Shown in pieces: positions 1-55,170 of a stretch of 55,170 nucleotides of DNA; position 1 is the stretch's first letter; each line of letters starts with the position of its first letter. The notes beneath the pieces were generated by a model that worked only from the letters and a program-made list of their open reading frames with translations, had not been told where the DNA came from and made no database searches. The position numbers were made by a program, and so were the translations under genes. The stretch is from an uncultured Sphingomonas sp. (GTDB lineage Bacteria; Pseudomonadota; Alphaproteobacteria; Sphingomonadales; Sphingomonadaceae). The stretch covers positions 1 to 55,170 of the forward strand of contig CAJYIX010000006.1 in NCBI GenBank assembly GCA_913775315.1, written 5' to 3'.

Positions 1-105
1 GGCCGTCTGAAGGACTGGCGCCGTGTCGCCACCCGCTACGATCGGTGCCCAAACGCCTTCTTCTCCGCCGTCGCCCTCGCTGCCACCATCATCTTCTGGC
101 TGTGA
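1..105 (+). CDS. IS5 family transposase, C-terminal end (partial)
   Basis: The first base is in frame and the reading continues for 34 codons to a TGA. The visible peptide starts GRLKDWRRVATRYDRC and ends AATIIFWL. The R-x-x-T-R-Y-D...N-F...A-V-A-L-A...I-x-F-W-L pattern is the typical last stretch of IS5-family DDE transposases, after the catalytic Glu helix. The rest of the gene lies left of the window, so intactness cannot be judged. The stop is followed within a few bases by a likely terminal inverted repeat. Family assignment is from the peptide pattern and is fairly secure; the subgroup is not. Confidence 0.85.
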   Translation, partial: GRLKDWRRVATRYDRCPNAFFSAVALAATIIFWL

Positions 106-124
106 TCAACGAGTCCTGACCCTA
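1..124 (+). mobile_element. Right end of an IS5-type insertion sequence
   Basis: It contains the transposase tail and, just after the stop, GAGTCCTGACCCTA (111-124), which looks like the terminal inverted repeat of the element. The left end is outside the window, so the repeat cannot be matched to its partner. CTAG at 122-125 may be part of the target duplication. The element interrupts the third recombinase gene described next. Confidence 0.65.
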
Positions 125-276
125 GGTCGCGGACAACTCTTCGTCACGTCCCATACGGGCTCGTCGAAAACCAGATCTGACCCGAAGGCGGCACAATCGT
201 AGCGAGCGCGCTTAATGAATGCCTCGAGCGCCGAGCGCGCGTTTCGCTCGGGGATGGCTACGATCCGCTCAAACAT
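106..276 (-). pseudogene. Third recombinase-operon gene, 5' fragment cut by the IS
   Basis: A reading frame starts with ATG at 276, eight bases before the end of the upstream recombinase gene (ATGTTTGA overlap), which indicates translational coupling. It encodes about 50 residues of apparently genuine protein, including EAFIKRARYDCAAFGSDLVF and DEPVWDVT. It then runs into the insertion-sequence end near 124 and stops at 106. A GTG at 297 is an alternative start. The acidic/aromatic F-D-x-P-V-W-D-V-T patch resembles my recollection of N-termini in the large third proteins of multi-recombinase modules, but no domain is long enough to prove it. I infer that this was the third gene of the operon, now disrupted. 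The distal part should lie beyond the other IS end. Confidence 0.6.
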
Positions 277-1831
277 TGGTCGAGTCTTCGTCGGCACGCT
301 TAACCGCGATCCTCGCTATTGTATCCTTCACCGCGTCGATAAGTTCGTCCTCGATCCCGATCATCTTTGGATGAAGCCCAAGGTTTGCGCGCTCTTCTCT
401 GGCGCGCTGCAGCTGATCGAGAACTTCTTCGTGCGGACCGTCCATCCACGCCTGGAATTTCACGCAGGTATAGCACGCATAGGGAGCGGTGATGCCGCAG
501 AAGCGAAACTCGCCGCAGTTGCCGATGACCTCGACCCGGTTAGTTTCGCGGTCGGCAACGAAGCGTCGACTGGCCTCGTCATCACCCCTGACGGCCTCGG
601 TTTCGGATCGAATGATGCCGGAGAACGCTTGCGCACGCGGGGCAAGGGCCGTCGTCATCGCAGCATCGATGTGATCAACAATGTCGGAGTGGATTTCCCA
701 GTAGACGGGCACATTCTGCAAGTCGCTATGGTCGAGGACGTCGGCGACCGCGGCCTGTGATGCCCCGTTCGCCACCATCCTGCTCGGCAAGGTGTAGCGG
801 AAGCGGCGGCATGTGACCTCAAGCGGTTTGCCGCCGTATGTCGTGATTCCTAGGCGAAGTACTGCACGTTGGAGCAACGCCGTGTAGGCTGAAGCTGACA
901 TATGGGCCTGCCACTGGTCGTCCATCGTGAAGCGCTTACGCAGCTTGCCTTTTCGCATGAGCGGCCGAGCGTCGTTCTCAAAGGCCGGTCGGGATTGGTT
1001 CCACTCGATCAAGTCCTGTATGATCTCGCCAAATAGACCGGTGAGCTTTCGTTTCCTGAAGGATGATCGCGATAGTGCATCGCCCTTTTTGTGCCGGGGA
1101 ATACTGATGATCCACGCCGCGATCTCGTCGCCCGAGCGCAGAGGTTCAACGTCCCCCTCGCGCATAGAAGCAAACTGGCTGGGGTTCGAACCAAACGCAA
1201 GCGCCAAGGCCAGCGCTGCCTGTTCAGGCAACGGCATCGAGCCAGAAAGCCGGGCGGCACGCAGGGCAGTAATAATTGCCGATACTTCGCGTGCTGTCAG
1301 TGGCCCTTCATCAGGATCGCGAGATCGGACCGCCTTGCCCTTGCTGTTTCCGCCGATCCGCCAATCCTCGATTTGATCTAGGACACCCTGATCAAAGCCA
1401 GCATGGCCGTTCTGCGTGCACCAACGATACATCGCGCGGCCGTAGTGGAGCTTCCACTGATTCTCCTTCCCCAGATACTCCCGCGCTTCGCTAAACGCGA
1501 GGTAGGGTATAAGGTCGGCTGTCACCGCAGCCTGCTGGAAGGCCGGCATCCGGGCGAGGATGCCGATCTGATAAAAGGCGTTCCCCACGGCCGCTGGCGA
1601 AACACTTTTGATGAGATGAGCGAAATAACTCTTGATCGCATCTAGAGCGGTGCAATCCTGCAGCGGCAATCTGGCCCAGTTGATCGACTTCGAACGCATG
1701 GGGTCGTTCATTCGCCACACCGCGCCCGACACATCGACAGGCAGTCCTGCGCGATCCATGATAATGGTGTCACGCGGAGGCCACCTGCGCTCGGGGCTCT
1801 GATGCGCCGTGATGCGCAGACCCGCCATCAC
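269..1831 (-). CDS. Divergent tyrosine recombinase (second gene of module)
   Basis: This 520-residue protein has a tyrosine-recombinase fold in its second half. CRRFRYT (about 341-347) occupies the H-x-x-R position with Arg in place of His, LDHSD (366-370) supplies the second His, and the candidate nucleophile is Tyr377 in VYWE. The first catalytic Arg is not seen; the expected G-x-R site reads G-S-N (214-216). After the catalytic domain comes a Cys-rich tail with C439, C445, C453 and C456, a possible zinc site, followed by a helical end. This layout resembles the second recombinase of Tn554-like modules. The GTG start at 1831 overlaps the preceding stop; ATG 1828 is equally possible. The gene is less GC-rich than the core genes, consistent with acquisition. 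Confidence 0.8.
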   Translation of the reverse strand: MMAGLRITAHQSPERRWPPRDTIIMDRAGLPVDVSGAVWRMNDPMRSKSINWARLPLQDCTALDAIKSYFAHLIKSVSPAAVGNAFYQIGILARMPAFQQAAVTADLIPYLAFSEAREYLGKENQWKLHYGRAMYRWCTQNGHAGFDQGVLDQIEDWRIGGNSKGKAVRSRDPDEGPLTAREVSAIITALRAARLSGSMPLPEQAALALALAFGSNPSQFASMREGDVEPLRSGDEIAAWIISIPRHKKGDALSRSSFRKRKLTGLFGEIIQDLIEWNQSRPAFENDARPLMRKGKLRKRFTMDDQWQAHMSASAYTALLQRAVLRLGITTYGGKPLEVTCRRFRYTLPSRMVANGASQAAVADVLDHSDLQNVPVYWEIHSDIVDHIDAAMTTALAPRAQAFSGIIRSETEAVRGDDEASRRFVADRETNRVEVIGNCGEFRFCGITAPYACYTCVKFQAWMDGPHEEVLDQLQRAREERANLGLHPKMIGIEDELIDAVKDTIARIAVKRADEDSTNV

Positions 1832-3048
1832 GCTCCCGCCTTCATCGCATCAGTCGGGGCATGAAGGGCGCGCAGGATCTTGGCGGCTTCGCGCACTATT
1901 TCGGAATGGGCGTAGCGCGCATCCTGCTCGGACGTTTTATTCCAGCCCATGATGTAATTGTTGATGATGCGGCGGAAAGGCTCAGGCCATCCGTATTCGG
2001 CGGCCAACCGGCGGAAACGCGAGTTCCACGTATGGCGTAGCTTGTGGGACGATAGGTCCGCAGGTAGATCTCCGGGAAAGCGAGCTCTCAATATCCGGAA
2101 TATGTCATACTGCGCATCGAGCGACATGGCTGCGCCGCCATTCGTCTCCAGGAAGATGTACGGATTTCTTTTGTGGCCCGGCTGCCGGGTCCTCCACTTC
2201 ATGATGTACTCGTCCATGAAGAAGGCGAGAAGCGGGCTGATCGGCAAATCGCGACCAGCCGTTTTGACCAAGGGCGGATCGGTGCGGTGCTCTTCGGGAT
2301 CGTTCGGGTTGGGAACGATGCTGATGCCGGGGTACCGGCCCGCGACGTTGACGTGTTCCGACTTCAACACAAGCGGCTCTGCCTCTCGCATGCCAAGCTC
2401 GACGAAGAACAGAACTATGCAGAAATTGCGGTGCCGGGTGTGCGGAGCGAACGGGTTGCGAGGATCGTCCGGGCGGATGACCTGCATCAGGAATTCAAGT
2501 TCTTCGTCGGTAAGGGCGTTTCGCTGCTTCTGCTTGCTTCCCCTGATGTTCGCCGCCACGTTCTTAAGAACCGCAAGGCGCGCATTGACCATATAGACTC
2601 GGGACTGGTCGGTCATTGCCAGCGTGAGGTGGGACATCCTCCATTCCACAAAAGCTACGACGCGCTTCATTCTGTCTTTGTGGGTATTGCCGACGACGAC
2701 GCGTTTGACCTTCAATCCCTTGATGTCGAGCGGCGCCTTTTTGCTGGTGCGCATGAATTCGGAGAGATTTTCTACTTCAATCGGAGAAAACAGGTCACCG
2801 GATCCGAGGCGCTGCGCGACGTCGATGCCCTCGTTTTCCGCCCATTCGTAAAAAAGGCAGAGCGAGTCGACGACGCGGTTCGCGAGGTTTATCGATTTCT
2901 GCCGCAGCCTCGCGAGTGCATAGCGCAGCACCCAAGCATCGGGCAGGTCTGTGCTCCGGGCACACATAAACGCAAAGCGCTCGCCGTTATCAAAGCGAAC
3001 GTTTTTGCGATAATATGAGCTTGGTGGTGTTTCGGCTAACAGCTTCAT
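1828..3048 (-). CDS. Tyrosine recombinase/integrase (first gene of module)
   Basis: A 406-residue site-specific recombinase with every catalytic residue visible: Arg221 (LGMREAE), His335-x-x-Arg338 (SSHKLRHTW), Trp369 (MGWNK) and the nucleophile Tyr379 (DARYAH). The N-terminal 170 residues form the expected core-binding helical domain. It is the first gene of a minus-strand operon and its stop overlaps the next start (TGATG). I chose ATG at 3048. An in-frame ATG at 3141 would place the start directly against the ssb terminator with no ribosome-binding site, and its extra 31 residues are unlike the family. The substrate sites are unknown. It probably mobilises the island whose right end lies next to ssb. 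Confidence 0.85.
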   Translation of the reverse strand: MKLLAETPPSSYYRKNVRFDNGERFAFMCARSTDLPDAWVLRYALARLRQKSINLANRVVDSLCLFYEWAENEGIDVAQRLGSGDLFSPIEVENLSEFMRTSKKAPLDIKGLKVKRVVVGNTHKDRMKRVVAFVEWRMSHLTLAMTDQSRVYMVNARLAVLKNVAANIRGSKQKQRNALTDEELEFLMQVIRPDDPRNPFAPHTRHRNFCIVLFFVELGMREAEPLVLKSEHVNVAGRYPGISIVPNPNDPEEHRTDPPLVKTAGRDLPISPLLAFFMDEYIMKWRTRQPGHKRNPYIFLETNGGAAMSLDAQYDIFRILRARFPGDLPADLSSHKLRHTWNSRFRRLAAEYGWPEPFRRIINNYIMGWNKTSEQDARYAHSEIVREAAKILRALHAPTDAMKAGA

Positions 3049-3149
3049 CAATCTCGTTCTTGCGGCAACAACCGAAGAACGTATGCAGAACCTGACTGTG
3101 GTGCAACAGGTTACCAGGCGGCCCGATAGAAATCGATTCATAATGGGAC

Positions 3150-3185
3150 AAAAAACGGGCTCCTAGTTACAACTAGGAGCCCGTT
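3150..3185 (-). terminator. Rho-independent terminator of ssb
   Basis: Perfect inverted repeat with 15-bp arms: AACGGGCTCCTAGTT at 3154-3168 and its complement at 3171-3185, with a 2-bp spacer. Six A residues (3150-3155) lie on the left, so the minus-strand transcript reads hairpin then U-run. This suits leftward transcripts from ssb and would also insulate the recombinase operon. The loop is very short, so the DNA form (cruciform or recombination site) may matter too. Confidence 0.75.
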
Positions 3186-3271
3186 ATCCAACCCTATCCT
3201 TTCAACCACTCTAGTTACAAAGGAATTGGCCAATTTGTCTCGTCAAATGAGGTCAGTTACAGTTTTTGTTA
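3163..3271. other. Candidate attachment/recombinase-binding region
   Basis: The 10-mer CTAGTTACAA occurs at 3163-3172 and again at 3211-3220. A third AGTTAC lies at 3255-3260 and a GTTAC at 3267-3271. Between them is a perfect 12-bp palindrome, AATTGGCCAATT (3224-3235). The region lies exactly between the first recombinase gene and the ssb stop, where the right end of an integrated element would be expected. Assignment as an att site is inference. Confidence 0.35.
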
Positions 3272-3283
3272 CCCCCCCCGGAG

Positions 3284-3841
3284 TCAGAACGGCACGTCGT
3301 CGTCCAGATCGTCGGGGAAGCCGCCATAATCGTTCGAGCGGCCACCGCCCGACCCGCCGGCACCGCCGCGCGACCCGCCACCGCCGCCGCTGCGGCCCGA
3401 CGACTGGCCCGCAAAGTCGCCGCCGCCGAAATCGTCACCGCCGCGCGACCCGCCGCCATAGCCGCCGCCGCCGCTGCCCTGCCCCCCGCCCGGACCGTCG
3501 AGCATCGTCAGCACGCTGTTGAAGCCCTGCAGCACCACCTCGGTGCTGTACTTGTCCTGGCCGTTCTGGTCCTGCCACTTCCGGGTCTGGAGCTGGCCCT
3601 CGATATACACCTTCGATCCCTTGCGCAGGAACCGCTCGGCGACGTTCGCCAATCCTTCGTTGAAGATCGCGACCGAGTGCCACTCGGTCTTTTCCTTCTT
3701 CTCGCCGGTATTGCGGTCCTTCCAGCTTTCCGATGTCGCGATGCGCAGGTTCACGACCTTGCCGCCGTTCGAGAAGCTGCGCGATTCGGGATCGCGGCCA
3801 AGGTTGCCGACGAGGATCACCTTGTTCACCGAACCTGCCAT
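3284..3841 (-). CDS. ssb: Single-stranded DNA-binding protein SSB
   Basis: This 185-residue protein has an N-terminal OB fold (about 1-112; [38 protein letters not shown]). A Gly/Ser/Arg-rich disordered linker follows (about 115-172), and the protein ends in the acidic tip DDDVPF, which in SSB proteins recruits replication and repair partners. It coats single-stranded DNA as a tetramer during replication, repair and recombination. The start ATG is preceded by GAAGGGAACAAGAC. It is followed by a hairpin terminator and then by the recombinase module, so its 3' flank is a plausible integration hot spot. The gene itself is intact. Confidence 0.97.
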
Positions 3842-4111
3842 GTCTTGTTCCCTTCTTTATCTTAAATTCAACGCGTTCGCGTCGTTTCTCCCCACCAAGA
3901 CAGTCTGGATAGGCGTCGCGCTCGGCCGCAGCTGATGCGCATATAATGCTCGTTTCGGGCGGCGTCACGCCTTCCGGTCGCGACCCGGAAACCCGGCCGC
4001 GCGCACCCCCGTAATGTTACGGATGCGATGGGTTAGGCAATTCTTATCCGTGATGCGTCAGTACCGGATCGTACTCAGCGACAGCGGGAAACGTGGGACG
4101 AGGATCGGTAT
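3842..4111. other. Intergenic region between ssb and the GGDEF-EAL gene
   Basis: 270 bases between divergently read genes. It should hold the ssb promoter on the minus strand and the promoter of the c-di-GMP gene on the plus strand. A TATAAT hexamer at 3942-3947 (plus strand) is the only -10-like element I can point to, without a convincing -35. No RNA gene, repeat or small coding frame was recognised. Confidence 0.4.
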
Positions 4112-6004
4112 TTGGAACGGCTTCCGGTACAGGTTGCGCAGTTGCTCCATCTGCGTCGGCAGATTCCCCCGCTCTACGCGCTGCTCGCGGTCAATGCCTC
4201 CGCGCTCGCCTTCACCCATCGCCATCTTGCGCCCGCGTGGCTGACGATCGGCGTCGCCGGCTTGCTCGTCGCCGCCTGCGTCGTCCGGCTGCTGGCCTGG
4301 ACGCTGCCGGTCGACCCGGCGCGGCTGACCGTCGAGGCCGCGACCGCGCAGATGCGTCGGACCACGCGGCTTGCCGTCGTCCTTGCCGCGGGGTTCGTCA
4401 CCTGGGCGCTGAAGCTCGACCAATATGGCGGCCCGTACGAACACGGCCATGTCGCGATGTTCATCGCGGTCACCGTGCTCGGCTGCGTTTTCTGCCTCAC
4501 CTATCTGCCGCGGGCGGCCGAGCTTGTGTGCGTGCTCGTGATCGGCACCTTCCTCGTCTACTGCCTCATCAAGGGAACGGAGGTGCTGGTCGCGGTGGCG
4601 ATCAACATCGCGCTGGTCAGCGCGGTCATCATCAAGGTGCTGAACGACTCCTTTTCCTCCTTCCTGAAACTCGAACAGTCGCAGGCCGAACTCAGCCGGG
4701 AGCGGCAGCAGGCCAACCGCCTCAGCGAGCAGAACAAGGTGCTCGCGCATACCGACGCGCTGACGGGCCTGCCGAACCGGCGGCTGTTCTTCAGCGAGCT
4801 CGACCGGCTGCTCGCGGCCGACGGCCCCCCGTTGACGGTCGGCGTCGTCGATCTCGACCGGTTCAAGCCGATCAACGACATCTACGGCCATACCCAGGGC
4901 GACCGACTGCTCCAGGCGATCGGGGAGCGGCTGCGCACGCTGGTGTCACCGGACGTGATGATCGCGCGGCTGGGCGGCGACGAGTTCGGCCTTCTCGTCA
5001 GCGGCGGCGCCGACCGGGTCGCCGGGATCGCCGAGGCAGTGTGCGCGGCGATCAACGATCCGATCCGCGCGGGCGACACCCGCCTGTCGGTCGGCTGCTC
5101 GGTCGGTCTAGCCTCGTTCCCGGAGGGCGGGCGGACCGCCCACGACCTGTTCGACCATGCCGATGCCGCGCTCTATCACGCAAAGGAGAACCGGCGCGGC
5201 GGCTGGGTTTCGTATACCCGCGAGCTCGACCAGGTGCTGCAGACGGGCAAGCTGGTCGACGCTGCACTCCAGACCGCCGACCTGACGCAGGAACTGAGCG
5301 TCGTCTTCCAGCCGATCTACGAGGCGCGAAGCCTCGACATCGTCGGCTACGAGGCGCTGGCGCGGTGGCATTCGCCGAGGATCGGCATGGTGCCCGCCGA
5401 CATCCTGATCGCCGCGGCCGAGCGGACGGGGATGATGAACCGCCTGACGCTCGAGCTGTTCGACAAGTCGCTGTCGGTGCTGGGCGCGCTGCCGCCGGGC
5501 AAGCGGATCAACTTCAACCTGTCGGCGCTCGACCTCGTCAGCGATCCCACGGTCGAGGCGCTGCTGCGAAAGATCGCGCGCGCCAACGTCGACCCGTCGA
5601 AGGTCGTGTTCGAGCTTACCGAATCCTCGCTCATCACCGACATGGAGGCGGCGGGCCGATCGCTGCGCCGGTTGCGCGAGGGCGGCTGCATGCTGGCGCT
5701 CGACGATTTCGGGACGGGCTATTCGAGCCTGTCGTCGCTGCACCAGCTGCCGTTCCAATATGTGAAGATCGACCGCAGCTTCACCGCGCGCCTGTCCGAT
5801 GCCGAGGGGCGCAAGCTGATCGGCGCGATCCGCGGCCTGGCCCAGTCGCTGTCGCTGCAATGCGTTTTGGAGGGGATCGAGATGGAGGCCCATCTCCTCG
5901 AAGCCGGGCTGATCGGCATCGATTTCGTCCAAGGCTATTATCTCAGCCGCCCGCGCACATGGGAGGAGATCGTCTGCGAGACGCCGCAGTTGCTGGCGGG
6001 ATAG
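4112..6004 (+). CDS. Membrane GGDEF-EAL cyclic-di-GMP protein
   Basis: A 630-residue protein. Residues about 20-190 contain five or six hydrophobic segments (membrane sensor region), followed by a short coiled coil (about 185-235, LSRERQQANRLSEQNKVLAH). A GGDEF diguanylate cyclase domain carries intact GGDEF at 288-292. An EAL phosphodiesterase domain carries EAL at 414-416, NFNLS, FELTES, DDFGTG, VKIDRSF and LEGIE, all in place. Both activities look possible, making and breaking c-di-GMP. No clear RxxD inhibitory site precedes GGDEF. The start is a TTG with AGGATCGG upstream. It appears to be a single-gene unit. The input signal is unknown. Confidence 0.92.
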   Translation: MERLPVQVAQLLHLRRQIPPLYALLAVNASALAFTHRHLAPAWLTIGVAGLLVAACVVRLLAWTLPVDPARLTVEAATAQMRRTTRLAVVLAAGFVTWALKLDQYGGPYEHGHVAMFIAVTVLGCVFCLTYLPRAAELVCVLVIGTFLVYCLIKGTEVLVAVAINIALVSAVIIKVLNDSFSSFLKLEQSQAELSRERQQANRLSEQNKVLAHTDALTGLPNRRLFFSELDRLLAADGPPLTVGVVDLDRFKPINDIYGHTQGDRLLQAIGERLRTLVSPDVMIARLGGDEFGLLVSGGADRVAGIAEAVCAAINDPIRAGDTRLSVGCSVGLASFPEGGRTAHDLFDHADAALYHAKENRRGGWVSYTRELDQVLQTGKLVDAALQTADLTQELSVVFQPIYEARSLDIVGYEALARWHSPRIGMVPADILIAAAERTGMMNRLTLELFDKSLSVLGALPPGKRINFNLSALDLVSDPTVEALLRKIARANVDPSKVVFELTESSLITDMEAAGRSLRRLREGGCMLALDDFGTGYSSLSSLHQLPFQYVKIDRSFTARLSDAEGRKLIGAIRGLAQSLSLQCVLEGIEMEAHLLEAGLIGIDFVQGYYLSRPRTWEEIVCETPQLLAG

Positions 6005-6076
6005 CGGTCGCGCCAACGGAGGGTGACTTCGCCCCCGCTGCCCGCCAAGATGCCGGCGAACCGCGGAGAGCCGTTG

Positions 6077-6259
6077 ATGGGCGACCTGATGAACCTGAAC
6101 CGAGCGCGCAAGGCCAAGGCAAAGGCCGAGCGCACCGCGACTGCCGACGCGAACCGCATCCGCTTCGGCCGGACCAAGGCCGAGAAGGACGCCGCTGCGC
6201 TCGACAAAGCGCGGGCCGAACGGCTGCTGTCGGGTGCCAGGCGCGAGGAGACCGAATGA
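6077..6259 (+). CDS. DUF4169 family small basic protein
   Basis: 60 residues beginning MGDLMNLNRARKAKAKAER and containing ANRIRFGRTKAEK. This charged, Ala/Lys/Arg-rich helical pattern is that of DUF4169 proteins, common in alphaproteobacteria and of unknown function. ATG 6077 has GGAGAG upstream and matches the usual family start; a longer frame upstream is probably untranslated. The stop overlaps the start of the next gene (ATGA), so the two are likely co-translated. Confidence 0.8.
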   Translation: MGDLMNLNRARKAKAKAERTATADANRIRFGRTKAEKDAAALDKARAERLLSGARREETE

Positions 6260-7407
6260 AAGCCGCCCTGCTCGCCGCCGCCGCCACCTTCATGGCCGGC
6301 CCCGCGCTGGCCCAGACCGCGGCGCCGCCCCCCGCCGCGGCCAGCACTGCCCCTGCCCCCGCACCGTCTCGCTGGGCAGTGAAGGAGGGCGACTACGTCA
6401 TCCGCGACTTTGCCTTCCAGAGCGGCGAACGGCTGCCCGACTTGCGGATGCATTATCGGACGCTCGGCAAGCCGCATCGCGACAAGTCGGGTGCGATCGA
6501 CAACGCCGTGATGGTTCTGCACGGCACCGGCGGCACCGGCGCGCAGTTCCTCCAGCCACAATTCGCCGATCGGCTCTATGGCCCAGGCCAGCCGCTCGAC
6601 ATCGCCAGATACTGGATCATCCTGCCCGACAATATCGGCCATGGTGGGTCGTCCAAGCCCTCCGATGGCCTGCACATGCGCTTCCCGGCCTATGACTATG
6701 ACGACATGGTCGATGCGCAGGTGGCGCTGCTGACCAGGGGGCTGGGCATCGCGCATCCGCGCCTCGTCTTCGGCACGTCGATGGGGTGCATGCACGGCTT
6801 CGTCATGGCCGAGCGGCATCCCGATTTCGCCCGCGCGCTGATGCCGATGGCCTGCGAGCCGGTGGCGATCGCGGGACTCAACCGGATGTGGCGGCAGCTC
6901 GCGATCGACGGGATCAAGGCCGATCCGGCCTGGGCGGGCGGCGAGTACAAGACGCAGCCGGCGGCGGGGCTGCGGACGGCGGCGAGCCTGTTGTTCGTCG
7001 CGGGCGGCGCCCCGCTCTATCTCCAGGCCACCTATCCGACGCGGGCGAAGGCAAGTGCCTATGCGCAGGAGCGCGTGGCCGCGTCGATCGCCGGGCTGGA
7101 TGCCAACGACCTCATCTATCAGCTCGACGCCAGCCGGAACTACGATCCATGGCCGCGGCTGGAAGCGATCCGCACGCCGATGACGTGGATCAATTCGGCC
7201 GACGACTTCATCAACCCGCGCGGCCTGCCCTATCCGGCGGAAGCGCTGAAGCGGATGCCGACCGCAAGGTTCCGGATGATCGCCGAGACACCCGAAACGC
7301 GCGGGCACGGCACGCACACCTGGGCGCGGTTCTGGGAAAAGGATCTGGTCGAGCTACTGGCGCGGACGGCTACCCCAGCCCCGCCGCCACCGCGATCCAG
7401 TAGGTGA
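6256..7407 (+). CDS. Exported MetX-like alpha/beta hydrolase
   Basis: 383 residues with a signal peptide (MKAALLAAAATFMAGPALAQ) and an Ala/Pro-rich spacer, then an alpha/beta-hydrolase fold. VLHGTGGTG forms the oxyanion region, Ser175 in GTSMG is the nucleophile, the Asp is in NSADDFINP and the His is in GHGTHTW. Sequence order and spacing resemble homoserine O-acetyltransferase (MetX), but the export signal and the GTSMGCMHG elbow differ from cytosolic MetX. A periplasmic esterase or acyl-hydrolase is more likely than methionine synthesis. Translationally coupled to the DUF4169 gene. Its last 38 bases overlap convergently with the 3' end of feoB. Confidence 0.85.
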   Translation: MKAALLAAAATFMAGPALAQTAAPPPAAASTAPAPAPSRWAVKEGDYVIRDFAFQSGERLPDLRMHYRTLGKPHRDKSGAIDNAVMVLHGTGGTGAQFLQPQFADRLYGPGQPLDIARYWIILPDNIGHGGSSKPSDGLHMRFPAYDYDDMVDAQVALLTRGLGIAHPRLVFGTSMGCMHGFVMAERHPDFARALMPMACEPVAIAGLNRMWRQLAIDGIKADPAWAGGEYKTQPAAGLRTAASLLFVAGGAPLYLQATYPTRAKASAYAQERVAASIAGLDANDLIYQLDASRNYDPWPRLEAIRTPMTWINSADDFINPRGLPYPAEALKRMPTARFRMIAETPETRGHGTHTWARFWEKDLVELLARTATPAPPPPRSSR

Positions 7408-9220
7408 TGCCCGCCGCGACGTAAGCGACCGCGAAGAGATAGCCGACCATGAACAGCGGCCATTTCCAGCCATTGGTCTCGCGCCGCGTCACCGCGATCG
7501 TCGAGATGCACTGCGGCGCGAACACGAACCACGCGAGGAAGGCGAGCGCGGTGGCGAGGCTCCAGCGCTTCTGAAGCTGCTCGCGGATCGTTGCCTGTCC
7601 CTTGTCCCCCTCGGCATCGTCGACGGCATAGACGGTGCCGATCGCCGCCACCGCCACCTCTCGCGCCGCCATCGCGGGAATGAGCGCCAGCGCGATGTCG
7701 TGGTTGAAGCCGATCGGGCGGACGACGACCTCCAGGCCGCTGGCGATCCGGCCGGCGACCGAATATTCGGTCTGCGGCACGCCCGGCGGCGCCTTGGGGA
7801 AGCTCAGGAGCGCCCAGAGGATGACGGTGGTGAGGAGGATGATCGTCCCCGCCCGCTTCAGGAATGCCACCGCGCGGCTCCACAGGCCGAGCGCGAAATC
7901 GCGCAGGTTGGGCATCTGGTAACGCGGCATCTCGAGCATGAAGCCCGACGACGCGCCCTTCGTCACCGAGCGGCGCAGCGCCAGCGCGGCGACGAACGCC
8001 CCCGCGATCCCGGCGATGTAGAGCCCGAACAGGACGATCCCCTGAAGCCCCACGCCCGGCAGCACCGCGCGATCGGAAATGAAGGCGCCGATGATGATCG
8101 TGTAGACCGGCAGCCGCGCCGAACAGGTCATGAGCGGCGCGATCAGGATCGTCGTCAGCCGGTCCTTTTCGTCGTCGATCGTCCGGGTCGCCATGATCCC
8201 CGGCACCGCGCAGGCGAAGCTGGAGAGAAGCGGGATGAACGCGCGGCCCGACAGCCCGACGCTCGCCATCAGCCGGTCCATCAGGAACGCCGCGCGGACC
8301 ATATAGCCCGATGCCTCGAGCAGCAGGATGAAGCCGAACAGGATCAGGATCGGCGGCAGGAACACGATCACCGCCCCCACGCCGGCGATGATGCCATCGA
8401 CGATCAGCGAGCGGACGAACCCCTCGGGCAGCAGATCGCCCGCGAAGCTGCCAAGCGCCGCCACCCCCTCCTCGATCCAGCCGACCGGCACCTCCGACCA
8501 GGCGAAGACGGACTGGAAGATGACGAACAGCAACGCCAGCAGCACCGCCATTCCCCAGACCGGATGCAGCAGCACGCCATCGAGCCGATGGGCCAGCCGG
8601 CGCGAGCGCGTCTCGCTGACCGTCGCGGCGGCGGCAAGCTGGCGCGCCTCGCGCTGGAGCATGGCGATGTCGAGCAGCACCGGCTCGGCGGGCGTGTCTG
8701 AGACGTGGCGCAGCGCCTCGACCAGCGCCTCGCGAAGCGCGTCGAGGCCGCGGCGGCGGACGGCGACGGTGGGCACGACGGGCAGGCCAAGCGCCTGCGA
8801 CAGCCGCTCGGGATCGAGCGTCAGGCCGTCGCGCTCGGCGAGGTCGATCATGTTGAGCGCGACGACGATCGGCATCCCCAGCCCCTTGAGCTGGAGGACG
8901 AAGCGCAGGTGATTGTCGAGATTGCCGGCATCGACGACGACGAGCAGCGCATCGGGCCGCCGCTCCCCCGCCAGCTTTCCGAGCACCACGTCGCGCGTCA
9001 CCCGCTCGTCGGGGCTGGCAGGATCGAGGCTGTAGGTGCCGGGCAGGTCGATGAGTTCGGCCGGGCGCCCGTCGGCGAGCGAGAGCCGGCCGGTATGCCG
9101 CTCGACCGTGACGCCGGGATAGTTGCCCACCTTCTGGCGCGCGCCGGTCAGCGCGTTGAACAGCGCCGACTTGCCGGCATTGGGATTGCCGACCAGCGCG
9201 ATCAGGGGCTGAGCGTGCAC
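7370..9220 (-). CDS. feoB: Ferrous iron transporter FeoB
   Basis: 616 residues. The N-terminal G domain has GNPNAGKS (11-18, G1), YPGVTVERH (G2), DLPGTYSL (G3) and NMID (G4). It is followed by a helical domain and about eight to ten membrane segments with the paired Gate motifs typical of FeoB. It imports Fe2+ across the inner membrane. The start is GTG at 9220, sharing one base with the feoA stop (TAGTG). A longer upstream frame exists but overlaps feoA and is not homologous. It is shorter than E. coli FeoB, a normal size for alphaproteobacteria. No feoC is visible downstream. Confidence 0.95.
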   Translation of the reverse strand: MHAQPLIALVGNPNAGKSALFNALTGARQKVGNYPGVTVERHTGRLSLADGRPAELIDLPGTYSLDPASPDERVTRDVVLGKLAGERRPDALLVVVDAGNLDNHLRFVLQLKGLGMPIVVALNMIDLAERDGLTLDPERLSQALGLPVVPTVAVRRRGLDALREALVEALRHVSDTPAEPVLLDIAMLQREARQLAAAATVSETRSRRLAHRLDGVLLHPVWGMAVLLALLFVIFQSVFAWSEVPVGWIEEGVAALGSFAGDLLPEGFVRSLIVDGIIAGVGAVIVFLPPILILFGFILLLEASGYMVRAAFLMDRLMASVGLSGRAFIPLLSSFACAVPGIMATRTIDDEKDRLTTILIAPLMTCSARLPVYTIIIGAFISDRAVLPGVGLQGIVLFGLYIAGIAGAFVAALALRRSVTKGASSGFMLEMPRYQMPNLRDFALGLWSRAVAFLKRAGTIILLTTVILWALLSFPKAPPGVPQTEYSVAGRIASGLEVVVRPIGFNHDIALALIPAMAAREVAVAAIGTVYAVDDAEGDKGQATIREQLQKRWSLATALAFLAWFVFAPQCISTIAVTRRETNGWKWPLFMVGYLFAVAYVAAGITYWIAVAAGLG

Positions 9221-9474
9221 TAGCTGGCGGGCGCGACGTGGATCGCGCGCGCCACGTGGCGGCGGATGGCGATGGTCATGCGGCCGATGCGGCAGGCGAT
9301 CGGCCCGCCGCCGAGCGTCGAGCGATGCACCATCTCGACCGCGACCCCTTCGTCGAGGCCGAGTTCGCGCAGCCGCCGCGCCTCCGGCAGCGAGAGCGAC
9401 TGCCAGTCGACCGCCTGCACGACCGCGCGGGCGTCGCGCGACAACTGGACGAGGCTGAGCGTCGGCGAAAGCAT
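9220..9474 (-). CDS. feoA: FeoA ferrous iron transport accessory protein
   Basis: 84 residues of SH3-like FeoA fold: ARRLRELGLDEG, then MVHRSTLGGGPIACRIG and the MTIAIRRHVARAIHV strand. It is the small cytosolic partner of FeoB and is coupled to it by a one-base overlap. The first ATG (9474) has no Shine-Dalgarno sequence and sits inside a Fur-like site, so the mRNA may be leaderless or translation may begin slightly downstream. Confidence 0.9.
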   Translation of the reverse strand: MLSPTLSLVQLSRDARAVVQAVDWQSLSLPEARRLRELGLDEGVAVEMVHRSTLGGGPIACRIGRMTIAIRRHVARAIHVAPAS

Positions 9475-9491
9475 TGCGAGCGATTATCAAT
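9473..9491 (-). promoter_or_regulatory. Fur-like iron operator at the feoA start
   Basis: Read on the minus strand the 19-mer is ATTGATAATCGCTCGCAAT, with matching ends (ATTG/CAAT) and the GATAAT core usual for Fur boxes. It overlaps the feoA start codon, where iron-dependent repression of feoAB would be expected. Assignment is by resemblance and context only. Confidence 0.45.
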
Positions 9492-9529
9492 AGAAGCAGG
9501 CGAGCGCCAGCATTAATTGTTGGGGGGTG

Positions 9530-9699
9530 CTCCCCTCCCTGGACAAGAGCATCAGGTCAAGCAGGCCCCCAGCTGCCCTGAGCCGCGCGGGGCGCGGCTC
9601 ACCTGATGCTGGTCGGGGGTGGGTCGGCCGGCTTGTCGGGGGCCGGGTGCACCAAGCAGGCCGACCTACCCCCAGCCCTTCCCTTCCAAAGGAGGGGAG
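9530..9699. repeat. Nested inverted-repeat element, MITE-like
   Basis: CTCCCCTCC (9530-9538) is matched by GGAGGGGAG (9691-9699). Inside, AGCATCAGGT (9548-9557) is matched by ACCTGATGCT (9601-9610), and GAGCCGCG (9580-9587) by CGCGGCTC (9593-9600) around a 5-base loop. The 284-base gap between feoA and the next gene otherwise holds no gene. It could be a small non-autonomous repeat or a bidirectional structured spacer. Confidence 0.5.
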
Positions 9700-9758
9700 T
9701 CGGTCGCGCGCGGGGCACAGGGCTGGCCTGTCGCGGCCCGACGCCCTATCTTTGGCTC

Positions 9759-10109
9759 ATGACCTTCCTCGAACGTCTCTCGCCGCTTCGGGCGTGGCGC
9801 GACCTGCGCCTGTTCCTGTCGTACCGGCAGCCCTATGAGCTGATCTTCCTGGCGCTGGCGATCATCGTGACGGCGGTGGTCATCGCCGCCTTCTACGTCG
9901 ACTCAAAGATCGAGAAGCCGTACAAGCCGCCCGAGATCACTTATTTCGAAAGCTGGCCCGCGGATCGAACCGACGCGCAGATCAAAGCGCAGCAGGCGAT
10001 CGACCAGGCCAAGAAAGAAAAGCTGATGGCCGAACTCAAGGCCAAACAGGAAGAGCGAAAAGCCGAGTTCAAGCGCCTGAACGACAAGCTGGAGCGCTGG
10101 GGCCTTTGA
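9759..10109 (+). CDS. Small single-pass membrane protein upstream of ribD
   Basis: 116 residues beginning MTFLERLSPLRAWRD. It has one clear transmembrane helix (LIFLALAIIVTAVVIAAFYV, about 30-50) and then a soluble tail. The tail carries PEITYFESWPADRTD and a long Lys/Glu/Gln-rich helix that is probably a coiled coil (about 75-112). I do not recognise a functional family. The stop overlaps the TTG start of ribD (TTGA), so it is the first gene of the riboflavin transcript. The frame runs upstream without a stop, but the ATG at 9759 is the first sensible start after the repeat region. Confidence 0.75.
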   Translation: MTFLERLSPLRAWRDLRLFLSYRQPYELIFLALAIIVTAVVIAAFYVDSKIEKPYKPPEITYFESWPADRTDAQIKAQQAIDQAKKEKLMAELKAKQEERKAEFKRLNDKLERWGL

Positions 10110-11068
10110 CCGATGACGAGCGCTGGATGGGGGCGGCGCTCGCGCTGGCGGCGCGGGGCGTCGGGCGCACGGCTCCCAATCCAAGCGTCGGCTGCGTAAT
10201 CGCGAAGGACGGCCGCGTCGTCGGTCGCGGCTGGACCCAGCCTGGTGGACGCCCGCATGCGGAAGCGATGGCGCTGGCGCAGGCGGGCGACGCCGCCAGA
10301 AGCGCCACCGCCTATGTGACGCTCGAACCCTGCGCGCACGAGTCGGCGCGGGGGCCCGCCTGTGCCGATCTGCTCGCCGCAGCCGGCGTTGCGCGGGTGG
10401 TGGCGGCGCTGCGCGATCCCGACCCGCGCACCGACGGCGCGGGCCTTGCCCGCTTGGCCGCGGCCGGCATCGACTCGCGCTGCGGCCTGCGCGAGGGCGA
10501 AGCGCGCGCGAGCATGGCGGGGTTTCTCACCCGCCGGGTGCTGGGTCGGCCGCACGTCACGCTCAAGCTTGCGCTGTCGCTCGACGGCGGCGTGGCGATG
10601 GGCGACGGCCGGAGCCAGTGGATCACCGGAGCCGAAGCGCGCGCGCATGCGCATCTGGAGCGCGCCCGTCACGATCTGATACTGGTAGGCGCGGGCACGC
10701 TTGCAGCCGATGCCCCCCGCCTCGACGTGCGGCTACAAGGGCTTGAGGATCGGGCACCCCGGCGGGTCCTGCTCAGCCGGACGGTCCGGCCACCGGAAGG
10801 CTGGCTGGGCGTCGATCGCCCTGGCGATATCGCCGACCTGCCGGGCGACCTTCTGATGATCGAGGGCGGCGCGGCGACCGCCGCCGCCTTCCTCGCCGCG
10901 GGTCTGGTCGACCGGCTGCTCGTCTATCGCGCGCCGATCCTGATCGGGGCGGCGCGGACGCTCGGCGATATCGGGCTTAGGGATTTGGGGCAGGCGCATG
11001 GGCGCTGGCGCCGCACCGACCGGCGGACGCTTGGCGTCGATACGCTTGAGGTGTACGGGCGCGCCTGA
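10106..11068 (+). CDS. ribD: RibD, riboflavin deaminase/reductase
   Basis: 320 residues. The N-terminal cytidine-deaminase-like domain (about 1-145) has the zinc motif H51-A-E53 (GGRPHAEAM) and PC...C (C76, C86). The C-terminal domain (about 146-320) is the NADPH-dependent reductase (HVTLKLALSLDGGVA, LVGAGTL, IEGGAATAAAFL). It converts the pyrimidine released by GTP cyclohydrolase II in two steps of riboflavin synthesis. The TTG start at 10106 gives the usual RWMGAALALA N-terminus and overlaps the previous stop. Its stop overlaps the ribE ATG. Confidence 0.95.
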   Translation: MTDDERWMGAALALAARGVGRTAPNPSVGCVIAKDGRVVGRGWTQPGGRPHAEAMALAQAGDAARSATAYVTLEPCAHESARGPACADLLAAAGVARVVAALRDPDPRTDGAGLARLAAAGIDSRCGLREGEARASMAGFLTRRVLGRPHVTLKLALSLDGGVAMGDGRSQWITGAEARAHAHLERARHDLILVGAGTLAADAPRLDVRLQGLEDRAPRRVLLSRTVRPPEGWLGVDRPGDIADLPGDLLMIEGGAATAAAFLAAGLVDRLLVYRAPILIGAARTLGDIGLRDLGQAHGRWRRTDRRTLGVDTLEVYGRA

Positions 11069-11676
11069 TGTTTACCGGAATCGTCACCGATGTCGGCCGT
11101 ATCGAGGCCGTCGAAACGCAGGGCGACCTGCGCGTCATCGTCTCCACCGCCTATGATACCGCCGCGATCGACCTCGGCGCGTCGGTCATGTGCTCGGGCG
11201 TCTGCCTGACCGTGGTCGACAAGTCGCCGGGCCGGCTTGCCTTCGACTTGTCGGCCGAGAGCGTGTCGCGCACCGCCGAGGGCATGTGGAGCGAGGGGCG
11301 CGCGCTCAACCTCGAACGCGCGCTGCGGCTGGGCGACGAGCTGGGCGGGCATATCGTCACCGGCCATGTCGATGCGGTCGGCACGGTCGCCGCGGTCGAG
11401 CCCGAGGGCGGCAGCCTGCGCGTGACCATCGAAGCGCCGCGCGACCTCGCCCCCTATGTGGCGGCGAAGGGCTCGATCACCGTCGACGGCATCTCGCTGA
11501 CCGTCAATTCGGTCGATGACACCCCGGACGCCGTGCGCTTCGGCCTCAACATCATCCCGCACACGGCCGAGGTCACAACCTTTGCCGACCTCACGCCGGG
11601 CCGCGCCGTCAATCTCGAGATCGACGTGCTCGCCCGCTACCTCCAGCGCATGGAACAGGCGCGTGCCGCAACCTGA
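11068..11676 (+). CDS. ribE: Riboflavin synthase alpha subunit
   Basis: 202 residues starting with the signature MFTGIVTDVG. Two homologous lumazine-binding barrels are visible, with CSGVCLTVVD in the first and GSITVDGISLTVNSV plus NIIPHTAEVTTF in the second. It dismutates two 6,7-dimethyl-8-ribityllumazine molecules to riboflavin. It overlaps ribD by one base and the next gene by about 14 bases. Confidence 0.95.
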   Translation: MFTGIVTDVGRIEAVETQGDLRVIVSTAYDTAAIDLGASVMCSGVCLTVVDKSPGRLAFDLSAESVSRTAEGMWSEGRALNLERALRLGDELGGHIVTGHVDAVGTVAAVEPEGGSLRVTIEAPRDLAPYVAAKGSITVDGISLTVNSVDDTPDAVRFGLNIIPHTAEVTTFADLTPGRAVNLEIDVLARYLQRMEQARAAT

Positions 11677-12808
11677 AGTCTCCCGTCTCCGCCACGCCTT
11701 CCTCTCCAGCCCCGAGGAGATCATCGACGAGGCGCGTAACGGGCGCATGTTCATCCTCGTCGACGACGAGGATCGGGAGAATGAGGGCGACCTCGTCATC
11801 CCCGCACAGATGGCGACGCCCGCCGCGATCAACTTCATGGCGACGCATGGCCGCGGCCTGATCTGTCTCGCCATGACCAAGGCGCGGACCGACCAGCTCG
11901 GCCTGCCGCTGATGAGCGCCGCCAACGGCACCCGGCACCAGACCGCGTTCACCGTGTCGATCGAGGCGGTGAAGGGTGTCACCACCGGCATTTCCGCCGC
12001 CGACCGCGCGCGCACCATCTCGGTCGCGATCGACGCGTCGAAGGGGCCGGAGGAGATCACCACCCCCGGCCACGTCTTCCCGCTGGTCGCGCGCGAGGGC
12101 GGCGTGCTGGTCCGCGCCGGCCATACCGAGGCGGCGGTGGACGTGTCGCGCCTCGCCGGGCTCAATCCCTCGGGCGTGATCTGCGAGATCATGAAAGAGG
12201 ACGGGACGATGGCCCGCCTCGACGACCTCGTCTCATTCGCGCAGTTCCACAACCTTAAGATCGGCACGATCCGCGACCTCATCGCCTATCGCCGCCGCTA
12301 CGATCACCTCGTCGAGAAGCGCGCCGAGACCCGCTTCGACAGCGCCTGGGGCGGCGAGTGGCGGGCGATCACCTATTGGAACCGCGCGCAGGGCACCGAG
12401 CAGATCGCGCTGGTCAAGGGCCGGATCGACCCGACCAAGCCGACGCTGGTCCGCATGCACGCCCTTTCCCCCCTGCCCGACCTGTTCGGTGAGGCGGGGC
12501 AGCGCGGATCGCTCCTCCGCCGCTCGATGGAGATCATCGGCGAGGAGGGCGCGGGCGTCATCGTCGTCATCAACAAGCCGCGCAGCGACGCCTTCACCAC
12601 CGCGCTGATGGCGCGCGAGGGCAAGCTCGCGCCCGCCGACATGGACGAGCTGCGCGATTACGGCGTCGGCGCGATGATCCTGACCGAATTGGGCGTCGAG
12701 GAGATGACGCTTCTCACCAACACCCACCACACGCTCGTCGGGCTCGAAGGCTATGGCCTGTCGATCGTCGGTGAGCGGCCGATCACCCTGGAAGAGGACG
12801 CCGCCTGA
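11663..12808 (+). CDS. ribB: RibB with degenerate GTP cyclohydrolase II domain (RibBX-like)
   Basis: 381 residues from a GTG at 11663. The N-terminal half is 3,4-dihydroxy-2-butanone-4-phosphate synthase with intact [11 protein letters not shown] (34-44), the T-T-G-I-S loop, and the GHTEAAVD region. The C-terminal half aligns by pattern with GTP cyclohydrolase II ([39 protein letters not shown]). It lacks the three zinc Cys (expected C-L-T-G...C-D-C, here [15 protein letters not shown]) and the RQEGRGIGL active-site loop. It should therefore supply only the RibB activity; a separate ribA is expected elsewhere. Such RibBX hybrids are known in proteobacteria. Confidence 0.92.
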
Positions 12809-13227
12809 TGGGCAAGCTGTTGATCGTCGAGGCGCGCTTCTACGACCACCTCAACGACATGCTGATCGAGGGCGCCCGCGCCGCGATCAAGGCCGCGGGC
12901 CACACGTCGGAGACGGTGACGGTGCCCGGCGCGCTCGAAATTCCCGCCGCGATCGCGCTCGCCGATCAGTCGGGGCTCTATGACGGCTATGTCGCGATCG
13001 GCGTCGTCATCCGCGGCGAGACCTATCATTTCGAGATCGTCGCGGGCGAGAGCGCGCGCGGGATCCTTGCGATGACGATGGACGGCCTCGCCATCGGCAA
13101 TGGCATCCTGACAACCGAGAACGAGGGACAGGCGATCGTCCGCGCCGATCCCCGCCAAAAGGACAAGGGCGGCGAGGCGGCGAAGGCCGCGCTCGCGCTG
13201 ATGGCGCTTCGCGAACGCTTCGCATGA
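12808..13227 (+). CDS. ribH: Lumazine synthase RibH
   Basis: 139 residues with the compact alpha/beta fold of 6,7-dimethyl-8-ribityllumazine synthase. It shows [14 protein letters not shown], the [12 protein letters not shown] loop, [19 protein letters not shown] with the catalytic His, and [12 protein letters not shown]. It condenses the RibD product with the RibB product just before the riboflavin synthase step. One-base overlap with the RibB gene upstream and ATGA overlap with the acetyltransferase gene downstream. Confidence 0.95.
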
Positions 13228-13763
13228 CCACGGGGCCGGTCCTTTTCACTGACCGGCTCCTTCTTCGCTTGCCGGAGCCGCAGGATTTCGACGGCTGGGC
13301 GGAGATGTCCGCCGACACGGGGACGATGCGCTTCCTCGGCGGTGCGCGCGGGCGCGAGGAGGCGTGGCGCGACTTCGCGCTGCGCCGCGGTGCATGGGAC
13401 GTGCGGGGCTTCTCGATGTTCTCGGTGGTCGAGCGCGCGACCGGTGCCTGGGTCGGGCGGATCGGCCCGTGGCAGCCCGAGGGGTGGCCGGGGACCGAGG
13501 TCGGCTGGGGCGTCCACCCCGCCTTTGCCGGGCGCGGCTATGCGCATGAAGCGGCGGTCGCCTGCATCGACTTCGTGTTTGAAATGCTCGGCTGGGACGA
13601 CGTGATCCACACGATCGCGGCCGAAAACGCCCGCTCGATTGCGCTCGCCGAGCGGCTGGGATCGCGCGATCGCGGGCCGGTCGCGCTGCCCCCGCCGCTT
13701 GCCGATCTGGCCGTTCGCGCCTGGGGCCAGACGGCGGCCGAGTGGCGCGCCCGCCGCCGCTGA
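13224..13763 (+). CDS. GNAT family N-acetyltransferase
   Basis: 179 residues beginning [20 protein letters not shown], the usual start of RimJ/RimL-type acetyltransferases. [19 protein letters not shown] gives beta-4, and the acetyl-CoA loop is [13 protein letters not shown] conserved N-A-R-S ([13 protein letters not shown]) follows. The substrate is unknown. It is translationally coupled to ribH (ATGA), but many sphingomonad GNATs ride at the end of unrelated operons, so a riboflavin role should not be assumed. Confidence 0.9.
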
Positions 13764-13842
13764 CAAACTTTGCGACAAACGCGTCGTTGCGCACTGCGGC
13801 GAAAGCGGCGACATGGTCCAAAGTCCGTTGGAACCCAAATCG

Positions 13843-13886
13843 TTGATGGCCCGTTCCGGTCGGCGTTTAACCGCAGCACGCTGCGG
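13843..13886 (+). promoter_or_regulatory. Putative promoter and operator of the RND efflux operon
   Basis: TTGATG (13843-13848) and TTTAAC (13866-13871) are separated by 17 bases, a weak sigma-70-type promoter. Starting at the last base of the -10 is the palindrome CCGCAGC-AC-GCTGCGG (13871-13886), which would cover the transcription start. That is a usual position for a repressor site. The regulator is not encoded next door. Resemblance only. Confidence 0.4.
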
Positions 13887-13922
13887 TGCCCTGTTATGCC
13901 TGTAATCTTCGGAAGGCCCGCC

Positions 13923-15107
13923 TTGCGACCCGTCCTAGCGCCCCTGCTCCCCGTCGTGCTGATGATCGCCGCCTGCTCGGGGGGCGGCAAGGATCAGGAA
14001 AAGGCGAAGGGCAAGGGACAAAGCGGCCCGCCCGAAGTCGGCTATGTCGTGATGAAGAGCGAGGCGGTGCCGCTGGTCAACGAACTGGCTGGCCGCACCG
14101 CCGCCTACGAGACTAGCGAAGTACGCCCGCAGGTATCCGGCGTCATCCAAGCGCGGCTGTTCACCGAGGGCAGTATCGTGCGCAAGGGCCAGACGCTCTA
14201 CCGCATCGACCCTCGCCTCTACCGCGCGGCGGTAAACGAAGCCGCTGCCAACGTCGCCAACGCCGAGGCGAACCGCGTCGCGACCACTGCCAAGGCCGAG
14301 CGTTTCCGTCCACTGGCCGAGATCGAGGCCGTCGCCAAGCAGGACTATACCGACGCCGTCGCCGCCGCGCGCCAGGCCGCGGCCCAGGTGCAGCAAGGGC
14401 GCGCACAGCTCGACACCGCGCGCATCAATCTTCGTTTCACCGACGTGCCCGCGCCCATCACCGGGCGCATCGGGCGCAGCCTGTTCACGACCGGCGCGCT
14501 GGTCACCGCGAACCAGGCCGATCCGCTGGCGATGATTCAGCGGCTCGACCCCATCTTCGTCGATATCCAGCAGAGTTCGACCGAGCTGCTCCAGCTTCGC
14601 CGCGCGCTCGCGACCGACGGCGTGATCCCGTCGACCGCCGAGGTTCGCCTGAGCCTCGAGGACGGTAGCGATTACGGCCAGGTCGGTACGCTCCAGTTTG
14701 CCGAGGCGATGGTCGATGCCACCACCGGCGCCGTCACGCTGCGCGCGCGTTTCCCCAATCCGCAGGGCATTCTGCTGCCGGGCATGTACGTCCGCGCCCG
14801 CTTCAGCCAGGCGACCGCCGAGGAAGCGATCCTCGTGCCGCAGGCGGGCGTCGCGCGCGACGCGCGGGGCAACGCCACCGTCTTCGTCATCGGGCCGGAC
14901 AACAAGGCGGTACAGCGCAAGGTGCGCGCGACGCGGACGATCGGCGATAAATGGCTCGTTACCGCAGGGCTCCGTGCCGGCGAGAAGGTGATTACAGAGG
15001 GGCTGGCGAACGTGAAGCCCGGCACCGCGGTGCGTCCGGTGCCCGCCGGCTCGCCACCGCGCCAACAGCCCAAGCCCAGCGGCGACGCCGCCAAGAGCGG
15101 GCGCTAA
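13923..15107 (+). CDS. RND efflux periplasmic adaptor lipoprotein
   Basis: 394 residues from TTG 13923, preceded by GGAAGG at six bases. An ATG at 13896 is in frame but lacks a ribosome-binding site. The lipoprotein signal ends IAAC (Cys18). Next come a biotinyl-lipoyl half (EVRPQVSGVIQARLFTEGS), an alpha-hairpin rich in Ala/Gln, the second lipoyl half (VPAPITGRIGRS), and beta-barrel and membrane-proximal domains (LPGMYVRARF, VPQAGVARD). This is the MexA/AcrA type adaptor that joins the inner-membrane pump to the outer-membrane channel. First gene of a three-gene operon. Confidence 0.93.
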   Translation: MRPVLAPLLPVVLMIAACSGGGKDQEKAKGKGQSGPPEVGYVVMKSEAVPLVNELAGRTAAYETSEVRPQVSGVIQARLFTEGSIVRKGQTLYRIDPRLYRAAVNEAAANVANAEANRVATTAKAERFRPLAEIEAVAKQDYTDAVAAARQAAAQVQQGRAQLDTARINLRFTDVPAPITGRIGRSLFTTGALVTANQADPLAMIQRLDPIFVDIQQSSTELLQLRRALATDGVIPSTAEVRLSLEDGSDYGQVGTLQFAEAMVDATTGAVTLRARFPNPQGILLPGMYVRARFSQATAEEAILVPQAGVARDARGNATVFVIGPDNKAVQRKVRATRTIGDKWLVTAGLRAGEKVITEGLANVKPGTAVRPVPAGSPPRQQPKPSGDAAKSGR

Positions 15108-15113
15108 CCGCTC

Positions 15114-18100
15114 GTGATCTCACGGATCTTCATCGACCGGCCGATCTTCGCCTGGGTCATCGCGATCGTCATCATGCTGGCGGGCGTCGGCGCCATCCTG
15201 ACGCTGCCGATCGAGCAATATCCCGACATCGCCCCGCCGCAGATCAACGTGCGTGCGAATTATCCCGGCGCGTCGGCGGAAATTCTCGAAAGCTCGGTCA
15301 CACAGGTGATCGAGCAGCAGCTGACCGGCATCGACGGGCTCATCTACTTCTCGTCACAGTCGAGCTCGGCGGGCTCGGTCACCGTCACCGTGACGTTCGA
15401 GAAGGGCACCGACCCCGACATCGCGCAGGTGCAGGTCCAGAACAAGGTGCAGCAGGCGCTCCCCCGCCTGCCGGCGCAGGTGCAGCAACAGGGCCTGACC
15501 GTCACCAAGTCGAACGCCGACTTCCTGATGGTCGTGTCGGTCTATGACGAGAGCGACAAGACCACCGCGATCGACGTCGCCGACTTCCTCGTCTCGAACC
15601 TTCAGGACCGGCTGGGCCGCGTCACCGGGGTCGGCGACGTCAACGTGTTCGGCACGCAGTACGCGATGCGCATCTGGCTCAACCCCTATGCGCTGTCGTC
15701 CTACCAGCTCATGCCGAGCGACGTGACCGCCGCGATCGAGGCGCAGAACACGCAGGTCGCCGCCGGTCAGATCGGCCAGCAGCCTGCCCCGCCGGGCCAG
15801 ATGCTCAACGCCACCGTGACCGCGAAATCGCGCCTTCAGACGCCCGAGCAGTTCAAGAACATCATCGTCAAGACGCAGACCAACGGCAGCCGCGTCCTCC
15901 TTTCCGACGTCGCGCGCGTCGAACTGGGCGCGGAGAACTACACGACGATCAGCCGCCTCAACGGCCATCCGGGCGCGGGCATCGCGATCCAGCTGGCGCC
16001 GGGCGCCGACGCGCTCGCCACCGCCGAACTGGTCAAGGCGGAGGTCGAGAGCCAGGCCGCGTCCTTCCCGCCGGGCTACAAATACGCTTACCCCAATGAC
16101 TCCACCGCCTTCATCAAACTGTCGGTCGAGGAAGTGGTGAAGACGCTGATCGAGGCGATCATCCTCGTCGTCATCGTCATGTTCGTGTTCCTGCAAAGCT
16201 GGCGCGCAACGCTGATCCCGGCGATCGCGGTGCCCGTTGTGCTGCTCGGCACGTTCGCGATCCTCGCCATCGCCGGGTTCACGATCAACACGCTGACGCT
16301 GTTCGGCCTCGTCCTCTCGATCGGCCTGCTCGTCGACGACGCGATCGTCGTCGTCGAGAACGTCGAGCGCGTGATGGAGGAAAATCCCGAGATGTCGCCC
16401 AAGGAGGCGACGATCATCTCGATGAGCGAGATCCAGATCGCGCTGATCGCCATCGCGCTCGTCCTGTCGGCGGTGTTCGCGCCGATGGCGTTCTTCGGCG
16501 GGTCGGTCGGCGAAATCTATCGTCAGTTCTCGATCACCGTCATCTCCTCGATGATCCTGTCGGTGATCGTCGCGCTCGTCTTGTCGCCCGCACTGACCGC
16601 CACCTTGCTCAAGCGCCCCGCCGACAAGAAGAAGCCGAAAAACAAGATCGGCCAATGGGTCGAGAAATTCGGTGACAAGTTCAATCGCGGGTTCGAAAAG
16701 ACGTCGAACAAGTATCGCGACACGGTAAAGTGGGTGTTCGGCAAGCGCGTCCTGGCGCTCGCCGTCTATGCGGGCCTTTGCGCCCTCTTCGTCCTCGTCT
16801 TCATCGGCCTGCCGACCAGCTTCCTGCCGAGCGAGGATCAGGGGCGCGCGCAGATCCAGTACACGCTGCCCGCCGGCGCGACACAGGAGCGAACGCTCGC
16901 CGCCGCGCAGGCGATCGAGAAATACTTCCTCGGCCCGGCAAAGGAGAATGTCTCGATCGTCTACACGATCAGCGGTTCGGGTCCGGGCGGCGCGGGCCAG
17001 AATGCCGGTCGCGGATTCATCGCGCTCTCGCCCTGGGACCAGCGCGAGGGCGCCGAGAACAGCGCACAGGCGATCACGCGCCAGGCGACGCAGGCACTGC
17101 GCGGGCTTCGCGACGTGCAGTTCTTCGCGCTCAATCCGCCGCCGGTCCGCGGCCTGGGCCAGGCGGGCGGCTTCACGCTGCAATTGCTAAACACCGGCGG
17201 CCTCGACCGTGAGACGTTCAAGGCGCGGCGCGACGAGCTGCTGGCCAAGGCATCGGCTGATCCGGCGCTGTCGAACGTCCGCCAGAACGAACTGCCAGAC
17301 GTGCCAACGCTCCAGATCGAGATGGATCAGGCCAAGCTCGGCGCGCTCGGCCTCAGCGCTACGCAGGTCGACCAGACGCTGTCGGCGGCTTGGGGCGGCG
17401 TCTATGTCAACGATTTCGTCGACCGCGGCCGCGTGAAGCGCGTCTATGTCCAGGGCGATGCCGGCTATCGCGCGCGGCCCGAGGACCTGTCCAACTGGTT
17501 CGTGCGCGGATCGAGCGGCCAGATGGCCCCCTTCACCAGCTTCGCCAAGGCCGAATGGGGCGTCGCCCCCACCGTCCTCGCCCGATTCCAGGGCCAGCCT
17601 GCCTATCAGATCCAGGGCGAGCCGGCGGCGGGCGAAAGCTCGGGCGCGGCGATGGACAAGATGGAGGAACTGGTCGGCCAGATGCAGGGCGTCAGCGTCG
17701 CCTGGTCGGACCTCTCCTATCAGGAGCGGCTGTCGGGCGGTCAGGCGCCGCTTCTCTACGGCCTGTCGATCCTCGTCGTGTTCCTGTGCCTTGCCGCACT
17801 CTACGAAAGCTGGTCGGTGCCGTTCTCGGTGCTGCTGGTGGTGCCGCTCGGCCTGCTCGGCGCGGCGATCGCGGTGTGGCTGCGCGGCCTCGAGAACGAC
17901 GTCTATTTCCAGGTCGGGCTGCTCACCACCATGGGCCTGTCCGCCAAGAACGCGATCCTGATCGTCGAGTTCGCCGAACAGGCCGAATGCGAGGGGATGA
18001 GCCCGATGGAAGCCTCGCTCGAGGCGGCGCGGCTTCGCTTGCGCCCGATCCTGATGACCAGCTTCGCCTTCATCTTCGGCGTCGTGCCGCTGGCGATCTC

Positions 18101-18311
18101 GACCGGCGCGGGTGCGGCCAGCCGCGTCGCGATCGGCACCGCGGTGATCGGCGGCATGATCGCCGCGACCGTGCTCGCCATCTTCTTCGTGCCGCTCTTC
18201 TACGTGCTCGTGCGCAAGCTGTTCGGCGGCAAGGTGCACGGCGCCGAGGAAGAGGAAGCGCACCGCCGCGACCAGCGCGAACGCGGGACCGAGGGTGAAC
18301 CGACTTTATGA
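15114..18311 (+). CDS. RND multidrug efflux permease (HAE1 family)
   Basis: 1065 residues, full AcrB/MexB length. It starts ISRIFIDRPIFAWVIAIVIM and has twelve expected membrane helices in two repeats with two large periplasmic loops. The proton-relay Asp pair is visible in LLVDDAIVVVENVERVM (helix 4), and helix 10 carries the Lys in LSAKNAILIVEFAEQ. The GTG start lies six bases after the adaptor stop. A soluble Lys-rich loop (about residues 500-525, RPADKKKPKNKIGQ) is where this family varies. It exports hydrophobic or amphiphilic compounds with proton exchange; actual substrates cannot be read from sequence. Confidence 0.95.
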   Translation: MISRIFIDRPIFAWVIAIVIMLAGVGAILTLPIEQYPDIAPPQINVRANYPGASAEILESSVTQVIEQQLTGIDGLIYFSSQSSSAGSVTVTVTFEKGTDPDIAQVQVQNKVQQALPRLPAQVQQQGLTVTKSNADFLMVVSVYDESDKTTAIDVADFLVSNLQDRLGRVTGVGDVNVFGTQYAMRIWLNPYALSSYQLMPSDVTAAIEAQNTQVAAGQIGQQPAPPGQMLNATVTAKSRLQTPEQFKNIIVKTQTNGSRVLLSDVARVELGAENYTTISRLNGHPGAGIAIQLAPGADALATAELVKAEVESQAASFPPGYKYAYPNDSTAFIKLSVEEVVKTLIEAIILVVIVMFVFLQSWRATLIPAIAVPVVLLGTFAILAIAGFTINTLTLFGLVLSIGLLVDDAIVVVENVERVMEENPEMSPKEATIISMSEIQIALIAIALVLSAVFAPMAFFGGSVGEIYRQFSITVISSMILSVIVALVLSPALTATLLKRPADKKKPKNKIGQWVEKFGDKFNRGFEKTSNKYRDTVKWVFGKRVLALAVYAGLCALFVLVFIGLPTSFLPSEDQGRAQIQYTLPAGATQERTLAAAQAIEKYFLGPAKENVSIVYTISGSGPGGAGQNAGRGFIALSPWDQREGAENSAQAITRQATQALRGLRDVQFFALNPPPVRGLGQAGGFTLQLLNTGGLDRETFKARRDELLAKASADPALSNVRQNELPDVPTLQIEMDQAKLGALGLSATQVDQTLSAAWGGVYVNDFVDRGRVKRVYVQGDAGYRARPEDLSNWFVRGSSGQMAPFTSFAKAEWGVAPTVLARFQGQPAYQIQGEPAAGESSGAAMDKMEELVGQMQGVSVAWSDLSYQERLSGGQAPLLYGLSILVVFLCLAALYESWSVPFSVLLVVPLGLLGAAIAVWLRGLENDVYFQVGLLTTMGLSAKNAILIVEFAEQAECEGMSPMEASLEAARLRLRPILMTSFAFIFGVVPLAISTGAGAASRVAIGTAVIGGMIAATVLAIFFVPLFYVLVRKLFGGKVHGAEEEEAHRRDQRERGTEGEPTL

Positions 18312-19786
18312 TCCGCCGCCTGACTCTCCTCACCCTGCCGCCGCTCGCGCTCGCCGCGTGCAGCCTCGAGCCCGCTTACGAGCGTCCCTCCCCCGCTGTG
18401 CCCGGCGCATTCCCGATCGTGCCGGGCGGCGACCAGCCGCCGCTGCCCGCCAGCGGGGCGCGGCCCGTCACCTATCGCGAGATCTTTCGCGACCCGCGGT
18501 TGATCGCCGTCATCGACCGCGCGATTGCCAACAACCAGAACCTGCAGGTGTCGCTGGCGAACGTGCGCGAGGCGCGCGGCCAGCTTCGCGTCGCGCGGGC
18601 CGAGTTCCTGCCGCAGGTCGACGTCACCGCCGGTGCGTCGATTGCCCGCAATCGCGGCGCGGCACAGGGGCTCGGCGCCAATGGCGGCAGCGTCAGCGAG
18701 CAGTACAACGCCTCGATCGGCCTCAGCGCGTTCGAGATCGACCTGTTCGGCCGCATCCGTTCGCAATCGAACGCTGCGCTTGCCGAATATCTGGGCACCG
18801 TCGCGGGCGTGCGTGCCGCGCGGCTGACGCTCGTTGCCGAGACGGCGACCGCCTATTATACGCTGGCTAGCGACCGCAGCCTGCTCGCGGTCGCCGAGGA
18901 AACAGTCAAGAGCGCCGAGCGGTCGGTCGCCCTCACCCGTGCCCGCCTGACCGGCGGGATCATCGCGCGCACCGACCTTCGCCAGGCGGAGACGGTCCTG
19001 CGTCAGGCAGAGGCCGACCGCGCCGACCTGACCGCGCTGGTCCAGCAGGATCGCAATGCGCTGCAACTACTGGTCGGCGCGCCCGTCACCGATGCGGAAC
19101 TGCCCGCGGCGATCGAAAGCGCCGAGCCGCTGATCGCCGACGTGCCCGCCAATCTCGATTCGCGCGTGCTGCTCGCACGGCCCGACGTGGTGCAGGCCGA
19201 ATATACGCTGCGCGCCGCCAATGCGCGGATCGGCGCGGCACGTGCGGCCTTCTTCCCGACGATCAGCCTGACGGGGCTGGTCGGATTCGCGAGCAACGCA
19301 CTCACCTCGCTCTTCACCGGCAACACGCTGATCTGGAACGCGGGCGCCGACGTCAACGCGCCGATCTTTCAGGGTGGGGCGCTGACCGGCAATCTGGAAA
19401 GCGTGCGTGCGCGGCGCGACGCGGCGACCGCGACCTATCGCCAGACGATCCAGACCGCGTTCCGCGAAGTCGCCGATGCGCTGGCCCGGCGCGCGGTGAT
19501 CGCCGATCAGTTCAAGGCGCAGCAGGGCTTGTACGAGGCCGCCTCAGATACGTTGCGGCTTTCGGAAGCGCGCTATCGCGAGGGGATCGACCCGTTCCTC
19601 AACACGCTCGATGCGCAGCGGACGCTCTATTCGGCGCGTCGCGCGCTGGCGCAGGTGCGGCTGGTGCGCGCGACCAATTTGGTCGAGCTCTATCGCTCGC
19701 TTGGCGGCGGCGAACTGGTGCCCGAGGCGGTCGAGGGGCCGCCCGAAAACCCGCGCGCGGGTGAGGCGCTGAAGACGGCCAAGTAA
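18308..19786 (+). CDS. Outer-membrane efflux lipoprotein, NodT/OprM type
   Basis: 492 residues with a lipoprotein signal ending LAAC (Cys18) and SLEPAYERP after it. Two outer-membrane-efflux repeats follow: NNQNLQVSLANVREARGQLR and RPDVVQAEYTLRAANARIG, each with TolC-like helical hairpins. It forms the trimeric outer-membrane exit duct for the pump upstream. ATGA overlap with the permease stop. The operon is closed by a strong hairpin. Confidence 0.95.
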   Translation: MIRRLTLLTLPPLALAACSLEPAYERPSPAVPGAFPIVPGGDQPPLPASGARPVTYREIFRDPRLIAVIDRAIANNQNLQVSLANVREARGQLRVARAEFLPQVDVTAGASIARNRGAAQGLGANGGSVSEQYNASIGLSAFEIDLFGRIRSQSNAALAEYLGTVAGVRAARLTLVAETATAYYTLASDRSLLAVAEETVKSAERSVALTRARLTGGIIARTDLRQAETVLRQAEADRADLTALVQQDRNALQLLVGAPVTDAELPAAIESAEPLIADVPANLDSRVLLARPDVVQAEYTLRAANARIGAARAAFFPTISLTGLVGFASNALTSLFTGNTLIWNAGADVNAPIFQGGALTGNLESVRARRDAATATYRQTIQTAFREVADALARRAVIADQFKAQQGLYEAASDTLRLSEARYREGIDPFLNTLDAQRTLYSARRALAQVRLVRATNLVELYRSLGGGELVPEAVEGPPENPRAGEALKTAK

Positions 19787-19790
19787 CGTA

Positions 19791-19820
19791 CGTCACCCCG
19801 GCCGTGAAGCCGGGGTGACG
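19791..19820. terminator. Bidirectional hairpin terminator
   Basis: CGTCACCCCGGC (19791-19802) pairs perfectly with GCCGGGGTGACG (19809-19820) around a six-base loop. It lies between the efflux operon and the convergent small gene, without a strong U-run on either side (GCGAAAA to the right). The sequence is of the GTCACCCCGG/CCGGGGTGAC type seen again near 38767, so it may also be a member of an extragenic palindrome family. Confidence 0.65.
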
Positions 19821-19826
19821 CGAAAA

Positions 19827-20123
19827 TCATGCGCGTGTGCCGGTCAGCGGGAAGCTGCCGAAGGCCCCCGCGGTCACCTTGCCGTCGAGATTGTCGCCCG
19901 ACACCTGCGCCTCGCAATCGAGGGTCATCGGCATCGGCACGGTGATGTCCATCTTCCACGTCATCGTGTCGCCCGACAGCGCGCCGTTGACCTGACTGGT
20001 GCCCATCCCGCCCGAAAAGGTACCCGAGAAATTGTCGCCCGCGCTCTGCACGTCGAGCGTCGCCTGCTGGTCGCCCAGCGGCGACTTGACCGTCACGTTC
20101 CACTTGCCGTCGACGTTCGCCAT
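19827..20123 (-). CDS. Small beta-rich protein of unknown function
   Basis: 98 residues beginning MANVDGKWNVTVKSPLGDQQ. Alternating beta strands with T-W-K-M-D-I-T-V and a repeated D-G-K/G-D-x-L-x-G-K motif suggest a small beta-barrel. No signal peptide and only one Cys. GAGGAG lies eight bases before this ATG, so I prefer it to the ATG at 20132. The downstream partner is unknown. It lies just after the M16 peptidase gene on the same strand (12 bases) and is probably co-transcribed with it. I do not recognise a named family. Confidence 0.7.
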   Translation of the reverse strand: MANVDGKWNVTVKSPLGDQQATLDVQSAGDNFSGTFSGGMGTSQVNGALSGDTMTWKMDITVPMPMTLDCEAQVSGDNLDGKVTAGAFGSFPLTGTRA

Positions 20124-20135
20124 CTCATCCACTCC

Positions 20136-22982
20136 TCAATTGGCCGCAGCGCGCGCCGGGGCGGCGCCGCTCTGCACCACCTCGACAGGCAAGCCGAGGC
20201 TGTCAAGCTGGCCGCGCACCTTGGCGGCGTCGCCGACGACGACCCAGACGAAGCGGTTGGGGTCGATCGCCCGCCTTGCCGCAGCGTCAAGTTGCGCCGC
20301 GGTCAGCGCGCGATATTTTTGCGCGATCGTGTCGTAATAATCGTCGGGCCGGCCATAGAGGTCGTTGGTCTCCATCCCCGCCAGCACCGCCGCGCTCGTC
20401 TCGAAATTGCCGGCCAGCTCGCGCGTTTCGCCGTCGATCGTGCGCGTGAACTCCGCCGGCGTGACGCCCCTGGTCGTCAGGAAGCCGCCGATCTGGTCGC
20501 GCAGGGCCGCGATCGCCGGGCCGGTCTTGTCCGCCTGTACCGGCGCATTGATCGTGTAGGGAACCGCCCCCTCCAGCCGCGAGAAGCCGCCGCGCACGCC
20601 GTAGGACCAGCCCTTCGCCTCGCGCAGGTCCATGTTGATGCGGCTCAAAAAGCCCGAGCCGAGCACCTCGTTGGCGGTGAGGACGGGCAAGAGGTCGGCG
20701 CGCGCGTCGAGCGGCGTCAGCTGCCCCGCGGCGATCAGCGACTGCGGCGAATCCGGCCGGTCGATCAGGACGATGCGCGGTGTCGCGGTGGTTCCGCCCG
20801 TCGCCGCGGGCTTGGTCCCAGCCACCCCTGCCGCACGCCAGTCGCCGAAGGCGGCATCGAATGCCGCCTTCACCTCGGCCAGCGGACGATCGCTGACGAC
20901 GAAGACCTTGGCCTTGTCGGGCCGGATCCACGCCTGCTGATAGGCGACGAGATCGGCGCGCGTCGCGGCCTTCACCGCCGTCGGGTCGCCGGTGCCCGCC
21001 GCCAGCTTCGCATAGGGCGAGACAGCGCCATAGACGAGCGGCGGCAGCGCACGCGCGGACAGCCCCTGCGGGCTCGTCGTTTCGGCGGCGATGCGCGCCA
21101 GCGTCTGGCCGCGCACGCGCTCGATGTCGGCCGGCGCAAAGGCGGGATTGCGCACCACGTCGCCCATCAACGCGACCGCGGCGTTCAGATTCGCGCTCGG
21201 TGCGAACACGCCGACGCGCGCACGATCGGCATCGTTGCCGGTCGAAATCTGCGCGCCCAGCCGCTCCTGCGCTTCCGCCAGCGCGAGCGCATCGCGGGTC
21301 TTGGTCCCCTCGTCCATCAGCGCGAGCGTCAGGTTGCCAAGGCCCAGTTTGCCCGCCGGATCAGCGACAATCCCCGCATCGAAGCTCATCACCGCGCGCG
21401 TGACCGGCAGCGCCGCCTGACGCGCATAGACGAGCTCGATCCCGTTCGAGAGGCGCGTGCGCTCGACCTTGGGGAAGCTGATGTCGCGCACCTCGCCCAC
21501 GGCCGGCAGCGCGCCGCGGGTGCCCTTGGCCGGCCCCTCGGCATTGGCGGGCTGCGGCGCGGCATTGTTGCCGGGGGTGGCCGCGGGCGCGCCGCCGACC
21601 TCGGCATAGGCCTCTCGCTTGCCCGGCACGACCGCCAGCGAATAGACCGGGCGCGACAGCCATTTGATCGTCACCGCCCTTACCGCGGCCGGCGTCGCCG
21701 CCGCCAGTTCGGCCAGCTCCTTCTTGTAGTAATCGGGATTGCCCGCGAAAATGAGGCCGGAGGCGAGCGTCCCCGCCTTGCCCCCGCCGCCGCCCACCGA
21801 TTCCAGCCCCGCAAGTCGACCGGCGATCGCGGTGGTGGCGATGCGCTTAACCTCGTCCGCGGTCGGGCCGGATGCGAGATAGTCGGCGATCGCCTTGTCG
21901 AGCGCGGCTTCGGCGACCTTGCGGTCGGTGCCGGGCGCCACGTCCATCGTCACGCCGAAAATGCCGACCTGCGTGAACGACTGGTTATAGGCCGAAACGC
22001 TGACCGCGACCTTCTGCTTGCGGACGAGTTCGGTATCGAGCCGCGAGCTGGCGAGGCCGCCCAATGCCCCCGCCGCCACGTCGAGCAGCGCGGAATCGCC
22101 GTCGCGAAGGCCCGGCACCGCCCAGTAGCGATAGAGCCGCGTGGTCGCGACGCGGTCGGTGATCGTCTCGGCAACCGGGGCGGGCAGTGTCGGCACCGGC
22201 GCATCGGGCGCGACCACCTTCGGCCCCGCGGGGATGCCGCCGAAATACTTTTCCATCAGCGGCCGGGCGGTCGCGACGTCGATGTCGCCCGCCAGCGCCA
22301 CGACGGCGTTGTTGGGGCCATAATAGCTTCGGAACCACGTCTTCACGTCGGCCAGGCTGGCGGCCGACAGGTCCGCCATCGAGCCGATCGTCGAATGGTG
22401 ATAGGGGTGGCCGGCGGGGAACAGCCCCTCGACCGACTTGTAGCGGACAAGGCCATAGGGCTGGTTGTCCCCCTGTCGCTTCTCGTTCTGGACGACGCCG
22501 CGCTGCTCGTCGAGCACCCCTTGCGTCACCGCGCCGAGCAGATAGCCCATACGGTCGCTTTCCATGAACAGCACGCGGTCGAGCGCGGCGCGCGGCACCG
22601 TTTCGAAATAGTTGGTGCGATCGAAGCTCGTGGTGCCGTTGAAGTCGGTGGCGCCCGCCGAGCGCAGCGGGTCGAAGAAGTCGCCGGGCGCATTCTCGGT
22701 CCCGTTGAACATCAGATGCTCGAACAGATGCGCGAAGCCGGTCTTGCCCTTCGGCTCATGCTTCGAGCCCACATCGTACCAGACCGAGACCGCGACGACG
22801 GGGGCCTTGCGGTCGGTATGGACCAGGACGCGCAGCCCGTTCTTGAGCGTGAAGCTTTCATAGGGGATGTCGATCGACTTCAGAAGGTCGGCGACGGGTG
22901 CAGGGGCCGGATCGGCGGGCCGAGCAAGAAGCGGCGTGGAAAGCGCCGACAAGGCCGCCCCCATCAGCAGAAAAGAACGCAC
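20136..22982 (-). CDS. Exported two-domain M16 zinc peptidase
   Basis: 948 residues from a GTG at 22982, giving a clean signal peptide (RSFLLMGAALSALSTPLLA). The frame extends upstream but lacks signal-like sequence. The first M16 domain has the inverted zinc motif HLFEH (85-89) and NGTEN. A second M16 module (about 500-930) begins RTRLSNGIELVYARQ; its corresponding site is not HxxEH, so it is the non-catalytic partner. Pitrilysin-type clam-shell proteases of this layout degrade peptides in the periplasm or at the envelope. The substrate is unknown. The divergent asparaginase gene starts 115 bases away. Confidence 0.92.
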   Translation of the reverse strand: MRSFLLMGAALSALSTPLLARPADPAPAPVADLLKSIDIPYESFTLKNGLRVLVHTDRKAPVVAVSVWYDVGSKHEPKGKTGFAHLFEHLMFNGTENAPGDFFDPLRSAGATDFNGTTSFDRTNYFETVPRAALDRVLFMESDRMGYLLGAVTQGVLDEQRGVVQNEKRQGDNQPYGLVRYKSVEGLFPAGHPYHHSTIGSMADLSAASLADVKTWFRSYYGPNNAVVALAGDIDVATARPLMEKYFGGIPAGPKVVAPDAPVPTLPAPVAETITDRVATTRLYRYWAVPGLRDGDSALLDVAAGALGGLASSRLDTELVRKQKVAVSVSAYNQSFTQVGIFGVTMDVAPGTDRKVAEAALDKAIADYLASGPTADEVKRIATTAIAGRLAGLESVGGGGGKAGTLASGLIFAGNPDYYKKELAELAAATPAAVRAVTIKWLSRPVYSLAVVPGKREAYAEVGGAPAATPGNNAAPQPANAEGPAKGTRGALPAVGEVRDISFPKVERTRLSNGIELVYARQAALPVTRAVMSFDAGIVADPAGKLGLGNLTLALMDEGTKTRDALALAEAQERLGAQISTGNDADRARVGVFAPSANLNAAVALMGDVVRNPAFAPADIERVRGQTLARIAAETTSPQGLSARALPPLVYGAVSPYAKLAAGTGDPTAVKAATRADLVAYQQAWIRPDKAKVFVVSDRPLAEVKAAFDAAFGDWRAAGVAGTKPAATGGTTATPRIVLIDRPDSPQSLIAAGQLTPLDARADLLPVLTANEVLGSGFLSRINMDLREAKGWSYGVRGGFSRLEGAVPYTINAPVQADKTGPAIAALRDQIGGFLTTRGVTPAEFTRTIDGETRELAGNFETSAAVLAGMETNDLYGRPDDYYDTIAQKYRALTAAQLDAAARRAIDPNRFVWVVVGDAAKVRGQLDSLGLPVEVVQSGAAPARAAAN

Positions 22983-23097
22983 GTTATCAGGGCCCTCTCG
23001 GCAGTTACATTCGGAACGATAGCGGCCGTTCCGGGGCGTGCAAGCGCCGCCGCTTTCTGGCAAGGGCGCACGCATCCAACCCTGTCCGAGGTTCGCC

Positions 23098-24093
23098 ATG
23101 TCCATCCGCTTCCTCGCCCTTGCCGGAGTGCTCGCCATGACCGCCGCCCCTGCCCATGCCGATCAGGAAAAGCCCGGCTGGACGCTCGTCATCCATGGCG
23201 GTGCCGGCGTGATCGAGCGCGAGCGGATGACGCCGGAGCGGGAAAAGGCGGCGCGCGCCGGCCTCGATGCCGCGCTCAGCGCGGGGCAGAAGGTGCTCGC
23301 GAGCGGCGGCAGCGCGCTCGACGCGGTCGAAGCGGCGGTGCGCGTGCTGGAGGACGATCCGAGCTTCAACGCCGGGCGCGGCGCGGTCTTCACCTATGAG
23401 GGCAGGAACGAACTGGATGCGGCGATCATGGAGGGGACGACGCGCAAGGCCGGTGCGGTCGCGGGCGTCACTGCGACCAAGAACCCGATCGGCCTCGCCC
23501 GCCGGGTGATGGAGAACAGCCCGCACGTGATGTTGGCGGGCGCGGGCGCCGATGCCTTTTCCAAGGAGCAGGGGCTGGAGCAGGCCGGGCCGGACTGGTT
23601 CGGCACCGAGGAGCGCCGCCGACAGCTGGAAGAACTCAAGTCGCGCAAGGCGGACGCGTTCGACATCGACATGAAATACGGCACCGTCGGCGCGGTCGCG
23701 CGCGACGCCGCTGGGCATGTGGCGGCGGCAACCTCGACCGGGGGCGTGACGGGCAAGCGCTGGGGCCGGATCGGTGATTCGCCGCTGATCGGCGCGGGCA
23801 CCTATGCCGACGATCGCGCCTGTGCGATCTCCGCCACGGGCGCGGGCGAGTTCTTCATCCGTGAGGGGGTCGCACACGAAATCTGCGCACGCGTCCGCTT
23901 CAAGGGCGAGAGCCTGAAGACCGCCGCCGACACCGTGATGGCGGAGACAAAGGCGCTCGGCGGCACCGGCGGCGTCATCGTCACGGGGCCGACCGGCGAG
24001 ATGGCGTGGAGCTACAACACCCCCGGCATGTATCGCGGCCGCGTGAGCGCGGGCGGCGAGCGTGTGGTCGCGATCTACGGCGACGAGAAGTGA
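23098..24093 (+). CDS. Isoaspartyl peptidase/L-asparaginase (Ntn hydrolase)
   Basis: 331 residues with a signal peptide (MSIRFLALAGVLAMTAAPAHA). The plant-type asparaginase fold shows LVIHGGAGVI near the start, FNAGRGAVFT, and the self-processing site DMKYGTVGAV with catalytic Thr196. IGDSPLIGAGTYAD and TGAGEFFIR supply the substrate loop. The precursor should cleave before Thr196 into alpha and beta chains. Export suggests use of isoaspartyl dipeptides or Asn in the periplasm. An upstream frame extension lacks a signal-like start. The stop overlaps the GTG of the nuclease gene. Confidence 0.93.
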   Translation: MSIRFLALAGVLAMTAAPAHADQEKPGWTLVIHGGAGVIERERMTPEREKAARAGLDAALSAGQKVLASGGSALDAVEAAVRVLEDDPSFNAGRGAVFTYEGRNELDAAIMEGTTRKAGAVAGVTATKNPIGLARRVMENSPHVMLAGAGADAFSKEQGLEQAGPDWFGTEERRRQLEELKSRKADAFDIDMKYGTVGAVARDAAGHVAAATSTGGVTGKRWGRIGDSPLIGAGTYADDRACAISATGAGEFFIREGVAHEICARVRFKGESLKTAADTVMAETKALGGTGGVIVTGPTGEMAWSYNTPGMYRGRVSAGGERVVAIYGDEK

Positions 24094-24977
24094 TCCGCGC
24101 CCTTCTGGCGCTGGCGCTACTGCTCGCGCCCGCCAGCGCGCAGGCGTACGGCTTCTTCACGCATGAGGCGATCGCGCGGATCGCGCTCTTGAACGTGCGC
24201 CCGGAAACGGCGCGGATGGTGCGGGCAATGCTGCGCGGCGCCCCGCCGCTCCTGCAGACGCCCGAATGCAAGGTGGCCACGCCCGAGCAGGCGGCGACCT
24301 GGCCCGACTGCGTCCGCAATCTGGGTGAGCGGTTCAGCTATACCGCGAGCTGGCACTATCAGAATGTCGACATTTGCCAGCCCTTCGACCTCAAGGCCGC
24401 GTGCAAGGACGGCAATTGCGTATCGGCGCAGATCGAGCGGCAGGTGAAGCTGATCCAGAACAGAACCGTGCCGGCTCGCGAAAAGGCGATGGCGCTGGTC
24501 TTCCTTATCCACTTCGTCGGCGACCTGCATGCGCCCCCGCATGGGGGCGACCGCGGCGATCGCGGCGGCAACGACGTGAAGGCGAGCTACGGCCCGGTGA
24601 CGGCGAAATGGCTCAACCTCCATTCGATCTGGGACTCGCCGCTCGCCGAACGCGCGGTGACGACCCCGCCCTCCCCGTTCCGCGTCTATTCGGCGGACGA
24701 GCGCGCCGCGCTGGCGGCGGGGACGGTCGAGGACTGGAGCCGGCAAAGCTGGGAAGCGAGCCGTGACGCCGCTTACGGTCTGGCGCTAAGCGATGCGTGC
24801 GGGCAGAAGCCGACCGGGCCGGTCGCGGTCACACCCGAAGCAATCGAGAAGATGGTTCCGGTGCAGCGCCTCCAGATCGAACGCGCGGGGCTGCGGCTGG
24901 CGCGGATGCTGGACGAAGCGCTCGATCCGGCGAAAGCCTATGTGCCGGAAAAGAAGCCGCCCTATCGCGGCGGGTGA
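24090..24977 (+). CDS. Exported S1/P1-type nuclease
   Basis: 295 residues from a GTG overlapping the previous stop (GTGA). The signal peptide ends APASAQA. The trinuclear zinc ligands of S1/P1 nucleases are visible: THEA near the mature N-terminus, the W-x-D region (WPDCVR), WHYQNVD, IHFVGDLHAPPHGG, GGND and NLHSIWD. The mature protein would begin with Tyr where the family normally has Trp. It probably degrades single-stranded nucleic acids or 3'-nucleotides outside the cytoplasm for phosphate and nucleoside salvage. Partnered with the asparaginase in a two-gene unit and followed by a hairpin. Confidence 0.92.
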   Translation: MIRALLALALLLAPASAQAYGFFTHEAIARIALLNVRPETARMVRAMLRGAPPLLQTPECKVATPEQAATWPDCVRNLGERFSYTASWHYQNVDICQPFDLKAACKDGNCVSAQIERQVKLIQNRTVPAREKAMALVFLIHFVGDLHAPPHGGDRGDRGGNDVKASYGPVTAKWLNLHSIWDSPLAERAVTTPPSPFRVYSADERAALAAGTVEDWSRQSWEASRDAAYGLALSDACGQKPTGPVAVTPEAIEKMVPVQRLQIERAGLRLARMLDEALDPAKAYVPEKKPPYRGG

Positions 24978-24985
24978 TGCCTGGA

Positions 24986-25018
24986 AGCGGGACCCGCGCT
25001 TAGGCGCGGGGTCCCGCT
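24986..25018. terminator. Hairpin between the nuclease gene and pal
   Basis: AGCGGGACCC-GCGC (24986-24999) pairs with GCGC-GGGGTCCCGCT (25004-25018) with one bulged G and a short loop. It sits between two convergent units and probably ends both. No long U-run is present. Confidence 0.6.
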
Positions 25019-25030
25019 CCCTTCATACGA

Positions 25031-25555
25031 TCAGGAAATGACCACCGTTACCGCGCGGCGATTCTGGGCGTAGGCGCCCTCGTCCGAGCCGACCGCCAGC
25101 GGGCGCTCCTTGCCGTAGCTGATGGTCGTGATCCGGCCCGCGTCGATGCCGCGGGCGACGAGATAGTTCTTCGCCGAGTTGGCGCGCCGATCCCCGAGCG
25201 CGAGATTATATTCGCGGGTGCCGCGTTCGTCGCAATGCCCCTCGATCGTCACGCGGACGTTCGGATACTGCGTCAGCCACTGGACCTGCGTATCGAGGAT
25301 CGCGCGCGCTTCGGGGTCGATGTCGACGCTGTCGAGCGCGAAGTTGACCGTGTCCGAACGGACGGTGCGCTTGAAGTCAGCGGCCGAGCCGGGAAGTACC
25401 CCGTTGCCGACCTGTCCGGTGCCCTCGCCGCCGGTGCCGGGGGCAGTCGTGCTTTCCCCCGGCGCAGGCGGCAGCACAGGCGGGCGCTTCTTGGCACAGC
25501 CGGCGACGGCGATCAGTGCGACGCCCATCATCAGGGCGGCGGTACGGTTGGCCAT
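25031..25555 (-). CDS. pal: Peptidoglycan-associated lipoprotein Pal
   Basis: 174 residues. The lipoprotein signal MANRTAALMMGVALIAVAGC ends in the lipobox Cys20. A Pro/Gly-rich linker and an OmpA-like peptidoglycan-binding domain follow (VTIEGHCDERGTREYNLALG, RRANSAKNYLVARG). It anchors the outer membrane to the wall and binds TolB. ATG 25555 is preceded by AAGGAGGAG. Last gene of the tol-pal operon; no cpoB follows, and the next gene is convergent. Confidence 0.96.
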   Translation of the reverse strand: MANRTAALMMGVALIAVAGCAKKRPPVLPPAPGESTTAPGTGGEGTGQVGNGVLPGSAADFKRTVRSDTVNFALDSVDIDPEARAILDTQVQWLTQYPNVRVTIEGHCDERGTREYNLALGDRRANSAKNYLVARGIDAGRITTISYGKERPLAVGSDEGAYAQNRRAVTVVIS

Positions 25556-25624
25556 GTCGGTCTCCTCCTTGGAAATGCAGGTCCGTCTGCGCGACGAACC
25601 GTTCAAAGCAAGTTTCGTTTCGCC

Positions 25625-27022
25625 TTAGGGCCTTACCGGCCCCCAGCTTGGGTCCGATCCGTCGAGCGGGGTGCCGATCCGCCGCTCGTTCACGCCGGTG
25701 AGATCGACGGACCACACCTGCGACCGGCCCGAGCCCTGCGCCGAGCGCAGATAGGTCAGCACGCGGCCGTTGGGTGCCCAGCTCGGCCCCTCGTCGCCCC
25801 AGGCGTCGGTGAGCAGCTTCTCGCCGCCGCCATCGGGGCTCATGATACCGATCTTGAAGCCGCCCTGGATGCGCGTGAAGGCGATCAAGTCGCCGCGCGG
25901 GCTCCACACCGGCGTGCCGTAGCGACCACCGCCGAAGCTGATCCGCCGCTGGTTCGATCCGTCGGCATTCATGACATAGAGCTGCTGCGACCCGCCGCGA
26001 TCGCTTTCGAAGACGATGCGGCTGCCGTCGGGCGAATAGCTGCCGCCGGTGTCGATGCCCGGCGAGTTGGTCAGCCGCTGCGGGCTGCCCCCCTGCGCTG
26101 ACACGCGGTAGAGGTCGGTGTTGCCGTTCTGCGCCATCGAGAACAGGATCGACCGGCCATCGGGCGAGAAGCGCGGCGCGAAGGTCAGGCTGACCCCCTG
26201 CACCACCTTGCGCTGCCGCCCGCTGGCGAGGTCGTAGACATAGATGGCCGGCTGGTCGCCTACATAGCTCATATAGACGATCGACTGCTGGTTGGGCGCG
26301 AACCGCGGGGTCAGCACGATCGACTGGCCGTTGGTCAGGAAGCGGTGATTGGCGCCGTCCTGATCCATGATCGCGAGGCGCTTGATCCGCTTGTTCTTCG
26401 GCCCCGTCTCGCTGACATAGACGATGCGGCTGTCGAAATACGGCCCCTCGCCGGTCAGCCGGGTATAGACGGTGTCCGCACATTTGTGCGCCGCGCGGCG
26501 CCAGTCCGACGGCTGGACGACGAAGCCCTGCCGCGCCAGCTCGATCTTGGAAAACACATCGTAGAGGTAGCAACCGACCGTCAGCGTGCCGTCGCCGTTC
26601 GAGCGGACGAACCCCTGCACCAGTGCCTGTGCGCCCGTCCCGCCCCAATAGTCGTAGGCGGGGGCCGTCACCTCCGGGAACACCACAGCGCGAAGCTGAC
26701 CCGGCTGGAGGGGCGTGAAAAGGCCGGAGTTCTTGAGATCGGCGGTGACGATCTCCGCCATCTGCCGGCCGAGATCGTCGGTCGAGCCCGCGGGCGTCGA
26801 CTGGACCGCGGGGGTCGGCATATAGGGAATTGCGATCGGCATCGGCGCCGAAATGCCGCCGGTCACGTCGACCTCCAACGGGGGCGCATCCTGTCCGGCG
26901 GGCGCGCCGGGCGCCGCAACCTGCGGCACCTGGAGCGGGGCGGCGGGCGGCGCTTCCTGTGCGGCGAGCGGGCCGAGCGCGAGGCAGCCCGACATCGCGA
27001 TCGTCATCCGCAGTTTCAGCAT
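25625..27022 (-). CDS. tolB: Periplasmic Tol protein TolB
   Basis: 465 residues with a signal peptide (LKLRMTIAMSGCLALGPLAA). An N-terminal alpha/beta domain (about 60-190) follows, then a six-bladed beta-propeller built of S-P-D-G repeats (RFSPDGRSILFS, SYSPDGSRIVFESD, WSPRGDLIAFT). It sits in the periplasm between TolA and Pal and supports outer-membrane constriction during division. ATG 27022 follows GAGGAG. Confidence 0.96.
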   Translation of the reverse strand: MLKLRMTIAMSGCLALGPLAAQEAPPAAPLQVPQVAAPGAPAGQDAPPLEVDVTGGISAPMPIAIPYMPTPAVQSTPAGSTDDLGRQMAEIVTADLKNSGLFTPLQPGQLRAVVFPEVTAPAYDYWGGTGAQALVQGFVRSNGDGTLTVGCYLYDVFSKIELARQGFVVQPSDWRRAAHKCADTVYTRLTGEGPYFDSRIVYVSETGPKNKRIKRLAIMDQDGANHRFLTNGQSIVLTPRFAPNQQSIVYMSYVGDQPAIYVYDLASGRQRKVVQGVSLTFAPRFSPDGRSILFSMAQNGNTDLYRVSAQGGSPQRLTNSPGIDTGGSYSPDGSRIVFESDRGGSQQLYVMNADGSNQRRISFGGGRYGTPVWSPRGDLIAFTRIQGGFKIGIMSPDGGGEKLLTDAWGDEGPSWAPNGRVLTYLRSAQGSGRSQVWSVDLTGVNERRIGTPLDGSDPSWGPVRP

Positions 27023-27054
27023 CGAACGCTCCTCTCGAACATGGGATGGCCGGC

Positions 27055-28041
27055 TCAACGGAGCTGCCAGTTATAGTTGATATTGCCCCAGCCGCCATTG
27101 GCGGTCTGGTAATATTCGGCCGGCAGCCTGAGCGGTGTGCACGCGCGAAACGCCGCGATCCCGAGGTCGACGACGCGCTGGGCGTACCGCTCGTTCTCGC
27201 CCGAGATGCCCGACTGGCGCACCATCTTCGGATTGCCGGCCAGTGTGCCGTCGCGGTTGAGGCGCAGGTTGAGGACGGTGACGATGTTGTTCGCCCCCGG
27301 CCCGGGATTTACCTGCTTGTCGGCGCACGGCTGGATCTGGCGGCGGATCGCGTCGCGGATGCCGGCGAGCGCGCGCGCGTCGATCTTGGCCGCGCCGGGC
27401 GGATTGGTCGCCTTGCTCTCGCTCGGCGTGTCCGACAGGCCCTTGAGGAAGTCGTCGCCGAGGCGAGAGCCGCGCGGGCGGCTGGCCTTGGCGGTGGCAT
27501 CGCTGCCCGAGCCCTTAGTCGCCGCCGGTTTCGCCGACGCCTTGGTCGCGGGCGCGGCCTTGGACGCGGGCTTGGCGGCTGCCTTAGCCGCCGGCTTCGG
27601 CTCGGCCTTGGGCTTTTCGGCCGGAGCTTCGGCGGGCTTTTTCGGCTGCGGTTGCGCCTTGGGCACGGGTTTGGGTGCGGGGCGCGGCTTGGGCGCGGGT
27701 TGCGGCGGGGCGGGCCTGGGCGCCGGGCGCGGTTCGGGGGCCGGCTCGGGCGGTGCAGGCTCCGGCTGGGGCTGCGGTTCGGGTTCGGGCTGCGCGGCGG
27801 GTTCGGGCGGCGCGGCATCCTCGGGCGGGCCCTGCTCGGGCGCGATCGAGGTCGCGGGCGGCTCGATCGAAGCGGGCGCCTGCGCCTCCAGCCCCACTTC
27901 GTCGACGAGGCTGACGTCGATCGGCACCGGTTTCAGCTCGGTGGGGTTGGGCGTCGCGAGGAACCCGACCGAGAGCAGGCCGAACAGCACGACATGGCCG
28001 ACAACGGCGACGCCAAGGCCAATGCGTTCGGCGCGATCCAT
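27055..28041 (-). CDS. tolA: TolA-type envelope-spanning protein
   Basis: 328 residues. One N-terminal membrane helix (GLGVAVVGHVVLFGLLSVGF), a long Pro/Glu/Lys/Ala-rich extended segment (about 60-200) spanning the periplasm, and a C-terminal TolA/TonB-like domain with two Cys (IQPCADK, FRACTPL). It couples the proton force from TolQR to TolB/Pal. Low-complexity DNA here produces many false frames. TonB-like similarity is expected; the operon position decides for TolA. Confidence 0.92.
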   Translation of the reverse strand: MDRAERIGLGVAVVGHVVLFGLLSVGFLATPNPTELKPVPIDVSLVDEVGLEAQAPASIEPPATSIAPEQGPPEDAAPPEPAAQPEPEPQPQPEPAPPEPAPEPRPAPRPAPPQPAPKPRPAPKPVPKAQPQPKKPAEAPAEKPKAEPKPAAKAAAKPASKAAPATKASAKPAATKGSGSDATAKASRPRGSRLGDDFLKGLSDTPSESKATNPPGAAKIDARALAGIRDAIRRQIQPCADKQVNPGPGANNIVTVLNLRLNRDGTLAGNPKMVRQSGISGENERYAQRVVDLGIAAFRACTPLRLPAEYYQTANGGWGNINYNWQLR

Positions 28042-28047
28042 CCGGAC

Positions 28048-28485
28048 TTAGCGCTCGTTCGAGCCGAGCGTCACCAGCGACACGCGGTTCAGCCCGGCGC
28101 GGTTCAGTTCGCCCATCACGCTCATGAACTTGCCGTAATTGGTCGTCCGGTCGGCACGGACGAGGATCGCGGGCGGCTCGCCCGTGGCATTGGCACGCGC
28201 GATCTCGACCAGCGCGTCGGGCAGCTGCGCCTCGGTCAGTTCGCGCTCGTTGACGAAGATGCGGCCGGCATCGTCGATCGCGACCTGTACCGGCTCCTGC
28301 TCTTGGTCGAGCGCCTTGGCCCGGCTCTCTGGCAGGTTCACGGGCACGCCCGCGGTCAGCAGCGGCGCGGTCACCATGAAGATGATGAGGAGAACGAGCA
28401 TCACGTCGACCAGCGGCGTGACGTTGATGTCCGCCATCGGCGCGCGCCGCCCGCGCCCCCGGCGGGAGGGAAGGTTCGCGCCCAT
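28048..28485 (-). CDS. tolR: TolR, proton-channel component
   Basis: 145 residues of the ExbD/TolR family. After a basic start (MGANLPSRRGRGRR) comes ADINVTPLVDVMLVLLIIFM, the single membrane helix with the proton-relay Asp. A periplasmic domain follows. ATG 28485 shares one base with the tolQ stop. Works with TolQ to energise TolA. Confidence 0.95.
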   Translation of the reverse strand: MGANLPSRRGRGRRAPMADINVTPLVDVMLVLLIIFMVTAPLLTAGVPVNLPESRAKALDQEQEPVQVAIDDAGRIFVNERELTEAQLPDALVEIARANATGEPPAILVRADRTTNYGKFMSVMGELNRAGLNRVSLVTLGSNER

Positions 28486-29177
28486 CAGGCGAGCTCGAGC
28501 TGGCGGCTGAGCGTCGCGTGGAAGCCGTCGGCGAAGCGGTTGAGTCGCGCCTCGATCCGGTCGATCGCGTGGCTGAAGCGGTTGTAGGCGATGACCGCGG
28601 GGATCGCGGCGAACAGGCCAATGGCGGTCGCGAACAGCGCCTCGGCAATGCCCGGCGCGACGACCGCTAGCGACGAGTTCTGCTCGGCGGCGATGCTGGT
28701 GAAGCTGCGCATGATGCCCCAGACGGTGCCGAACAGGCCGACGAACGGCGCCACCGACCCGATGGTGGCGAGGATGTTCAGCCGGTCGCCCAGCCGGTCG
28801 ATCTCCGCCGCCACCGCCGCGCCCATCGCGGTGCCAAGCCGCTCGCGCGTGCCCTCGCGGTCGATCGTCTTGCCCGCGGTCGAGCGGCGCCATTCGGCGA
28901 CCCCGGCGGAAAAGACCCGCGCGATCGGCAGCTCGCTCTCGGCATGCTTGCGATGGAAGGCGTCGACGTCGTCGGCGCGGCGATAATCGGCCTCGAACGT
29001 GTCGATCGCCTTCTTCGTGCGGCCGACCTTCACGCGAAAGCCGATAATGATCGCCCAGGTCCAGATGCTGGCAAGCAGGAGCCCCAGCATCACCCCCTTC
29101 ACGACGAAATCGGCCTGGATGAACAGCGCGATCGGCGACAGCGTGGCGGCATCGGTACTGACGAAGGCGGCGTCCAT
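28485..29177 (-). CDS. tolQ: TolQ, proton-channel component
   Basis: 230 residues of the ExbB/TolQ/MotA family. The first helix is at about 25-48. The pair of long helices bears IGSVAPFVGLFGTVWGIMRS and GIAEALFATAIGLFAAIPAV, with the conserved Thr/Ala pattern of the channel. It forms the pentameric inner-membrane motor with TolR. Starts six bases after the ybgC stop. Confidence 0.96.
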   Translation of the reverse strand: MDAAFVSTDAATLSPIALFIQADFVVKGVMLGLLLASIWTWAIIIGFRVKVGRTKKAIDTFEADYRRADDVDAFHRKHAESELPIARVFSAGVAEWRRSTAGKTIDREGTRERLGTAMGAAVAAEIDRLGDRLNILATIGSVAPFVGLFGTVWGIMRSFTSIAAEQNSSLAVVAPGIAEALFATAIGLFAAIPAVIAYNRFSHAIDRIEARLNRFADGFHATLSRQLELA

Positions 29178-29183
29178 GCGGGC

Positions 29184-29636
29184 TCAGTTCCCTTGAGGCA
29201 AAAGGCGGGCGAAGATGTCGAGCCACTGGGGCGGCTGGCGGCGCGGGCGGCCCGAAGGGGTGATGAACACCGCCTCGACGCTGGCCTCGACCAGAATGGC
29301 CGTCCCCTTCATGACTCGTTGCTGAATGGTGGCGGATGCGGGGCGGAACCCCGTCAGCCGGCTGACGACGACCAGATCGTCATCGAGGCGCGCGGGCGCG
29401 GCGAAGCGAAGCGACACGTCGCGCACCGCATAGACGCCCTCACCCGCCTCGAACGCCGCGCGCTGGTCGATGCCGGCGACGCGCAGCATGTCGGAGCGGG
29501 CGCGCTCCATGTAGCGCAGGTAATTGGCGTGATAGACGACGCCCGAAAGATCGGTGTCCTCGAAATAGACCCGCACCGGGAAGCGGTGTTCGGGTCCGTC
29601 GAGGCGGCCGGTGGCAGGAAGGACGTCTGACGTCAT
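29184..29636 (-). CDS. ybgC: YbgC-type acyl-CoA thioesterase
   Basis: 150 residues, hot-dog fold. The active-site motif YFEDTDLSGVVYHANYLRYM is intact with the catalytic Asp. Conventional first gene of tol-pal operons; hydrolyses acyl-CoA and is linked to phospholipid metabolism at the inner membrane. The ruvB stop lies 52 bases upstream. Confidence 0.94.
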   Translation of the reverse strand: MTSDVLPATGRLDGPEHRFPVRVYFEDTDLSGVVYHANYLRYMERARSDMLRVAGIDQRAAFEAGEGVYAVRDVSLRFAAPARLDDDLVVVSRLTGFRPASATIQQRVMKGTAILVEASVEAVFITPSGRPRRQPPQWLDIFARLLPQGN

Positions 29637-29645
29637 GCCCTCGCG

Positions 29646-29674
29646 GCTTTATCGGCGGTTGTCCGGGGGGTCAA
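29646..29674 (-). promoter_or_regulatory. Candidate promoter for the tol-pal operon
   Basis: On the minus strand TTGACC is followed after 17 bases by TAAAGC, ending nine bases before the ybgC ATG. The -35 is good and the -10 is poor. If used, the transcript would be nearly leaderless. Read-through from ruvB is the alternative. Confidence 0.25.
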
Positions 29675-29688
29675 AGCGTTAGGGCCGC

Positions 29689-30711
29689 TTAGTCGAACAA
29701 TCCGTCCTGCGATCCCGCGGGCGGCTCGATGCCGAGGTGCTTCCAGCCGGCGGCATTCAGGCAGCGGCCGCGGGCGGTGCGGGCGACCATGCCGATCTGG
29801 ATGAGGTAGGGCTCGATCACTTCCTCGATCGTGTCGCGCGGTTCGGAAAGGCCGGCGGCCAGCGTCTCCACCCCCACCGGCCCGCCGCGATAGATATCGG
29901 CGATCATGTTGAGGTAGCGCCGATCCATCGCATCGAGGCCAAGGCGGTCGACCTCCATGCGGTTGAGCGCGCGGTCGGCAACATCAGCGTCGACCACCGG
30001 CGCGCCCGCCACATCGGCGAAGTCGCGCACCCGGCGCAGCAACCGCCCGGCGATCCGCGGGGTGCCGCGTGACCGACGCGCGACTTCGGTAGCGCCATCG
30101 GGGGCGATGGCGAGGCCGAGCAGCCCCGCCGCGCGCGTAACCACCCGCGTCAGTTCCTCGACGGTGTAGAATTGCAGCCGCACCGGGATGCCGAAACGAT
30201 CGCGCAGCGGCGTCGTCAGCAACCCCTGCCGCGTCGTCGCGCCGACCAGCGTGAAGCGCGGCAGGTCGATCCGCACGCTGCGCGCCGACGGCCCCTCCCC
30301 GATCATCAGGTCGAGCGCGCGATCCTCCATCGCTGGATACAGCACTTCCTCGACCGCGGGGGCGAGGCGGTGGATCTCGTCGATGAACAGGACGTCGCCG
30401 TCCTCGAGGTTGGTGAGCAGGGCGGCAAGGTCGCCCGAGCGCGCGATCACCGGGCCGCTGGTGGCGCGAAAGCCCGTCCCCATCTCGCGCGCGATGATCT
30501 GCGCCAGCGTCGTCTTGCCGAGGCCGGGGGGCCCGAAGAACAGGACATGGTCCAGCGCCTCGCCGCGCGCCCGCGCCGCCTCGATAAACACGCGCAGGTT
30601 CTCGCGCGCGGCCTTCTGCCCCACGAACTCGTCGAGGTGCCGCGGGCGGAGCGCCGCATCGACGTCTTCGGGGCGGCGTGCGGGGGTCAGGATGCGGTCG
30701 GTGTCGGTCAC
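29689..30711 (-). CDS. ruvB: Holliday junction helicase motor RuvB
   Basis: 340 residues. [19 protein letters not shown] at the start, Walker [10 protein letters not shown], Walker B DEIHRL, sensor GATTRQG, and a C-terminal winged helix ([18 protein letters not shown]). It is the AAA+ hexamer that drives branch migration with RuvA. ruvA is about 1.7 kb away beyond a xylanase gene. It may share a transcript with ybgC-tol. Confidence 0.96.
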
Positions 30712-30803
30712 GCCCTCACGCTTAGCCGCGTGCGCGGCGGAACGAAAGCAGGACGCGAGGGGACGAGATTGGCGGTCGCCGGTCGGGCGGGTAGAAGGCG
30801 GCC

Positions 30804-31082
30804 ATGCTGATGCTCGCCCTCGCGCTCCAGGCCGCCACCGCCCCTGCCCCCGGCGAAGAACTGACGATCGTCGCCAAGGTCGAGATCGACGTGGCCGGAC
30901 GCATCACCAACTGCGCGATCGAGAAGAGCGAAGCGCCGCAGAACGTCAACGAGGCGACGTGCCGCACGCTCGCCACCAAGGGTCGGTTCAAGCCCAAGCT
31001 GGAGGACGGCAAGCCCGTCGCGTCGACCCGCGAGGTCCGCATCCGCTGGCGCAAGGATGCGGCCCCCGCGAAGGCAAGCTAG
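30804..31082 (+). CDS. Small TonB C-terminal-like domain protein
   Basis: 92 residues: a short hydrophobic start ([16 protein letters not shown]) that may act as a signal, then one TonB/TolA-type C-terminal domain ([29 protein letters not shown]). It has two Cys at positions compatible with a disulfide. There is no membrane anchor plus Pro-rich linker, so it is not a complete TonB. Function unknown; periplasmic location is inferred. It overlaps the convergent xylanase gene by four bases. Confidence 0.7.
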
Positions 31083-32299
31083 GTCCGCACGCTCGTCGCC
31101 GCGAACGACTGCCGGATCGCGTCGTAGAGCGGCTTGGGCTGGGCCGACGCGTCATAGGGGCACGGGCGCACGGGCAACCCGTCGGGGCGCTTCTGGAAAC
31201 TTTGCAGCCAGCTGTACTTGTCGTTGAGCCCCCAGGCGAGCACGTCCTTGAGCTGTGGATAGCTGAAGAGCAGGTCCAGCCACGCCTTGCCATAGGTGGC
31301 CACGTCGGCATCGCGCTGCTCGATCGTACCGGTCCGGTTCTGGTCGCTCACGTCGAATTCGGTGATGATGAGCTTGTAGCCGAGGCCCGTCACCTGATCG
31401 AGCCACGCGCGCATCTGCGGGATCTGCGCATCGGCGATCGATTGCGCGGTGCCCGACGAATAGAAGCCGATGTGCGACTGGATGCCGAGCGCGTCGACCG
31501 GCACGTTCCGGTCGCGAAAGCCGCGCAGCAGGTTTAGCACGCCGTTGCGATGCGTGGTCGAGCCCCAGTCCATGTAGTCGTTGTATACCAGCTCGGTCCC
31601 CGGCAGTTCCTCGCGCGCGGTGCGGAACGCCAGGTCCATGATGTCCGCGCCGCCGCCCGTCGCATCACCCAGGATGTTGCGCCGGATCGCGCCGGTCGCG
31701 GGCTCGATCGCCTCGTTCACCACATCCCAGCTCTTGATGCGGGTGCCGAAATGGCGGGCGACGTTCTGGACATGGCTGCGCGTGATCCGCTCGGCGGTGG
31801 CGCGCGGGTTGGTGCCCATGTCGTAGGTACGCAGCCACGCGGGCAGGCGATCCTGAAGGTACCAGAGCATGACGTGGCCACGCATCTGCAAGCCCTTGCT
31901 CTCCGCATAGTTCAGCATCGCGTCGGCGCGGGTCCAGTCGTAGACGTTCTCGGCGCTCGATTGATATTCCCACTTCATCTCGTTTTCCGGAACGAGAAGC
32001 TGGCAGTCGCGCTCGATCAGCGCCGCATAGGCCGGGTTGTTGAACGAAGCCGCATCCGCGCCCGGCGCAGCAAAGGCGAAGGTGGTGCCGAACCGCATGC
32101 CCTTCGCGGCCGCGGCGGCGGCGAGCGTTGTCGTCGGGCTGGGAGACGGCGACGGTGTGGGCGTCGGCGTAGGGGTAGGTGTCGGCGTGGGAGCTGGTGT
32201 CGGGGCCGGAGTCCCGCTGTTACCGCTACCGCCGCTGCACGCCGTCAGCCCGAGCGCGCCGGCGAACGCCAGCGTCTGGCGCCGCGAATAGCCTGTCAT
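31079..32299 (-). CDS. GH10 endo-1,4-beta-xylanase lipoprotein
   Basis: 406 residues. The N-terminus combines a twin-arginine motif (SRRQTLAFAG) with a lipobox (LTAC, Cys21). A Thr-Pro/Ser-Pro linker follows (about 31-57). The GH10 barrel then has the acid/base Glu196 (SWDVVNEAIEP) and the nucleophile Glu314 (IITEFDVSD), plus RGHVMLWY and WGLNDKYSW. It hydrolyses xylan internally; the signal suggests folded export and membrane anchoring. No other xylan genes are nearby. The gene separates ruvA from ruvB. Confidence 0.94.
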   Translation of the reverse strand: MTGYSRRQTLAFAGALGLTACSGGSGNSGTPAPTPAPTPTPTPTPTPTPSPSPSPTTTLAAAAAAKGMRFGTTFAFAAPGADAASFNNPAYAALIERDCQLLVPENEMKWEYQSSAENVYDWTRADAMLNYAESKGLQMRGHVMLWYLQDRLPAWLRTYDMGTNPRATAERITRSHVQNVARHFGTRIKSWDVVNEAIEPATGAIRRNILGDATGGGADIMDLAFRTAREELPGTELVYNDYMDWGSTTHRNGVLNLLRGFRDRNVPVDALGIQSHIGFYSSGTAQSIADAQIPQMRAWLDQVTGLGYKLIITEFDVSDQNRTGTIEQRDADVATYGKAWLDLLFSYPQLKDVLAWGLNDKYSWLQSFQKRPDGLPVRPCPYDASAQPKPLYDAIRQSFAATSVRT

Positions 32300-32436
32300 A
32301 TCCTCTCATCCTCGTAGCACGGCCATGGTGCCACCCCCGCCGCCGGGTGTTTCCCCGGTCGACGCGGCAGATGCTATAGGATGGGGACAAGCGGGCAATC
32401 CCAATCGCTTGGGTGCCGGCCATGAATACGTAACCG

Positions 32437-33027
32437 CTATTTCGCCGCGCGCTTCAGTGCCTCGCGCACCAGCGCGTCGAAGGGGGCAGCGTCGCCCAGC
32501 GCATCCTCGGCCGCCTTGACCGCGCTGCTTGCCTCGGCGGGCCGGAAGCCGAGGTTGAGGAGCGCCGCGACCGCATCCTGCGCCTGTCCGCCGAGCGGGC
32601 CAATTGCGCCCGCCGGACCGATCGCGATCGTGCCCTTGTCCTTCAGCTCGCGGACGATTCGCTCGGCGAGCTTCGGCCCGACGCCGTTGGCGCGCCCGAC
32701 CATCGCCTTGTCCCCGCGCGCGATCGCAGTCGACAGCTCGTCGGGGGACAGCACCGACAGGATCGCCAGCGCCACGCGCGCGCCCACCCCCTGCACTGCG
32801 GTCAGATAGCCGAACCAGTCGCGCTCTTCGGGGCTGGCGAATCCGACGAGGCGAATGAAATCCTCCGCCACCAGCATCTGGGTATGGAGGACTGCGGTCG
32901 TGCCGATGGGACCCAGCGAAGCGAGCGTCCTGGTCGAGGCGCCGACCAGATAGCCGACGCCGCCCACGTCGATGACCGCATGGTCGAGCCCGGCGGCGGC
33001 CAGCACGCCCTTCAGATGCGCGATCAT
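32437..33027 (-). CDS. ruvA: Holliday junction-binding protein RuvA
   Basis: 196 residues beginning [13 protein letters not shown] fold domain (1-63), two helix-hairpin-helix motifs ([38 protein letters not shown]) and a C-terminal domain III that contacts RuvB ([17 protein letters not shown]). ATG 33027 is the family start; a longer frame overlaps pepN and is not homologous. ruvC is not in the window. Confidence 0.96.
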
Positions 33028-33034
33028 CGTGCGC

Positions 33035-35629
33035 TCAGTCGAGGCTCTTGCCGACCTGTTCGGCCATGTCCTTTGACAGGCCGGGGGTACGCATGATCCG
33101 CTCGAGCTCGGCACGCATCAGCCTGGCGCGCCCCTCGTCGAAGCGGCGCCAGCGGCCGAGCGGCGGGACAAGCTTCGCCGCGGTCTGCGGATTGAGCTTG
33201 TCGAGCGCGATCAGCTGGTCGGCGACGAACCGATAGCCCGCGCCGTCGGCGGCGTTGAACGCGCGCTGGTTGACGCTGAACGCGCCGACGAGCGAGCGGG
33301 CACGGTTGGGATTGGCAAGCGTGAAGTCGCGGTGGTGCGACAGCTCGACCACACGCGCCAGCGTCTCGGGCCGTGACGACAGCGCCTGCGTCGAGAACCA
33401 TTTGTCGAGGACGAGCGCGTTGCCGAGATAGCGGTTGTAGAAGATGTCGAGCGCCGCCTCCCGCGCCGCGTCGTCGCCCGAATTGACGAGCGTCGTCAGT
33501 GCGCCCTGCCGGTCGGACATGTTGTCCGCCGCCTCGAACTGGCGAAAGGCGAGGCTGCTGGCGTCGGCCGCGCCCGAGGCGGCGATATAGCCGAGCGACA
33601 CCGTGCGCACGCGGCGGCGCCCCTTGGCGGCGGGCGAATATTCGAACCGGTTGCCCTGCGCCCCCTCGTACGCGGTGCGCCAATGGTAGGCGAGGGTCCG
33701 CCCGAGCTCGCCGCGCAAGGCTTCCCGTGCCTGATAGATCGCCTCGGGATCGACGACGGCCAGCTGGTCGCCGATGAAGCTGTCGGAGGGGAGCAGCACC
33801 GCTTCGGCCACGAACGCCGGGTCGAGATTGGGGTCGCTCAGCGTATTGCGCACCGCCTCCACCACAGGCGCGTGATCGGCGCGGCCGTGGCGGACGGCGG
33901 CGACGAGCGTGTCGAGCATCAGCTGCTGCATCGCCTCGTACCGCGCGAACGGATCGTCGTCGTACGCGGAGAGGAAGGCGAGTTCGGCGGCGCTGCGGTC
34001 GGTCTCGACGATCACGGGGGCGGAGAAGCCACGGTTGATCGACAGGACGGGCGGCTCGGTCACCGTCTCGAACGCGACCTCGGCCTCGCCGTCCTTCAGG
34101 AGGACGAGCTGCTCGGTGCCGAGCGCGCCCGCCGTCTCGCTGCCGAACAGCTTGAGGCGGAGCGGCAGGACCATCGGGTCCTTGGCGGGCTGGCCCGGCG
34201 TCGGCGGGACGGTCTGGCGCAGATAGAGGTGCGCGCGGCCGCTGCCGACCTCATGCTCCAGCCGCGCCGAGACGCGCGGCGTGCCGGCCTGGCTGTACCA
34301 CAGGCGGAACTGCGACAGGTCGACGCCGCCGGCATCCTCCATCGCGCGCACGAAATCCTCGACCGTCGCGGCGGTGCCGTCGTGGCGTTCGAAATAGAGG
34401 TCGCTGCCCGCGCGGAACTTCTCCGGCCCCAGGATCGTGGACATCATGCGGATGACCTCGGCGCCCTTGTTGTAGATGGTGGCGGTGTAGAAGTTCGAGA
34501 TCTCGAGATAGGCGTCGGGGCGGACGGGGTGCGCCAGCGGCCCGGCATCCTCCGGGAACTGCGCCGCGCGCAGGGAGCGCACATCCTCGATCCGCTTGAC
34601 CGCAGCCGAGCCCTGATCGGCGGAGAAGCTCTGATCGCGATAGACGGTGAAGCCTTCCTTGAGGGAAAGCTGGAACCAGTCGCGGCAGGTGACGCGGTTG
34701 CCCGACCAGTTGTGGAAATATTCGTGCGCAACCACCGCGGCCACGGCGTCGTAGTCGTAGTCGGTCGCGGTGTCGGGATCGGCGAGGATGTAGCGGCTGT
34801 TGAAGATGTTCAGCCCCTTGTTCTCCATCGCGCCGAAATTGAAGTCATCGACCGCGACGATGTTGAACACGTCGAGATCGTATTCGCGGCCATAGACGTC
34901 CTCGTCCCAGCGCATCGAAGTCTTCAATGCCGCCAGCGCATGGTCGGTCTTGGGCAAGTCGGGCGAGCGCACCCAGATGCCGAGCTCGACCGCGCGGCCC
35001 GAGCGGGTAACGAAGGTGTCGCGATTGGCGACGAGGTCGCCGGCCACCAGCGCGAAGAGGTAGCAGGGCTTGGGGAACGGATCGTCCCACTCGGCGAAAT
35101 GCCGCCCGCCGTGCAAATCGCCCGCCCCGACCGGATCGCCATTGGCAAGCAGCACGGGGTAGCGCGCCTTGTCCGCGCTCATCCGCACCGAATAGCGGGT
35201 GAGCACGTCAGGCCGGTCGGGGAAATAGGTGATGCGGCGGAACCCCTCCGCCTCGCACTGGGTGCAAAGGAGCCCGCCCGAGGCGTAGAGGCCCATCAAC
35301 TGGGTATTGCGCTCGGGGTGGATCAGCACCTCGGTCTCGATGCGATGGGTATCGCCGGTCAGCGCGATCGAAATGCCGCGGGCCGTCTGCTGCCACTCGG
35401 CGGGCTGGCCGTCGACGGTGACCGACACCAGTTCGAGCCCGTCGCCGTCGAGCTCGAGCGGCGCATCGTGATCGCCGCTCCGCTCCACCTCCAGCACCGC
35501 GCGGACGCGCGTCGCGGCGGGGTCGAGATCGAAGTCGAGCGCGATGCGCGGCACCAGCCACTCCGGCGCGCGGTAATCGGCGCGGCGGACCGCTTTGGGG
35601 GCAATGGGGGCGTTCAGGGCATCGAGCAT
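33035..35629 (-). CDS. pepN: Aminopeptidase N (M1 family)
   Basis: 864 residues. Exopeptidase motif GAMEN at 266-270, zinc motif HEYFH at 302-306 and the third ligand Glu325 (LKEGF), followed by the Ig-like and helical C-terminal domains of the bacterial PepN type. Cytosolic removal of N-terminal residues from peptides. I chose ATG 35629 (MLDALNAP) over one 12 codons upstream. Ends seven bases before ruvA. Confidence 0.95.
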
Positions 35630-35671
35630 GGCGAAGGAGTTAGGCCGTCCCCCGTCCCGCGGCAATGGCGC

Positions 35672-37447
35672 TTACTTGATTCGATAAAGGCGGAGCGGCG
35701 AGGTCGGCGGCAGCATGATCGGCTCGAGGAACGGCGGCAGCTGGCCGCGCGCGATCTGGGCGTAGAAGCCGTTCTTCGAGCGCGCGCGATAGACCGTCGT
35801 CTCGGCCATATTGGGACAGGTGAGGAGCAACGTCGCGCCGTGCGCCTTGGCGATGCGATAGAAGGTCGCGGGCGATCCCTGGAACGCGTGATGCACGTCG
35901 AGGATGGCGTCACCGTTGCGATGATAGGGGCCCGCGATCGCATTGTGATGCGTCAGCGTGATGAGCCGCGGACCCAGGTCGACATGCGTGAACACCGTCT
36001 GCGGCGGCAGACGGTCGAGCGGACGCATCGCCGGGATCGTCGCGCAGCGCTGGTTCGCTTTTCCCACGCGCTGCTGCATCGCATTGGGCCGGTCGATCGG
36101 CAGCCAGCGGATCATCAGGCCGGCGAACAGTCCCGACACGATCAGGAAGCCGCCGACCGTCCCGATCACGCGAACCGGCATCAGCCGGTGATTGAGGAGC
36201 CAAGGAAAGATCACCCAGCCGAGCGCGGTGGCGCCGGGCACCGCCAAAAGTTGTGCCGCCGGCCCGGCGCGCACCTGCCAGAGAAGGAGGCCGCAGGCGA
36301 GCGCGGTGAACAGCATCACCGGCACCCAGCCCGCCAGCCGCGTCGCATCGCCGCGCGCGCGCCACGTGGCGAAGATCGCGCCGATCAGGCCGATGACCGG
36401 CAGCGCCGCGATCGGGAATGCGGTGCGAAGCGGATGCTTGTAGATCGGCCGTGCTTCGCGGACATTGTTGAGCCAGGTGCGGGCCAGTTCGTCCGACACC
36501 CCCTCCGGCCGCGACAGGCATTGCGGGAACAGGCTCGCGAACGCGCCGCCCAGCACCGCGCCGGCGGCGAGCGCCAGCACCAGCCGCACCTCCCGCCGCG
36601 CCGGGTTGAACACTGCCAGCGCGAGGAGCAGCGCGCCGCCCGCGACCGTCGCCGACAGCCATACCGGCGTCAGCGCATCGCAGCGCATCGCGTAGTTGGC
36701 GTTGGAGGCGAACAGGACAAAGCCGATCGCGCTGCCGCCCGCCAGCGCCGCGCCGTAGGCGGCCATGCGCGGCGCCTCCGCCCGGTCCCATACCCAGCGC
36801 AGCGCCAGGATGCCGCCCGCGCCGACGGCATAGGGCAGCATCTCCAGCCCGATCGACAGCGAGAAGGCACTCGCGCCGCCGACGATCGCGCCGCCGCGCG
36901 CCTTTTTCGGATCGGCGAGCGCCGCGACGGTGACGGCCAGCGCCGCAAGCTGCCACCCGTGATGGTCGATCCGCGTCGGCATGTACATGAGAAGCGTCGC
37001 CGAGCAGCCGAACAGGAACACCAGCGCCAGCGGCCACGCGCGCGCATCGATCAGCCGCCGGGCGGCGACCGCGACCGCCGTCATCGAAATCGCGAACGGC
37101 AGGAGCGGCGCGACGCCCACCGCCAGCCGCTCGGCCCAGGCGGGGGTCGTGAACAGCCGGAAGAACAGGATCAGCCCCGCGATCGGCAGATCGACGATCC
37201 GGCTCCAGTGAATGTTGAACCCGCCCGGCGGATTGAGCCGGTACTGGCGCAAGTCGTACCACCCCTGCCCGTTCATCCACGCGCGCACCTGTATCAGCCG
37301 CATGTTGTCGTCGGTGTCGGACAGCGCGAGCCAGTAGATGCCGCCCCAACGCTGCCACAGGAACCACCCCGCGAACACGCCCCAGGCGAGCAGCGTCCAG
37401 CGCAGCCAGTGATGGCGGAGTTGGACGTCAAGGAAGTCGCGCTGCAT
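35672..37447 (-). CDS. Polytopic membrane protein, putative GT-C glycosyltransferase
   Basis: 591 residues with about eleven predicted hydrophobic helices. The first periplasmic loop carries LSDTDDNMRLIQVRAWMNG and HWSRIVDLP. The acidic pair after helix 1 is the usual position of the catalytic Asp in GT-C enzymes using polyprenyl-phosphate sugars. A soluble C-terminal region (about 470-591) follows. The enzyme class is inferred from architecture. The divergent neighbours GtrA and a methyltransferase fit lipid-linked sugar or surface-glycan work. A much longer upstream frame overlaps those genes and is spurious. Confidence 0.7.
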   Translation of the reverse strand: MQRDFLDVQLRHHWLRWTLLAWGVFAGWFLWQRWGGIYWLALSDTDDNMRLIQVRAWMNGQGWYDLRQYRLNPPGGFNIHWSRIVDLPIAGLILFFRLFTTPAWAERLAVGVAPLLPFAISMTAVAVAARRLIDARAWPLALVFLFGCSATLLMYMPTRIDHHGWQLAALAVTVAALADPKKARGGAIVGGASAFSLSIGLEMLPYAVGAGGILALRWVWDRAEAPRMAAYGAALAGGSAIGFVLFASNANYAMRCDALTPVWLSATVAGGALLLALAVFNPARREVRLVLALAAGAVLGGAFASLFPQCLSRPEGVSDELARTWLNNVREARPIYKHPLRTAFPIAALPVIGLIGAIFATWRARGDATRLAGWVPVMLFTALACGLLLWQVRAGPAAQLLAVPGATALGWVIFPWLLNHRLMPVRVIGTVGGFLIVSGLFAGLMIRWLPIDRPNAMQQRVGKANQRCATIPAMRPLDRLPPQTVFTHVDLGPRLITLTHHNAIAGPYHRNGDAILDVHHAFQGSPATFYRIAKAHGATLLLTCPNMAETTVYRARSKNGFYAQIARGQLPPFLEPIMLPPTSPLRLYRIK

Positions 37448-37498
37448 GTCGGGCTTTTCTCGGGGAGCGTGGGACGATAGGGCGGCCCCTACTCCGAA

Positions 37499-37960
37499 GT
37501 GCGTAAAGGGCAAGTGGGTGGGGGCAAGCAGGTGACAGGCGTGGCGGGCGGCATCGGACGATTGAGGGAAGCGCCGATCGTCGGCCAGCTTATGCGCTTC
37601 CTCGTCGCCGGAGGGATCACGACGATCCTCTATACCGCGGTCTACCTGCCGCTTGCCATGTGGGTGTTCGGGCGCGAGCGTGCGGTGATGGCGGTGCCCT
37701 TCGCCTTTGCCGTGGCGGTGACGGCGGGGTTCTGGCTGCACAGCAACTGGAGCTTCAAGGGGCACGGCACCCGGTCGGAGGGTGCAGGCCAGCGGGCCAA
37801 GTTCGTCGGCGTGCAGGCCTCGGGGCTGCTGATGCACGCCGCCATCACCTGGTTCGTGACCGATCGGCTGGGCATGCCCGCCTGGGCGCCGCTGATCCCC
37901 GGGCTGATCCTCGTCCCCCTCGTCACCTTCTTCCTCAACCGTCAGTGGGTGTTTCGCTAA
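37499..37960 (+). CDS. GtrA family membrane protein
   Basis: About 150 residues with four membrane helices and the GtrA hallmarks: LMRFLVAGGITTILYTAVYL, FWLHSNWSFKG and FFLNRQWVFR. GtrA proteins are thought to help move or bind polyprenyl-linked sugars for surface glycosylation. The start is uncertain: GTG 37499, 37532 or 37541 are all in frame without a strong ribosome-binding site. Four bases before the methyltransferase gene, so the two are an operon. Confidence 0.85.
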   Translation: MRKGQVGGGKQVTGVAGGIGRLREAPIVGQLMRFLVAGGITTILYTAVYLPLAMWVFGRERAVMAVPFAFAVAVTAGFWLHSNWSFKGHGTRSEGAGQRAKFVGVQASGLLMHAAITWFVTDRLGMPAWAPLIPGLILVPLVTFFLNRQWVFR

Positions 37961-37963
37961 ACC

Positions 37964-38689
37964 ATGGATCGCATCGTCTACGACCGCATGGCGGCCCACG
38001 ACACCACCCACTGGTGGTACCGCGCCCGCCGCGAGATCCTTGCCGACTATCTGACGCGGGAGGCTTCGCTGCCGAAGGCGGCGCGCATTCTCGAGATCGG
38101 CTGTGGCACCGGGCACAATCTGCCGATGCTGGCGGGGTTCGGCGAGGTGGACGCGATCGAGATCGATCCCGCCGCGCGCGGGTTCGCGGCCGAGCGGCTG
38201 GGCAAGGCGGTGGGCGACGCCCCCCTGCCATCGCTGACCGGGGTCGAGCGCGGCGCCTACGACCTGATCGCGGTGCTCGACGTGGTCGAGCATGTAGAGG
38301 ACGATGTGGGCGCGCTGCGCGGCATGGCCGAGGTGCTGAAGCCCGGCGGCGCGATCCTCATCACCGTGCCCGCGCATCCGTGGATGTGGTCGGCGCACGA
38401 CACGGTGAACCACCATCACCGGCGTTACTCGAAGAGAACGCTGGACAAGGCGATCCGCAACGCGGGGCTGCGCCATAACGGGCTGCGCTATTTCAACTCG
38501 CTGCTGTTCCCGGTCGCGGTCGCGGCACGCGTGGCGGGCAAGCTAACCGGCAAGGACGACAGCGACGATTCGCCGCCCGCCGCGCCCGTCAACAAGGCGC
38601 TGGAGGCGGTGTTCCGGCTGGAGAGGCACCTAGTCGGCCGCGTGCCGCTGCCGCCGGGGTTGTCGATCATTACGCTGGTTCGGAAGTAA
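37964..38689 (+). CDS. Class I SAM-dependent methyltransferase
   Basis: 241 residues. Motif I is ILEIGCGTGHNLP (about 42-54), followed by the acidic end of beta-2 (DAIEID), LIAVLDVVEHVEDD and LKPGGAILITVPA. A His-rich NHHHRRYSKRTL segment and a C-terminal hydrophobic region are typical of methyltransferases encoded with glycosyltransferases. The acceptor is unknown; a lipid- or glycan-linked substrate is inferred from GtrA and the GT-C-like neighbour. Confidence 0.88.
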   Translation: MDRIVYDRMAAHDTTHWWYRARREILADYLTREASLPKAARILEIGCGTGHNLPMLAGFGEVDAIEIDPAARGFAAERLGKAVGDAPLPSLTGVERGAYDLIAVLDVVEHVEDDVGALRGMAEVLKPGGAILITVPAHPWMWSAHDTVNHHHRRYSKRTLDKAIRNAGLRHNGLRYFNSLLFPVAVAARVAGKLTGKDDSDDSPPAAPVNKALEAVFRLERHLVGRVPLPPGLSIITLVRK

Positions 38690-38707
38690 GTCAGAAGAAG
38701 AAGCGGA

Positions 38708-38728
38708 ATCCCGGATCAAGTCCGGGAT
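38708..38728. repeat. Extragenic palindrome (ATCCCGGA type)
   Basis: ATCCCGGA (38708-38715) and TCCGGGAT (38721-38728) around TCAAG. Common intergenic hairpin type in sphingomonads. May end the methyltransferase transcript. Confidence 0.6.
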
Positions 38729-38766
38729 GACGGGATCGGCGAGCGCATCCTCCAACCAAGTCCGTC

Positions 38767-38787
38767 ACCCCGGGCTCGACCCGGGGT
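38767..38787. repeat. Extragenic palindrome (ACCCCGGG type)
   Basis: ACCCCGGG (38767-38774) and CCCGGGGT (38780-38787) around CTCGA, 28 bases before the purK stop on the opposite strand. Same GTCACCCCGG flavour as the hairpin after the efflux operon. Possible terminator for both convergent genes. Confidence 0.6.
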
Positions 38788-38814
38788 CCCGCTTCTTCCT
38801 GCTCCTACTGGCTT

Positions 38815-39885
38815 CTAGCGCACCACCCGCGTCACATGCCCCATCTTGCGGCCCGGCCGCGCCTCGTGCTTGCCGTAGAGGTGGAGGTGGAGGCCGGGCT
38901 CCGCCGCCAGCGCCGCCCACCGCGCGGCGTCGTCGCCGATCAGGTTGGTCATGCTCACCGCCGTCCCCGTCAGCCGCGTGGGGCCGAGCGGCAGGCCGAG
39001 GATCGCGCGCGCATGGTTCTCGAACTGCGAGGTCTCCGCCCCCTCGATCGTCCAGTGCCCTGAATTGTGGACGCGCGGCGCCATCTCGTTGAATACCGGG
39101 CCATCGCGGCCGGCGAAGAACTCCAGCGTCAGCACGCCGACATGGCCGAGCGCCTCGGCCACGCGGCCGGCGAGCGTCGCCGCCTCGGTCCATTGCGCGG
39201 CGATTTCGGCGGGCGCGGGGAGCGTCGAGGTGTCGAGGATGCCGTCCTTGTGGACGTTGCGCGGCGGCGGGTAGCTGACGGTGCGACCGTTCAGACCGCG
39301 GGCGATGACGATCGAGAATTCGTGCTCGAAGTCGACGAACCCCTCGAGGATCGCGGGCCCACCGCCGATCGCTTCCCAGGCGGCATCGGCATCGGCGGGC
39401 GAGGCGAGCCGCGCCTGCCCCTTGCCGTCATAGCCGAAACGCGTGGTCTTGAGGATCGCGGGGCAGCCAATCGCAGCGATCGCGGCGTCCAGCGCCGCGC
39501 GATCGGGCACTTCCGCCCAGCGCGCGGGGCGGCCGCCAAGATCCTCGACGAACCGCTTTTCGGAGACGCGGTCCTGCGCGACCTTCAGCGACTTGGGCGA
39601 CGGCCGGACGGGGACGAGGTCGCCCAGCCGCTCGATCGGCGCCGCCTCGACATTCTCGAACTCATAGGTGACGACGTCGACCTGGGCGGCGAACGCCGCC
39701 AGCGCCGCGTCGTCATCATAGGCGCCCTGCGTGAAGGCGGGCGCGACGTCGTTGGCCGGCCCCGTCTCCGGCGCATAGACATGGGCGCGATAGCCGAGCT
39801 GTGCCGCGGCGATGGCGATCATCCGCCCGAGCTGGCCCGAGCCGAGGATGCCGATGGTCGATCCGGGGGGCAGCGTTTCGGTCAT
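38815..39885 (-). CDS. purK: N5-carboxyaminoimidazole ribonucleotide synthase PurK
   Basis: 356 residues of ATP-grasp fold. [20 protein letters not shown] at the start, [27 protein letters not shown] (ATP loop), [11 protein letters not shown], and [23 protein letters not shown] cut short here. Uses ATP and bicarbonate to carboxylate AIR in purine synthesis. ATGA overlap with purE upstream. Confidence 0.96.
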
Positions 39886-40364
39886 TGCGGGCTGTCGGGC
39901 ACCTTGTCGGTCTGCGCCTGCCGCCAGGCCACCAGCCGGTCGCGCAGCCCCGCGTCATTCAGCGCGAGGATCGAGGCGGCCATCAACCCGGCATTCGCCG
40001 CGCCCGCCTCGCCGATCGCCAGCGTGCCGACGGGAATGCCAGCGGGCATCTGGACGATGGAAAGCAGGCTATCGAGGCCCGAAAGCGACTTCGACCGGAC
40101 GGGCACGCCGAGCACCGGCAGGTGCGTCATCGCCGCGACCATGCCGGGCAGGTGCGCCGCGCCCCCTGCCCCCGCGACGATCACGCGGATGCCGCGCCCC
40201 TCGGCCTCCCGCGCGTACGCGACCAGCCGGTCGGGCGTGCGGTGGGCGGAGATGACGCGCGTCTCGTGCGCGATCCCCAGCGTTTCGAGCATTTCGGCCG
40301 CGCGCGACATGGTCTCCCAGTCCGAAGTGCTGCCCATGATGATGCCGACGAGCGGTTGGCTCAC
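39882..40364 (-). CDS. purE: N5-CAIR mutase PurE
   Basis: 160 residues: [14 protein letters not shown], the SAHRTPDRL catalytic His region, [14 protein letters not shown] and LTHLP-type [20 protein letters not shown]. Class I PurE that moves the carboxylate to C4, directly after PurK's reaction. First gene of the purEK operon. Confidence 0.97.
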
Positions 40365-40431
40365 TGTCTTTTCTCGCCCCCGAACGGGAAAGCACGCCCC
40401 CTAACCGCCCGGCGCGCAAAGGGCAACGCGG

Positions 40432-42519
40432 TTAAGGCCCCTCATCCTCGGGCGGCGGGCCCTGCTCGTCCTCGGGCCGGCGGCGGTCGGGGAGGAAGCG
40501 GTCGCGGTCGATCTCGACCGCGCCGTCGCGGCCGACGCGCACGCCCAGATCGTCGAGCTGGCGCTGCACCTCGCCCGGCAGCGTGTCGACGCCATTGCCG
40601 ATCGCGTCGATCAGGTTGCCGACATCGTCACCCGCATCCTCGATCACGTCCTCGATAACCGGGTCGGGCCGCCCCGCCGCGCTCGCGCCGGTCGCGCGCA
40701 TCATATAGTCGCGCCAGATCCGCGCGGGCAGTCCGCCGCCCGACAGGCCGGCATTGGGCGTGTTGTCGTCGTTGCCGACCCACACGCCCGTGACGATCCC
40801 GTCGGCATAGCCGATGAACAGCGCGTCGCGATTGTCCTGCGTCGTCCCGGTCTTGCCGAACGCCTCCACCGACAGGTTCGCCTGTCGCCCGGTCCCCTCG
40901 CGGATCGAGGCGGCGAGCAGCGTGCGCAGCCCGGCGAGCTGGTCGGCGGGAATCTTGCGCGTGTCGAGGCCGAGCTTTTCGAGCCAGCTTCCCTCGGGGG
41001 GCTGGGCAAGCCCGCGCGGGCGCACCGGCATCTCGCCCGCCGCGACCGCGGCATAGGCGGCGGTGAGTTCGAGGAGCGACACCGACGAGGTGCCGAGCGC
41101 GATCGTCGCCTCGTTGGGGATCGGGGTTGAGATGCCGAGGTCGCGCGCCGCCTTGATGACCGCCTTCGGCCCGACCTGCTGCGTCAGCCGGGCGGAGGCG
41201 ACGTTGCTCGACCGCGCGAACGCCTGCGCCAGGCTGATGTCGCCCAGATAGCGGCCGTCGCTGTTGCGCGGGCTCCAGTTACCGATCGTCACCGGTTTGT
41301 CCTCGACCGTGTCGTCGGGGGTCATGCCCGCGCGCAATGCGGCGAGATAGACGAAGAGCTTGAAGGTCGAGCCCGCCTGTCGCCGCGCCTGCGTCGCGCG
41401 GTTGAAGGGGCTGTTCGCATAATCCTTGCCGCCGACCATCGCGACGATGCGCCCGTCGGGGCGCATCGACACGAGCGCGACCTGCGCCTGGCGCAGCCCC
41501 GCCGAGCCGACCGCGCGGATCGCGGCGCGCTGGAGCCGCATTTCGAGCGTGGTCTTGACCGTCTGGTCCGCGCCGATCGCACCGGCCTGATCGCGCGCCT
41601 GCGGCAGCACCCAGTCGGCGAAATAGGTGCCGGTGGGCAGCCGCTTCGACCGCGCCACCTTGAGCCGCGCCGGCTCGACCGCCCGCGCCTCGACCGCGGT
41701 CAGATAGCCGGCATCCTCCATTGCCGCGACGACGATTTCCTGCCGGTCGCGCGCGCCCTTCAGGTTCTGCGTCGGGGCAAGCCGGCTCGGCGCCTTTACC
41801 AGCCCGGCGAGCATCGCCGCCTGCCCCGTCGTCAGGTCGTCGGCGTCACGGCTGAAGTAATGGCGGGCGGCGGCCTGGAGCCCGTAGACATTGTCGCCGA
41901 AATAGACGTTCGAGAGATAGCGCGAGAGGATCTCGTCCTTCGACAGCCATGCCTCCAGCCAGAAGGCGATCATCACCTCGCGCAGCTTGCGCGCCAGCGT
42001 CCGGTCGCTGCTGAGAAAGGCGTTCTTCGCCAGCTGCTGGGTGATCGTGCTGCCGCCCTGCGAGCTGTTCGAGGTGAAGGTGTTGTTGACGAACGCGCGC
42101 AGGATGCCGCGCGGATCGACGCCCCAATGGCTGCGGAAGCGCCGGTCCTCGATCGCCAAGAACGCGCCCGTCACATGCGCGGGCAGCTTCGTCGCGTCGA
42201 CCGGCTTGCCGATCTCCGCCCCGTGGCGCGCGATCGGCTCACCCTCTGCCGACAACAAAGTGATCGAGGGCGGGACCGGCGGCTCGAGCGACTTGGACAA
42301 GGGCGCGGTGATCGCCAGCCAGATGATCGCGATGACGAGCAGCACGATGACGACGCCCAGCCCGCGCGCCACCCAGCGCATCGGGCTCGGCCGCCAGCCG
42401 GGCGGCAGCGGGGGCGGCGGGCCGCCGGTCGTCGCGGCGTCGAACCCCGCAGGCACGGGACCGGCGGGTTCGGGCGGGGCCGGAGGCTGGCCCCAGGCGT
42501 CGTAGCTGTCGATGCGCAT
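40432..42519 (-). CDS. Class A penicillin-binding protein (PBP1 type)
   Basis: 695 residues. A Pro-rich cytoplasmic tail (1-45) and one membrane helix (about 48-72) lead into a family-51 glycosyltransferase domain (AIEDRRFRSHWG with catalytic Glu124, GGSTITQQLAKN). The transpeptidase domain has Ser384-x-x-Lys387 (GSTFK), SSN (437-439) and KTGT (556-559). An acidic, Pro-rich tail ends the protein. Polymerises and crosslinks peptidoglycan in the periplasm. ATG 42519. Single-gene unit. Confidence 0.94.
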   Translation of the reverse strand: MRIDSYDAWGQPPAPPEPAGPVPAGFDAATTGGPPPPLPPGWRPSPMRWVARGLGVVIVLLVIAIIWLAITAPLSKSLEPPVPPSITLLSAEGEPIARHGAEIGKPVDATKLPAHVTGAFLAIEDRRFRSHWGVDPRGILRAFVNNTFTSNSSQGGSTITQQLAKNAFLSSDRTLARKLREVMIAFWLEAWLSKDEILSRYLSNVYFGDNVYGLQAAARHYFSRDADDLTTGQAAMLAGLVKAPSRLAPTQNLKGARDRQEIVVAAMEDAGYLTAVEARAVEPARLKVARSKRLPTGTYFADWVLPQARDQAGAIGADQTVKTTLEMRLQRAAIRAVGSAGLRQAQVALVSMRPDGRIVAMVGGKDYANSPFNRATQARRQAGSTFKLFVYLAALRAGMTPDDTVEDKPVTIGNWSPRNSDGRYLGDISLAQAFARSSNVASARLTQQVGPKAVIKAARDLGISTPIPNEATIALGTSSVSLLELTAAYAAVAAGEMPVRPRGLAQPPEGSWLEKLGLDTRKIPADQLAGLRTLLAASIREGTGRQANLSVEAFGKTGTTQDNRDALFIGYADGIVTGVWVGNDDNTPNAGLSGGGLPARIWRDYMMRATGASAAGRPDPVIEDVIEDAGDDVGNLIDAIGNGVDTLPGEVQRQLDDLGVRVGRDGAVEIDRDRFLPDRRRPEDEQGPPPEDEGP

Positions 42520-42604
42520 CGGAAATACTGTATTATCGCGCCAACACACTGGACGCAATCGCGCTTATCGCACGCAGGCGATGCGCTCGGCAATGGCGCG
42601 GGCG

Positions 42605-43297
42605 TCAGGCGGCCTCGTGCGTGCCCAGCATGTCGGCCGCGCGGCGCGTGGCGGCGGCGGTGTCGCCCGCCAGTCGCTTCACCTCTGCCGCGACCACGCC
42701 GAAGCCGCGCCCGGCGTCGCCCGCCTTCGCCGCCTCGATCGCGGCATTGAGCGCAAGCATGTTGGTCTGGCGCGCGATCCCCTCGATCGCCGTGACGGTC
42801 TGGCGCAGTTCACCGAGCATCTTTTCCCGCTCGGCATCGCGGCCGGCGAGCGCGGCCTGAAGCCGCTCGGCCTCGGCCAGTTGCGCGGACACCGTGCGTT
42901 CGAGCTGCACCGCGCGGGTCACGTCGGTCGCCATCTTGAGCACGCCGATCGGCCGGCCTTCCCGCCCGATGATCGGGTTGTAGGTCGCCTGCAGCCACAA
43001 TTCGCGTCCGCCGGCCCCGACGCGGGCATAGACGCCGCTGTCGTATTCGCCCGACCCCAGCTTCCGCCAGAACGCGGCATAGTCGGACGAGGCCACTTCC
43101 GCCTCGGTGCAGAACAGGCGATGATGGCGCCCGATGACGCGTTCGCGCGTATAGCCGGTAAGCTCGAGAAAATTGGCGTTGGCGTCGACGATCTCGCCGG
43201 TCGGGGTGAATTCGACGATCGCCTGGCTCTTGAGGATCGCCTGCCATACCGCCTTGCCACCGAACCGGATCGCCAATGAACCTCTCCCCTTTCCCAT
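42605..43297 (-). CDS. Soluble PAS-domain methyl-accepting-like signalling protein
   Basis: 230 residues with no membrane helix. A PAS domain occupies about 15-130 ([50 protein letters not shown]). A coiled coil and a short MCP signalling hairpin follow ([33 protein letters not shown]). The core hairpin tip that binds CheA/CheW is present but the helices are much shorter than in full chemoreceptors. May sense a cytosolic ligand, possibly through haem or flavin. No chemotaxis genes lie nearby. Confidence 0.88.
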
Positions 43298-43373
43298 CGG
43301 CTAGACCGAACCCGACGACCGGAAGGTTAACGCGGCGCGAAGTATCGTTTTCGTACAATCGGCGGGACAGCCG

Positions 43374-43727
43374 ATGATCCGGCACCTGTGGAATCTGGGC
43401 GGCGGCATCGCGATCCTGCTCGGCTTCATCGGCGTGTTCCTGCCGATCATGCCGACGGTGCCGTTCCTGATCCTCGCCGCCTTCTGCTTCACGCGCGGCA
43501 GCCCGCGGTTCGAGGCATGGCTGCTCGACCACCCGACCTTCGGCCCGCCGGTGGTGGCATGGCGGGAGCGGGGGGCGATCCCGCGGCGGGGCAAATGGGC
43601 CGCGACGATCGGGCTTGCGGGCAGTGCGGCGCTGGGGTTTGCGTTCGTGCCCTGGCCGTACAGCCCCGTCCCCGCGCTGATCGCGGTGGTGACGCTCAGT
43701 TGGATGTGGAGCCGTCCCGACGCGTGA
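43374..43727 (+). CDS. DUF454 (YbaN-like) small membrane protein
   Basis: 117 residues with three hydrophobic helices. [20 protein letters not shown] and [22 protein letters not shown] are the DUF454 signature. Inner-membrane protein of unknown role. Its last 32 bases overlap the 3' end of the convergent hydroxylase gene. Confidence 0.9.
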
Positions 43728-44595
43728 CGGCCGAGCGGATCATCGCCGACGTCTCGCGGCTGCCGTCGTGGCTCCAGCCGGGTTCGCGCAGCAGATAGCC
43801 GAGCTTCGATCCCCACGGCGCGCGCCACAGGTCGCGCGCGATCCCCGCCCATTCGTGGAACGCGGCCCACAGGACGTTGAAGCTGCCGAGATCATGGACG
43901 AGGCCGTAGCGGACGTGTTCCCCTTCGTCCTCCGGCTCGAACGTGCCGAACAGCCGGTCCCAGACGATGAAGACGCCGGCATAGTTGCGGTCGAGATAGC
44001 GGGGGTTGGCGCCGTGATGGACGCGGTGGTGGCTGGGGGTGTTCATCACCGCCTCGAACCACCGCGGCATCCGCCCCACCGTCTCGGTATGGATCCAGAA
44101 CTGGTAGACGAGGTTGAGGCCCGCCACGAAGAAGATCATCGCCGGCGGAAAGCCCACTAGGAACAATGGCAGGCGGAACAGGAAGCCGAGGCTGAAGAAC
44201 CCCGTCCATGTCTGCCGGAGTGCGGTCGACAAATTGTAGTGCTGGCTGGAGTGGTGGACGACATGGCTCGCCCAGAACAGCCGCACGCGATGCGCGGATC
44301 GATGGAAGACGTAATAGGCGAGGTCGTCGAGCACGAAGGCGAGCACGAACCAGTACCACGCCCAGCGGATGTCGAAGAGGCGGAAGCCATGGACCCAGGT
44401 CGCAAGGCCGAACACCGCCCCGCCCGCCAGCACGCCGGCGACGGTACTACCGAGCCCGAGAAACAGCGAGGTCAGCGTGTCGCGCGGGCAGTAACGGGTG
44501 GCGTCGCGGCGCTTGGCGATCAGCATCTCGATGAGGACGAGCACGACGAAGCCGGGGATCGCGTATGTGACCGGATCGGGCAGGGTCGGCGGCAT
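43696..44595 (-). CDS. Sterol desaturase/fatty acid hydroxylase superfamily protein
   Basis: 299 residues with several membrane helices. The di-iron His clusters are [14 protein letters not shown] and the final HHRVHHGAN, with a further WIHTE between. Such enzymes insert or modify hydroxyl groups in lipids or carotenoids using O2. Substrate unresolved. Monocistronic by spacing. Confidence 0.92.
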
Positions 44596-44628
44596 CGCCG
44601 GATTACTTACACCGGTGTCAGCGGCGGC

Positions 44629-45027
44629 TCAATGCACTGTCGGCCGCTGCGCCAGCGCCTCGGCTTGTCGCACCTGATCGTCGGTGACTCCGAACAGCGC
44701 GACACGGCCGAACATCGCCTCGCCGCTGTCGATCGCCACCCCCTCGACCGCGGGTGCGAGGTTGAGCGGCGAGACGAGCCGGCGGACGGCGACGCGCGCG
44801 CCGTGGCGTTTCAGCAGCGCGAGCGTGCCGTTGCCCGCGACCAGCGCCCCCTCCCCATTGCCGCCGACCAGCGCATGCCGCGCCTGGAACCCGGCCAGAT
44901 GCTGTTCGGCGAGCCGCATCGCCGTCGCGGGATCGGAAATGTCGATGTCGCCGAGCCGCAAATGCCGCGCGATCGCGGCAAGCGCGAGCACCGCGACCAG
45001 CGACCCGGCGAGCATCTGCCAGCTCAT
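44629..45027 (-). CDS. Membrane-anchored protein of unknown function
   Basis: 132 residues beginning MSWQMLAGSLVAVLALAAIA, an N-terminal anchor. The soluble part contains a repeated G-x-G-x-A pattern (VGGNGEGALVAGNGTLALLK). I do not recognise the family. Its ATG overlaps the stop of the phosphatase gene (ATGA), so the two are co-translated. Confidence 0.7.
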   Translation of the reverse strand: MSWQMLAGSLVAVLALAAIARHLRLGDIDISDPATAMRLAEQHLAGFQARHALVGGNGEGALVAGNGTLALLKRHGARVAVRRLVSPLNLAPAVEGVAIDSGEAMFGRVALFGVTDDQVRQAEALAQRPTVH

Positions 45028-45458
45028 GCGCGGCCCGACAGCGCGTCGAGCATCGGGCGCAGGCCGGCGAGGTTGTAGCCCGCCCCCGCGCCGCTTTCGG
45101 TGATCGCGTCCGGGTCGCCGCCCGCCTTCGCCTGCGTCAGCGCCCAGAGGTTGCAGGAGCGCGTGCCCGACCGGCAATAGGCGAGGACGGGGCCGCCCGC
45201 TGACCGGAGCGCCTCGGCCATCGCGTCGATCTGTGGGTGGCTGAAGCCGGCATGGGTGATCGGGATCGAAGTGTAGGAGAGCCCCGCCGCCTCCGCCGCG
45301 GCACGCATGTCGGCGTCGCTCGGCTGGCCGGGCTCCTCGTCGTCGGGGCGGTTGTTGACCACCGCCTTGAAGCCCAATGCCGCAATGTCGGCCAGTTCCT
45401 CGGGGAAGAGCTGCGGGGCGACGCTCACCTGGTCGTCGATGCGGCGGATGTCGGGCAT
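45024..45458 (-). CDS. TIGR01244-type DSP-like phosphatase/sulfurtransferase
   Basis: 144 residues. The N-terminal part (VSVAPQLFPEELADIAALGFK and NNRPDDE) and the phosphatase-like P-loop CRSGTRS with its Cys and Arg match the TIGR01244/BLH family. Members are linked to sulfide oxidation or persulfide handling, or to phosphatase activity. The ATG start follows AGGAGACTTCC in the minus strand. First gene of a two-gene unit. Confidence 0.88.
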   Translation of the reverse strand: MPDIRRIDDQVSVAPQLFPEELADIAALGFKAVVNNRPDDEEPGQPSDADMRAAAEAAGLSYTSIPITHAGFSHPQIDAMAEALRSAGGPVLAYCRSGTRSCNLWALTQAKAGGDPDAITESGAGAGYNLAGLRPMLDALSGRA

Positions 45459-45481
45459 GGAAGTCTCCTTTGCACCGCCAT

Positions 45482-47251
45482 CTATGCGTGGTCGGCGATC
45501 ACCTCAAGGAAGGCGGGGCCATAGGCGTCGAGCTTGCGCGCGCCGATGCCGGCGATGCGGCTCATTTCGCTGAGCGTCGCGGGCTTGGCCATCGCCATGT
45601 CGCGCAGCGTCGAGTCGTGGAAGATGACGTAAGGCGGCAGCCCGGTTTCCTGCGCGATCTCGCGCCGGCGGGCGCGCAGCGCCTCGAACAGCGGATGGCC
45701 AACCGGGTTGGCACTCGCGCCGGTGCCACCGCGCCGTCCCTTGCGCTCGCGCTTGGGCGGCACGATCAAGCCCAGCTCCGCCTCCCCCTTCAGGATTGCG
45801 CGCGCGCCGGGGCCGAACTCGAGCCCGCCATGCGGATTGGCCCGGATCGCGTCGCGCAGCATCAGCGCGCGGCCGACGGGCTTGAGCAGCGCGACCTCTT
45901 CCCCCTCGACGATGCCCCAGACCGACAGGCGCTCGTGGCCGCTGGAGAGACTCCGGTCGGTCGATTTGCCGGTCAGCACCTGCTCGATATAGCCGGTGCC
46001 GAACATCTGGCCGGTGCGGAACACCGCCGACAGGTATTTCTGCGCGACAACGGTGGCGTCGACCGTCGCGGGGGGCGTGAGGCAGTTGTCGCAATTGCCG
46101 CAATGCGCGGGCGGGTCCTCGCCGAAATAGCGCAGCAAGACGGCGCGGCGGCACTCGGCGGTCTCGACCAGCCCGGCGAGTGCCGCCAGCCGCGCCTGCT
46201 CGCCCGCGCGGCGATGCGGCTCGACCTCGGCGATGCGCTGGCGCGCGCGGGCGAGGTCGTCGGCGCCCCAGAACAGATGCGCCACCGCCGGGTCCCCGTC
46301 GCGCCCCGCACGGCCGGTTTCCTGATAATAGGCCTCGATCGATTTGGGCAGGCCGGCATGGGCGACGAAGCGCACGTCGGGCTTGTCGATCCCCATGCCG
46401 AAGGCGACGGTGGCGGCCATCACCATGTCCTCGGATGCCACGAACGCCGCTTGGTTGGCGGCGCGGACTGCGGGGTCGAGCCCGGCATGATAGGCGCGCG
46501 TCGGCCGGCCCGAGGCGGCGAGTGCCTCTGCCAGCTTCTCCGTCCCCGCGCGCGTCTGGGCATAGACGATGCCCGGCCCGTCCGCCTCGGCGATCACGTC
46601 CATGATCTGGCGCGTCGTGTTGTCGCGCGGGGTGATGGCGTAGCGGATGTTCGGCCGGTCGAAGCCGGCGACGATCAGGCCCTCCTGCGGGATGCCGAGC
46701 TGGTCGAGGATGTCGGCGCGGGTATGCGCGTCGGCGGTGGCGGTGAGCGCAAGGCGCGGGACGTCCGGGAATTGGTCGAGCAGCGGCTTGAGCAGGCGGT
46801 AATCCGGGCGGAAATCGTGCCCCCATTCGCTGACGCAATGCGCCTCGTCGATCGCGAACAGGCAGAGCGGGGCGCTGCCCAGCAGTTCGCGGAAATGCCC
46901 GGTCGAGGCGCGCTCGGGGGCGATGTAGAGCAGGTCGAGCGCACCGGCGCGGAAACGGTCGATCGTCTCGGCGCGGTTGCTGTCGGCGCTGGTCAGCGTC
47001 GCCGCGCGGATACCCACGGCTTCGGCCGCGCGAAGCTGGTCGTGCATCAGCGCGATCAGCGGGCTGACGACGACGCAGGTGCCGGGGAGCATCACGCTCG
47101 GCAACTGATAGGTCAGCGACTTGCCCGCGCCAGTCGGCATCACCGCCAGCGTCCGCTGTCCCGCCAGTACGCGGCCCACCACCTCGGCCTGGACGCCGCG
47201 AAACTGGGTGAAGCCGAAGGTGGCGTGGAGGACGTCGAGCGGGTCGGGCAT
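45482..47251 (-). CDS. recQ: ATP-dependent DNA helicase RecQ
   Basis: 589 residues. Motif I MPTGAGKSLTYQLP (GAGKS at 41-45), DEAHCVSEWGHDFRPDY (motif II and the aromatic loop), SAT-type LALTATAD, helicase domain 2 with QETGRAGRDGDPA, zinc Cys cluster (CGNCDNC), winged helix, and a C-terminal HRDC domain (about 510-585). Superfamily 2 3'-5' helicase in recombination repair. Confidence 0.96.
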   Translation of the reverse strand: MPDPLDVLHATFGFTQFRGVQAEVVGRVLAGQRTLAVMPTGAGKSLTYQLPSVMLPGTCVVVSPLIALMHDQLRAAEAVGIRAATLTSADSNRAETIDRFRAGALDLLYIAPERASTGHFRELLGSAPLCLFAIDEAHCVSEWGHDFRPDYRLLKPLLDQFPDVPRLALTATADAHTRADILDQLGIPQEGLIVAGFDRPNIRYAITPRDNTTRQIMDVIAEADGPGIVYAQTRAGTEKLAEALAASGRPTRAYHAGLDPAVRAANQAAFVASEDMVMAATVAFGMGIDKPDVRFVAHAGLPKSIEAYYQETGRAGRDGDPAVAHLFWGADDLARARQRIAEVEPHRRAGEQARLAALAGLVETAECRRAVLLRYFGEDPPAHCGNCDNCLTPPATVDATVVAQKYLSAVFRTGQMFGTGYIEQVLTGKSTDRSLSSGHERLSVWGIVEGEEVALLKPVGRALMLRDAIRANPHGGLEFGPGARAILKGEAELGLIVPPKRERKGRRGGTGASANPVGHPLFEALRARRREIAQETGLPPYVIFHDSTLRDMAMAKPATLSEMSRIAGIGARKLDAYGPAFLEVIADHA

Positions 47252-47308
47252 CAGGTGCCCTTAGCAAGGATTGGCGCGGGGGGAACGGGTCGAGCGCCGA
47301 ACCCGAAC

Positions 47309-47394
47309 CCGTTCGCGCTGAGCCTGTCGAAGCGACGTCCTTCTCGTTGCGCGTCCTACGAAAGGCAGGGCGTCGACCAACTCAGCCCGAACGG
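47309..47394. repeat. Imperfect extragenic inverted repeat
   Basis: A 22-base arm beginning CCGTTCGCGCTGAGCC (47309-47330) is repeated in inverse at 47373-47394 with about four mismatches; the 42-base spacer includes TACGAAAGG. The GTTCGCGCTGAGCCTGTCGA-type motif is a recognisable extragenic repeat of sphingomonad and related genomes. Lies in the 226-base gap upstream of recQ. Confidence 0.6.
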
Positions 47395-47477
47395 TGGGTG
47401 CAGATCGCAGGTTGAGCGCGCGGATCATCGGTTTTCACCCACTTGCCGACATTGAGGTATCGGCCGATTGAGGACGC

Positions 47478-47774
47478 ATGAGATGCTACTACGTTCTGCT
47501 GCACGGCATGTTGGAATGGAGCGTCGCATTCCCGAGCGATGAAGTCTGGCAGCCGCGGGGCTTCTTTTGTCATCGATACGTGCTTGCCATTGACCAGGCG
47601 CGCGCCGTCGAGATCGCCTGCCATCGCGTTCGTCAGAATCTGGACAGGGATCAGCGGTGGGTCAGTGATGGGCGCGCGATGTTGAGACTGGAAGCTGAGG
47701 AAGTCTGGGTTGCGCCATTCCACAAACTTCTGAAGCCGATCAACTCAGGTCATGCATTCTACGCTGAAGATTGA
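47478..47774 (+). CDS. Unknown 98-residue protein, possibly acquired
   Basis: Begins MRCYYVLLHGMLEWSV and contains GFFCHRYVLAIDQARAVEIA and WVAPFHKLLKPINSG. Composition is rich in Trp, Tyr, His and Cys, with softer codons than neighbours (more A/T in third positions). No signal peptide or membrane helix. I do not recognise the family. Only a weak ribosome-binding site (GAGGACGC) precedes the ATG, but the peptide looks folded and the frame is free of high-GC shadow bias. Confidence 0.6.
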   Translation: MRCYYVLLHGMLEWSVAFPSDEVWQPRGFFCHRYVLAIDQARAVEIACHRVRQNLDRDQRWVSDGRAMLRLEAEEVWVAPFHKLLKPINSGHAFYAED

Positions 47775-47841
47775 ACGTCCCTTGCCTTCCAAACGGCGTG
47801 CGTTGGACGGCAGATCGTAAATGGCGGTGAAGGCTCCCTAT

Positions 47842-48795
47842 CTACCGCCCCGCCACCCCCCGCACGAAAGCCGCCGTCACCTCGGCGTGCGTCACCGGCA
47901 GCATGTGGCCGCCGTCGACCAGTTCCAGCCGGCAGCCGGGGATCGTCGCCGCCGTGGCCCGCCCGTGCATTTCGGGGTCGAGCACCGCGTCGCCGCGGCC
48001 GAACAGGATCGCGGCGGGGAGCGACAGCTCGCCGTAGTGCGCGGCCATCCAGGCGACTTCGGGCTTGGCGTTCATCACCTCGAACGAGCCGGCGCGATAG
48101 CTTTGCGGGCGGGCGGACAGCGCGCCGCCGCCCCTGGTCACGAAATCATCGGGGACGGCATCGGGGGCGAACACCATCTTGGCGACCGTCGGGCCAGTTA
48201 GTGTGGCGCTGGGCACCGCGAGCGTCCAAGACAGCACCTCGCGCACGCCCGGCGGGCTGACGAGGCCGGCGAACTGCGGCGGCGCGGTCTCGACCGGCTG
48301 GGTCAGCGGCGCGATCAGCGCGAGGCCGGAGAAGCGCCCCGGCGTTGCGAGCGCGGCGGCAAGGCTGACCGCCCCGCCCAACGAATGGCCGACCAGCAGC
48401 GGCTTTTCGAGACCCAGCGCATCGGCCACCGCGACCACCGTCCGCCCCTGTTCGAGGATGTTCGGCCGCCGCCCGGTCTGCACCGAATGGCCCCAGCCCG
48501 GCCGATCGATCGCGACGATGCGATAGTCGGCGGCGAGCCTGTCGGTCAGCGCATAGGTGAAGTTGCGCAACTGCCCCATGAGCCCGTGGACCATCAACAG
48601 CACCGGCGCGTCGCGGGGGCCGAGATCGACATAATGGATGCGCGCGCCCTCCACCTCGACGAATTGGCCGTCCGCGGGCACCGCCCGCTCCGCCGCGCGC
48701 GCGCCGAGCGCGGACCAGATCGCAAGACCGCCGCCGATCGCGCCCGCGGCGATCGCGGCGATGCCCCAGCGGTTGGTGCGCTGCTTCTCGGCCAT
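47842..48795 (-). CDS. Membrane-anchored alpha/beta hydrolase
   Basis: 317 residues. An N-terminal helix (GIAAIAAGAIGGGLAIWSAL) anchors an alpha/beta-hydrolase domain. Oxyanion motif VHGLMGQLRNF, DRPGWGHS, nucleophile Ser in GHSLGG, acid in FGRGDAVLDPE and final His in DGGHMLPV. Esterase or lipase-like; substrate unknown. ATG 48795 follows GAGGGAG; starts 11 bases after the ABC transporter gene, so one operon. Confidence 0.9.
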   Translation of the reverse strand: MAEKQRTNRWGIAAIAAGAIGGGLAIWSALGARAAERAVPADGQFVEVEGARIHYVDLGPRDAPVLLMVHGLMGQLRNFTYALTDRLAADYRIVAIDRPGWGHSVQTGRRPNILEQGRTVVAVADALGLEKPLLVGHSLGGAVSLAAALATPGRFSGLALIAPLTQPVETAPPQFAGLVSPPGVREVLSWTLAVPSATLTGPTVAKMVFAPDAVPDDFVTRGGGALSARPQSYRAGSFEVMNAKPEVAWMAAHYGELSLPAAILFGRGDAVLDPEMHGRATAATIPGCRLELVDGGHMLPVTHAEVTAAFVRGVAGR

Positions 48796-48806
48796 CACAT
48801 GCTCCC

Positions 48807-50624
48807 TCATTCGGCGGCGAGCGCTTCCTCGCGCTCGCGCGCCTGGCGCGTCCACATCTCGGCATAGATGCCGTTGGCGCGCAGCAATTGCGCGTGGGTG
48901 CCCTGTTCGGCAACCCTGCCTTCCTCAAGCACGACGATGCGGTCGGCATGGACGACGGTTGACAGGCGGTGGGCGATGACGATCGTCGTGCGCCCGCGCT
49001 CGATGGCCTCGAGCGTCGCCTGGATCTCCGCCTCGGTCCGGCTGTCGAGCGCGCTCGTCGCCTCGTCGAGGATCAGGATCGGCGGGTTCTTGAGCAGGGT
49101 CCGCGCGATCGCCACGCGCTGCTTCTCGCCGCCCGACAGTTTCAGCCCGCGCTCGCCGACGCGGGTCTTGTAGCCGTCGGTCAGGCTCTCGATGAAGTCG
49201 CCGATCGCCGCGCCGCGGGCGGCGTTCGCGATCTCATCCTCGGTCGCCCCCTCGCGGCCATAGGCGATGTTGTAGCCGATGGTGTCGTTGAAGAGCACCG
49301 TGTCCTGCGGGACGATGCCGATCGCGGCACGCAGCGTTTCCTGCTGCACCTTGGCGATATCCTGTCCGTCGATCAGGATGCGGCCGCCCTGCACGTCGTA
49401 GAAGCGGAACATCAGCCGCGCGATCGTCGACTTGCCCGCGCCCGAATGGCCGACGATCGCCACCGTCGCGCCCGCCGGCACGTCGAGGTCGATGCCCTTC
49501 AGGATCGCGCGGTCGGGCTCGTAGCCGAACACGACATTCTCGAAGCGCACGCCGGCATCACCGACGGCCAGCGGCGGCGCATTAGGAACGTCGCGGACCT
49601 CCGCCCCGGTATCGAGCAGGTCGAACATCGCACCCATGTCGATCACCCCCTGCCGGATCGTGCGATAGACCCAGCCGAGCATGTCGAGCGGGCGGAAGAG
49701 CTGGCTGAGCAGTGTCGACACCAGCACCACGTCGCCTGGCGTGAACCTGCCCATCGACCAGCCCCAGGCGATGACGCCCATACCGATCGCCAGCATTCCG
49801 TTGGTGATGACCGACTGGCCGATGTTGAGCCAGGCGAGGCTGTTCTCGCTCTTGGTCGCGGCATTGGCATAGGCGTTGACGGCGCGCTCGTACCGCTCGG
49901 CCTCGCGCCGTTCGGCGTTGAAATACTTTACCGTCTCGAAATTGAGGAGCGAGTCGACCGCGTGAGCGACCGCGCCGGTGTCGAGGTCGTTCATCGCCTC
50001 GCGCAGCTTCTGCCGCCAGTCGGTGACAACCCGCGTGAAGGCGATGTAGATCACCACCATCGCCAGCGTCGAGGCGACCAGCCACCACCCGAAGCGCGAG
50101 CCGAAGATCTGGAGCACCATGGCGAGTTCGAGGATCGTCGGGGCGATGTTGAAGAGGAGGAAATAGAGCATCGTGTCGATGCTCTTGGTCCCCCGCTCCA
50201 CGACCTTGGTGATCGCGCCCGTCCGCCGCTCGAGGTGGAAACGCAGCGAAAGCTGGTGCAGGTGCCGGAACACCGCCGCCGCCAGCCGGCGGGTCGCGTC
50301 CTGCCCCACCCGCTCGAACACCGCGTTGCGAAGGTTGTCGAACAGCACGGTGCCCAGCCGCGCGGCGGCATAGCCGATGACGAGCAGCACGATCAGTGTC
50401 GCGGCGCTGCGATCCCCGCTCGCCATCCCGTCGACCGCGCCCTGCAGCGCGAAGGGCGCGCCGTAGACCTGCACCAGTTTGGACGCGATCACGAAGATCA
50501 TCGCGACGATGATCCGCGCCTTCAGCCGCGGCGATCCCTTGGGCCAGAGATAAGGCAGGAAGCGCCGGACCGTCGGGATCAGCGGGCGCTCGACGGTCGA
50601 ACCGGTGGTGTCGATGGGTGGCAT
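48807..50624 (-). CDS. ATM1-type ABC exporter (membrane and ATPase fused)
   Basis: 605 residues. Six membrane helices (about 30-320), including the ATM-type FHLERRTGAITKVVERGTK and NFETVKYFNAERRE segments. An ATPase domain follows with Walker A GHSGAGKST, signature LSGGEKQRVAIAR and Walker B ILILDEATSALD. ATM1/HMT1-type half transporters export glutathione-linked metal or sulfur compounds. It acts as a homodimer. Followed on the same strand by the alpha/beta hydrolase. Confidence 0.93.
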   Translation of the reverse strand: MPPIDTTGSTVERPLIPTVRRFLPYLWPKGSPRLKARIIVAMIFVIASKLVQVYGAPFALQGAVDGMASGDRSAATLIVLLVIGYAAARLGTVLFDNLRNAVFERVGQDATRRLAAAVFRHLHQLSLRFHLERRTGAITKVVERGTKSIDTMLYFLLFNIAPTILELAMVLQIFGSRFGWWLVASTLAMVVIYIAFTRVVTDWRQKLREAMNDLDTGAVAHAVDSLLNFETVKYFNAERREAERYERAVNAYANAATKSENSLAWLNIGQSVITNGMLAIGMGVIAWGWSMGRFTPGDVVLVSTLLSQLFRPLDMLGWVYRTIRQGVIDMGAMFDLLDTGAEVRDVPNAPPLAVGDAGVRFENVVFGYEPDRAILKGIDLDVPAGATVAIVGHSGAGKSTIARLMFRFYDVQGGRILIDGQDIAKVQQETLRAAIGIVPQDTVLFNDTIGYNIAYGREGATEDEIANAARGAAIGDFIESLTDGYKTRVGERGLKLSGGEKQRVAIARTLLKNPPILILDEATSALDSRTEAEIQATLEAIERGRTTIVIAHRLSTVVHADRIVVLEEGRVAEQGTHAQLLRANGIYAEMWTRQAREREEALAAE

Positions 50625-50724
50625 GCGGCCCCGTATCTGGGGTCAAGCCGTCCGCGATGCAACACAGGTGAAAAACGCAACCGTTCGCCGTGACTTGCGT
50701 TGAGTCCGGCGAAAGGAAGGACCG

Positions 50725-50952
50725 ATGGAACCGCTCTATTTCGTGATGGCGATCATGGGCTGCGGCGATGCCGGCGCCGCATGCGAGCAGGCACGGGTCG
50801 AGCCGGTCCGCTATCGTACCGCGCTCGAATGCCAGGCGGCGATGCCGGACGTGCTGGCGCGCAATTCGGACCTGTCCTTCCCCGAGATCACCGGCGCCTG
50901 TCAGCAGCAGGGCCTGCGGATGGCGAAGGCCGAGACACGCCCGCGCGGCTGA
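50725..50952 (+). CDS. Small Cys-containing protein of unknown function
   Basis: 75 residues, MEPLYFVMAIMGCGDAGAACEQARVE and so on, with four Cys that could form two disulfides. The start is hydrophobic but short. AAAGGAAGG lies six bases before the ATG. No named family recognised. It converges on the DUF389 gene three bases away. Confidence 0.65.
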   Translation: MEPLYFVMAIMGCGDAGAACEQARVEPVRYRTALECQAAMPDVLARNSDLSFPEITGACQQQGLRMAKAETRPRG

Positions 50953-50955
50953 CGG

Positions 50956-52428
50956 TCAGGGCGCGGCGGTCGCCCAGCTTGCCGTTAGCGTGTCGCCGTT
51001 GCGCACCGTTCCCGCCGTCGACATGACGCCGGCACCGGTCAGCGCATTCACCGCCGCCTCGACCGGAACCCGGGGGCCGCTGAGCGTGATCGGCACCCCG
51101 GTTCTCGTCCCCGCCCAAGCAAGCAGCGCCAGCCCGGCCGGATCGGGTACGTCATCGGTAATAGCGACCGACGGCAACGCAGCCATCGGCGGGACCAGTT
51201 CGACGCGCCAACCCGGCGCTACGGCCGCGACGCGCTCCTCCAGCGTGCGATAGGCCGCCAGCGTCGCGCCCTCCAGCGGCTGCGCACGGACGACCGCGTG
51301 CCGCTGCTCGGCATCGATCAGGATCGCCTCACGCGGCGCGCCCGACACGAGCGCGAGCTGCTCGGTCAGCCGTTCCGCCGTGCGGTCGCCCAGGCGGCCG
51401 GCGGCGTTGGCGATCTGTGCCTGTTCGGCCTCGGCCCCGGTACCGACGCGGTACTGGTCGATGGTGACGGTCACGGGCCGATCGGTTCGCTGGCGCAGCA
51501 CCGCGGCGGCGTGCTTTTCGGCCGCCGGGTTGAGCTTCGGCGTCAGAACGGTCGCATCGATTCGGATACTGTCGGCCGCATAGGTGATGTCCACCTGACT
51601 GAGCCTGGCATCGGCCCCGAACTCGGCGACAAGCGCCTCCCGCGCTTGCCGAGTGAACAGCGATTCCCACGCGATCTGGCGCAGCGATACGCCGAGCGGC
51701 AAGGCCAGCGCGGCGAGCGAGCCGAACACCAGCACCGTCTGCAACAACGTGTGCTGCGGCGACAGGTGCGAGCCGAATCCGTGCAGCCGCGCGATCATCG
51801 CCGCCGACAGCGCGATCGTCATGAGGTTGGTGACGAACAGCAGCAGCGCGCCCCCGAACACCGTCCAGTTCTGCGTCGCGAGGCCGAAGCCGACGACGGC
51901 CAGCGGCGGCATCAGCGCGGTGGCGATCGCGACGCCGACCACCGTGCCCGCCCGCCCGTGGATGACTGCATAGGCCCCGGCGAGCGCCGAGAAGAGCGCG
52001 ACGACGAGGTCGAACAGATTGGGCCGGGTGCGCGCCGCGATCTCGTCGGTCACGTTCTGGAGCGGCGACAGCGCGACGACGAGCGCGGTGAAGCCCACCG
52101 CCAGCACCGTGCCAAGGATCAGCGCGGCAAAGCTTGCCCGGATCTCCGGCCAGTCGAAGGTGGCAAGCCCGAAGCCCAGACCGATGATCGGCCCCATCAG
52201 CGGCGAGATCAGCATCGCCCCGATGACGACCGCCGGCGAGGACAGGAGCAGGCCGAGCACCGCGATCCCCGCCGACATAAGGATCATGAACGCGTAGCGC
52301 CCGTTCCATCCTGCATCGTCGCGAACCTGTGTCAGCACCCGCTCGTGATCGACGTCGCGGCGGACATGCGCCCGCCACCAGCGGCGAATGGCGAGGAACG
52401 ACGGGCGACGACGAGCGGAAACCGACAT
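50956..52428 (-). CDS. DUF389 (TIGR00341-like) membrane protein
   Basis: 490 residues from ATG 52428. Hydrophobic helices about 40-290 contain the family pattern VVIGAMLISPLMGPIIGLGF and VGVAIATALMPPLAVVGFGL. The C-terminal cytosolic or periplasmic half (about 290-490) is unusually long and rich in Ala/Arg. Function of DUF389 proteins is unknown. An upstream ATG at 52470 is in frame but less likely. Divergent from nhaA. Confidence 0.88.
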   Translation of the reverse strand: MSVSARRRPSFLAIRRWWRAHVRRDVDHERVLTQVRDDAGWNGRYAFMILMSAGIAVLGLLLSSPAVVIGAMLISPLMGPIIGLGFGLATFDWPEIRASFAALILGTVLAVGFTALVVALSPLQNVTDEIAARTRPNLFDLVVALFSALAGAYAVIHGRAGTVVGVAIATALMPPLAVVGFGLATQNWTVFGGALLLFVTNLMTIALSAAMIARLHGFGSHLSPQHTLLQTVLVFGSLAALALPLGVSLRQIAWESLFTRQAREALVAEFGADARLSQVDITYAADSIRIDATVLTPKLNPAAEKHAAAVLRQRTDRPVTVTIDQYRVGTGAEAEQAQIANAAGRLGDRTAERLTEQLALVSGAPREAILIDAEQRHAVVRAQPLEGATLAAYRTLEERVAAVAPGWRVELVPPMAALPSVAITDDVPDPAGLALLAWAGTRTGVPITLSGPRVPVEAAVNALTGAGVMSTAGTVRNGDTLTASWATAAP

Positions 52429-52506
52429 AGGTGGGTCGTTAAGGGCTTTGCCCCGCGACGGCCAGTGCATAGGGATCGGTAAGCAGGCCGAAAAAGGGGA
52501 CGAACA

Positions 52507-53718
52507 ATGGCGGTCAAGCTGGTCAGGCGCTCGGCGTCGGCGTTACGGCGCTTCCTGCATAGCGAGGCGACGGGTGGAATCGTCCTGATCGTCGCGGCGG
52601 CGCTGGCGCTGGTCGCGGCCAACCTGGCTTCGACCAGTGACGCCTATTTCCACCTGCTGCATCATGAGACCGGCCCGGTCATCAGCCCCAAATACGGGCC
52701 GATGACGGTGCATCTGTGGATCAACGACGCGCTGATGGCGGTGTTCTTCCTGCTCGTGGGGCTGGAGATCAAGCGCGAGATGGTCGACGGGCGGCTGGCG
52801 AGTTGGGAGCGGCGGCGGCTGCCCGTGGTCGCGGCGGCGGCGGGAATGATCGTGCCGGCGATCGTCTATCTCGCGACGACGCGCGGCGATCCGGCGCTGA
52901 CCGCGGGCTGGGCGATTCCGGCGGCGACCGACATCGCCTTTGCGATCGGTGTGCTGGCGCTCCTCGGCAAGAAGGCGCCGGCCTCGCTCAAGCTCTTCCT
53001 GACCACGGTCGCGATCGTCGATGACATGGGCGCGGTGGTGGTGATCGCGGTCGCCTACACCGCCGGCATCGGCTGGGGGTGGCTGGCGGCCGCAAGCGGG
53101 GTGCTGGGGCTGATGATCGCGCTCAACCGGCGGGGCGTGCTGGCGCTTTGGCCCTATCTGGTCCTGACGCTGCCGCTCTGGTTGTTCGTGTTCAATTCGG
53201 GCGTGCACGCGACGGTCGCGGGCGTGCTGGCGGCGATGACGATCCCGATCGTGAAGTCGCCTGCCGCACCCGATGCGGTCGATTCGCCGCTCCACCGGCT
53301 GGAGCACCGGCTGCACACGCCGGTCGCGTTCGTGATCGTGCCGCTGTTCGGCTTCGCCAATGCCGGCGTCTCGTTCGCAGGGCTGTCACCGGCAATACTT
53401 CTGGAGCCGCTGCCGCTCGCGATCCTGCTCGGGCTGTTCGTCGGCAAGCAGGTCGGCATCTTCTCGGCGATCTGGGTCGCCGATCGCACGGGTTTCGCCG
53501 CGCGGCCCAATTGCAGCTGGCGCCAGATCTGGGGCGTGTCGATGCTGGCGGGCATCGGCTTCACGATGAGCCTGTTCATCGGCGGCCTCGCCTTCCCCGG
53601 CAACGAAATGCTGGTGGACGAGGTGAAGATCGGGGTGCTGGCGGGGTCTGTCGTGTCGGCGCTGGCGGGGTTTGTGGTGCTGCGGTTCGGCTCGACGCGA
53701 CCAAACCGGTCCATATAA
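52507..53718 (+). CDS. nhaA: Na+/H+ antiporter NhaA
   Basis: 403 residues, about twelve membrane helices. FLHSEATGGIVLIVAAALAL near the start, NDALMAVFFLLVGLEIKRE, the AIPAATDIAFAIGVLALLG segment with the unwound helix 4 Asp, and TVAIVDDMGAVVVIAVAYT with the paired ion-binding Asp residues. Exchanges cytosolic Na+ for protons, giving pH and salt tolerance. AAAAAGGGGACGAACA provides the ribosome-binding site. Confidence 0.96.
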   Translation: MAVKLVRRSASALRRFLHSEATGGIVLIVAAALALVAANLASTSDAYFHLLHHETGPVISPKYGPMTVHLWINDALMAVFFLLVGLEIKREMVDGRLASWERRRLPVVAAAAGMIVPAIVYLATTRGDPALTAGWAIPAATDIAFAIGVLALLGKKAPASLKLFLTTVAIVDDMGAVVVIAVAYTAGIGWGWLAAASGVLGLMIALNRRGVLALWPYLVLTLPLWLFVFNSGVHATVAGVLAAMTIPIVKSPAAPDAVDSPLHRLEHRLHTPVAFVIVPLFGFANAGVSFAGLSPAILLEPLPLAILLGLFVGKQVGIFSAIWVADRTGFAARPNCSWRQIWGVSMLAGIGFTMSLFIGGLAFPGNEMLVDEVKIGVLAGSVVSALAGFVVLRFGSTRPNRSI

Positions 53719-53811
53719 GTCGAGGCACACACCGCCCGAGACCTTATTAACGGTTCAATCCGGATGACCGATTGATTGCGACGTCCGAGCCTTCAGGCTT
53801 GCTATGCGGCT

Positions 53812-54495
53812 ATGCATGTCACCGACGCCGCCTTCTTTAGCCTGATTGGCAGCTTGCTCGGTGTTTTGCTTGGTGGTGGCTTGCAGGTCGGCCGTGACCT
53901 GTTACTACGAAAACTAGAGGTCAAGACGACGCGCGCTGGGCTTCATACCGCCGTTTCCTCGCTGCTCTTGACCGTTGAAATACGCGGCCTTCATCGGCAC
54001 CTTCTAGACTATGCTAAAGCCGTCGAGGAAATGATTGCGAACGGTGACGGTCACGTCGTCGTGGCTTTTCCGCGCTTTCCAGCTTCCAACGATTACTTCG
54101 CACAACTAGATTTTTTCGTGACCAAAGTCGGATCGCTGCGCTCTGTCGAAGCCGCAGCATTCATGAGCTTCGTACATCTGGCAAAATCCGCATCCGAAAT
54201 GGCGATGTATCGCCCGACCGTTCCGTTATCCTCGCATCCAGCAAGCCGTATGGTCGGCCATCTTTACACCGAAGCATATATGATGGAGCTCGCGATAGAG
54301 GCGGGCCACGCGATAATCGAACGACGTAAGCCGCGTCCGATCAAATATGTCGGCCCCCGCTCTGCGCCGGTTTCGCAACGCGAAAGTATGACAGCATCCC
54401 CGAGGTGGCGCCCACTTGTAGATGAGACGGGAGCGCTCACGACGCTCCCGCCCGCGAAGGTCACAGCTTTTCCGTCAGTTCCGGCACGACCTTGA
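53812..54495 (+). CDS. Unknown single-anchor protein, AT-richer than neighbours
   Basis: 227 residues from ATG 53812. One N-terminal membrane helix ([20 protein letters not shown]) and a mainly helical soluble part ([31 protein letters not shown]). The last 40 residues are Pro/Arg-rich and run through the etfA terminator hairpin. Third positions are clearly less G/C than in nhaA or etfA, suggesting acquisition. No family recognised. The helical anchored layout resembles small accessory proteins of defence or stress islands, but that is only an impression. Confidence 0.65.
54428..54450 (-). terminator. Hairpin downstream of etfA
   Basis: CGGGAGCG (54428-54435) pairs with CGCTCCCG (54443-54450) around a seven-base loop, 11 bases beyond the etfA stop. 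It lies inside the 3' end of the convergent unknown gene. No clear U-run. Confidence 0.5.
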
Positions 54496-55170
54496 ACAGA
54501 TCACCCACCAGACCGAGGTCGGCGACCTGGAAGATCGGCGCGTCCTCGTCCTTGTTGATCGCGACGATGACCTTCGAATCCTTCATGCCCGCCAGATGCT
54601 GGATCGCGCCCGAGATACCGACCGCAATGTAGACTTCCGGCGCCACGATCTTGCCAGTCTGTCCGACCTGATAATCGTTCGGGACATAGCCCGCGTCCAC
54701 GGCGGCACGCGACGCGCCGACCGCAGCGCCGAGTTTGTCGGCCAGCGGCTCGATCAGCTCGACGAACTTCTCGCTCGAGCCAAGCGCACGACCGCCCGAG
54801 ACGATGACCTTTGCACTCGTCAGTTCCGGACGTTCCAGCTTGGCGATTTCGGACCCTGAGAAGGTCGACACACCGGCGTCGCCCGTCGACGCGACCGCTT
54901 CGATCTCGGCCGAACCGCCCTCGGCCGCGGCCTTTTCGAACGCGGTGCCGCGCACCGTCAGGACCAGCTTCGCGTCCTTGGTCTGCACCGTCGCGATCGC
55001 GTTGCCGGCGTAGATCGGGCGTGTGAACGTGTCCGGACCCTCGACCGACAGGATGTCGCTGACCTGCATGACGTCGAGCAGAGCGGCGACACGCGGGGCG
55101 ATATTCTTGCCGTTGCTGGTGGCCGGCGCGACGAAGGCGTCGTGGCTGTCCATCAGCGACGTCACCAGCG
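54461..55170 (-). CDS. etfA: Electron transfer flavoprotein alpha subunit (partial)
   Basis: The C-terminal 236 or so residues are visible; the N-terminal part is beyond the right edge. [15 protein letters not shown], the FAD-binding domain with [57 protein letters not shown] and [19 protein letters not shown] are the FixB/EtfA signature. With EtfB it passes electrons from acyl-CoA dehydrogenases to ETF-ubiquinone oxidoreductase. etfB is expected just upstream, outside the window. Confidence 0.95.

Follow-up and report, generated by a model that had tools for sequence, protein, structure and literature searches.

A probable GInt in a sphingomonad: left end at the ssb 3' terminus, with ginC cut by an insertion sequence

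The left part of the window, the whole 55,170-nucleotide stretch of an uncultured Sphingomonas sp. genome analyzed here, almost certainly represents the left end of a genomic island with three integrases (GInt; Bardaji et al. 2017, PMC5385486) inserted at the 3' end of ssb, with its ginC subsequently disrupted by an IS5-family element (Table 1). Two overlapping recombinase genes and a truncated third frame occupy positions 127 to 3048 on the minus strand, and their sequences identify them as ginA, ginB, and the beginning of ginC. The identity of the genes, the ssb target, an element right end located on another contig (C24), and the G+C content (57.6% in the element part versus 68% across the window) all argue for this reading. 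Gene order, gene overlaps, an unchanged product at the ssb end, end repeats, and cargo inside the right end are further likenesses to GInts, whereas the window copy differs in that ginC is cut by the insertion sequence (IS), ginD was not found in the genome contigs searched, and GinB has an Asn at Arg I, the last being common to a mostly alphaproteobacterial branch. A preliminary description of this DNA had envisaged a three-gene architecture of a possibly undescribed type; the module is instead that of the GInts, described in 2017, and in full comprises four genes, ginABCD.

Table 1. Features at the left end of the window (positions are those of the window)
Feature	Position	Strand	Remarks
IS right end	1..121	+	last 34 codons of the transposase at 1-105, then terminal repeat
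CTAG, likely IS target duplication	122..125	.	(C)TAG follows all 7 right ends; other copy not seen
ginC	127..276	-	first 50 codons only
ginB	269..1831	-	520 aa; tyrosine-recombinase fold; C-terminal four-Cys tail; Asn216 replaces Arg I
ginA	1828..3048	-	406 aa; tyrosine recombinase; catalytic set R221, K262, H335, R338, W369, Y379 complete
Rho-independent terminator-like hairpin	3154..3185	-	within the element, in the ssb-ginA interval
TGTAAC, three subterminal copies	3256-3261, 3214-3219, 3166-3171	-	possible sites for accessory binding
attL	3275..3304	-	element arm TGACTCCGGGGG 3275-3286; spacer CCGTTC 3287-3292; host arm 3293-3304
ssb, insertion target	3284..3841	-	PF00436, E 4.3e-36; empty-site relative G334 has an ssb 99% identical

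The ginA open reading frame spans 1828 to 3141, and its start is placed at the ATG at 3048, from which the 406 aa are counted, because the related loci L156 and L157 do not share the ATG at 3141. Its match to PF00589 (E = 1.9e-5, 25 bits) lies below the cut-off of 27.1, and the six catalytic positions are conserved in 82 to 83 of 83 aligned rows. The ginA and ginB frames overlap by 4 nt, bearing out the coupled recombinase operon proposed earlier, and ginB matches NF041502 over its full length with 315.5 bits, below the cut-off of 350; the ginB of P. aeruginosa scores 553.9 bits against the same model. Relatives of ginB at 80% identity were found, the four cysteines are invariant (85/85 rows), and an AlphaFold model of GinB (mean pLDDT, 85.8) has Cre, XerA, and XerH as structural matches. 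The left end of the element thus carries two adjacent tyrosine recombinases, as GInts do. Among the PHROGs, the window proteins matched general integrase families only, and a PADLOC search of these proteins gave no match.

The third frame begins 8 nt inside ginB, overlapping its stop (ATGTTTGA), and the overlap in L156 and L157 is also 8 nt (ATGATTGA). The 50 codons of this frame align with the beginning of the 683-aa GinC of L024 (22/46 identical, E = 6e-14) and are 65% identical to the GinC of L156, the nearest relative (E = 3.7e-20); the frame is more than chance, and the preliminary description was right to see a true third gene starting at 276. A third gene overlapping ginB is a GInt trait, here seen for the first 50 codons only. 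At the DNA level, similarity to L156 (78.7% over 3,213 columns) extends from 3325 to 128, adjoining the IS border, and the ginC frame enters the IS for a few codons and then stops. At the CTAG, L156 has CCGCGTCCCAG in the homologous stretch where the window has CCGCGACCTAG. Three different full-length GinC proteins were compared with the genome contigs and returned either nothing or the window's own start, so that the continuation of the third frame beyond the IS anticipated in the preliminary description was not found in the contigs searched. A second ginC match in the same genome (E = 0.26) was dismissed as chance, as was the best match of the GinD of L156 to the genome contigs (E = 0.16, on another contig). 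Since neither the rest of ginC nor ginD was found in these contigs, the four-gene operon is visible in relatives only.

attL was set by comparison with the empty site L114 and with attR at C24:2433-2453, the empty-site comparison covering the window locus alone among ssb loci; the likely limits of the arms and spacer were placed by eye at these two ends only. The host arm of attL lies in the last ssb codons, the insertion leaves the ssb product unchanged as in GInts, and the ssb stop codon is now probably supplied by the element. A direct repeat matching at 9 of 10 positions joins GCCGTTCTGA at attL to GCCTTTCTGA at attR, and insertion at the ssb end with imperfect direct repeats of 10 to 17 nt is reported for GInts (PMC5385486). 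The right end on C24 is 85% identical to that of L156 (C24:2394-2454, E = 4e-11), its arm match of 9/12 was reached by 0 of 200 shuffles, and beyond it the host DNA (C24:2476-3950) shares 93% identity with the sequence downstream of ssb in the empty-site relative. The spacers, 6 bp by the limits set by eye, differ between the ends (CCGTTC at attL versus CCTTTC at attR). Inside attR on C24 are yeiH-like and LysR genes, part of a cargo that is otherwise mostly unseen. Matches to attR in the relatives were found with a pattern requiring CCNTTY and so are not evidence for Pro-Phe spacers, except for the window and L156, where the right ends are also fixed by homology.

The hairpin between ssb and ginA has a 14-bp stem (-25.2 kcal/mol, z = -7.3), and a terminator-like hairpin is present in 42 of 69 ssb-linked regions, including the window, by a single criterion allowing one mismatch. 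An earlier count of 43/69 (1.1 in shuffles, 7 on the reverse strand, and 0/16 at same-genus sites) was set aside because its criterion missed imperfect stems, including the native one at L114. Both the stop codon and the terminator of ssb seem to be supplied by the element. TGTAAC occurs only four times on both strands of the whole 55-kb window, three of these copies being subterminal (3166 to 3261), and the right end on C24 has two inverted copies at distances nearly as in L156, which would suit a role in accessory binding.

The gene order in relatives is ginA-ginB-ginC-ginD. In a set of 84 relatives, selected on the basis of ginB, all four genes are present in 69 and ginC is present in 83, the exception (L198) being cut by its contig end, so that the natural two-gene modules considered as an alternative in the preliminary description find no support in this set. 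No ginD match was obtained in 12 relatives, five of which (L162, L172, L186, L210, and L233) are not explained by contig ends. In 69 of the 84 loci ssb precedes ginA, and the two are no more than 350 nt apart in 65 of the 69; a contig start accounts for some, though not all, of the 15 loci lacking it. All four gin genes are reported as required for excision and integration in Pseudomonas (PMC5385486), and given this requirement and a ginC that ends after 50 codons, the window copy would be expected to stay where it is unless the missing functions are supplied in trans. It is probably no longer self-mobile, in agreement with the crippled mobility suggested earlier.

The IS that cuts ginC, which we take to belong to the IS427 group of the IS5 family, has a transposase end of 34 residues that matches DDE_Tnp_1_2 weakly (E = 0.0063, below the cut-off). 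The same right end recurs at 7 contig ends of the genome. The preliminary description was right to recognize an IS5-type terminus. As the window begins at the start of contig C6, and this contig ends inside the IS, the other side of the IS is not in the window. A search of the genome contigs for IS ends found 7 right and 4 left; at least three left ends are therefore missing from the contigs searched, as are the rest of ginC and ginD, and these pieces are possibly unassembled. Two left ends, on C9 and C11, have CTAG; these two were the ones searched in relatives, and they border backbone that is 92 to 93% identical to G334. When the flanks of the 7 right ends were compared with four pieces of G334 and G323, C6 alone matched. 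Deletion mediated by the IS, or recombination between its copies, could have taken out ginD, the remainder of ginC, and some of the cargo, leaving the element as a remnant, and we give this a little under an even chance. The genome is called 98% complete, yet neither a ginC remainder nor ginD was found in the contigs searched, no ginC remainder was found beside the four IS left ends, and two of these (C9 and C11) adjoin chromosomal backbone; however, with right ends outnumbering left ends by 7 to 4 and the smallest contig searched being 4,963 bases, a short contig carrying ginC may be missing.

Like the module, Tn554 has tyrosine recombinases encoded alongside a small protein in one operon, and it is site-specific, its target being att554 in radC. 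Two of three GinD relatives scanned match DUF6262, which we take to be a TnpC family, weakly and below the cut-off. The fourth GInt protein is also reported to be TnpC-like (PMC5385486), so that the resemblance to Tn554 noted in the preliminary description holds for this protein, while membership in Tn554 is unsupported: Tn554 has three genes (tnpA, tnpB, and tnpC) versus four in 69/84 relatives, its target is another one, and a counterpart of CDS2/Tfp is described as absent from it in PMC10214605. Strand-biased circularizing integrative elements (SEs; PMC10214605) likewise combine two catalytic-type recombinases, a recombinase-fold protein, and a small protein, and have a 6-bp spacer between two inverted arms, as here, with spacers that are unlike at the left and right ends, but they are organized as intA-tfp-intB-srap and are reported to belong to different sequence families. 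That the module is Tn554-like or SE-like instead of a GInt is very improbable, because the order in the relatives is neither intA-tfp-intB-srap nor tnpABC, the insertion target is ssb, and GinB matches NF041502. The gamma-mobile-trio (GmtY, GmtZ, and GmtX) has recombinase genes side by side, as here, and three recombinase-related genes in a row would fit either the trio or RIT, with GmtY also matching one relative weakly (ginA of L021, 15 bits versus a cut-off of 340). However, the three window proteins have no GmtY, GmtZ, or GmtX match at E ≤ 1 in NCBIfam, the GmtY model being confirmed in the profile library used, and the gamma-mobile-trio assignment raised in the preliminary description, or one to RIT, is more improbable still.

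With the locus read as a GInt, GinA, GinB, GinC, and the small GinD of a working copy would act jointly on two imperfect inverted 12-bp arms with a 6-bp spacer, and the circular element would be inserted behind the codons for the conserved SSB tip (Asp-Asp-Ile/Val-Pro-Phe), the Pro-Phe codon pair serving as the spacer. The element would restore the ssb stop codon and bring its own terminator, and the essential host gene would thereby be kept. The Arg I position of GinB is Asn in 20 of 22 rows of the window's branch, which is mostly alphaproteobacterial, versus Arg in 63/63 of the other branch, and the usual histidine is absent from all 85 GinB rows. A tentative and on balance unlikely proposal is that this is a distinct, mostly alphaproteobacterial GInt branch in which GinB does not cut, GinA alone exchanges strands, and GinC is a possible tetramer-completing helper. 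If GinB is unable to cut through loss of the Arg and His, then GinA alone would exchange strands, and recombination halting after one strand would explain GInt and SE circles without an empty site. R, H, R, and Y are retained in GinC, which has an Arg at the expected His/Trp position and could be the helper needed for a complete tetramer.

The residues of GinC are described differently in different sources. In our alignment of 84 GinC rows the first-arginine column has R in 83 and the catalytic-tyrosine column has Y in all 77 filled rows, whereas GinC is reported to lack the first arginine in PMC5385486 and to lack the catalytic tyrosine in PMC10214605, and this discrepancy stands.

GInt blocks are reported "not at all" in Alphaproteobacteria in the available text of a 2023 survey (PMC10214605), and the locus described here places GInts in Sphingomonas and its relatives, within that class; S. 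aquatilis DSM 15581 and a Sphingomonas metagenome-assembled genome, each with GinB 80% identical, supply close intact comparisons, L157 being the locus of DSM 15581. A spacer that falls on the codons for Pro-Phe in the SSB tip would account for the sharing of one target by very different GInts across phyla, and an element carrying its own stop codon and terminator, if these work as read, would explain the sparing of an essential gene. The pattern of lost residues leads to a concrete, testable claim as to which of the three integrases cuts DNA.

The two coupled recombinase genes of the window and the third start that follows them belong to a GInt (Genomic Island with three Integrases), and the four-gene operon of their relatives is the ginABCD operon of these elements. 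The element type is already known (PMC5385486) and is not the possibly undescribed one of the preliminary description; a suggested resemblance to the gamma-mobile-trio is likewise unsupported, as the window proteins have no match to it at E≤1. The GInt copy in the window is broken within ginC by an insertion sequence (IS). The ginA and ginB genes overlap by 4 nt, and ginB and the third frame overlap by 8 nt. The 50 residues of the third frame match the start of a 683-aa protein at the same position in the related locus L024 (22/46 identical, E 6e-14) and the GinC of L156, a locus in a Sphingomonas metagenome-assembled genome (MAG; E 3.7e-20). The window DNA is 78.7% similar to L156 over 3,213 columns and 78.1% similar to L157, from S. 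aquatilis DSM 15581, over 3,078 columns; both similarities stop at window position 128, adjoining the IS border, and in both relatives the third and fourth genes are complete. On these comparisons the third gene is a real one, and the initial picture of coupled recombinase genes with a third start cut by an IS end is borne out.

Features of the broken GInt and its flanks in the window
Feature	Position	Strand	Remark
ssb	3284-3841	minus	upstream of ginA
ginA	from 3048	minus	406 aa
ginB	269-1831	minus	520 aa
third frame (ginC start)	ATG at 276	minus	50 codons, then IS right end
IS right end	1-121		CTAG at 122-125

The IS, which we take to be of the IS5 family, shows a weak DDE_Tnp_1_2 match in its last 34 transposase residues (E 0.0063). 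The genome is assembled in 44 contigs (3,245,941 bases, an estimated 98% complete), of which the window is C6, and it breaks at the IS because this is repeated, with right ends at seven contig ends and left ends at four. The ends of C8, C29, and C43 have an Illumina adapter-like stretch in common. All seven right ends are followed by (C)TAG, and the left ends (C9, C11, C34, and C37) by CTAG in two cases and CTAA in two, so that, if the duplications are exact, at least two left ends have no possible right-end partner in the assembly. The expected continuation of the third frame past the IS was not found in the contigs of this genome: three full-length GinC queries gave nothing beyond the ginC start in the window, the GinD of L156 gave a best match of E 0.16, and ginC is absent from the flanks of all four assembled left ends. 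The seven right and four left IS ends indicate that pieces are missing from the assembly, and the remainder of ginC may either have been deleted or lie on an unassembled short contig. Excision and integration of GInts in Pseudomonas are reported to require all four gin products (PMC5385486), and if this applies here, the window copy should lack self-mobility under a deletion, as it should under an assembly gap alone.

Six of eleven GInts described earlier lie at the end of ssb (PMC5385486), and an ssb open reading frame (ORF) precedes ginA in 69 of our 84 loci, at a distance of ≤350 nt in 65 of these (L160, L166, L182, and L209 have longer gaps); the other 15 have no ssb before ginA, in part because their contigs start there. 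An empty site, compared for the window only, is provided by the same-genus relative L114, which is without the element and has a 99% identical ssb. The counterpart of its ssb-downstream DNA is at 2476-3950 of contig C24 (93% identical), closely preceded by attR (2433-2453; CCCCCGGAATAG CCTTTC TGA); the window's own attL has the sequence CCGTTC TGACTCCGGGGG. A direct repeat, GCC[G/T]TTCTGA, is present at both ends (9/10 match), the right arm and the inverted left arm agree in 9/12 positions (none of 200 shuffled arms was as good), and the 61 bases ending at attR are 85% identical (E 4e-11) to the right end of L156 (CCCCCGGAATAA CCGTTC TGA). From the arm match, the L156 match, and the ssb-downstream DNA beyond, both element ends are known although the middle is unassembled. 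Just inside the right end are a LysR gene and a yeiH-like gene, within which the contig starts (L150:1-2040 = G000:C24). The 9,894-nt contig of L157 (1-9894) is exactly one intact GInt with TTCTGA att repeats at both termini; this points to an additional copy of the element, or a circular one, in S. aquatilis DSM 15581. The cargo of L156 (14486-18271) and L157 codes for a RecD2-like helicase, for a protein whose lamin-tail-domain match is below the cut-off, and for a further protein of 376 aa in L156 (no Pfam match) and 370 aa in L157.

The ssb ORF ends in Pro-Phe-stop in 68/69 loci (tips DDIPF in 58, DEIPF in 8, DDVPF in 2, and another in 1), and since SSB proteins generally end this way, the product is unchanged; from the sequence, we read the ssb stop codon as belonging to the element arm. 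A strong terminator-like hairpin follows this stop in the window. A single criterion was applied to 69 regions, those of the window and of 68 relatives, over the 200 nt that adjoin the ssb end; by this measure such hairpins are present in 42 and absent in 27, compared with a mean of 1.3/69 in ten shuffles and 11/69 on the reverse strand. Only 2 of 29 same-genus ssb loci, unsorted for elements, have one; L114 is among them, and the counterpart of its native hairpin is beyond attR on C24. The word 'terminator' is absent from the main text of PMC5385486 and of PMC10214605.

Data for Pseudomonas GInts fit cuts staggered by 6 nt (PMC5385486), and at the window site the 6-bp spacer would be the Pro-Phe codon pair of ssb. 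Under the model for strand-biased circularizing integrative elements, in which the right-end spacer derives from the previous site (PMC10214605), the right-end CCTTTC could have been left by a former ssb site whose proline codon was a different one; CCTTTC occurs once among 30 ssb ends from this genome and same-genus relatives. Subterminal TGTAAC repeats are candidate binding sites: the left end has three and the right end two inverted ones (-102 and -29; -103 and -29 in L156), compared with four copies in the whole 55-kb window, both strands counted.

Scanning genome contigs with a ginB alignment gave 206 relatives among 243 candidate stretches; the best 80 of these and L021-L024 form the 84 loci, all selected by ginB and screened with profiles built and refined on the same loci. 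They include near-copies (L024 and L159 are apparently one contig; L174/L175 and L196/L197 are GinB-identical). All four gin genes are present in 69/84; ginD is not matched in 12, seven of them at a contig end, ginA is not matched in two (L161 and L171), and L198, which stops at a contig end, has ginA and ginB only. In L205 (Variovorax; 9740-12457), ginB and ginC matches share one ORF of ∼906 codons and ginC has no ORF of its own, which may reflect a fusion or a deletion. In L228 (Alloalcanivorax; 15629-18146), the first operon is followed by another ginC-ginD pair. Against NCBIfam NF041502, the window GinB scores 315.5 bits (cut-off, 350) and a P. aeruginosa relative 553.9. At E≤1e-30, ginB is matched in only 2 of 298 genomes of the family, this one and G165, and close relatives are thus rare there at that threshold. 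One Sphingomonas MAG (bin06) carries two different GInts, L156 and L167, with GinB proteins 80% and 35% identical to that of the window.

The three integrases differ in their catalytic residues. In GinA, the full set of R, K, H, R, W, and Y is conserved, each residue in 82 to 83 of 83 rows. GinC has the first R in 83/84, H in 76/79, the second R in 79/79, and Y in 77/77 filled rows, with R replacing His/Trp in 77/78. GinB retains the second Arg, the Tyr, and four Cys in its C-terminal tail in 85/85 rows, has the HxxR His in none, and at Arg I has R in 64, N in 20 (including the window, as Asn216), and Y in one. Profile alignments pair the same catalytic columns with probabilities of 96.8% for GinC-GinB, only 26% for GinB-GinA, and 4.5% for GinC-GinA. 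The GinB structure predicted by AlphaFold from 52 aligned sequences has a mean pLDDT of 85.8, and its structural matches include Cre, XerA, and XerH (lowest E, 4.8e-7). A GinB tree built without the Arg I column, by a quick method and with two long rows flagged, separates 22 rows (20 Asn, one Arg, and one Tyr) from 63 rows, all Arg (SH-aLRT 100). Besides the window, the smaller group has 16 members from Alphaproteobacteria, two from Betaproteobacteria, and three without a class in the table (L021, a Bosea plasmid; L024, which seems to duplicate L159; and L170, an unclassed MAG). GInts have been reported from Alpha-, Beta-, and Gammaproteobacteria (PMC5385486), whereas ginC-ginD blocks are stated to occur 'not at all' in Alphaproteobacteria (PMC10214605). 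No description of an Asn-type GinB came up in general searches on GInts, which led to these two papers as the ones devoted to such elements. The original observation is right overall, and what makes the element interesting is its alphaproteobacterial branch, the lack of Arg I in GinB, and the host-sparing left end.
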